Virus record (IMG/VR): IMGVR_UViG_3300042691_018491
Coordinates: 1 to 30,752 of that record
DNA: 30,752 nucleotides
Reading direction: 5' to 3' (one strand)
From: a virus
Shown here one piece after another: positions 1 to 30,752 of this stretch. Numbering within the stretch: the first letter of the stretch is position 1; every line of letters starts with the position of its first letter. The notes beneath the pieces were generated by a model. That model was not told the DNA's origin. It ran no database searches and saw nothing but the letters and a program-made list of their open reading frames with translations. Made by a program: the position numbers and the translations under genes.

Positions 1-59
1 AAACTTCTTAGCACCGTACCTTATTAGGGTTTCAGCGGCCTTCTTTACTTAAAAACTAT

Positions 60-935
60 CTATGGAGTAACAGTAACAACAAGTGAACCAGTAACGCCCG
101 AAGCATCATTAGCCGTAGCGATTACAGTAACAGTACCAGCACCCGTAGCAGTAAGCAAACCACCTACGCTAATAGTTGCAGTACCAGTACCGTTAACAAC
201 CGACCATGTAACAGTAGCATCTGTAGCGTTTAATGGTAGGATAGCTGCAAGCATTTGTAAGGTTGCGCCATCAGCAACAGTTGTAGCGCCGCCTGTGCCT
301 GTTACAGTAATCGCAGTAACCCAACAAACATTATAAGCCAATGTTAGCAAGAAGTCTAAAGACAACTGACTAAATGTACCTAACTGTTCATTGTATCTAA
401 ATTCAACAGTCCAATACGCATCGTCTTCGTCAGTTTCTGCAATCTGATAAAACGGTCTAACAGTTACGTTTGAATACCAACCTAAAAAACGACCATCACA
501 TGTCACAAACCCAAATTCATAACCAGCAGCTTTAGCAGGATTTGAAAGGAAATTATAAAGCGCATCAATCGTAAAAGTAAGGTCATTTTCTGCATCGGTA
601 AGTGAAACAACACGCGACTGCTTTACTACCTCCTCCTGTCCGCAGCTACCACGTTTTTTAGTAGTAAATTCAGGTGCAGGCAAACCACCGCTAATACGGC
701 TACCGTTTACGCGGCCAAAAACATTCTTATCAGCTATTGCAGTTTCCCACTCAGTAGAATCTGTAATATCGGAAAATTCGTAATTACATTTTTTTGCAAA
801 CCAACCAGCAATACCACCACTATAAACGGTTGAATCGCAAGGGTCGCAAAGATAGTTCGGGGCATTATCCTCATCTATGCAAGGTGGGCAAACGCCAAAC
901 GCGCCCAAAAACCCATTGATAAAAGAAATATTCAT
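60..935 (-). CDS. Structural protein with C-terminal Ig-like (Big_2) domain
   Basis: A 291-residue protein, probably a virion component. Residues about 208-291 form an Ig-like domain of the bacterial Big_2 type: small alternating Thr/Val/Ala beta strands, the phrase VTWSVVNGTGTATIS, and a terminal strand ending VVTVTP. Such domains are commonly appended to phage tail tube, capsid and decoration proteins and are thought to aid surface binding. The N-terminal 50 residues are Cys-rich (C16, C19, C30, C33, C50), which could bind metal or form disulfides. The ATG at 933-935 is the only sensible start. It is the last complete gene of the leftward tail operon. It could be the major tail protein or a minor decoration protein; the sequence does not decide between them. 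The Ig-like domain is confident, the exact role is not. Confidence 0.6.
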   Translation of the reverse strand: MNISFINGFLGAFGVCPPCIDEDNAPNYLCDPCDSTVYSGGIAGWFAKKCNYEFSDITDSTEWETAIADKNVFGRVNGSRISGGLPAPEFTTKKRGSCGQEEVVKQSRVVSLTDAENDLTFTIDALYNFLSNPAKAAGYEFGFVTCDGRFLGWYSNVTVRPFYQIAETDEDDAYWTVEFRYNEQLGTFSQLSLDFLLTLAYNVCWVTAITVTGTGGATTVADGATLQMLAAILPLNATDATVTWSVVNGTGTATISVGGLLTATGAGTVTVIATANDASGVTGSLVVTVTP

Positions 936-973
936 GTTTTTTGTTTTTAAATATTTGTAAATGAATTACGACC

Positions 974-1927
974 TCATCTACACTGTTTGTTATCAAGTCG
1001 ACATCTTTTGTCAAACGACAAATCTAACAAAAACATTCGGTTGTCTTCGGGTTTAGAATCATATCTAAAGTTCTGATACTGTACATTATCAACGGTTACA
1101 TAATTGCCTCTCACAGCTTGTTGTAGTAAACGTATGTAAAATGGTGGCACAGCGCCCGAAATAATACCGTAATTTTCTGTTATATCTTTACTAATAACTA
1201 CATTTCTATCATTTTCTACAATCGCTTCAGTATCACCAAAGAACTCAACAGTTCCAAAGATGCGAAGCGAATTATAAAACGGTGTATTATTAGAACCTAA
1301 ATAGTTAGTCAAAGTTCCGTAAAAATTACCGTTGCAATCATAATTTGCGTATGTGCTATAAATTAGCGAAGTGTCGTTTAAGTTTCCGCAGCCTTCAACT
1401 TCTTTATAGTATTCAGTCCAAAGAACCTTATCTGTTTCGGGTTCTAAGGTTATCTGATTTATTTTAAAAAATTCAATTCTTAATCTAAAGCAATCCAAAT
1501 CAGCTGGGAATAAACCCGTATTAACAAACCACGTTTGAATACTACCAGTTGCAAGACTTTGCCCTACATAGTAACTATCTGAAAATACATCTATATATTT
1601 ACTAATTTCATTACCACAACAATCAAATAAACTAACTTGCACATAATGCGATGTACTTGTAGTAGTAAAAAACCCTGCTACTAAAACATCATTAGGCTGA
1701 TTATACAAATCTGTTACTTGCGTTTGAAACGGTATGATATCGCCCTCAACATACGGAATATAAAACGGCAAATCAGAACCGCATAAGTTACAGTTCCACG
1801 CATCATTAAAATTCTGCATTAAATTACCCGGTAAAATAGGGCAGGCATACCGAATTGGTACGGGCTGCCTAAACGAATAAGTCCTACTAATTTCGGGCGT
1901 GTATGTTATTGGATAATTTAAAATCAT
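974..1927 (-). CDS. Unknown beta-rich virion-associated protein
   Basis: A 317-residue protein of unknown family. It is rich in Tyr, Asn, Phe and Cys, with paired cysteines (NCNLCG near 50, DCCGNE near 105, NYDCNGN near 200). It has a predicted all-beta character typical of phage baseplate, fibre or carbohydrate-binding proteins. The frame is open six codons further upstream to a TTG, but that TTG lies next to a promoter-like TATCTTTG. I therefore chose the ATG at 1925-1927, giving an N-terminus MILNYPITYT. The gene lies between a large beta-rich tail protein and the Ig-like protein, so a distal tail or receptor-recognition role is a guess from context. No signal peptide or membrane segment is seen. 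Confidence 0.6.
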   Translation of the reverse strand: MILNYPITYTPEISRTYSFRQPVPIRYACPILPGNLMQNFNDAWNCNLCGSDLPFYIPYVEGDIIPFQTQVTDLYNQPNDVLVAGFFTTTSTSHYVQVSLFDCCGNEISKYIDVFSDSYYVGQSLATGSIQTWFVNTGLFPADLDCFRLRIEFFKINQITLEPETDKVLWTEYYKEVEGCGNLNDTSLIYSTYANYDCNGNFYGTLTNYLGSNNTPFYNSLRIFGTVEFFGDTEAIVENDRNVVISKDITENYGIISGAVPPFYIRLLQQAVRGNYVTVDNVQYQNFRYDSKPEDNRMFLLDLSFDKRCRLDNKQCR

Positions 1928-1934
1928 ATATTCG

Positions 1935-1942
1935 CAAAGATA
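1935..1942 (-). promoter_or_regulatory. Bacteroidota-type -7 element TATCTTTG
   Basis: On the minus strand TATCTTTG ends 7 nt before the ATG at 1927. It matches the Bacteroidota -7 consensus TAnnTTTG exactly. A clear -33 TTTG at the usual 19-nt spacing is not present, although the upstream DNA is A/T-rich. If active, it would start a nearly leaderless transcript for the two last genes of the tail operon. Confidence 0.4.
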
Positions 1943-1967
1943 CAAATAAATATTAAATTAAAAAATT

Positions 1968-4424
1968 TTATCCTAAATCAGTACAAATGTAAGCGTTTCC
2001 AAATGTTCCTATAGGCGGTACGTTTGCTGGCGGTATTGCATTTGCTATTTTTAATTCGTGTCTAATTGTGTGAGGTCCTGTACCCGGGTCAAAGTTTGCA
2101 TCAATTACAATCGTATAATAAGCTGTAACAATAGCTAAATCAATTCTTGTAGCTGTTACAACATTACCTACATAAGATGTTATCAAACCCACTTGATTAT
2201 TAGCAGAATCAGTTACGTTATTTTGAACAATTGTTAAACCGCCAACATAATCAGGATGCGCTAAAATTTCATTGATTAAATTTGTTGGGTCACCTGTTAC
2301 ATACCAACCCGGTAAAGCAGTTAAACTTCTTTGTGTAATTGAATTTATAACAGAAACCAAGCCAATAGGGCAATAATCGGGAACTTGTTGGAATGCTATC
2401 GCAGTAACCCAATAACGCTGACCTAATGTAAGTTGTTGCACGTTTATTTTAAATGTCGCAAAATCATCGCCACCAAATGAATTATCAACATCATCAAGTT
2501 TACCGCTTACTAACTGTTGCATTTGTACTACAATCGGTGCCCAGTTACATTCTTCTTCTATTGCGTTGTTATTTGTATTGCCTAATTCGTTGGCAGGGTA
2601 AATAGTCGCTATTAAGTTAATAGAACCTGTGAAGGTTGAATCTTTTTCTACTTCGGCTATTATTTGGTCGGCATCGCAAATGTCAATTATTTCGGTTTTG
2701 ATGCCTAAAATATAATCGGCTAAATCATAAAAACGAACTGCCAATAAGTTAGGGCTAATAGCATCATTTTCGAAAACATCAACATCTAATTTTTGAACAA
2801 AGTCTATTTGTGTTAATTGCGTTATGCCATTAACTGATGTCGGCTGATTCATGTTAACAGTCCATGTTATTTCGGTTGATGTGCCAGCATATTCTTCAGC
2901 TATTCTAAAGATACAATCTAAAACAAGGTCGGTCGCATCATTCGTTATAATAGTCATGTCAGCCGTTGTAATTGGCGGCGCTGCGGGAATAAAACCTTGC
3001 ACTTGATTAACCACGCCCGGCACGTTTGTAAGTTTGCAGATAATACCCGCAACGCTACCATCAAAAGTGCCTGTTAAACCTAAAGCAGTTAAAGCGGTCG
3101 CATAACTTGTTTTATCTATTTCTAAACGTGCCTTAATTCTTTGGTGCGGCGCTATTGTTAATTCGTTGCCGCTATACTGTGTATTGTATGTACTAAGATA
3201 ACCTGTTAGCGTTGGTATTGCAGGCGCTGTGTAAGTTGCAGCTAAAGCAGGTGTTAAATGTGAAGTAACATAATCAGGATTTGCCGAATCATGTACATTA
3301 ACAACAATATAGTAATTATTGTTTAGTATCAACTGCGTTCCATCAATTACAAATTGAACTTCAATGTCATCGGCTGCAGGTACATTTTCAAACCAATCTG
3401 AAGGCGAATAAATAGCGCCGTTAAGTTGACCGCTGCCCGGTGTCGCTTGCGGTATTACAGCATCAGATAGCATAATATCTGTTACGAAATCATTGGTATT
3501 TGTTACGTTATTTAAAGTAAAAAGCAATATTCTGATATCAGATATAGCAGGGTTATTTACTGAACCTACAAAAGCATCGCCACGCAATAAGATGCGCACG
3601 TTATTAGCTTCGCCTACTGCCAACTGATTAGATGTTATTGTAAATTGCGCTATTGCTGTTTGCGTTTGTGTTTGTGAAGATGTAGAAGTAATATCTGACA
3701 ATAACGGTAAACTTGCTGCAACTTGCGAAGCTGAACTAACTTCAAATTCTTTGATATAACGCATGCCAGTTGTTATGCCATTATAATCACTATTATACCA
3801 TCGTGTTCTAATAGGTATGTTCATGAACTTAGCACCCGTTGGTGTTGAAACATCTAAACCAAAACCCGAATTGTCATACACATAGCTTACTATGCCAATA
3901 TTGCTTGTTTGGCGATATGATGATGAATTAGTACCAGAATTATTAAAAGCGCCTGTGCTTGAAGCCGCTATTAAACGATTTATATTAAATGCTTGACCTT
4001 GACTTGTTATATAAGACCTTGTATCATAGGTGACATAAAATATAAATACTACTGTTGCAGTTGTACCGCCTGCATTGCATGACATTTCACAGTAGATATT
4101 TGTTTTTTCTTCATTGTTACTTGGTAAAGCTAAATTAGCCTGTTGAGCAACAGTGTTTAACGGGTTTAATGTTTCATAGCCATATCTCTGAGCATTAGAA
4201 TTGTTTGCATTTGTATACAGCCCCGGATTAAATCTTAAAAACCTATTATTAAAAGTATCGGCCCCTGATGCATCAATAGTAAGTGTAAGTTTTATTCTAT
4301 TACCAATTGAAAAGGTATCTGTTAATGCTGGTATTGTAGCCGATGTAAATGTACCTATATTATACAATAATGCACCTGCGCTATCTATTTCATCAATTGT
4401 AATATTATTAAACGTATAAGCCAT
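1968..4424 (-). CDS. Large beta-rich tail/baseplate protein, unknown family
   Basis: An 818-residue protein with no family that I recognise. It is strongly enriched in Asn, Thr, Ala and Ile, has almost no Lys-rich or coiled-coil stretches, and shows repeated beta-sandwich-like blocks. No transmembrane segment or enzyme motif is visible. Size, composition and position directly after the hub-like tail gene fit a distal tail, baseplate or fibre protein that may contact the host surface. Its ATG overlaps the stop of the preceding gene by one base (TAATG), so the two are probably translationally coupled. A structure prediction would be the most informative test of its role. Confidence 0.6.
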   Translation of the reverse strand: MAYTFNNITIDEIDSAGALLYNIGTFTSATIPALTDTFSIGNRIKLTLTIDASGADTFNNRFLRFNPGLYTNANNSNAQRYGYETLNPLNTVAQQANLALPSNNEEKTNIYCEMSCNAGGTTATVVFIFYVTYDTRSYITSQGQAFNINRLIAASSTGAFNNSGTNSSSYRQTSNIGIVSYVYDNSGFGLDVSTPTGAKFMNIPIRTRWYNSDYNGITTGMRYIKEFEVSSASQVAASLPLLSDITSTSSQTQTQTAIAQFTITSNQLAVGEANNVRILLRGDAFVGSVNNPAISDIRILLFTLNNVTNTNDFVTDIMLSDAVIPQATPGSGQLNGAIYSPSDWFENVPAADDIEVQFVIDGTQLILNNNYYIVVNVHDSANPDYVTSHLTPALAATYTAPAIPTLTGYLSTYNTQYSGNELTIAPHQRIKARLEIDKTSYATALTALGLTGTFDGSVAGIICKLTNVPGVVNQVQGFIPAAPPITTADMTIITNDATDLVLDCIFRIAEEYAGTSTEITWTVNMNQPTSVNGITQLTQIDFVQKLDVDVFENDAISPNLLAVRFYDLADYILGIKTEIIDICDADQIIAEVEKDSTFTGSINLIATIYPANELGNTNNNAIEEECNWAPIVVQMQQLVSGKLDDVDNSFGGDDFATFKINVQQLTLGQRYWVTAIAFQQVPDYCPIGLVSVINSITQRSLTALPGWYVTGDPTNLINEILAHPDYVGGLTIVQNNVTDSANNQVGLITSYVGNVVTATRIDLAIVTAYYTIVIDANFDPGTGPHTIRHELKIANAIPPANVPPIGTFGNAYICTDLG

Positions 4425-6088
4425 TATATTAAACCGTTTATAGTTATGGAATTATTATTTGTATCGTAGGTTATCTCAGTAATTTGCACTTGACCTTGCG
4501 AAGTTGTAACATATTTGTCAATATCTAAACTTGTTAATAGGTCGCAATCGGCAGTTACCGATATTGTAACTTTGCGTGTTTTGACCGATGTTAAGCGCGG
4601 GTCATCAATGTAAAAAAGGCGTTGGTAGGCGGTGTCTATTAACTGACTTGATGTATTAGGTATTGGATTTTCATATACCCACCAAATAGTATTAAAATTA
4701 AACAAATTTGGATTACTCGCATTATTAAAAAATTTAGCACTAACTTTAAAATAATTTGGATAAGGTTCTGTATAATTACAATCAATCAATTTAGGAAAAC
4801 CTGTTATACCTTTATCCATTAAAAGCATTCCCCTTATTGATAAACTTTGATAAAATGCAGCATAAAACGGTTTATCTAATGGGCTTTTTGTTGTTCTATT
4901 GGCATCATCTAAAAATAAAGCAGATGCAAAAGTAAAGTTTTTACTAAATAATCCTGCTTGTTGTGGATTATCTGTAGGATTCCAATCTATAACTTTTTGT
5001 GTCCATTTTGGCGCTGTTTCAGTTCCACTTAAATCAATATCTTTTGGATAAATATATTCAGCATAAGCCGCAGGTGGCTTTTCAAGTGATTCATAACAAA
5101 TAGATAGCAATTGATTATCTGCTAAGTTATCAGTATTAAACCATTCTACACCTACAAAATAATCTTTTCGCTCAACTTGTAAAACTCCGTTAATTACTCT
5201 CCATTCAATATTAAATTGTTTAAATTCATCTAAGAACTGAATGCCGTTTAAATTAGGTTTATTAGTTTGATAATTTGTTATAACACCACCTACACCTTCG
5301 CTGCCTTCAGCATATCCAGCATCTAATCTAACTGTGTCATGATAATAACCACCAACATCAAATAAAGAACTTCTAAAACCTAAGCCACAAATACTACATA
5401 AATTTTTCATGTAACTATCTATGAAAGGCGCTTTATGAAAGTTTCTACAATCAACAATATATTTTTCTAATTCATCATAAAAATCACCCGCGTTGCCTGT
5501 TGTAATAAGATTTAAAATTGTAATTATAGTGGCAAAAGGTACAAGTATAATAAAAAATATAATGCCAATTATCATTAAAGCTTCTTGTAAAGCATGTGGT
5601 CTTAAATCATTGCAATATTGAATTTCGCCAGCTGTTCTAAATGTATCTTCACCTAATGATAAACCACTGCCATCGGCTTTATCTACCCTATCCCAAATTA
5701 AATGATTCTTTAAACACCTAATCGCTTCGGCATCTACTGAATTATCGACTACCGTTACTTGTGCCTCGCATGTCGGAAACGTACACCACCGAACTGAACC
5801 GCCTTCAATCTTTCCCGTAAATAATAAACGGTCGGTACCATCTGGATTAGTGCAGCATGTATCGTAAATCAATACTTGTATCGCTGCAATATTTGGATTA
5901 GGCGCGTTTATTATTTGCTGCCTAACATATTCGTAGGTATCACCTACAACGGTTAACTCAGGGGCAAATGAAAACGCAGAATCGCCAGCTTCATCTTTAC
6001 GGCGAAAAACAAAACTTGCCGATTCAGTACCATTGAAATTATCAAGGTCTTGCGGTATGCCATCAAAATAAATTAGTAAGCCGTTCAT
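4424..6088 (-). CDS. Tail hub/distal tail-like protein with internal hydrophobic segment
   Basis: A 554-residue protein placed after the tape measure and small lysis-like genes, where distal tail or baseplate hub proteins normally sit. The N-terminal 130 residues are beta-rich with several Cys. A strikingly hydrophobic stretch of about 27 residues lies near positions 170-197 (core IIGIIFFIILVPFATII), flanked by Asp/Glu-rich sequence. A membrane-spanning segment in a tail protein is unusual and could reflect insertion into the host envelope during DNA injection. The remainder is Tyr/Phe/Asn-rich. The central part of the gene (about 4700-5600) is A/T-rich and CpG-poor relative to both ends, suggesting mosaic exchange. 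It starts within an ATGA overlap with the upstream gene. The tail assignment rests on position and character, not on a recognised family. Confidence 0.55.
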   Translation of the reverse strand: MNGLLIYFDGIPQDLDNFNGTESASFVFRRKDEAGDSAFSFAPELTVVGDTYEYVRQQIINAPNPNIAAIQVLIYDTCCTNPDGTDRLLFTGKIEGGSVRWCTFPTCEAQVTVVDNSVDAEAIRCLKNHLIWDRVDKADGSGLSLGEDTFRTAGEIQYCNDLRPHALQEALMIIGIIFFIILVPFATIITILNLITTGNAGDFYDELEKYIVDCRNFHKAPFIDSYMKNLCSICGLGFRSSLFDVGGYYHDTVRLDAGYAEGSEGVGGVITNYQTNKPNLNGIQFLDEFKQFNIEWRVINGVLQVERKDYFVGVEWFNTDNLADNQLLSICYESLEKPPAAYAEYIYPKDIDLSGTETAPKWTQKVIDWNPTDNPQQAGLFSKNFTFASALFLDDANRTTKSPLDKPFYAAFYQSLSIRGMLLMDKGITGFPKLIDCNYTEPYPNYFKVSAKFFNNASNPNLFNFNTIWWVYENPIPNTSSQLIDTAYQRLFYIDDPRLTSVKTRKVTISVTADCDLLTSLDIDKYVTTSQGQVQITEITYDTNNNSITINGLI

Positions 6089-6543
6089 TTAAGTATAGAA
6101 TATGTTAACGCCCCCAAAGATACAGATATAAACGCGTAAGTTGTTATTTTCCACACTTTTTTCAGACGTGTTTGTTTTTTTAGTTGCTTTTCAATATCTT
6201 TAAAAATAAATATGTCGCGTTCATGGCTTTTAATTATAGCATCTTTTAATAATATCATGTCGCTTTGCATATTATATTGTACTTTCATGGCTGATATGAC
6301 CGATTCTGCATCATATAATAGACTATTGCAATCGACCGCCCTATCAACACATTCGCCATACGCAATTTTATAGGCATCTAAACTATCAAAACGCAAGGCT
6401 ATAAACTCGGCATATTCGCGGGTTATCAAATAACCGTTATTTACCTTTGTAATTTGACATGAGGCGGCCAATGAGCAAAGTGTCAGTAATGTCGCTATAA
6501 TTAACACTCGGTATTTGAATAATCTTAATTCGGTGTAAGTCAT
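6085..6543 (-). CDS. Small membrane/lipoprotein-like protein, possible outer spanin
   Basis: A 152-residue protein with an N-terminal hydrophobic segment (residues about 11-28) ending LAASCQ. This resembles a lipoprotein or signal peptidase site with C29 as candidate acylated Cys, although the -3 residue is Ala rather than the usual Leu. A charged, helical middle follows, then a second hydrophobic helix (about 130-150). The gene starts inside, and in a different frame from, the preceding coiled-coil membrane gene (107-nt overlap), as seen for overlapping Rz/Rz1 spanin pairs. Spanins fuse inner and outer membranes at lysis of Gram-negative hosts. The C-terminal membrane segment is atypical for an Rz1-type lipoprotein, so a holin-like or structural role is also possible. 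It ends in an ATGA overlap with the next tail gene. Confidence 0.5.
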   Translation of the reverse strand: MTYTELRLFKYRVLIIATLLTLCSLAASCQITKVNNGYLITREYAEFIALRFDSLDAYKIAYGECVDRAVDCNSLLYDAESVISAMKVQYNMQSDMILLKDAIIKSHERDIFIFKDIEKQLKKQTRLKKVWKITTYAFISVSLGALTYSILK

Positions 6544-6766
6544 ATCTAAACTGTTTTATTTGTTTGTCTAATGTAGTCTGCATCGTATCTATATGCGCTT
6601 GCAGGCTGTCTGATTTTGTCGCAAATTGTTGCAATATTTGCGACAAACTGTCACGGGTTCTTTGTTCGTTTTTCTGTATCTGTTTATGTAGCTTAGTGCT
6701 ATTGTCAATAGTGATGTATAGCAATGCAGATACTAATAGGATTAAAACGGCTATTAGGTATTTCAT
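6437..6766 (-). CDS. Small type-II membrane coiled-coil protein, possible inner spanin (Rz-like)
   Basis: A 109-residue protein with one N-terminal membrane helix (residues about 3-18, LIAVLILLVSALLYITI). A long polar helix rich in Gln, Lys, Ser and Asp with heptad-like spacing follows (about 25-80). This is the layout of an inner-membrane spanin: N-in anchor and periplasmic coiled coil. Its 3' third overlaps the start of the next gene in another frame, the classical arrangement for spanin pairs. The ATG forms an ATGA overlap with the 41-residue gene upstream. No sequence family was recognised, so the spanin idea rests on topology and gene overlap. A tail-associated membrane protein is an alternative. 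Confidence 0.5.
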   Translation of the reverse strand: MKYLIAVLILLVSALLYITIDNSTKLHKQIQKNEQRTRDSLSQILQQFATKSDSLQAHIDTMQTTLDKQIKQFRYDLHRIKIIQIPSVNYSDITDTLLIGRLMSNYKGK

Positions 6767-6888
6767 TTTTTAACCAAGTTTAAAGCGATGGCAACCGCTT
6801 GCTCTTGCGGTTTGCCCTCAGCTATTAAAGTTCTAATGTTTTTAGAAATACATTTGTTATCGCCGGGTAAGCATTTGATTAGTGGCAT
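6763..6888 (-). CDS. Small conserved-looking phage protein, 41 residues
   Basis: A short gene encoding 41 residues, starting MPLIKCLPGDNK and ending with the helix EGKPQEQAVAIALNLVKK. The phrase EGKPxxQAVAIAL recurs in small phage proteins as I remember them, so this is unlikely to be chance. Its stop overlaps the ATG of the next gene as ATGA, giving independent support for translation. Two Cys (C6, C13) lie in the N-terminal half; there is no membrane segment. Function is unknown. The surrounding tail/lysis operon suggests a minor morphogenesis or regulatory role. Confidence 0.7.
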   Translation of the reverse strand: MPLIKCLPGDNKCISKNIRTLIAEGKPQEQAVAIALNLVKK

Positions 6889-6933
6889 AATGTTTAAATA
6901 TTTATACAATTAGATGTTATAGTGATTAAATAA

Positions 6934-7170
6934 TTAGTAATAATGTTTTTCAGATGTATAATCTTTATATTCCATTTTATCTATCCAATTTTTAGCATCT
7001 TCTAAGGTTTTAAGCTTGCCATTATTCATATCATGGCTGACTAATTTAAAAAAGCCTAACCAATTCTTTTTATAAACATAGTAAGCACTTTTTGAATAAA
7101 ATTCTTGCTTTTTTATTAAATACTTTGAATTAGTTGGACTGCCATATATTTCACATTTAATTTTTTGCAT
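6934..7170 (-). CDS. Hypothetical 78-residue protein
   Basis: A short basic, Tyr- and Lys-rich protein (N-terminus MQKIKCEIYGS) with no recognised family, signal peptide or membrane helix. The C-terminal half (TLEDAKNWIDKM) looks like the small DUF-like proteins that pair beta strands with one helix. The gene begins 12 nt after the tape measure stop and is A/T-rich and CpG-poor, unlike the adjacent end of the tape measure gene. It may therefore be a recently inserted small gene. Coding status is supported by placement and a clean frame only. Confidence 0.5.
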   Translation of the reverse strand: MQKIKCEIYGSPTNSKYLIKKQEFYSKSAYYVYKKNWLGFFKLVSHDMNNGKLKTLEDAKNWIDKMEYKDYTSEKHYY

Positions 7171-7182
7171 AGTGTTATATTT

Positions 7183-9876
7183 TTATTTTGACCAATTACG
7201 TGAAAAGTTTTTACGCGCTTGTCTTTGTTCTACAATTCTAAAAATCCCATTTGCGTTGGCGCTAACTGTAGTTCGTGGCATGTACTTAGGCAATTCAGTT
7301 AAAACATTTTCAATGCGTTCTAATCTATTTTCAAGTCCGCCGTATGTTTGCGCTACGTTTACAAATATAGATTTTTGACCTAACTCACTACTAAGTGATA
7401 CGTTATCACCAAACGCACCTAAAGCGTTTTTAATGCCGCCTTGCTGATATGCTTTAGAAAATGTATTAAGTACATCGGCTGGTATTCTGTTATTGTGTAC
7501 GGCGCTAAGTACATCCCAATATTTATTATTAGTATCGGTTGTAATAACGCGTTCGCCTTCATTTAGCATTGCAGGGATTGTATCACGGCCCGCTTTATTA
7601 TTGCCACGTTCTAAGTATTCAACACCGTGATAAAACGCATTACCAGCGGCCGAACGCGCCTGTGCTAAACCTGCAACCAATGAAGCTAAAGTCAATGCAA
7701 TAGTAACAGCCGATGCAATTCCACCACCTTCAGCTGCCGCCTTTGAAATGGCAATAGCCGCGTTAATAGCTATTTGTACCTGTGCTAATGTTTTTTCACG
7801 TTCGACCGCCCGCGCCCGTTCGGCTTCTAATTTTTCTAAACGTTCCTTTTCTATTTCTAATTGGCGCGCGTTGTAATTTTCACTATTTGTGCGTATTTCA
7901 TCCAATGCCGATTTGCTTTTATCTATTGCCTTGTCAAGCCCTTCTATATAGGCTTGCACTTGTGCGTTAAGAACATTGAAAACATTATCGGAAACGCCTT
8001 GGATTAGTTGTGCCGATTGGTCGATAAGTTCTTTTTGCTTATCTGTAAGTGTTTTAGTACCTTCTTCTGTTTCTTTAGTCGTTTTTTCCCATGTATCAAC
8101 TGCTCCTTTTAAAATGCTTTTATTAGCATCAATAGTAGCTTTGTTTAATTCTTCATATTTTAATTTTAAATCAGATATTTGTTTGTCAAGTTCTGATACT
8201 GCTTTTGTATCACCTGCTGCAAATAATAAATCTCTAGACTTTTGTAAAAATTGTATCCTACTATCTAATATTTTTTGATTAGCTTTAGCTTCTAATACTA
8301 ATCTTTTTGCATTGTATTCTTCATCTATTTTTTCTTGCAAATCTACATTTAAAAAAGCTGCTTCAAGTTTTTTATTTCGTTCTTGCTCTAATGCTAATAA
8401 CTCTTGATTAAGTTCTGTTTCAATTGAATTAGCTTTTAAATCAGATATTGTGTTATAATATTCGTTGTATGTTTCAGCACGATTTTTAAGTCTATCTGCA
8501 ATAAATTGATTTATTTGAGTTTCAGACATTCCGAGTTCTTTAGCATATCTTTTATATAAATCAGTTAATACTTCAGTATATTGAGTTTCAGCATTTACAC
8601 GCTCAATTGAACCATCTTGAGTTATTGATATTTGATAATTTAAAAGGTCTTCAGTTGCTTTTATAGCATCTTGTATTCCTTTTATTCTAGCTTTTTCTTC
8701 ATTTTTAATATTGTTAACAGCTTTATTAAATTGTTCTACTGCTAATTTTTGCAATTCTTTATAAAAACCTTTAGTTTGTTTTACTGTTTGTTTTTGACTT
8801 GTATGTGTATAAGTACGAACTTTATTAGTATTGTTATTTGTATTTTTAGTTGTATTTGTTGAACTAGCTAATAATGTTTTTTCTAAGTCTTGTGATGCTT
8901 TGTCAATTATTTTTAATGAATCCTGATATTGTTGTTGATATATTTTTATTGCTTCTCTTTCTTGTTTTACTCTAGCTAAAGCATTTTTTGATGGTTTTTG
9001 ACCTTTATCTTTTTGTTCTTGAATTATTTTTTCCATTTCTTCAATTTCTTTTAAAGAAGCCATTTGACCCTTCAAAAGTTTAGCAGTAGCTTCTTCTAAT
9101 GCTTGTGTTTTAGCTTGTGTTATAGCTTTTCTAATCAATGCTTGATTTACTAAATCATAAGCGGCTGCAACATCTTCGGCTGTACTAGCCTCAGTTAATA
9201 GATTAGGTAAATATTGACCATATTGATTATTTATTTCATCAATAACAGCTTTTCTATCTTCACCTTTCAAATTAACATCAGTTAATGATACAAACAAATC
9301 ATCTAAAGCAACTTTTTCTTTTGCATAAGTATCAATTGCAGATTCAGCAGCTTCATTAAAAGAATTTTGCGCACTTGTTGCACTTGTTAAATATGATATT
9401 AAAGCAGGTATAGCAGTCAATAGTAAACCAAATGGATTTATACCACCAATAACTCTAAATAAATTACCAAGCATCATACCAGCGCGGCGCATTGAATTTA
9501 AATTTCTAGCACCTTGCACTAAAGAACTTGCAAATCCTCTTTGCTGTGTTGCCGCCTGACCTGTGCTAACTGCTATTTGTTTATTTGTTGCATCCAACTG
9601 CTTACCAACTGCTACACCAGCTTTTGATTCGGCGTTAACGGCTTTTTGTGTTTTAACTAAAGTATCGCGTTTTTGATTTAACTGTTCAACGCCCTTAGCT
9701 TCAGTATTCAACACGTTAACTAAGTTAGCCTGTGCTGATTCTAAATCATCGGCAACATCAACGCCTTCGGCCATGGCGTTATTTAGTTCGTCAATACTTT
9801 GAATCGCTGAATTGATTTCAGTCTGAAACTGTGAACTGTTAAATTCTAAACTATAAACGTCTTTAATTTCTGCCAT
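7183..9876 (-). CDS. Tail tape measure protein
   Basis: An 897-residue protein and the longest gene here. It sets tail length and is ejected with the DNA. The N-terminal 110 residues are helical coiled coil. A hydrophobic region at about 125-165 (NPFGLLLTAIPALISYL) follows, then long Lys/Glu/Gln-rich coiled coils to about 700. A second Ala-rich hydrophobic zone lies at about 705-755, followed by a C-terminal region (NEGERVITTDTNNKYWDVL) of a kind common in phage tape measures. By the usual rule of about 0.15 nm per residue the tail would be near 130 nm. It follows the chaperone genes, with the frameshift extension ending 14 nt inside its start. The central part (about 8060-9560) is much more A/T-rich and CpG-poor than both ends, a sign of intragenic recombination. 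Confidence 0.9.
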   Translation of the reverse strand: MAEIKDVYSLEFNSSQFQTEINSAIQSIDELNNAMAEGVDVADDLESAQANLVNVLNTEAKGVEQLNQKRDTLVKTQKAVNAESKAGVAVGKQLDATNKQIAVSTGQAATQQRGFASSLVQGARNLNSMRRAGMMLGNLFRVIGGINPFGLLLTAIPALISYLTSATSAQNSFNEAAESAIDTYAKEKVALDDLFVSLTDVNLKGEDRKAVIDEINNQYGQYLPNLLTEASTAEDVAAAYDLVNQALIRKAITQAKTQALEEATAKLLKGQMASLKEIEEMEKIIQEQKDKGQKPSKNALARVKQEREAIKIYQQQYQDSLKIIDKASQDLEKTLLASSTNTTKNTNNNTNKVRTYTHTSQKQTVKQTKGFYKELQKLAVEQFNKAVNNIKNEEKARIKGIQDAIKATEDLLNYQISITQDGSIERVNAETQYTEVLTDLYKRYAKELGMSETQINQFIADRLKNRAETYNEYYNTISDLKANSIETELNQELLALEQERNKKLEAAFLNVDLQEKIDEEYNAKRLVLEAKANQKILDSRIQFLQKSRDLLFAAGDTKAVSELDKQISDLKLKYEELNKATIDANKSILKGAVDTWEKTTKETEEGTKTLTDKQKELIDQSAQLIQGVSDNVFNVLNAQVQAYIEGLDKAIDKSKSALDEIRTNSENYNARQLEIEKERLEKLEAERARAVEREKTLAQVQIAINAAIAISKAAAEGGGIASAVTIALTLASLVAGLAQARSAAGNAFYHGVEYLERGNNKAGRDTIPAMLNEGERVITTDTNNKYWDVLSAVHNNRIPADVLNTFSKAYQQGGIKNALGAFGDNVSLSSELGQKSIFVNVAQTYGGLENRLERIENVLTELPKYMPRTTVSANANGIFRIVEQRQARKNFSRNWSK

Positions 9877-10183
9877 TGTTTATTTTTTTATTAGCCTGTT
9901 CAGCCCTATCGTTATCTTTTAGTATCTGTTCTAATGCTGAATAATAATCGCGTATAACCCAAAATCTAACATTTGCCATCTGTACCGGGTCACCCTTAGT
10001 TATTATATAATCGTTTTCGCGGTTTTGTTCTTTTAGTTTTTGTAGTGCGTGCTGATATGTTTGCGGTTTCTTTTTTGGTTTTACGTTCGGTTCAATTTTG
10101 TTTAGCCGTGGAAAGTTTAATTTTTTAAAGCGCTCGAACCTTTCAAGATTTGTTCTATACTGTTCAAAAAAAAAGCGCGCAAC
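9863..10183 (-). CDS. -1 frameshift extension of tail assembly chaperone (gpT-like part)
   Basis: On the minus strand the -1 frame stays open from just after a TGA (10184-10186) through the T9 slip site to a TAA at 9863-9865, about 101 codons beyond the slip. The peptide is charged and helical (for example PKKKPQTYQHALQKLKEQN and VRFWVIRDYYSALEQIL) and looks like real protein. It has no ATG at its start; the first one is about two thirds of the way along. Translation therefore needs a -1 shift from the preceding gene, giving a fusion of about 271 residues. Its end overlaps the tape measure start. This is the layout of the lambda gpG/gpGT chaperones, where the T part recruits the tape measure and tail tube protein. 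Confidence 0.75.
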   Translation of the reverse strand, partial: VARFFFEQYRTNLERFERFKKLNFPRLNKIEPNVKPKKKPQTYQHALQKLKEQNRENDYIITKGDPVQMANVRFWVIRDYYSALEQILKDNDRAEQANKKINNGRN

Positions 10184-10677
10184 TCATCATCTTTTTTAAT
10201 TGCATCCATTTTGCGCTGTTGAGTTTCTGAATTTATAATGTAAGGATTTTCGCCATCAATATAAAAGAAATACAAACCAGCTTCTAATAATAGGTCATCT
10301 ATTTTAACGCTTTTAAGCCTGTACAGAATATCGTTTAGTTGGTCTTTAGACTTCGTATGAAATTCTTTTAGCTTATCACGTGTCATGTTTTGCCAAGGCA
10401 TATCCTCAATTGTTTCTAACATCGAACTTAGCTTTTCAACTACTTCGTTTTTATGAATGCCAAAATCAATAGCGGTCATCGCTTCCTCAATTCTTTGCGC
10501 ACGTTCACGCGTTAAGTTTGCCGGGTTTTTCAAAATATAAAAGTTATTACCAGCGCGGTCTGTAAATACTCTTGTCAATTCTATGCGCTGCTTTGTAGTT
10601 TCGGGAATGTAGGTTTTAAGCCACTTCTGGTAATTACTTTCGTTTTGTTCTGCTCTGTTTCGTTTTCTGAAAATCAT
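10117..10677 (-). CDS. Tail assembly chaperone (gpG-like)
   Basis: A 186-residue helical, charged protein (N-terminus MIFRKRNRAEQNESN) directly upstream of the tape measure gene, where tail assembly chaperones sit. The strongest evidence is a T9 run at codons for AFFL (residues 168-171) near its 3' end. Slipping back one base there continues into a 101-codon frame ending at the tape measure start. The unshifted product ends 16 residues later (NSIEQILKGSSALKN). In the lambda model the short form coats the tape measure and the shifted form recruits tail tube subunits. The family itself is not recognised by sequence. It is the first gene of the leftward tail operon and diverges from the 10819 operon. 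Confidence 0.7.
   Translation of the reverse strand: MIFRKRNRAEQNESNYQKWLKTYIPETTKQRIELTRVFTDRAGNNFYILKNPANLTRERAQRIEEAMTAIDFGIHKNEVVEKLSSMLETIEDMPWQNMTRDKLKEFHTKSKDQLNDILYRLKSVKIDDLLLEAGLYFFYIDGENPYIINSETQQRKMDAIKKDDELRAFFLNSIEQILKGSSALKN
10166..10174 (-). other. Programmed -1 frameshift slip site (T9 run)
   Basis: Nine consecutive T on the minus strand, read GCT TTT TTT TTG in the zero frame. It contains the heptamer T TTT TTT, on which both tRNAs can re-pair after a -1 slip. The zero frame ends 17 codons later; the -1 frame runs about 101 codons to the tape measure start. A stimulatory downstream structure was not clearly identified. Confidence 0.7.
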
Positions 10678-10723
10678 GTGTGTTTAATTTGGTTGTAAAG
10701 TTAGGGCAAAAAAAGATAAAACA

Positions 10724-10778
10724 TTTTATAAAATTTTTATAAAAATATTTGCAGTTTTAAAAAGAGGTTGTATCTTTG
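10724..10778 (+). promoter_or_regulatory. Promoter with twin upstream palindromes, rightward operon
   Basis: TTTG at 10748-10751, a 19-nt spacer and TATCTTTG at 10771-10778 give a textbook Bacteroidota promoter. Two copies of the 10-bp palindrome TTTTATAAAA (10724-10733 and 10735-10744) sit one helical turn apart just upstream of the -33 box. They could be an activator or repressor site. The whole leader is nearly duplicated at 27661-27765. It drives the operon with the sigma factor. The same 140-bp gap must also hold the divergent promoter of the tail operon, for which I see only weak TATCTTTT- or TAACTTTA-like candidates. Confidence 0.75.
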
Positions 10779-10818
10779 AGCATCGATTTGATGAAACGGA
10801 TTAAAAAACTTCAAGATT

Positions 10819-11163
10819 ATGAAAGAGTATTTTTTAAAATTAAACAACGATGGCAGCTTAAATAGAGGTTATCTTTCTGTATGGGAAAATGGTAATGAAA
10901 CAATTTTAATTTCTGACATTAAAGAAGCTACTAAAAAAGGTTGGCGTTCATCTAAAGCAATTATAGAGGATTTAGATATAATTTACCAAGAAAGTGAAGT
11001 AGATTTAATAATTACTGAAGATTGTGCTATGAAACTTATTGATAAATATGGAAATGTTACTACAAAAACATATACTCCCGAATATTATGTTCCATTTTCA
11101 GCAGCACACGCCATAGCTAATTTTATAAACAAAAATGGTACAGACCCATACGATAGAGGATAA
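10819..11163 (+). CDS. Hypothetical 114-residue protein, first gene of sigma operon
   Basis: A soluble, mildly acidic protein (MKEYFLKLNNDGSLNRGYLSV) of unknown family with no signal peptide or membrane helix. It starts 40 nt after the -7 element of a strong promoter. The leader and first codons (GATTATGAAAG) are nearly the same as those of the small gene at 27766, although the proteins share little beyond the first residues. The gene is A/T-rich compared with the next genes. Position as first gene of an operon that also encodes a sigma factor suggests early expression. Function is unknown. Confidence 0.6.
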   Translation: MKEYFLKLNNDGSLNRGYLSVWENGNETILISDIKEATKKGWRSSKAIIEDLDIIYQESEVDLIITEDCAMKLIDKYGNVTTKTYTPEYYVPFSAAHAIANFINKNGTDPYDRG

Positions 11164-11189
11164 TTATTTTAAAATTAACTAACCAAACA

Positions 11190-11210
11190 GGGCGCAGCAT
11201 CTTACATTGC
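11190..11210 (+). promoter_or_regulatory. Shared intercistronic element GGGCGCAGCATC
   Basis: GGGCGCAGCATC at 11190-11201 is followed by ATTGC at 11206-11210, about 28 nt before the next ATG. The same arrangement, GGGCGCAGTATC then ACTGC, occurs at 27933-27955 before another ATG. GCAG can pair with the downstream TTGC/CTGC, so a small RNA hairpin is possible. Both copies follow the first small gene of an operon with the duplicated promoter. Confidence 0.45.
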
Positions 11211-11238
11211 ATTTTTATAATTTCAAAATCACAACACA

Positions 11239-11550
11239 ATGAAAACACTACTTTTTATTCTGCTATTTAGCGCGGCAGCTTATGCGCAAACTGACACTGT
11301 GTATTGCATTCAAATACTTAGCACCCGACACCCCGAATTTATACGCGCTGAACACTTAGCGATGTGTACAATTGAACAGGCGCAAGTAGAACAAACAGAT
11401 AACCTGTATAGGATTATGTTTGTTTACGATACCTATGAAGAAGCTGAAATAATGCTAACAACGTGGAAACGCGCCCATAAAGATGCATTTATATGTACAC
11501 GTACCCGCAAACAAGTTTCTAACTATTATTCATTCTATACACATGATTAG
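11239..11550 (+). CDS. Exported SPOR-like domain protein
   Basis: A 103-residue protein with a clear signal peptide (residues 1-16, KTLLFILLFSAAAYAQ, cleavage after AYA). The mature part has a beta-alpha-beta-beta-alpha-beta pattern resembling a SPOR domain: YCIQILSTRH at the start and YRIMFVYDTYEEAEIML later. SPOR domains bind denuded septal peptidoglycan, and Bacteroidota carry many of them. A phage copy sent to the periplasm might affect division or cell wall work during infection; that is inference. Its 3' end overlaps the sigma factor start by 8 nt (ATGATTAG), so the two are coupled. The SPOR call is from pattern only. Confidence 0.6.
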   Translation: MKTLLFILLFSAAAYAQTDTVYCIQILSTRHPEFIRAEHLAMCTIEQAQVEQTDNLYRIMFVYDTYEEAEIMLTTWKRAHKDAFICTRTRKQVSNYYSFYTHD

Positions 11551-12307
11551 GCACATCAATATAAAAGGCAATAACAAGCGCGACAAATCAAAAATCCTGC
11601 AGCAGTTTTTAACCGAAGCGCAAAGATATAAGCCGCTAAGTTACGAACAGGAACGGACCGCAAATCGCGATATGCTAATAAAACATAATATGTTGTTTGC
11701 GGCTTCGGTTGCGTTTAGATATGATAATTCAGCCTGTGATATTATGGATTTAATTAGCGAGGGTATGTTAGGCTTAATCAAAGCGGCTGATACATTTGAC
11801 CCGGCATTCGAAGTAAAGTTTATCAGTTACGCTTTATTTCCTATTCAACGGCATATCAAGGAATTTATTGATACTAAAAAAAGCTGCGTTAGAATACCGC
11901 ACCAGTTACAACAAATTCGGTACACTATCGGTAAATATGAAGAAACGGATACAGAAACATTAGCGGCAAAGTTAAATGTAAAACAACACGTTATAGAATC
12001 AGCTAAGTCTATCGCTGGTTTTGTTAGCCTTGATGATAAAAACGAAGACGGTGATAATATGTATCAAGTCGCATCCGATGAACGTACAGATAAGTACGTT
12101 TTAGAACTTGAAATCAAAGAACTTTACAACGAAGTTACCGAATGTTTGTCGGACCGTGAATTGAAAGTTTTACAGTATAGATACTTTGATACCTTCCCTA
12201 AAGACTTAACGCAAGTAGGCGAATGTTTAAATTTAAGCCGCGAACGTGTAAGACAAATTCAGCAAGAAGCATTTAAAAAAATAAGAAACAAATATGCAAG
12301 AATCTAA
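11543..12307 (+). CDS. Phage sigma-70 family RNA polymerase sigma factor
   Basis: A 254-residue protein resembling the short primary sigma factors of Bacteroidota. Region 1.2/2 is visible as LSYEQERTANRDMLIKHN, then DLISEGMLGLIKAADTFDP and VKFISYALFPIQRHIKEFI (polymerase binding and -7 recognition). A region 3-like segment (ETLAAKLNVKQHVIESAK) and a region 4 helix-turn-helix (LSDRELKVLQYRY and LSRERVRQIQQEAFKKI) complete the architecture. I chose the ATG at 11543, which overlaps the preceding stop; the open frame extends upstream but inside that gene. Such a factor would redirect host polymerase to phage promoters, for example late tail genes or the variant promoter at 27685-27715. Family assignment is firm; targets are unknown. 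Confidence 0.9.
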   Translation: MIRHINIKGNNKRDKSKILQQFLTEAQRYKPLSYEQERTANRDMLIKHNMLFAASVAFRYDNSACDIMDLISEGMLGLIKAADTFDPAFEVKFISYALFPIQRHIKEFIDTKKSCVRIPHQLQQIRYTIGKYEETDTETLAAKLNVKQHVIESAKSIAGFVSLDDKNEDGDNMYQVASDERTDKYVLELEIKELYNEVTECLSDRELKVLQYRYFDTFPKDLTQVGECLNLSRERVRQIQQEAFKKIRNKYARI

Positions 12308-12677
12308 ATGGATACGCCAACTGATTTTAAGCGGTCAACCTGATAACATCGAACTTGGTTTTATACTAAATGATTCGTTTAACTGTTTTCCCTTAACGCG
12401 TAAGTTCTACAGAAAATATAAGCGCTTTAAATTTTGGCAGCCATCACGGCACTACTCAGTATTAGAAACAGAATCGCGTTATTATTCGTGGGTTGCATTA
12501 CTGAATAACGAACTAAAAACGCACCGTTGTTATTTTTGGTTAGACTTTCAAGAACCTAAGTTTAAAACGCCGTGGCAACAATGGCAAAAGCATATTACAA
12601 ACTATGTTAAAATGCCCTATCATGGGCCATTGTTTCAATACGGCGGCCATCCTTATACTATGATATTTAGGCGCTAA
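12294..12677 (+). CDS. Hypothetical 127-residue aromatic, basic protein
   Basis: A basic protein unusually rich in Trp, Tyr and Phe (for example RYYSWVALLN, CYFWLDFQEP and PWQQWQKHI) with no recognised family and no membrane helix. It overlaps the sigma gene by 14 nt and is the last gene of this rightward operon. Its TAA stop lies on top of the TAG stop of the convergent phosphoesterase gene (CTAA at 12674-12677). The tight packing supports coding. A role linked to the sigma factor, such as an accessory or anti-sigma partner, is possible but unsupported by motif. Confidence 0.6.
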   Translation: MQESKWIRQLILSGQPDNIELGFILNDSFNCFPLTRKFYRKYKRFKFWQPSRHYSVLETESRYYSWVALLNNELKTHRCYFWLDFQEPKFKTPWQQWQKHITNYVKMPYHGPLFQYGGHPYTMIFRR

Positions 12678-13510
12678 TACATCTTACCGTTTGCTAAAAA
12701 CTTATCAGCCCATACATTAACTTGTTCTACGTAAAAATCGCCATTGTCATTTATATTGACGATGGCGAAACCATTTGCCCACAGTTGGCGTTGAAAGCGC
12801 GGCATATAGGTAAAACCTTTAGATTTGATATCGAATAAACCGCCGATGTTGAAGGCTGCTTTGTTCCCGGTATGGTAACATTGAACGCGGTGCGTATGTC
12901 CAAACATTACCGAGTGCTGCGTTTTATCTAAATGCGCCTTTGCAGCATGAATAGATGTATAAACACCGTGTACTATATCTAAGTGTTTGCCTAATGTGAA
13001 ATAGTCCGACTGCCAATCTGTTTTAACCTCCCATTCGCGTTCGTGAAGATATAGCGCTTCAGTTGGGTTAATCAATGCGCCGCCGTACTTTGCGTTATCC
13101 TTTTCTTTGATATGCCTAAAGTATCTGTCTTCATGATTGCCAAATAAGAAATATTTTTTAGCACCTTTGAACGCGCTGTTAATATCGTCAATACCCTGTA
13201 GCCCATCTATGTACTCATCTTGTAGTGTTAGCCCCGATAAGTTGGCCAATGATTCGGCGTTATATGAACCAAGGGTATATAAATCTAAATAATCACCAGC
13301 TAATACAATGCCGTGAAGATTCGTGCCTAATTCGCTTATTAGCCTTAGTAGTTTTTGCCAAAGTATCTGATTATGAAACGGCCTATGAACATCTGAAACA
13401 ACTAACCAGCGCTGAAGGGTTTTGTTTTGATAACGCTTTTGATTTATTAGGTTTTTCCAATATTCAATTTCAGATTCTGAATGTACTTTAATTTTGGGGC
13501 GGTAAATCAT
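12674..13510 (-). CDS. Calcineurin-like metallophosphoesterase
   Basis: A 278-residue enzyme with all metal-binding signatures of the calcineurin-like phosphoesterase family: SDVH (D40, H42), GDYLD (72-76), GNHED (124-128), VHG (180-182) and GHTHR (204-208). The two-metal site hydrolyses phosphomono- or diesters; the substrate cannot be read from sequence. Phage relatives may act on nucleotides, nucleic acid ends or signalling nucleotides. It lies 44 nt downstream of the large terminase gene on the same strand and ends convergently with the sigma operon. An N-terminal extension of about 33 residues precedes the first motif. No signal peptide, so it acts in the cytoplasm. Confidence 0.88.
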   Translation of the reverse strand: MIYRPKIKVHSESEIEYWKNLINQKRYQNKTLQRWLVVSDVHRPFHNQILWQKLLRLISELGTNLHGIVLAGDYLDLYTLGSYNAESLANLSGLTLQDEYIDGLQGIDDINSAFKGAKKYFLFGNHEDRYFRHIKEKDNAKYGGALINPTEALYLHEREWEVKTDWQSDYFTLGKHLDIVHGVYTSIHAAKAHLDKTQHSVMFGHTHRVQCYHTGNKAAFNIGGLFDIKSKGFTYMPRFQRQLWANGFAIVNINDNGDFYVEQVNVWADKFLANGKMY

Positions 13511-13554
13511 GGGTCATAGTTTAAGGTTACCATTTCGTTGGTGTCAACGATATG

Positions 13555-15006
13555 TTACAGTTTTATATCTTGACAAAAAGTATTAAGCAAGTATCTAAGG
13601 TTATCTAATAAGTCCGCTTGGCGTTCTTCGCCTTTGCCTTTAATGATTCGGCGGCTGTTATCGGATTTGATACGTAAACAGTCCATACGCAAGCCCGGGC
13701 ATTTATCTTCATAGATTTGAAAATCGGGGCACATGCTTATAATAGTATTTGTTTGAACGTAACTTTCAGCATGCAGCGGATTCGCTTTAGGCACTACAAA
13801 AAAACGCGCTGGTAGTTGCAGTTCTTCTTGTATTATTTCGTAGTAAGTTTTAGAAACGCGCTGCCTACCATCGGACCTATCACCACTCGCATCGCCTGTA
13901 ATCAGTAGCGGAATAGTGCAGGGATAAATGGCAGTATCGGACCAGCGCCCTATTTTCTTATTTGTTTCTGAAAATACCCATTCCCTAAACGCTTGGCATG
14001 TATCATATATTGATGCTTCACCGCGTTCCTCTGAACCTATCTTAAATTCTTTAATAATATGCACACCATAGCGATAACGAGAACGTGCTGATAGGTCGGG
14101 TGATAATGTTGTTTTTTTCATCACCGCCGCGGTCATAGGTATTTTGTTAAAGTCAAAACTAACATAAATCTGTTCAGTTTCCCAGCTGATTTTTTTTGAT
14201 TGCTGAAATACTTTTTGCTGAATGCTTTTATCCTTTAGAACGTACACCCATGCTTCACCTGAATAATCAACAAATACAGATTTGTATTCCTGTTCAAACG
14301 TAAGGCGGTCAAGGTCGCGGCTGGCATCGGCTACCTCAGCTGGGTCAATTGCAGGGTTATCGGTTGTTTCCATTCGAAAGGTTATCCAACTTTCGCTGCC
14401 GTTTTCAGATTGCGGTAAATCAATATCGCCGTAACAGTTGCGTTCTACTTGCCCGGCAATAGCGCCGTTTCTACATAGTTCGTACCAATAGTTGTCTTTA
14501 CCTGCAGCGGTACCAATGAAAAACGCCTCACCTTTGAAGTCAGTCAAGGTAGGGCGGGCAACAGTTTTCCAATGATACTCTAATATATGGCTTGGTATCT
14601 TTTGCGTTTCTTCATATATAACGCGGTGATATTTTCGCCCGCGCCCTTTGTCTTTTCGCCCTTCATCGCCAATGGACCACACTTCTAAAACGCCGCCGTT
14701 TAAAAACTGAATTATCTTTGATGTTTCATCTTTATGCGATATAATGCCGCCCTCATTACTTAGCTTATAAGTATCAACTATCTTTGCCCAGGATTGCGCG
14801 AAATCTTTAAAGTCATCCACAAATATACCTACAAACTTACCTTCGAATACTGCAGGACTTATAAGCGGTAACGCAACCGATGTAATCAATTCAGTTTTGC
14901 CAAATCGCCGCGCACACACTATACAATTGAAACGGCGCTTATTGTTTAAAATGCGCTGTTGCCCTATATGCGGTCTGTATAGTGTTATATCGATATTTCG
15001 AGGCAC
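13555..15006 (-). CDS. terL: Terminase large subunit (ATPase and nuclease)
   Basis: A 483-residue DNA packaging motor. The N-terminal ATPase shows Walker A ARRFGKTE (32-39). The Walker B-like strand is RVIYEE (128-133), with Glu-Glu where Asp-Glu is usual. A coupling motif FFIGTA lies near 162. The C-terminal RNase H-like nuclease shows acidic residues in VSFDFN (D285), ITGDASG (D372) and QADLLDN (D465, D468). It cuts concatemers and pumps DNA into the prohead. The start is GTG at 15004-15006, overlapping the small subunit stop by one base (TAGTG). Order terS-terL followed by the phosphoesterase is seen here, but no portal gene follows, unlike most tailed phages. Confidence 0.93.
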   Translation of the reverse strand: MPRNIDITLYRPHIGQQRILNNKRRFNCIVCARRFGKTELITSVALPLISPAVFEGKFVGIFVDDFKDFAQSWAKIVDTYKLSNEGGIISHKDETSKIIQFLNGGVLEVWSIGDEGRKDKGRGRKYHRVIYEETQKIPSHILEYHWKTVARPTLTDFKGEAFFIGTAAGKDNYWYELCRNGAIAGQVERNCYGDIDLPQSENGSESWITFRMETTDNPAIDPAEVADASRDLDRLTFEQEYKSVFVDYSGEAWVYVLKDKSIQQKVFQQSKKISWETEQIYVSFDFNKIPMTAAVMKKTTLSPDLSARSRYRYGVHIIKEFKIGSEERGEASIYDTCQAFREWVFSETNKKIGRWSDTAIYPCTIPLLITGDASGDRSDGRQRVSKTYYEIIQEELQLPARFFVVPKANPLHAESYVQTNTIISMCPDFQIYEDKCPGLRMDCLRIKSDNSRRIIKGKGEERQADLLDNLRYLLNTFCQDIKL

Positions 15007-15425
15007 TATTTATCAGGTGGGTACTGAATGTTTATGTTAATGTTTTTATCGTCCTCGGTTGTTTCCTTATGATTTGCGTTTTTGTAACCATAATTATTAA
15101 CAAGCGAAAATATAGCAACGGCAGGATTATTCTTACCTGACAACGCACGTTCCATTGTATTAGTTAAAACTTTTGCTTTTGCCTTTTCTATTGTGTCAAA
15201 AAAAACTTCATAACCCTCTGCTTTTTCGTAGTTTAAAAGTGTTTGTCTTGTTATACCTAATACTTCGCAAATACCTTCAACTGTATAAGGCACGGGAACT
15301 GTTTTAGTAAAAGTTTCGCCATCTTTACTAATAAATTCTTCTTGATTCGAATCACAACGTCTGAAATAATAATTTATAGCAGATTGCAATTCTTCAGTTG
15401 TTTTATATTTTAAATGCCTACCCAT
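15006..15425 (-). CDS. terS: Terminase small subunit
   Basis: A 139-residue DNA-recognition subunit. It begins MGRHLKYKTTEELQSAINYY and contains a helix-turn-helix-like segment YTVEGICEVLGITRQTLLNYEK (positions about 47-68). The conserved-looking stretch NPAVAIFSLVNNYGYKN (about 100-116) matches the GxxNPTGAIFNLKNNYGWK pattern of P22 gp3-like and related small terminases. It binds the packaging start site and activates the large subunit. Coupled to terL by a one-base overlap. The repeat-rich region immediately upstream (15537-15800) could include its binding site, because pac/cos sites often lie close to this gene. Confidence 0.88.
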   Translation of the reverse strand: MGRHLKYKTTEELQSAINYYFRRCDSNQEEFISKDGETFTKTVPVPYTVEGICEVLGITRQTLLNYEKAEGYEVFFDTIEKAKAKVLTNTMERALSGKNNPAVAIFSLVNNYGYKNANHKETTEDDKNININIQYPPDK

Positions 15426-15536
15426 TTGTTTATATTTTTCGTTTTAAGAAACTTTTAATAACTTTTGATATCTATACACCACTTTAATATAAAAATGCCT
15501 TAAAAAGCCGTTTAAATACGTTTTAAGACTATATCT

Positions 15537-15800
15537 ATATTATTATTAGTATTATTATTTATATTATTATTATTATTGTTAACAGTTGTTACATTAAGTG
15601 TAACACATAACTTATTGATATACATAAGATGTTACATGTTTACACCTGTTACACTATATTCTACACACATATGTATTTTAAGTTTAACTACGCATGTGTA
15701 TGCGTATATGTGAGAAAAACCCCGTAACAGGTGTTAACAGCGTAACAAAGTTAAGAATCAATCGTTTAAGTGTTACATGCTGTGTAACGTGTGTTAACAT
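15537..15800. repeat. A/T-rich tract plus TGTTAC/GTAACA repeat cluster, candidate origin or packaging site
   Basis: The 447-bp gap 15426-15872 holds no gene. An ATT/TTA-repeat tract (15537-15578) is followed by about ten copies of TGTTACA, GTAACA or TGTTAACA up to 15799. Two share the same inverted layout with a 5-nt spacer: TGTTACA-TTAAG-TGTAACA (15587-15605) and TGTTACA-TGCTG-TGTAACG (15771-15789). Direct copies lie at 15630, 15647, 15724, 15733 and 15742, the last three about 9 nt apart. A separate perfect palindrome TACGCAT-GTGT-ATGCGTA is at 15689-15706. An A/T-rich melting zone beside iterated binding sites is typical of replication origins; a terminase site is the main alternative. Confidence 0.65.
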
Positions 15801-15807
15801 TTCAAAT

Positions 15808-15839
15808 AAAAAAACCGCTGCACTTGTTGAACAGCGGTT
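15808..15839 (-). terminator. Rho-independent terminator, minus strand
   Basis: On the minus strand an 8-bp stem AACCGCTG/CAGCGGTT (15839-15832 with 15820-15813, 11-nt loop) runs directly into seven T (15814-15808). It lies 34 nt after the stop of the degenerate HNH gene and would end the leftward recombination operon before the repeat region. Confidence 0.8.
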
Positions 15840-15872
15840 AGCGGCAAACCGCAGTTAAGGCAAAAGTAAGTA

Positions 15873-16142
15873 TTAGTTTTCAGACTTTAAAACTTTACGA
15901 TGTGAAAATTCAATATTTTCTTTTTGATAGTTCAACGGGTTGCCATCTAAAAAAGTCATAGTGTACTTTAAATCATGGTTTTTAAGCGGGAATAATACAT
16001 GATGTAATAGAACGCCAGTATTACTAATAACCCTGTTTTTTTTATAATGCCATCGGTGGTTTTGGCATTTATCATAATCAGAATCATCTAACATAATGTA
16101 GTCAGCGCAAAGGCTGCGTTTGAATATTTGAAGTAGTTTCAT
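15873..16142 (-). CDS. Degenerate HNH/AP2-like small protein
   Basis: An 89-residue protein resembling the N-terminal half of phage HNH homing endonucleases. DDSDYDKCQNHRWHYKKN corresponds to the usual leading strand pair and Trp. LLHHVLFPLKN matches the LHR-type segment, and LDGNPLNYQKENIEF matches the NGNPLDNRxxNL helix. The expected DH pair of the VDHxNG motif is replaced (TMTFLDGN), so the metal-dependent nuclease is probably inactive. It starts in an ATGA overlap with the CoiA-like gene and is followed by a strong terminator. It may be a remnant of a homing gene or a DNA-binding derivative. Confidence 0.6.
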   Translation of the reverse strand: MKLLQIFKRSLCADYIMLDDSDYDKCQNHRWHYKKNRVISNTGVLLHHVLFPLKNHDLKYTMTFLDGNPLNYQKENIEFSHRKVLKSEN

Positions 16143-16933
16143 TGGGTTGTATGAAATTGATTTATCTGTTTTGTAAGCCGTTCAATGTTTCTAATAAGTT
16201 CGCCTCCCTCGCCCTCAGTTTGTTGCAGTCTAACTTTAAATTGTCTGAGTGAATCATTGAAAGACAATCCGATATTGTGCTTGTTTCGCATTGGATATAT
16301 TTCTTTAAATAACTTTCGTGAATCTTCTTTAAGTATGTATAATAATTTTTCATCTTCTCCAATTCCATCTGTTTTTGATTTTTGGATTTCTTCTTCGAAT
16401 CCTCTAATAACTTGTCGATTTGTTTCTGTTTCAATTTTTGTATTATTAACAAATTTAAATCTTTCTGGAGCATAAGTATAAACTTTAAATATTAAATAAT
16501 CCGATTGGTGTATATCTTTTAATTTACTATAATTTATGTCATTTGTGTGTACTACTTCAATGCCGCATAAAAAATCATCATTATCATCAAAGTATGCAAC
16601 ATCAACACGCCTGTTTATATCTTCTAAAGTATGTTCATCTTTAGCGCGTTTTGCAGTAACATGCAAATCTAAGTCTTTACAATAAAATTGTTTTTCATCG
16701 CATAACTTAGCAATCAAATTTAAGTGTTCGGCTGACATACCTACTGCAACTGCATCTGATTTAGTCCTAAAATGTTTTTGCCTTTCACCATTTATTACTG
16801 GTATCATTTGTATTTTATCGCCTTTATCTGACAGTAAATAATAAAATTCATATCTATTATTTTGGTTTATGTCATTTATAAAAACATATATATTTTGCTC
16901 ATTTTTAGCATAGGCATATTTTATTTCATGCAT
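16139..16933 (-). CDS. CoiA-like/PD-(D/E)XK-type protein, tentative
   Basis: A 264-residue protein starting at the ATG 16931-16933 (MHEIKYAYAKNEQNI); the open frame extends 16 codons further but into the terminator of the upstream RNA. The segment RRVDVAYFDDNDDFLCGIEVVHTN (split as RRVDVAYF near 109 and GIEVVHTN near 125) resembles the D...ExQxT core of competence protein CoiA-like nuclease folds. The usual Lys/Gln after Glu is not conserved, so activity is uncertain. The C-terminal 80 residues are charged coiled coil (LIRNIERLTKQINQF at the end). A/T-rich relative to the annealing protein gene. It sits in the recombination operon, which fits a DNA-processing role. Confidence 0.5.
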   Translation of the reverse strand: MHEIKYAYAKNEQNIYVFINDINQNNRYEFYYLLSDKGDKIQMIPVINGERQKHFRTKSDAVAVGMSAEHLNLIAKLCDEKQFYCKDLDLHVTAKRAKDEHTLEDINRRVDVAYFDDNDDFLCGIEVVHTNDINYSKLKDIHQSDYLIFKVYTYAPERFKFVNNTKIETETNRQVIRGFEEEIQKSKTDGIGEDEKLLYILKEDSRKLFKEIYPMRNKHNIGLSFNDSLRQFKVRLQQTEGEGGELIRNIERLTKQINQFHTTQ

Positions 16934-16945
16934 TGTAAATTTTTT

Positions 16946-17039
16946 AAAAAAACTAAGCCCCGAAATCAATAGGGCAACCACGACCTATATCATTCAGGGC
17001 TTTAAATATCTTTTAGTTCTTTCTGTGGTTGCAGAACAT
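16946..17039 (-). ncRNA. Candidate small structured RNA with kissing loops
   Basis: Read on the minus strand, a short hairpin (17036-17033 with 17024-17021) presents an exactly 8-nt loop GCAACCAC (17032-17025). A second hairpin has a 10-bp helix (17002-16993 with 16964-16955, one G-U), a symmetric TGAT/TGAT internal loop and a 5-bp helix ATAGG/CCTAT. Its loop TCGTGGTTGC (16983-16974) contains the perfect 8-nt complement of loop one. Seven T (16952-16946) follow the second helix after AG. A -7 element TATATTTG (17050-17043) lies just upstream. Promoter, paired loops and terminator-like end suggest an RNA of about 90-95 nt. A leader attenuator of the next gene is the alternative. Confidence 0.6.
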
Positions 17040-17042
17040 ACG

Positions 17043-17050
17043 CAAATATA
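17043..17050 (-). promoter_or_regulatory. -7 element TATATTTG for the small RNA
   Basis: TATATTTG on the minus strand matches TAnnTTTG and lies 6 nt after the stop of the annealing protein gene. The expected -33 position (17073-17070) reads ATGA rather than TTTG, so strength is uncertain. A start near 17039 would place the small structured RNA at the 5' end of the transcript. Confidence 0.45.
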
Positions 17051-17056
17051 CCACTT

Positions 17057-17590
17057 TTATTTTTCTAATTCATCATTTAAACTTGATTTTTTCAGCAAGT
17101 CAGTATAATTCATTGAACTTTTACGGCTAACATCGCGCCCGAATATTTTACCAAACTTTTCGGCTGCATCTTTAACGGCGTATGTTTCGGCGGCGGGTGC
17201 AGCTTTTTGCACACCATCGGTTTTTACGGCATTCCAATCAGTAGCACCAGCGCCCTTATCTGTTTGTATCGGTGCAGCGCCTATGCCATCTTGCCACATT
17301 GGTTCGCCGCTTATCGGGTTATTTACATGCAGCCTTACAGTTACAACAACTGAATTAGCTACTATCTGAGTGCCGCGTATTTCTACGTTAAAGTTCCCGA
17401 AAATGCGCGTTAAAAGATATTCTATTTTCTCAATAGGTATGTATCTATAATCGCGAATCATCGGATGCTGAACTAACCACTTAGCGGGCGGGTCTTGATT
17501 CAATAATACTGTTAGCGCGTTTTGCTTTAGGCTATCTTCATTTTCTACTAATAGTTCTTGAAGTGTTGGCAGTTTTGTTAATTGTTGCAT
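17057..17590 (-). CDS. Rad52-family single-strand annealing protein
   Basis: A 177-residue protein. The core reads IEIRGTQIVANSV-like strands (NVEIRGTQIVANSVVVTVRL, about 69-88), then WQDGIGAAPIQTDKGAG (about 100-116). The helix VKTDGVQKAAPAAETYAVKDA is followed by EKFGKIFGR, matching the Rad52 pattern of a Gly-rich strand followed by AxxDGxKRAxxxFG. Phage members such as Sak pair complementary single strands during recombination. It lies immediately downstream of a RecE-like exonuclease, the standard two-component phage recombinase. The acidic C-terminus (SLNDELEK) could contact SSB, as in other annealing proteins; that is inference. Length is short for the family. Confidence 0.75.
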   Translation of the reverse strand: MQQLTKLPTLQELLVENEDSLKQNALTVLLNQDPPAKWLVQHPMIRDYRYIPIEKIEYLLTRIFGNFNVEIRGTQIVANSVVVTVRLHVNNPISGEPMWQDGIGAAPIQTDKGAGATDWNAVKTDGVQKAAPAAETYAVKDAAEKFGKIFGRDVSRKSSMNYTDLLKKSSLNDELEK

Positions 17591-17620
17591 GATTAAAGTT
17601 ATTATAAAGTGATGAATTAG

Positions 17621-18376
17621 TTATTTAGCCCATGTAGGCAATGAAATAATATGTATTTTGTTATCAGTTGTATAGCCGTGAAAATTATTTGATTCTTTGC
17701 ATTTTTTAAGTGTTTCGATATCGGCTAAATATTCTTGTCGGCCGCGTTCGATAGCATCATTATCTAATTCGTAAAGTTCTACATTAAACGGCGCTTCCTT
17801 TTCTACTGCTATAAATATAAAGCGTTCGGCCTTTGTTAGGTCCATGTAAAACGCCGCTTGGACATGATAACGGTAATTGTAGATGCTTTTAGAAAATTCG
17901 CCCGGTGCAGAACTGACCGTTGTTTTAAGGTCTATACAAACATTGTACTTAGTGTTTAGAAAATCTACTTTGCACTTTGCGTCAAGTTCTGCGATTTTTC
18001 CAAATATAGGTAGTTCCGCTTGGCCGTGTTCTAAAAGTAACGCCGCCTTCGGATGTGCTAAAACAGCGTTTCGAATGTTTAGTGCTAATTCGTAATCTTT
18101 AGCCGACACGAATAATTCTTTACCTTCAGATTCAGCTAAAAACGATTCGTAGATAGCTTTACCTTCTTTAGTACGGCGGTCGCATTCGGGCATAACGGCG
18201 TAATTGTTTTGGTCAAATACAACGCTATGAACTAATGACCCTAAATTCATGGCTGATGTTGGCGCTTGTTTTTCACCTTCTATATAGGCTTTGTAGTGCG
18301 CTGGTGACTTATGTACTAAGTCTAAAAGTGACTTGCTAATGAAGTCAGTTTTTCTGTGATACTCTTGGTTTGTCAT
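17621..18376 (-). CDS. RecE/exodeoxyribonuclease VIII-like PD-(D/E)XK nuclease
   Basis: A 251-residue exonuclease beginning MTNQEYHRKTDFISKSLL (ATG 18374-18376). A frame extending to a TTG at 18451 crosses the promoter region and was not used. Conserved elements: MNLGSLVHSVVF (GxLxH helix, H near 48), the PD-(D/E)XK core CKVDFLN and CIDLKTT, and the downstream YHVQAAFYMDL (QxxxY motif of RecB/RecE-type nucleases). It would resect double-strand ends to leave single strands for the neighbouring annealing protein. First gene of a leftward operon divergent from the HTH regulator. Family call is strong; direction of digestion cannot be read. Confidence 0.88.
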   Translation of the reverse strand: MTNQEYHRKTDFISKSLLDLVHKSPAHYKAYIEGEKQAPTSAMNLGSLVHSVVFDQNNYAVMPECDRRTKEGKAIYESFLAESEGKELFVSAKDYELALNIRNAVLAHPKAALLLEHGQAELPIFGKIAELDAKCKVDFLNTKYNVCIDLKTTVSSAPGEFSKSIYNYRYHVQAAFYMDLTKAERFIFIAVEKEAPFNVELYELDNDAIERGRQEYLADIETLKKCKESNNFHGYTTDNKIHIISLPTWAK

Positions 18377-18408
18377 AAATTTTAAAAATATTTTATTAAA
18401 TAATAGCA

Positions 18409-18435
18409 CAAATTTAAAAAAGGTTTTTAACTTTG
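18409..18435. promoter_or_regulatory. Overlapping divergent promoters
   Basis: In the 81-bp gap between exonuclease and HTH gene, TAAATTTG reads on the minus strand (18416-18409) and TAACTTTG on the plus strand (18428-18435). Both match TAnnTTTG. The expected -33 position of the plus promoter (18405-18408, AGCA) abuts the minus -7 element, so the two promoters compete for the same DNA. The HTH protein encoded next door is a natural candidate regulator. Confidence 0.6.
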
Positions 18436-18457
18436 CATCACATTTAAACAAAAAAAT

Positions 18458-18694
18458 ATGAAAACTTTTGAAAAATTATCAATTCGATGCGACATGTTAG
18501 GCATCAGTATTTCGGAATTATGCAGGCGTGCCGAAGTAGGTCGGCAAACTGTTGAACACTGGAAAAAAGTAGAACCGCAAACTTTAGTAATACTTGATAA
18601 ACTGCTAACTGAATTAACCAAACTTGAGAATGAACACAATACAGCTAAGGCAATATCAATCGAAAAGCGTAAGCGACATAAGAGAGAGTTATAA
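18458..18694 (+). CDS. Small HTH DNA-binding regulator
   Basis: A 78-residue protein with a Cro/XRE-like helix-turn-helix: KLSIRCDMLGISISELCRRA followed by EVGRQTVEHWKK (residues about 6-37). A helical, Lys/Arg-rich tail (KRKRHKREL) may add non-specific DNA contacts. It is the first gene of the long rightward operon and is transcribed divergently from the exonuclease across overlapping promoters, so control of that switch is likely. Its last 65 nt overlap the helicase start in another frame. Specific targets cannot be read from sequence. Confidence 0.7.
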   Translation: MKTFEKLSIRCDMLGISISELCRRAEVGRQTVEHWKKVEPQTLVILDKLLTELTKLENEHNTAKAISIEKRKRHKREL

Positions 18695-20135
18695 AAGCGG
18701 TAACCGTAAAGTATTGTTTGTGTTACCTACGGGCGGTGGCAAAACTGAAACGTTTATTTATATGGCTTTAGAATCAATATCAAAAGGCAAACGCGTTTAT
18801 TTCTTAGTTCATAAAAAAAACTTAGTAAATCAGATTTCAGAACGTTGCAGAAGATACGGTTTAAAGCATGGTTTTATAGCTGGTAATAGGCCAAAGCAGT
18901 ATTATTTACCCGCACAAGTATGCAGCGTTCAAAGCCTTAAAAATAGACTTAACGAAGTACCAACGCCCGACCTACTAATAATAGATGAAGCGCACCACGC
19001 AAATGCGGGAACATGGAAGGATATTTTGGATTTTTACGGCGAAAAAGTTTTTGTGCTGGGCGTTACTGCTACACCTTGGCGCGGCGATGGGCAAGGATTA
19101 GGCGATGTTTTTAGTGATTTAGTTTTAGGACCGCTGCCAGCTGAATTAGTGCAAATGGGTAATTTAGTTATGCCTGAGTATTACAACTTCAAACCGTTGG
19201 CGGATTTTACAAAGATTAAAAAAGATAGGAACGGCGAATACAAAGCGGATGATTTATTTAAGGAAATGGACAAACCAGCGATAACAGGCAATGCAGTCGA
19301 TGAATATAAACGTTTGGCTCCGGGCGAACCAGCTATTTATTCGTGTGTAAATATTAAGCATTCTGAAAATGTAGCAGCCGCGTTTAATGCTGCAGGATTT
19401 AAGGCGGTTGCGGTACATGGAAACTTAGAAGAATATGAAGTTAAGGCCGCGTTTGATGGTTTAGCTTCGGGCGCACTACATGTGGTCACATTTTGTGACC
19501 TCATAAGCGAAGGTACAGATATACCAGCGGTTAGCGTTGTAGGCATGCTTAGACGTACTATGTCGCTTAGTTTATACTTACAGATAGTTGGGCGCGGATT
19601 AAGGCCGATGCAAGGTAAAAACCGATGTTTAATTTTGGACCATGTAGGAAATCAGAAAATGCACGGTCACCCACTTCAAACGCGCGAATGGACATTAGAA
19701 GGCGTGCAAAAGAAAAAACGCGATACTGAAACTTTAGAAGCTGAATACGGCGATTGTACAGAATGTTTAAGAACTTACATTAAGACCGAACCTAAATGCC
19801 CTTACTGTGGCGCTAAACCCGAAATCAAAATACAACAGATTGAAGAAGTTGCAGGCGTTGCAGTAAAAGATAATACAACGTTAGATGAACTACTAAAGGC
19901 TAAGAAATCAGAACAGGGCAAAAGTAAAACATTAGCTGATTTATGGGAACTGAAAAACAAACGCGGGCATAAAGACAATTGGGTTTATTATATTTTTGAA
20001 AGCCGTATTTTAAAAGAAAATGGCAGTATTGAGTGGATAAATAAAAAGTACGGTTTAGATGCTACTGATAAGAATGATTTAAAACAGGCGGCTAAAAGGG
20101 CATGGAATAATTTTTTAAGAAGTAAAAAGAACTAA
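18630..20135 (+). CDS. SF2 DEAH-type helicase with zinc ribbon
   Basis: A 501-residue helicase. N-terminal LRQYQ (Q-motif-like), Walker A LPTGGGKT (32-39), DEAH (119-122), TATPWR (146-151) and the C-terminal motifs GTDIP (near 294) and QIVGRGLRP (near 314) mark superfamily II. Four cysteines C376, C379, C390 and C393 form a zinc ribbon. Such enzymes unwind or remodel DNA in replication, recombination or transcription. I used the ATG at 18630 because the frame upstream starts only at TTG and the Q motif begins directly after. It is coupled by overlap with the HTH gene and starts the replication block. Confidence 0.9.
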   Translation: MNTIQLRQYQSKSVSDIRESYKSGNRKVLFVLPTGGGKTETFIYMALESISKGKRVYFLVHKKNLVNQISERCRRYGLKHGFIAGNRPKQYYLPAQVCSVQSLKNRLNEVPTPDLLIIDEAHHANAGTWKDILDFYGEKVFVLGVTATPWRGDGQGLGDVFSDLVLGPLPAELVQMGNLVMPEYYNFKPLADFTKIKKDRNGEYKADDLFKEMDKPAITGNAVDEYKRLAPGEPAIYSCVNIKHSENVAAAFNAAGFKAVAVHGNLEEYEVKAAFDGLASGALHVVTFCDLISEGTDIPAVSVVGMLRRTMSLSLYLQIVGRGLRPMQGKNRCLILDHVGNQKMHGHPLQTREWTLEGVQKKKRDTETLEAEYGDCTECLRTYIKTEPKCPYCGAKPEIKIQQIEEVAGVAVKDNTTLDELLKAKKSEQGKSKTLADLWELKNKRGHKDNWVYYIFESRILKENGSIEWINKKYGLDATDKNDLKQAAKRAWNNFLRSKKN

Positions 20136-20137
20136 TC

Positions 20138-20530
20138 ATGAAACAAATTTATCATACCCATGAATTATGGGAAGATTATAAAAATGGATTATACAAAAAA
20201 GAAATTGATAACGAAGAATTGCATATTGAAAATTGTAAAAATTTATTATCTGATAGTAAATTATTTTATGATACAATGTTTCAAATGATTAACACTTGGA
20301 AATATTGTATAGAGCATAATTTAACAAATTTAGATATAAATCCAAGGGCTTATTTGGGTGCTGCTGCATGCAATTTTAAATATAAATCTAATGAAAAATC
20401 AGTAAGAATAGCATGGAATAATTTAGATTCTGATGTTCAAAAATTAGCTAATGATAAAGCTGATGAAATTGTTAAAATATATAGAAGTAAATTTAATAAA
20501 TCAATACAATTATGCTTAGAAATTATTTAG
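20138..20530 (+). CDS. Conserved-looking partner of the IbrA/IbrB-like module
   Basis: A 130-residue, mostly helical protein. The stretch MFQMINTWKYCIEHNLTN (about 48-65) and RAYLGAAACNFKYKSNEKSVRIAWNNL (about 72-98, key features AAACN and R-AW) recall small phage proteins found near PAPS reductase-like genes, as far as I remember. It begins 3 nt after the helicase stop and overlaps the next gene by 19 nt. Strongly A/T-rich and CpG-poor compared with the helicase, like the three genes that follow. Biochemical function is unknown. Confidence 0.6.
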   Translation: MKQIYHTHELWEDYKNGLYKKEIDNEELHIENCKNLLSDSKLFYDTMFQMINTWKYCIEHNLTNLDINPRAYLGAAACNFKYKSNEKSVRIAWNNLDSDVQKLANDKADEIVKIYRSKFNKSIQLCLEII

Positions 20531-21714
20531 AAATTGATGTTTTGGAAGCTGCAAAACAAAGAATATCTTGGACATTTGATAATTTTAATAAAATTATAAT
20601 ATCATTTTCAGGTGGAAAAGATAGTACAGTTTTAACTCATTTAGTAATGGATGAAGCTATAAAAAGAAATAGAAAGGTTTGTATGTTTTTTATTGATTGG
20701 GAATGTCAATTTAAAATTACTGAAAATCATTGTTTGAATATTTATAATATGTATTCAGAATATATTGAGCCTTATTGGATATGTTTACCAATTTTAACCG
20801 ATAATGCTTGTTCTATGATTGAACCAACATGGAAGTGCTGGGATGATGATAAAAAGAATTTATGGGTTAGAGAAAAACCAAAAATAGCTATTAAGTCAAA
20901 AAGTTATTTTCCATTTTATTTTGAAAACATTACATTTGAAGAATTTACGCCTTTATTTGCAGAATGGTATAGTCAAGGTGAAAAATGTGCAAATTTCATC
21001 GGAATAAGAACTCAAGAATCTTTAAATAGATTTAGAGCCATTGCAATGGAAAAAAATAAATTTGATAATAAACAATATACCACTAATATAGTAAATAAAA
21101 ATTGGGCAGTATATCCAATATATGATTGGCGAACTGAGGATATTTGGATATACAATTCAAGATATAAAATGATTTACAATAAACTTTACGATAGAATGTA
21201 TCAAGCTGGATTAACAATAAATCAAATGCGAATAGATGAACCATTTGGTGATACAGCAAGAAGTGGTTTATGGTTGTATCAAATTATAGAACCTGAAACA
21301 TGGGCGAAAATTGTATGTAGAGTAAATGGTGCTAATACTGTTAATGAATATGGAAAACAAAAAGGTAATATTTTAGGCAATAGAACTATAAGTTTACCTA
21401 ATGGTCATACATGGGAATCATTTTCAAATCATATTATAAATACTATGCCACCTAAAACGGCAGAACATTATAAAAATAAAATTGCAAAATATTTATATTG
21501 GTATAAACAAAGAGGTTATGAAAATGGAATACATGATGAAGTTGAAATAGATATTTTTGATAAAGTTCCTTCATGGAAATTGATTTGTAAATGCTTACTT
21601 AAAAATGACTATTGGTGCAGAACATTAGGTTTTAGTATAACAAAATCATCTAATTATGAAAAATATTTAAAGTTAATGAAAAAAAATAGAGAAAAATGGA
21701 ATTTATTTTCATAG
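20512..21714 (+). CDS. IbrA-like PAPS reductase-family (ATP pyrophosphatase) protein
   Basis: A 400-residue protein with the PP-loop SFSGGKDSTVLTH (31-43), the ATP pyrophosphatase motif of PAPS reductases, DndC and tRNA thiolation enzymes. Further features are FFIDWECQF, NFIGIRTQESLNRF, YPIYDWRTEDIWIY and NQMRIDEPFGDTAR, which are typical of the DUF3440/IbrA branch. Members adenylate a substrate; for IbrA-type proteins the substrate is not known to me. It is sandwiched in a co-directional set with a GNAT protein and a ParB-like protein. A/T-rich and CpG-poor, suggesting recent transfer of the whole set. Family assignment is strong, role speculative. Confidence 0.85.
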   Translation: MLRNYLEIDVLEAAKQRISWTFDNFNKIIISFSGGKDSTVLTHLVMDEAIKRNRKVCMFFIDWECQFKITENHCLNIYNMYSEYIEPYWICLPILTDNACSMIEPTWKCWDDDKKNLWVREKPKIAIKSKSYFPFYFENITFEEFTPLFAEWYSQGEKCANFIGIRTQESLNRFRAIAMEKNKFDNKQYTTNIVNKNWAVYPIYDWRTEDIWIYNSRYKMIYNKLYDRMYQAGLTINQMRIDEPFGDTARSGLWLYQIIEPETWAKIVCRVNGANTVNEYGKQKGNILGNRTISLPNGHTWESFSNHIINTMPPKTAEHYKNKIAKYLYWYKQRGYENGIHDEVEIDIFDKVPSWKLICKCLLKNDYWCRTLGFSITKSSNYEKYLKLMKKNREKWNLFS

Positions 21715-22091
21715 AAAATTTTGAAGATGTTAAAAATCACATATCTAAATTTTCTTTAGATAAAAATGTTTTTAAAGAACTTGGAGAACCTATATTTCAT
21801 AATAATAATTCAAAATATATAATTTGTTGCATAGATAACATTTGTATTGGTTTTTTAAGCTATGAATTTAAAAAAGAAATTTGTAATTTAAAATATTGCT
21901 ACATTTATAAAGAATATCGTAATAAAGGCATTTTTAAAAAACTACATATAATTTTTGTTGATAAATTGCCTAAGTACATAAAATATATAAATGTAATATC
22001 TTCTGTTTTTGCATTGCCAATATATTTAAAATTTGGCTATATAGAAATTAAAAAATATAAAATTTGTTCACATTTAAAATTAAAATTATGA
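21696..22091 (+). CDS. GNAT-fold acyltransferase-like protein
   Basis: A 131-residue protein with a GNAT core: the beta strand IDNICIGFLSYEF, then CYIYKEYRNKGIFKKLHIIF (RNKG as the acetyl-CoA pyrophosphate loop, RxxGxG/A type), and the late strand ISSVFALPIYLKFGYIEIKKYK (LPIYLKFGY is the usual motif B ending). It overlaps IbrA-like by 19 nt and ends in an ATGA overlap with the ParB-like gene, so all are co-translated. The substrate is unknown. A GNAT enzyme between a PP-loop ATPase and a ParB-like protein resembles base-modification neighbourhoods; phage Mu Mom also has a GNAT fold. Confidence 0.7.
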   Translation: MEFIFIENFEDVKNHISKFSLDKNVFKELGEPIFHNNNSKYIICCIDNICIGFLSYEFKKEICNLKYCYIYKEYRNKGIFKKLHIIFVDKLPKYIKYINVISSVFALPIYLKFGYIEIKKYKICSHLKLKL

Positions 22092-22753
22092 CACTATTTG
22101 ATGATTTAGAATCGACCGAAAACAATGATTTGACTAATAAAATTATTGAACTTATATCTTCATTAGGAAAGGATAATATTGATAGTTTAGTCAATTCTTT
22201 AAATTCAATAAAATTAAAAATGCATGAAATATCACCCTTTAACAATGAGCCTGTTGATTGTGTAATATGGGTAAAAAATGAAAATATACATGCTAATGAT
22301 TATAACCCTAATTCTGTAGCGCCACCTGAAATGGAATTATTAGTACATTCAATAAATTCAGATGGTTATACTCAACCTATAGTTACAATGGAACATGAAA
22401 ATTTATATGAAGTTGTTGATGGATTCCATAGAAATAGAGTTGGTAAAGAAAGTGAGATTATTAAAAAAAGAATATTTGGATATTTGCCAATAGTAAAAAT
22501 TAAATCAGATAGAACTGATAAATCTGATAGAATGGCTGCAACTGTAAGACATAATAGAGCAAGGGGTAAACACAAAGTTGAATCAATGTCTGATATGGTA
22601 ATTTATCTAAAAAGAAAAAATTGGAATGATGAAAAAATAGCTAAAGAATTGGGCATGGAAGCTGATGAAGTTTTAAGACTTGCTCAAATTACTGGTCTTG
22701 CTGAAGCATTTAAAGATAATGATTTCAATAAAGCATGGGAAATAATTGAATAA
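22088..22753 (+). CDS. IbrB-like ParB/sulfiredoxin-fold protein
   Basis: A 221-residue protein starting at the ATG 22088. The ParB-type core is evident: NENIHANDYNPNSVAPPE, LLVHSINSDGYTQPIV and YEVVDGFHRNRVG (about 107-119), where GFHR is the ParB nucleotide/phosphate-handling motif. A helix-turn-helix-like region follows (NWNDEKIAKELGMEADEVLRL, near 185-205). IbrB is the usual partner of IbrA, and the pair is common in phages and prophages. DNA binding or a nucleotidyl activity is plausible, not shown. It has the same A/T-rich composition as the module and ends before a longer intergenic gap. Confidence 0.8.
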   Translation: MTLFDDLESTENNDLTNKIIELISSLGKDNIDSLVNSLNSIKLKMHEISPFNNEPVDCVIWVKNENIHANDYNPNSVAPPEMELLVHSINSDGYTQPIVTMEHENLYEVVDGFHRNRVGKESEIIKKRIFGYLPIVKIKSDRTDKSDRMAATVRHNRARGKHKVESMSDMVIYLKRKNWNDEKIAKELGMEADEVLRLAQITGLAEAFKDNDFNKAWEIIE

Positions 22754-22773
22754 TTTTTATAATTAACATTACC

Positions 22774-22854
22774 CCCTGCGTAGTTTATGTGGCGAAAAAC
22801 AAGGCTTTATTAAAAGTTCAGGTCTTAAGTGTCGTTCAATCCGATGCCGCAGGG
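22774..22854 (+). promoter_or_regulatory. Long-range inverted repeat CCCTGCG...CGCAGGG
   Basis: Perfect 7-nt complements CCCTGCG (22774-22780) and CGCAGGG (22848-22854) enclose 67 nt between the accessory module and the lysozyme gene (22754-22873 contains no gene). The RNA could fold back just before the lysozyme start. No TAnnTTTG promoter is visible in the gap, so this may be a leader or processing element. Confidence 0.35.
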
Positions 22855-22873
22855 ATATTTAAATTACAACATC

Positions 22874-23338
22874 ATGAAACAATTAACAGCATTTATTATA
22901 TTAGTAGCAGTATTATTCAGCTGCAAACAACAACCTTTAAAACAGATAGAACCTATTATTATCTATTTAACCGATACGGTTTACGTTGACACTTGCGATT
23001 CTGAATTTATACGCAAAATCGGCCAAATAGAAACGGGCAATAATGACACTTTAACAGAAGTAGGCGGTCATGGTAAAGGGCGTTTTCAGATTTACAACAT
23101 TTGCGTTAAAGCATCAGGACTACATGACCTATTAGGCTATGCGCACGATGATATGTTTAATCATGAAAAATCTGTACATGTATTTTGGGCTACAATGGGT
23201 ATTTTCTGCCATACATACGCACAAAAGCACGGACACTATCCAACTTACGAACAGTTAGCCCGAATGTGGTGTGGCGGTCCTGAAGGCTATAAAAATAATG
23301 CGACATTAAATTATTTAAACAAATTTAGAAAACTATGA
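22874..23338 (+). CDS. Lysozyme/transglycosylase-like lipoprotein
   Basis: A 154-residue protein starting at the ATG 22874 (MKQLTAFIILVAVLFSCKQQ). The N-terminus is a lipoprotein signal with lipobox LFSC (C17). The domain has FIRKIGQIETGNND (candidate catalytic E53), GKGRFQIYN (about 68-75) and a C-terminal ARMWCGGPEGYKNN, which resemble the SLT/goose-lysozyme type fold. It should cleave peptidoglycan glycan strands from a membrane-anchored position in the periplasm. Endolysin activity or local wall opening is possible. It overlaps the next gene by ATGA. A second, different hydrolase is encoded at 29925. Confidence 0.75.
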   Translation: MKQLTAFIILVAVLFSCKQQPLKQIEPIIIYLTDTVYVDTCDSEFIRKIGQIETGNNDTLTEVGGHGKGRFQIYNICVKASGLHDLLGYAHDDMFNHEKSVHVFWATMGIFCHTYAQKHGHYPTYEQLARMWCGGPEGYKNNATLNYLNKFRKL

Positions 23339-23613
23339 AACGTAAAACAGATTATGAAATACTATTAGAAATTTACAGGCGTGTTTATGCAGTATCAGAA
23401 CCGCCAGCCGATTTCGATGAACTTGTAGCTAATGCTGAAGTAAACGAACGCGGCGAAAAAGTTATAAAGTTTTTAGATTACGAATGTGAGCATGATACGA
23501 TGCAGCGCATTTTAGATGAAACAATAGCAAAGTATAAAATTAAAGGCCACCGCGCTAAAGCATTTGCATTTAGCTTTTGGTTAGGCTGTTCACCTAAAAC
23601 AAAGAAAATATAA
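23335..23613 (+). CDS. Hypothetical 92-residue protein
   Basis: A soluble charged protein (MKRKTDYEILLEIYRRVYAV) with a C-terminal helix KIKGHRAKAFAFSFWLGCSP. No family recognised, no membrane helix or signal peptide. ATGA overlap with the lysozyme gene and TAATG overlap with the next gene strongly support translation. Its composition matches the moderately G+C-rich core of the replication block rather than the A/T-rich accessory module. Function unknown. Confidence 0.65.
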   Translation: MKRKTDYEILLEIYRRVYAVSEPPADFDELVANAEVNERGEKVIKFLDYECEHDTMQRILDETIAKYKIKGHRAKAFAFSFWLGCSPKTKKI

Positions 23614-23897
23614 TGTCGGGCGGATTTTTTGAATACAACCAGTATAAAATATATCAAATAGCTGAAGAGTTAGAAGATGTAATTTTAAAGAACGGTAAAA
23701 AGCGCGAACGTAGGGAATCATGGGAGGATGAATACCACTATGAATATCCAGCTGAAGTAATAGCTAAATTTAAAGAGGGTTTAGAACTCCTTAAAAAGGC
23801 ACATATTTACGCGCATCGCATAGATTGGCTGCTTTCGGGTGATGATGGCGATGAATCATTTTTAGAACGTTTAGAATCTGATTTATCAAAGCTATGA
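23613..23897 (+). CDS. Conserved-looking phage protein, MSGGxF family
   Basis: A 94-residue acidic protein beginning MSGGFFEYNQYKIYQIAEE and ending with HRIDWLLSGDDGDESFLERL. Both phrases recall a family of small phage proteins of unknown function that start MSGGHFDY, as far as I remember. Mostly helical, with no membrane segment. Overlaps both neighbours (TAATG and ATGA), which indicates tight co-expression with the VRR-NUC nuclease. A role in replication or DNA metabolism is inferred from position only. Confidence 0.7.
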   Translation: MSGGFFEYNQYKIYQIAEELEDVILKNGKKRERRESWEDEYHYEYPAEVIAKFKEGLELLKKAHIYAHRIDWLLSGDDGDESFLERLESDLSKL

Positions 23898-24268
23898 AAG
23901 AACAACACTTATACAAAGAATTGCAAGCGCGGCACAGTAAATACGGCGTTTTATTTCGTAATAATACGGGCACAGCATTTCAGGGCAAACGGGCGGTAAT
24001 AAACAGCCGCCCGATTATAACTGAGCCGCGACAAATAACATTCGGTCTTTGCGTTGGTAGTTCTGATTTAATCGGTTGGACCGAAAAAATTATAACTAAA
24101 GATATGATAGGTCAAAAAATTGCTATATTTACAGCCCTCGAAGTTAAAAACCTAAGCGGCAAAGCAACAAAAGAACAAATCAATTTTATTAAACAAGTCA
24201 GAAAATCGGGCGGCATAGGTGAAATTTTGCGCTGGGTTGATGAAGACTTTAAAGCGGATGAGATATGA
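23894..24268 (+). CDS. VRR-NUC domain nuclease
   Basis: A 124-residue stand-alone VRR-NUC protein. The conserved signature is visible: FRNNTGTA (near 21-28), GSSDLIGW with D58, ALEVKN with E83 and K85, then a downstream Gln helix (TKEQINFIKQV). These form the PD-(D/E)XK catalytic site. Phage VRR-NUC proteins resolve branched DNA or nick at structures during replication and packaging. It lies in a compact replication block between a small protein and the DnaB N-terminal protein, with ATGA overlaps at both ends. Confidence 0.88.
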   Translation: MKEQHLYKELQARHSKYGVLFRNNTGTAFQGKRAVINSRPIITEPRQITFGLCVGSSDLIGWTEKIITKDMIGQKIAIFTALEVKNLSGKATKEQINFIKQVRKSGGIGEILRWVDEDFKADEI

Positions 24269-24876
24269 CAACCGAAGCACAAAACCTACTATCTGAACTA
24301 AAAGATGAAGCATTAAAAATGGATGCTTATATTAAGGATGATGCAAAGCGGCAAAATTATAGGCAACTAAAAGAGCGGCAACTTTTAACGCTGCAAAATA
24401 TCATTATAGCACTTGAAGAAAAAGAACAAAGTTTTTTTGAAAAACAAATTACGTTCCCACATAGCAAAGACTTAGAACAGGTTATTTTAGGTGCTATCTT
24501 AGTTGACAATAACGCCCGCGATAAAGTTAATTTTTTAAGCCCCGAACATTTTTATTTTGATAATCACAAGTTAATTTTTGAACTTTGCCAATCTGTTGAA
24601 GTAGTCGACATAATTACGGTGGCTGAAAAATTAAAATATCGTTGCGGCGGTCCAGCTTATTTAGCTGAACTAACTAATCGGGTTGCAAGTGCTGCAAATT
24701 TAGAATACCATGCAAGGATACTAATTCAAAAGCATGTGCAGCGCGAACTAATAAAAGTAGGCATAAATATGATAAATACGATTATCGCTGATACCGATGA
24801 TGTTTTTGAAACGGTGCGCGAACTGATGCAGAATATTAAAAAATTTAATGTAGGTAAGCAAATTATAAGACAATGA
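24265..24876 (+). CDS. DnaB N-terminal domain protein without helicase domain
   Basis: A 203-residue protein. Residues about 70-170 match the N-terminal domain of replicative DnaB: DLEQVILGAILVDNNAR, LSPEHFYFDNHKLIFE, VDIITVAEKL, GGPAYLAELTNRVASAANLEYHARI. The ATPase domain that normally follows is absent: the gene ends in IRQ and is followed by a DNA methyltransferase, then a different AAA+ ATPase. An N-terminal helical stretch of about 60 residues precedes the domain. It may act as a primase-binding or helicase-loader adaptor, or be the remnant of a split DnaB. ATGA overlaps on both sides argue for a functional gene. Confidence 0.8.
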   Translation: MTTEAQNLLSELKDEALKMDAYIKDDAKRQNYRQLKERQLLTLQNIIIALEEKEQSFFEKQITFPHSKDLEQVILGAILVDNNARDKVNFLSPEHFYFDNHKLIFELCQSVEVVDIITVAEKLKYRCGGPAYLAELTNRVASAANLEYHARILIQKHVQRELIKVGINMINTIIADTDDVFETVRELMQNIKKFNVGKQIIRQ

Positions 24877-25955
24877 AAGAACATAATTTTCCATATAAAT
24901 GGACTTTAAAAGATGCAAATTTTACTAAAGATAAAGGTAAAGTATTTAGTTGTTTTGCTTGTGGTGGTGGTTCAACTATGGGTTATAAACTTGCAGGTTT
25001 TGATGTATTAGGATGCAATGAAATTGACCCTAAAATGATGGAAGCATATAAAGCTAACCACAACCCAAAATATGCTTATTTACAGCCTATTCAAACATTT
25101 AAATTAAGAACTGATTTGCCACAAGAATTATATGAACTTGATATTTTAGATGGCTCACCGCCTTGTAGCAGTTTTTCAATTGCAGGAAATAGAGAAAAAG
25201 ATTGGGGAAAAGAAAAGAAATTTAGAGAAGGTCAAGCTAAACAAGTTTTAGATAATCTATTTTTTGATTTTATTGATTTAGCAAAAAAGCTACAACCAAA
25301 AGTTGTTATAGCTGAAAATGTAAAAGGATTGCTTTTAGGTAAAGCAAAAAACTATGTAAGGCAAATTTATAGGGAATTTGATTTGGCAGGTTATTACGTT
25401 CAACATTGGCTTTTGGATGCTTCTAAAATGGGTGTGCCACAACGTAGGGAACGTGTGTTTTTTATAGCTTTGCGAAAAGATTTGGCAAAACAATTTATAG
25501 AGCAAGTTGATATGTTTACGGTATTGCCTAAATTAAAACTTGAATTTGATGAGGCACAAATAAACTTTGGAGAATTTTATCAAGCTGGTGTTGATGATAG
25601 ACCTGCTTCACAAGGTAAGATGTATGAGTATTGGCAGAATAGGCAAAAAGGAGATGAAAGTTTTTGCGATACAATAAAAAGAGTTGAAGGTGCTGAAAGA
25701 TGCTTTACAAATAAATATCTTTATTCAGATATTGTTCCAATGACTTACACAAGCAATTCAGATGTGATTTATTTATTTGATGAATACAGGAAGCCAAACA
25801 AAATAGAAAGTTGCTATATTGGCTCATATCCGCAAGATTATAATTTTACTGGTGTGCAATATAGTTACCTAATTGGAATGAGTGTTCCGCCTGTAATGAC
25901 TGCACAAATAGCAAAACAAATTTATTTACAATGGCTATCTAAACTTGAACAATGA
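24873..25955 (+). CDS. DNA (cytosine-C5) methyltransferase
   Basis: A 360-residue Dcm/M.HhaI-type enzyme with all main motifs: I (FSCFACGGGSTMGY, 25-38), IV with catalytic C98 (GSPPCSSFS), VI (AENVKG, E148), VIII (QRRERVFF, 190-197) and X (GMSVPPVMTAQIA near the C-terminus). It transfers methyl from SAM to cytosine C5, probably protecting phage DNA from host restriction. No partner restriction enzyme is present. The target recognition region (about 210-320) is variable, so the site cannot be read. It is more A/T-rich and CpG-poor than flanking genes but joined to both by ATGA overlaps. Confidence 0.93.
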   Translation: MKEHNFPYKWTLKDANFTKDKGKVFSCFACGGGSTMGYKLAGFDVLGCNEIDPKMMEAYKANHNPKYAYLQPIQTFKLRTDLPQELYELDILDGSPPCSSFSIAGNREKDWGKEKKFREGQAKQVLDNLFFDFIDLAKKLQPKVVIAENVKGLLLGKAKNYVRQIYREFDLAGYYVQHWLLDASKMGVPQRRERVFFIALRKDLAKQFIEQVDMFTVLPKLKLEFDEAQINFGEFYQAGVDDRPASQGKMYEYWQNRQKGDESFCDTIKRVEGAERCFTNKYLYSDIVPMTYTSNSDVIYLFDEYRKPNKIESCYIGSYPQDYNFTGVQYSYLIGMSVPPVMTAQIAKQIYLQWLSKLEQ

Positions 25956-27667
25956 AACAGGACAAACCAATTGACTGGGAACAAAAATCCAAACAAAACA
26001 CAAAGAAACCTAAAGCCGAACGCCCTGCAGCATCAGCGCCTGAAACCGATAAAAAAGGTTTTATAGGGGGATATTTTCGCCCCTTAGGTTGGGCAACTGA
26101 AGATGGGCAAATGCTTTATTATTTTTACATACGTTCAACTATGTCAATAGTAAAGTACAAAGCTGCTACAATAAACAAGGCTAATTTATTGAGCATTGCG
26201 CCTTTAGAATTTTGGTTGCTATCATTTCCAAATCGCGATAATAGTAATTACGATGTAACTACGGCGGCTGATTATCTTATAAATTTTTGCAATCATGTAG
26301 GTTTTTATAATACTGAAAACATACGCGGTCGCGGTGCATGGCAAGAAAAAAACGGCGTTGTATTTCATGCAGGTCAACAACTGATACAGGACAAAAAGCG
26401 ATACAATTTAGGCGGCTTAGATACTAAATACAGCTATGTTTATAATAAAGCTATTGATATGCCTATTGAAGCGCCGCTGTTACCTACTGAAGCTGGTATG
26501 ATACCAAAGATTTTAAATAAATTAAATTGGCAAACTAAAGCCGATGCAATACTATTATCGGGTTGGTTAGCATTGGCACCGATTAGCGGTATTTTAAAAT
26601 GGCGGCCCCACGTTTGGATAACAGGCCCGCGCGGTAACGGTAAATCATGGGTTTTAGAAAATATAGTTAATGAAGTTATCGGTAACATTGCAGTTAGTGT
26701 ACAGGGCACGGCGGCAACGGAACCAGCGGTAAGGCAAAAATTAAATAGTGATGCACTACCTGTTACAATTGATGAAGGCGAAGGCAATGATGAACGCGCG
26801 GCACAGCGTATGCAAGAAATTATAGGATTAGCACGGGCCGCAAGTAGTGAAAAAAGCCCTGCAATTGCCAAAGGCGGCAAAGATGGCAAAGCTATTGATT
26901 ATTTTGTACGTAGCTGTTTTTTATTCGTATCTATTAACCCGCAGTTAGTTAACGATTCTGATAAGCGCCGTTTTTGTGTTTTGGAACTAAAAAAATTAGC
27001 GGACCCGAAACAATTTAATGAAGTTGAAAAGCTAAAGAATAAAATAATATTTGAAGGCTTCGGCCCACGTTTTCAGGCGCGAATGCTAAACTTGGCGGAT
27101 AACATACAAAAAAGCATTAAGCTATTTACACACGCCGTATCGCTTATAACTGAAGATAGAGCAGTTGGTGACCAGTTCGGGGCGCTTATGGGCGGTTGGT
27201 GGCATACGCTGCACGATGACCCGGTAACGGTTGAAATAGCATTAGAAGAAGCAGCAGCCATTTTGGACATGCGCAAGTATGAAGAAGACAAAGAAGATTT
27301 GACCGATGAACAAAGATGTTTGCAACAGATACTATCGCAAGAAATACGCATTGAAGCCGAAAATTATGTAGGCACAAAAACAGTTGGCGAACTTGTAGAA
27401 TGCGCTCATAATTATCAGCCATCGGTTAAACCATCACAGGCCGAAGCAAACGAACGGTTAATGCGTTTAGGTATTCGTGTCATTGGCGATGACCTATTGA
27501 TACTAAATAATTCGGTTTTTGTAAAAAAAGTTTTAAATAATACGCCTTGGCAAATATCATGGAATACTATCTTATTAAGGCTCAAAGGCGCATCAAGGCG
27601 AAGTAATACGCGTTTTGCCGCTGGTATGTCGGGCCGCTGCGTTTCAATAAATTTAAAAAATTTATAA
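25952..27667 (+). CDS. AAA+/SF3-like ATPase, DUF927-type replication helicase
   Basis: A 571-residue ATPase. Walker A GPRGNGKS (225-232) and the Walker B strand VTIDEGEG (D274, E275) are clear. A following helix and FVSINPQ plus DKRRFCVLEL serve as sensor and arginine-finger region. The N-terminal 200 residues match the general layout of DUF927-like proteins linked to SF3 or primase-type helicases; the C-terminal domain after 400 is helical. Likely the replicative or loading helicase of this phage, working with SSB and the DnaB N-domain protein. Its stop codon overlaps the upstream palindrome of the next promoter (27661-27668). Confidence 0.75.
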   Translation: MKQDKPIDWEQKSKQNTKKPKAERPAASAPETDKKGFIGGYFRPLGWATEDGQMLYYFYIRSTMSIVKYKAATINKANLLSIAPLEFWLLSFPNRDNSNYDVTTAADYLINFCNHVGFYNTENIRGRGAWQEKNGVVFHAGQQLIQDKKRYNLGGLDTKYSYVYNKAIDMPIEAPLLPTEAGMIPKILNKLNWQTKADAILLSGWLALAPISGILKWRPHVWITGPRGNGKSWVLENIVNEVIGNIAVSVQGTAATEPAVRQKLNSDALPVTIDEGEGNDERAAQRMQEIIGLARAASSEKSPAIAKGGKDGKAIDYFVRSCFLFVSINPQLVNDSDKRRFCVLELKKLADPKQFNEVEKLKNKIIFEGFGPRFQARMLNLADNIQKSIKLFTHAVSLITEDRAVGDQFGALMGGWWHTLHDDPVTVEIALEEAAAILDMRKYEEDKEDLTDEQRCLQQILSQEIRIEAENYVGTKTVGELVECAHNYQPSVKPSQAEANERLMRLGIRVIGDDLLILNNSVFVKKVLNNTPWQISWNTILLRLKGASRRSNTRFAAGMSGRCVSINLKNL

Positions 27668-27715
27668 AAATTTTTATAAAAAAGTTTGCATAATTAAAAA
27701 AGGGTTGTAATTTTA
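27661..27715 (+). promoter_or_regulatory. Duplicate promoter leader, second copy
   Basis: TTTG at 27685-27688, a 19-nt spacer and TAATTTTA at 27708-27715 (last base of TAnnTTTG changed). Palindromes TTTATAAA (27661-27668) and TTTTATAAAA (27672-27681) precede it, the second with the same 3-nt gap to TTTG as at 10724-10748. Similarity to the first copy continues through TTAAAAACTTCAA to the GATTATGAAAG start. The altered -7 box could make it weaker or specific for the phage sigma factor. The gap 27668-27986 otherwise holds only the 51-residue gene and the GGGCGCAG element. Confidence 0.65.
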
Positions 27716-27765
27716 CATTCAGATACAACGAAATGATTATTTAAAAACTTCAAAAAATTAAGATT

Positions 27766-27921
27766 ATGAAAGCTATTATTGAAATCAATTTATTAGGACT
27801 TAAAGGCACAATGTTAAAAGTTGAAAAGTTTGAAAATGGTTTATATTATATAAATGTTCCATTTTTAAATGATTTTATTACACTTACATTTTTACCAAAC
27901 CAAATTACAATATTTAAATAA
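27766..27921 (+). CDS. Small first gene of second rightward operon, 51 residues
   Basis: A 51-residue protein (MKAIIEINLLGLKGTMLKVE, ending NQITIFK) with a beta-hairpin-like pattern and no membrane helix. It starts after the duplicated leader and shares the GATTATGAAAG start context with the gene at 10819. Very A/T-rich. It could be a real small protein or a leader ORF whose translation influences the downstream element at 27933. Function unknown; coding support is moderate. Confidence 0.55.
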   Translation: MKAIIEINLLGLKGTMLKVEKFENGLYYINVPFLNDFITLTFLPNQITIFK

Positions 27922-27932
27922 CCACCGCCACG

Positions 27933-27955
27933 GGGCGCAGTATCCGGCCAACTGC
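27933..27955 (+). promoter_or_regulatory. Shared intercistronic element GGGCGCAGTATC, second copy
   Basis: GGGCGCAGTATC (27933-27944) followed by ACTGC (27951-27955). GCAGT (27937-41 region) pairs perfectly with ACTGC, and the first copy at 11190 keeps a GCAG/TTGC pairing, a hint of covariation. TTTCAAAA and a CAACA-AATG-like start follow in both copies, so the unit may set translation of the next gene. Confidence 0.45.
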
Positions 27956-27986
27956 AATTTTCTAAACTTTCAAAACTTCAACAACA

Positions 27987-28184
27987 ATGAAAAAAGTAAT
28001 CACATTTACATCAGCGTTCAACGTAGGCGATATAGTGACCTATGATGACAAAATTACAAAACCGTTTACATCAAAAATTATTGATATCAAGTTTACTGAT
28101 TCTTATCAGTACATGTATAAACTTGAAAATATAAATGGCATTTGGTACACCGAAAGATATTTACGAAATGACACCCAAGGATAA
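27987..28184 (+). CDS. Hypothetical 65-residue SH3-like protein
   Basis: A small beta-rich protein: FNVGDIVTYDDK and MYKLENINGIWYTERYLRN resemble SH3/KOW-type barrels, with GDIV at the usual first-strand position. No membrane helix. It follows the GGGCGCAG element by about 40 nt and overlaps the next gene by 17 nt. Phage proteins of this look are common in accessory stretches and unassigned. Confidence 0.6.
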   Translation: MKKVITFTSAFNVGDIVTYDDKITKPFTSKIIDIKFTDSYQYMYKLENINGIWYTERYLRNDTQG

Positions 28185-28413
28185 GGCAACCGAACTAATA
28201 CAGCGGTATAGCTTTGGGCGTTGGGAACAAATGACCGATGTCGAAAAGCTACAAACTATAAATATCTGTTTAATGGTTGCCGATGAATTAGGCGATTGCG
28301 TTGTATCGGATTTATTAGTTCACGATTTAACCGATGAAAAAAGCACCGAAGTAGTGCAGTATTATTTTGACGTATTAAATGAAATTATCAACTTTAAAAA
28401 CTTTCAACAATGA
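28168..28413 (+). CDS. Hypothetical MTPKxKAxEL protein, copy 1
   Basis: An 81-residue protein with ATG at 28168 (MTPKDKATELIQRYS); the frame opens slightly earlier but in the previous gene. The N-terminus and the later pattern ICLMVADEL resemble the protein at 29259 (MTPKEKAKELYNKC, LIAVDEIL), so the two are probably paralogues of a small helical phage family. Acidic, soluble. ATGA overlap with the next gene supports translation. Function unknown. Confidence 0.65.
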   Translation: MTPKDKATELIQRYSFGRWEQMTDVEKLQTINICLMVADELGDCVVSDLLVHDLTDEKSTEVVQYYFDVLNEIINFKNFQQ

Positions 28414-28772
28414 AAACGACAATTGAAAAGTATTACGATGCATTATTAGACCTACAAAAAATAGGTAAAATTCAGAATAGCACTAAATTCGCAAAAGATA
28501 GAAAAATAGGTGCAAGATTTATTTTAACTTGTAAAGAATTAGGTTTAGTAGAAAAAAGAAATAAAAATTATTTTTGTAGATTTAAACAGCCTTCAATTGA
28601 AATGGCTGAAAATATTAAAAAAGTTATTAACGAAACAAATAATAATTTTTACCAATCTAAAACATCTATTCAACCAGAAATAGAATTTATAACAGATGAA
28701 CAAATGATACAGCATTTAAAATCTAAAGGCTATAAAATATTTAAACCATTTACAGATTATCAAGAACTTTAA
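28410..28772 (+). CDS. Hypothetical 120-residue protein, possible winged helix
   Basis: A Lys-rich helical protein. ARFILTCKELGLVEKRNKNYFCRF (about 34-57) has the helix-plus-wing pattern of a winged helix DNA-binding domain, but no family is recognised. The C-terminal part ends in HLKSKGYKIFKPF. A/T-rich relative to its neighbours. ATGA overlap with the previous gene. A regulatory role is a guess. Confidence 0.55.
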   Translation: MKTTIEKYYDALLDLQKIGKIQNSTKFAKDRKIGARFILTCKELGLVEKRNKNYFCRFKQPSIEMAENIKKVINETNNNFYQSKTSIQPEIEFITDEQMIQHLKSKGYKIFKPFTDYQEL

Positions 28773-28784
28773 AAACCTTATTTT

Positions 28785-29114
28785 ATGAAAACGACAGCAG
28801 AATTAAACTACGAAGGTTACACTATTACAATAGTAGGTGAATATAACGCACCTGAACGCGGCAGCCGTGACCGATGGGGCGCACCATTAGAACCCGATTG
28901 CGATGCCTATTTTGATATTATTAGCACTCATATTGGCGATGTAGAATTTTCAGATAATGATGAATTAGCATTTTTTCTACAAACATCTGAACTGTACATA
29001 GATGAACTTATGCAAGAAGCATTACAGGAAGCTTACGAGGCAGAATATGAAGCCTACCAAGAAGCGCAAGCCGAAGCATATTACGAAAACCTAAGATGTC
29101 AGTACTATGATTAA
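28785..29114 (+). CDS. Hypothetical acidic 109-residue protein
   Basis: A protein with a beta-strand N-terminal half (GYTITIVGEYNAPERGSRDRWG) and an extremely acidic, Glu/Ala/Tyr-rich helical C-terminal third (YEAEYEAYQEAQAEAYYEN). No recognised family. The acidic helix could mimic DNA or bind a basic partner; this is speculation. It overlaps the next small gene by 8 nt. Confidence 0.6.
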   Translation: MKTTAELNYEGYTITIVGEYNAPERGSRDRWGAPLEPDCDAYFDIISTHIGDVEFSDNDELAFFLQTSELYIDELMQEALQEAYEAEYEAYQEAQAEAYYENLRCQYYD

Positions 29115-29262
29115 ATATATTATTTTGGCAGCGGTTTTGTTATGCACACTTAACCGCTGCATTGAAATCGAAGAAACACCAGTACCGACATTTAACGGTG
29201 CTGATACGTTGAAAATCTTTTTTGTTGATGACAGTATAACGGAAATAAAACCTTTGAAATGA
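29107..29262 (+). CDS. Small exported or membrane protein, 51 residues
   Basis: A 51-residue protein (MIKYIILAAVLLCTLNRC) with an N-terminal hydrophobic segment ending in Cys18, then an acidic hydrophilic tail ending EIKPLK. It resembles a small lipoprotein, though Arg directly before the Cys is atypical. Overlaps of 8 nt with the previous gene and ATGA with the next one give good support for translation. Position upstream of the lysis cassette is compatible with an envelope role. Confidence 0.6.
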   Translation: MIKYIILAAVLLCTLNRCIEIEETPVPTFNGADTLKIFFVDDSITEIKPLK

Positions 29263-29480
29263 CACCGAAAGAAAAAGCGAAGGAGTTGTATAATAAATGT
29301 AATCCTCATTGCTTAACTAAGAGTTTTTACGGGGATGATATAGAACGACAATCAACTAAACAATGCGCTTTGATTGCAGTTGATGAAATCCTTTTAGCTA
29401 TTGACTGGCACGAGTACGAATATCCAAATGAGCAGTTTGAATACTGGCACGAAGTCAAAACAGAAATTGAAAATCTTTAA
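29259..29480 (+). CDS. Hypothetical MTPKxKAxEL protein, copy 2
   Basis: A 73-residue protein starting MTPKEKAKELYNKC, with TKQCALIAVDEILLAI in the middle and an acidic Trp/Tyr-rich end (WHEYEYPNEQFEYWHEV). It resembles the protein at 28168 in its N-terminus and in the central VDEI/ADEL helix. A common-looking small phage protein of unknown function. It begins in an ATGA overlap and is followed by the structured non-coding segment. Confidence 0.65.
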   Translation: MTPKEKAKELYNKCNPHCLTKSFYGDDIERQSTKQCALIAVDEILLAIDWHEYEYPNEQFEYWHEVKTEIENL

Positions 29481-29656
29481 GCCCTCTGCAGGTGCACTTG
29501 CATGGAACGAAGATAATACATAGGTATTCCAAATCGTATGTTGGCACTGTTAGCGTTCAGGGGATAATTTAAAAACGCATTTTTAAAATACTTGGTTTCG
29601 GTAAAGTTCCAGTGCAACGGCAATCAAAAACTAACCTCGCTGACTGAGAACAGTCA
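29481..29656 (+). ncRNA. Structured non-coding segment before the lysis pair
   Basis: A 191-bp gap without any credible ORF contains several helices. A long-range stem pairs TTGCATGGAAC (29498-29508) with GTTCCAGTGCAA (29606-29617), 11 bp with one bulged G. Inside are hairpins AATAC/GTATT (29515-29528), CCAA/TTGG (29529-29544) and GCGTT/AACGC (29553-29578). A final hairpin TGACTG-AGAA-CAGTCA (29641-29656) runs into TTTT and could be a terminator or attenuator 15 nt before the holin-like start. A palindrome TGCAGGTGCACTTGCA (29487-29502) overlaps the 5' part. I do not recognise a known RNA class. Confidence 0.45.
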
Positions 29657-29671
29657 TTTTAAATTTTATTT

Positions 29672-29917
29672 ATGAAATACACAATCCTATTCTTTGCCGC
29701 GGTCATTATCGAAATTGCATCGACATTTTACATTAGTGCCGTTTCTGATAGGCAGTTGGTGCCGATGGTTTTTTGGGCATTTATCGGACCTTTCTTAGGG
29801 CTTCCCTTCCTTGCCTATCAGATTGAAGCAAAAAACAACTGGCAGCGTGCAAAATTAGCTTTGTGCTATGGCTTAGGTTACGCAACAGGCGCAGCATTAG
29901 TAAACATTATAATATAA
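29672..29917 (+). CDS. Small membrane protein, candidate holin
   Basis: An 81-residue hydrophobic protein with three likely membrane helices: about 3-24 (FFAAVIIEIASTFYI), 31-50 (MVFWAFIGPFLGLPFLAY) and 62-81 (LCYGLGYATGAALVNIII). Charged loops (EAKNNWQRAK) lie between. It ends 7 nt before the glucosaminidase gene, the usual place for a holin that permeabilises the membrane at lysis. Size and topology fit; sequence family is not recognised, so other small membrane proteins remain possible. Confidence 0.6.
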   Translation: MKYTILFFAAVIIEIASTFYISAVSDRQLVPMVFWAFIGPFLGLPFLAYQIEAKNNWQRAKLALCYGLGYATGAALVNIII

Positions 29918-29924
29918 CAAACAC

Positions 29925-30449
29925 ATGAGAACAACAATTTTAATTTTGGCAGTAGTTTTATTTACTTCTGCTACATTCCCAGCACTAAAAAAACAGCCGA
30001 AAAAAAACCACGTTGAGCGATACATTGACCGCTTTTTAGAAACGGCACAAGCTGAAGCAAAAATTTATAACATACCTGTGAGTATAACATTAGCGCAAGG
30101 CATTATAGAATCGAATGCAGGCCGTTCAAGTTTAGCGCGTAAACATAACAATCACTTTGGCGTAAAATATCGCGGTAGGGGCAAATTTGCGGTTTATGCA
30201 GATGATACGCCTAAAGATAAGTTTCAAGTTTACAAATCGGCGTGGTGGTCATATCGGGACCATTCAAAGCTACTAACCTCACGGCACTATAAACACCTCA
30301 CAAAACTAAGCCGATTGAATTATAAAGCATGGGCGCACGGTCTTAAAAAATGTGGTTATGCAACCGAAAAAAAATATCATAAAATACTTATTAGTGTCAT
30401 TGAAAAATATGACCTTTGGGTTTATGATGTACCGATTTTTTCACGATAA
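29925..30449 (+). CDS. Glucosaminidase-type peptidoglycan hydrolase, endolysin
   Basis: A 174-residue enzyme with an N-terminal signal peptide (residues 1-20, TILILAVVLFTSATFPA). The domain carries SITLAQGIIESNAGRSSLA (catalytic E62), NNHFGVK and the repeat of aromatic residues AWWSYRDHSKLL, characteristic of the glucosaminidase (FlgJ/LytD-type) family. It should cut the N-acetylglucosaminyl bond in the wall. Export by signal peptide means it may not depend on the adjacent candidate holin. It ends in an overlap with the next small gene. The window thus encodes two unrelated wall hydrolases. Confidence 0.88.
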   Translation: MRTTILILAVVLFTSATFPALKKQPKKNHVERYIDRFLETAQAEAKIYNIPVSITLAQGIIESNAGRSSLARKHNNHFGVKYRGRGKFAVYADDTPKDKFQVYKSAWWSYRDHSKLLTSRHYKHLTKLSRLNYKAWAHGLKKCGYATEKKYHKILISVIEKYDLWVYDVPIFSR

Positions 30450-30666
30450 GCTTTACGGCGATGAATGGCTGGTAGTTGAACACTTACCCGAAGGTAATTA
30501 TAAAGCTATCTGCACACGCGAAAATAGATACTATAAATTAGGCGATGTAAAAACATTTTTCTTCGATGACTTTGAAATATGGTCAAGGGGAAAATTAAGG
30601 CCTAATAATCATTCTTTAACACTAAAAACAAAATACGATGGTAAACCGCGTTACGCTAATCGGTAG
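30427..30666 (+). CDS. Hypothetical 79-residue protein
   Basis: A small protein starting MYRFFHDKLYGDEWLVVEHL (ATG 30427, or 30424 one codon earlier); the longer frame upstream lies inside the glucosaminidase gene. Beta-rich, basic at the C-terminus (KTKYDGKPRYANR). Overlaps of 23 nt with the hydrolase and 29 nt with the SSB gene are long but plausible here. Unknown function, possibly linked to SSB expression. Confidence 0.55.
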   Translation: MYRFFHDKLYGDEWLVVEHLPEGNYKAICTRENRYYKLGDVKTFFFDDFEIWSRGKLRPNNHSLTLKTKYDGKPRYANR

Positions 30667-30752
30667 GATTGGCAAAGAACCCGAAGTAAAAACATTTGGC
30701 GAAAAAACGCTAACTAAGTTTAGTTTTGCAACATCTGAAAGTAGCAAAGACA
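30638..30752 (+). CDS. ssb: Single-stranded DNA-binding protein, 3' truncated by window end
   Basis: The first 38 residues of an OB-fold SSB: MVNRVTLIGRIGKEPEVKTF followed by KTLTKFSFATSES. NRVTLIGRIGKEPE and the FSFATSE strand are diagnostic of bacterial/phage SSB. It coats single-stranded DNA during replication and supports the annealing protein. The gene runs off the right edge. Overlaps the preceding gene by 29 nt in another frame. Confidence 0.9.
   Translation, partial: MVNRVTLIGRIGKEPEVKTFGEKTLTKFSFATSESSKD

Follow-up and report, generated by a model that had tools for sequence, protein, structure and literature searches.

A structured phage RNA whose two hairpin loops are complementary, a candidate cis-acting leader of variable downstream genes

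The window analysed here is a stretch of 30,752 nucleotides of viral DNA (IMG/VR record IMGVR_UViG_3300042691_018491, positions 1-30,752), and the element of interest occupies positions 17050-16946 of its minus strand. The site is preceded by an annealing gene, assigned by a weak Rad52 match, and by an exonuclease gene. An earlier reading made from the sequence alone had spoken of a recombination operon, and these two genes make that term a fair one for the upstream side only. The gene that follows the element had been called CoiA-like, which we could not support. Its 264-residue product has no Pfam, PHROG or PADLOC match, and when it and two relatives were compared as profiles with two proteins that sister phages encode at this site (one with CoiA domains according to Pfam), no similarity was detected (probability 1.4%). 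The features of the locus are collected in Table 1.

Table 1. Features in and around the element (window coordinates)
Feature	Position	Strand	Basis or remark
Upstream gene, Rad52/ERF-like annealing protein, 177 aa	17057..17590	-	PF04098, E=1.9e-4 (weak)
-7 promoter-like box TATATTTG, type TAnnTTTG	17043..17050	-	Sequence
Hairpin 1, 5' arm GTTCT	17033..17037	-	Covaries with AGAAC in homologues
Kissing segment 1, GCAACCAC, 5' side of loop 1	17025..17032	-	Matches 16981-16974
Hairpin 1, 3' arm AGAAC	17016..17020	-	Script count of arms in homologues
A/U-rich linker TAAAAGATATTTA	17003..17015	-	Sequence
Hairpin 2: 10-bp outer stem, UGAU/UGAU internal loop, 5-bp inner stem, 10-nt loop	16955..17002	-	
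Kissing segment 2, GTGGTTGC, 3' side of loop 2	16974..16981	-	Sequence and covariation
T run, 7 T, terminator-like	16946..16952	-	AG (2 nt) between stem and T run
Next gene, 264 aa	16139..16933	-	ORF (listed from upstream GTG); ATG 12 nt past T run

The second and larger hairpin can be read directly in the sequence as it had been described, with 10 bp and 5 bp on either side of a symmetrical TGAT/TGAT loop and seven T after it. From 17002 to 16955 its parts are AAGCCCTGAA, TGAT, ATAGG, TCGTGGTTGC, CCTAT, TGAT and TTCGGGGCTT. The reported 8-bp match between the two loops is also borne out, GCAACCAC being the exact reverse complement of GTGGTTGC; for loops of 12 and 10 nt with 15 possible alignments, we estimate arithmetically that an 8-mer match would arise by chance with a probability of about 2e-4. 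Hairpin 1 has to be redrawn. It had been given as TTCT/AGAA exposing exactly 8 nt, while the homologues back a GTTCT/AGAAC stem and a loop of 12 nt, with GCAACCAC on the 5' side followed by AGAA. Nested folding of 131 nt gave z = -3.3, with none of 200 shuffles as good, and the RNA alone (97 nt) gave z = -2.9, with 3 of 200 as good. The nested minimum for the window consists of a 4-bp UCUG/CAGA hairpin and pairing of the AGAAC side with the T run, so that hairpin 1 is not drawn as proposed, which is also the case for the relative L050. A terminator scan restricted to loops of at most 8 nt did not list hairpin 2 and its T run. One credible copy of the element is present in the window according to a covariance-model search and a layout scan, a further layout-scan row near 15.7 kb being judged a chance hit.

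The -7 box noticed just ahead of the RNA is indeed present, as TATATTTG at 17050-17043, and conforms to TAnnTTTG, which we take to be the Bacteroidota -7 consensus. By itself the box is weak evidence. The window holds 69 copies of TAnnTTTG against 54.8 expected, a number reached by 4 of 100 shuffles, and inspection by eye of the surroundings of the TATATTTG box gave no convincing -33 element. Given how often the box turns up by chance, its value as evidence for a promoter depends on its constant position in relatives: TATATTTG stands at this place in 54 of 55 main-clade members, the remaining one, L083, having TATATTTT.

Those relatives were fetched with the upstream 177-aa annealing protein, taking the best 80 of 84 viral loci. 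A complete element lies within 200 nt downstream of the annealing gene in 55 of the 80 and is missing from 23, while two sequences end too soon to tell; of these L062 starts like the RNA and L080 does not. The covariation alignment (MAFFT) comprised 29 distinct sequences from this main clade. The loop-loop helix is paired in every one of its 232 cells, and 5 of the 8 pairs are changed on both sides. In hairpin 2 the outer stem is paired in 97.9% and the inner stem in 100% of cells, with both-side changes at 7 of 15 pairs. For the structure as a whole, the observed pairing, the counts of double-changed pairs and of double-changed cells, and the covariation score were never attained in 500 shuffles, and the number of pair types was attained once, although such shuffles ignore the relatedness of the sequences. 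Sliding the alignment by a single column lowered pairing from 99% to 43-53%. Because MAFFT puts the 3' arm of hairpin 1 in the wrong place, a script was used to tally the pairing of this arm, which gave GTTCT/AGAAC, TGATTC/GAATCA, CGTTTC/GAAACG and TGTTC/GAACA.

The loop-1 segments of the main clade are GCAACCAC, GTAACCAC, GCAGCCAC, GGCACTAC, GGCTTCAC, GGTCTCAC and GACTTCAC, of which GGCACTAC is partnered by either GTAGTGCC or GTAGTGTC. The only non-Watson-Crick pairs between the loops are G-U (in L043, L092 and the GTAGTGTC type). In L024 and L044 the stems of hairpin 2 are identical and the loops differ by three compensated double changes. The helix is 8 bp long with non-pairs at both ends in 28 of the 29 sequences and 9 bp in the other, a bounded length of the kind expected of a length-limited kissing helix, and its calculated duplex energy ranges from -9.1 to -14.5 kcal/mol over 16 loop types. 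A structured RNA with compensated loop pairing, as the sequence-only reading had proposed, is thus strongly supported, uncompensated loss of the loop match occurring in none of the 29 distinct sequences. We regard this covariation as the decisive evidence for the RNA structure. The letters change while the pairing is kept, and copies within one genome differ from each other (see below), so that the loop-loop helix most likely works within one molecule.

The position of the element relative to the next gene is equally constant. Of the 55 complete main-clade members, 54 have an ATG start codon 11-14 nt past the T run. The exception is again L083, a single case in which the RNA is kept, no gene follows and the box is the altered one. 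The genes that follow are of several kinds: N6/N4 DNA methylase-domain proteins, in many cases with a second gene after them, CoiA-domain proteins, T5orf172/MUG113 proteins and several that could not be assigned. Four loop-1 types are found with a single type of downstream gene, and many gene types with a single loop type. Such free combination fits a generic leader, and the downstream genes have no evident common function, which leaves no evident signal to which a leader might respond. In L025-L095 the region downstream looks like a hypervariable cargo site behind a constant leader RNA, with the cargo swapped between a DNA methylase plus variable small second genes (nuclease-like by eye), CoiA-domain genes, T5orf172 genes and small unassigned genes.

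Some relatives have no RNA at this place. In 10 of the 80 the annealing gene runs straight into the next promoter-like element, which resembles window positions 15800-15885 (minus strand), where a second promoter-like box, TACTTTTG at 15868-15861, is followed by GCGGTTTGCCGC, a CCGCTG..CAGCGG hairpin and seven T. As all ten lack the RNA and have this element directly after the annealing gene, the RNA plus its gene looks like a cassette inserted between the two. In another 5 of the 80 a simple hairpin and T run take the place of the element, and the gene behind them has a promoter-like box to itself. This exchange is what might be expected if the element were simply a terminator shielding the operon upstream, with the next gene weakly expressed behind it and the loop match adding no more than stability. 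That explanation accounts neither for the promoter box in front of the element nor for loop complementarity maintained through many double changes, and we consider it very unlikely.

More distant members were sought with a covariance model that did not include the loop-loop helix (R1), run on loci derived from pattern scans. Beyond the main clade it matched L142, L143 and L149 and the groups of L153, L125 and L155/L139/L213. The ten divergent members checked keep an 8-9 bp match between a 5' segment and loop 2. L142, L143 and L149 have the layout seen in the window with other sequence. The L153, L125 and L155 groups lack hairpin 1, so the pairing there amounts to an ordinary pseudoknot, and an open reading frame spans the element. 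In these groups an ATG lies just ahead of the paired segment and the frame ends overlapping the start of a primase gene, which makes a leader peptide with translational coupling possible. We rejected a conserved peptide: by eye, residues vary where the paired segments vary, and base pairing therefore seems better conserved than the peptide. The patterns had required the box and GATATT, both of which are therefore partly selected for; the loop match was not required, and the L149 element is not the stretch that matched the pattern. The AAGATATT linker, common in members, was likewise partly a search criterion, and among elements found independently it is present in phage FCL-2 and absent from L149:961, L270:5241 and FCV-1. 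A T-rich tail follows the stem in the divergent members examined, being weaker in some (e.g. L143 and L149). When ten members were folded without pseudoknots, every fold included the outer stem of hairpin 2 and eight included hairpin 1, the z-scores spanning -1.4 to -3.9; the folds of L142 (14 of 200 shuffles as good) and L149 (19 of 200) are weak. Two sequences showing complementarity without the layout, L126 and L124, were dropped.

Further candidates came from a second model, R2, and from layout scans. L162 and L240 fit the layout and match R2 weakly, with E-values of 0.10 and 0.0065 in their own records and 1.1 and 0.026 in a larger search. The 51-kb contig G005 holds two clear copies and one doubtful copy ahead of different genes. 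The second of these, L270:5241, was found by layout scan and has loops CGATCGAA/TTCGATCG and the UGAU/UGAU internal loop; it matches R2 with E=2.1e-5 although absent from the training set of that model. The doubtful third copy (L270:9972, at 47971 of G005) has a box, a CGATATT linker, AGTCGCAA/TTGCGACT pairing around a hairpin and a separate terminator, and is drawn more simply as a long helix enclosing a hairpin. A possible second copy in contig G007 (L272:2139-2237) reaches E=0.03 with R2 and has a loop match of 6 bp only (CGGCCA/TGGCCG). A loose layout scan over 4.2 Mb, run without a shuffle control, returned 73 rows, many plainly chance. A narrower scan returned 7 rows, where shuffles gave 0.4. 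One element accounts for two of these rows and three further elements for one each, the remaining two being the doubtful G005 copy and the chance row in the window. Taking the first ATG with an open frame of at least 60 aa, 85-220 nt past the box, as the start, the 13 divergent elements (one doubtful) have a start codon 107-137 nt from the start of the -7 box. The genes concerned encode primase-polymerase, GpA-type terminase, DUF6378, NUMOD4-HNH, HTH and replication-initiation proteins. We also tried the idea of a packaging RNA and rejected it, its sole support being that L143 precedes a terminase gene and that the window element lies near terminase genes.

We turned to the cultured Flavobacterium phage FCL-2 on account of its terminase, which shares 39.7% identity with the L143 enzyme. 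The gp53-gp54 gap (L276:37475-37591) contains in order TATATTTG, a TGTAG/CTACA stem, CATCCAC/GTGGATG, AAGATATT, a T run and the ATG that starts gp54, whose product matches replication-initiation proteins in PHROG. The loop-loop match is 7 bp and the model E-value 0.0018. Its relatives FCV-1 and FCOV-F56 have a matching gap with different sequence and the same layout, namely TATGTTTG, the stem AATGTAATG/CATTACATT, GTAGAGAG/CTCTCTAC, a terminator-like hairpin, a T run and an ATG; here the matched segment is on the opposite side of each loop, and the match in FCV-1 is 8 bp. We also ran a scan that demanded adjacent hairpins, complementary loops, a long second stem and a T-rich tail and did not demand a promoter. 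In 12 stretches from 8 phages, several picked for holding a member, it gave 8 rows, 6 of them (5 distinct elements) after a TAnnTTTG box and 2 not; first-order Markov shuffles, whose promoters were unscored, gave 2.3 rows per set. This two-hairpin scan missed the elements of FCV-1 and L162. No credible element was seen in the parts fetched of Cellulophaga phage phi38:2 or of a TM7 phage. The presence of the element in a cultured phage makes a role of kissing loops in attenuation directly testable; in the excerpted text of a CRISPR study that used FCL-2, host RNA was sequenced without phage (PMC8092290).

Since the element keeps its place between box and start codon, with 11-14 nt from T run to ATG, it is read most economically as a cis-acting leader. 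We lean towards the view that the element is the 5' leader RNA (~95 nt) of a phage gene, in which kissing would act on the loop of a terminator that attenuates transcription. What the sequences themselves show is the layout, covariation in the two hairpins and in the helix between their loops, and a fixed distance to the start codon; promoter use, termination and kissing in the cell are what we infer, as would be any direction of the effect and any triggering signal. Transcription would start a few bases past the TATATTTG box and hairpin 1 would be the first to fold. On leaving the polymerase, the loop of hairpin 2 may then pair with that of hairpin 1, giving an 8-bp kissing helix that would adjoin the inner stem of hairpin 2. 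Hairpin 2 and the T run would form an intrinsic terminator 12 nt ahead of the start codon, and since there is no room for a second promoter after it, the next gene would be expressed from transcripts that pass the terminator. The kissing helix could thus set the speed or completeness of terminator formation and, through it, the level of read-through into the gene. A terminator-like structure between promoter box and start codon is the layout of an attenuator, as far as layout goes. A non-systematic look revealed no conserved alternative (antiterminator) pairing.

Attenuators controlled by antisense RNA, such as that of the pT181 type, govern plasmid rep genes. The element resembles these in having a leader terminator ahead of a replication-initiation gene (in FCL-2, L149 and, by a weak match, L162) and in a control that would operate via hairpin loops, and differs in that the loop partner lies within the same RNA. 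A scan for the TAnnTTTG box alone found no antisense promoter of this type on the plus strand of window positions 14786-18428. One might also suppose that the leader is a homotypic dose sensor, the terminated leader of one genome kissing the nascent leader of another and shifting the state of its terminator. We regard this as a long shot. If it were true, gene expression would follow how many related genomes a cell contains, and the compensated loop changes among phages that are otherwise very similar at this site would create compatibility groups, like those of plasmid antisense RNAs.

The sequence-only reading had left two roles side by side, a terminator or attenuator for the next gene and an independent RNA. 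The first fits better, with the gene 11-14 nt past the T run in 54 of 55 cases, and the second is unlikely. A free-standing small RNA, with promoter, compact kissing fold and terminator, might act in trans on host or phage, and its kissing loop would protect the ends or present a protein-binding surface (the tandem G-A internal loop). The element does have its own promoter-like box and terminator-like end, and L083 retains the RNA without the gene. However, nearly all main-clade elements and 13 of 13 divergent ones (one doubtful) are directly ahead of a start codon, the G005 copies (two clear, one doubtful) precede different genes, and the loops are among the most variable parts.

The put RNA of phage HK022 (putL/putR) is a cis-acting RNA of about 70 nt with two stem-loops, putL lying just past a promoter, as described in the excerpted text of PMC9378689. 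By analogy, the nascent element could fold, bind RNA polymerase, in the put case at the beta' zinc-binding domain, and cause later terminators to be ignored. It too lies directly downstream of a promoter-like box, is made of two stem-loops like the HK022 putRNA and is followed by genes of varied kinds. It differs in ending with its own T run, where the same excerpts give the put RNA no terminator and describe no helix between its two loops (PMC9378689), the polymerase being from another phylum; with no Rfam match at the cut-off either, put-like processive antitermination is decidedly unlikely. In the ToxI system, again from partial text, a folded RNA is followed by a terminator and then a gene (PMC5772629). 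The element shares this toxIN order, with the terminator between RNA and toxin gene (PMC5772629), and some of its downstream genes have nuclease-like domains (CoiA_nuc, T5orf172, HNH), as might a type III toxin-antitoxin-like unit built of structured RNA, leaky terminator and toxin gene. A type III antitoxin RNA would consist of tandem repeats ahead of an endoribonuclease toxin gene, whereas the element is a single RNA unit with one credible window copy and no repeat array. RNA type is also independent of gene type, one loop type preceding unrelated genes and one gene type having four loop-1 types, and other downstream genes are terminase, primase-polymerase and replication initiators. Because RNA and gene combine freely, we rate this explanation as extremely unlikely.

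We place the element, as a real, previously unlabelled phage RNA with a presumed leader function, among the leader and attenuator RNAs. Rfam 15 gave no match at the curated cut-off in the window, nor in ten other loci, of which eight contain divergent members and two belong to the main clade, and the 11 matches to 301 bases at E up to 10 were all under the cut-off. The manA and wcaG motifs of cyanophages, from a survey of 104 motifs seen in excerpt, are, as the element would be, structured 5' UTR RNAs, some of them in phages (PMC2864571). They differ in the phages concerned and in that the element gave no match to their Rfam entries at the cut-off. The titles and abstract beginnings of the open-licence papers listed in literature searches contained no description of the element or of such a kissing-loop attenuator. 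A distant blastn search of phages with the element returned one 26-base match, and the regions of L162 and L139 returned nothing. Viral contigs scanned with a loose pattern yielded at least 119 stretches, most of which hold no member by model search. Two pattern scans of host genome contigs gave 0 and 19 stretches, all 19 judged chance, with L216, L223 and L228 among them holding complementary segments of 7-12 bases. Searching 395 Bacteroidia genomes with the model returned nothing among results in which only 10 candidates were scored per genome, an empty result that is no proof of absence. The element stands out as an RNA structure that has no Rfam entry and covaries unusually cleanly, the loop of its terminator-like hairpin remaining complementary to that of the upstream hairpin through changes of sequence. 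In viruses of Bacteroidota it recurs ahead of genes as diverse as those for replication initiation, primase, terminase, DNA methylation and nuclease-like proteins, and its loop pairs may form a natural set of orthogonal switches.

Several other features were observed. Window positions 15540-15800 (minus strand), ahead of the small terminase gene, contain many GTAACA/TGTTAC and ATA-rich repeats, also present in L083, which are possibly a binding-site array, an origin or a packaging site. A PAPS-reductase-like gene lies close to a ParB-like gene both in the window (20512-22753, plus strand) and in FCL-2 (5340-7009), the ParB match in the window being just under the Pfam cut-off. The TM7-assigned phage MG269973 (L266:20001-20402) encodes a protein 48.5% identical to the annealing protein of the window, compared with 29% for the versions in Cellulophaga phages.
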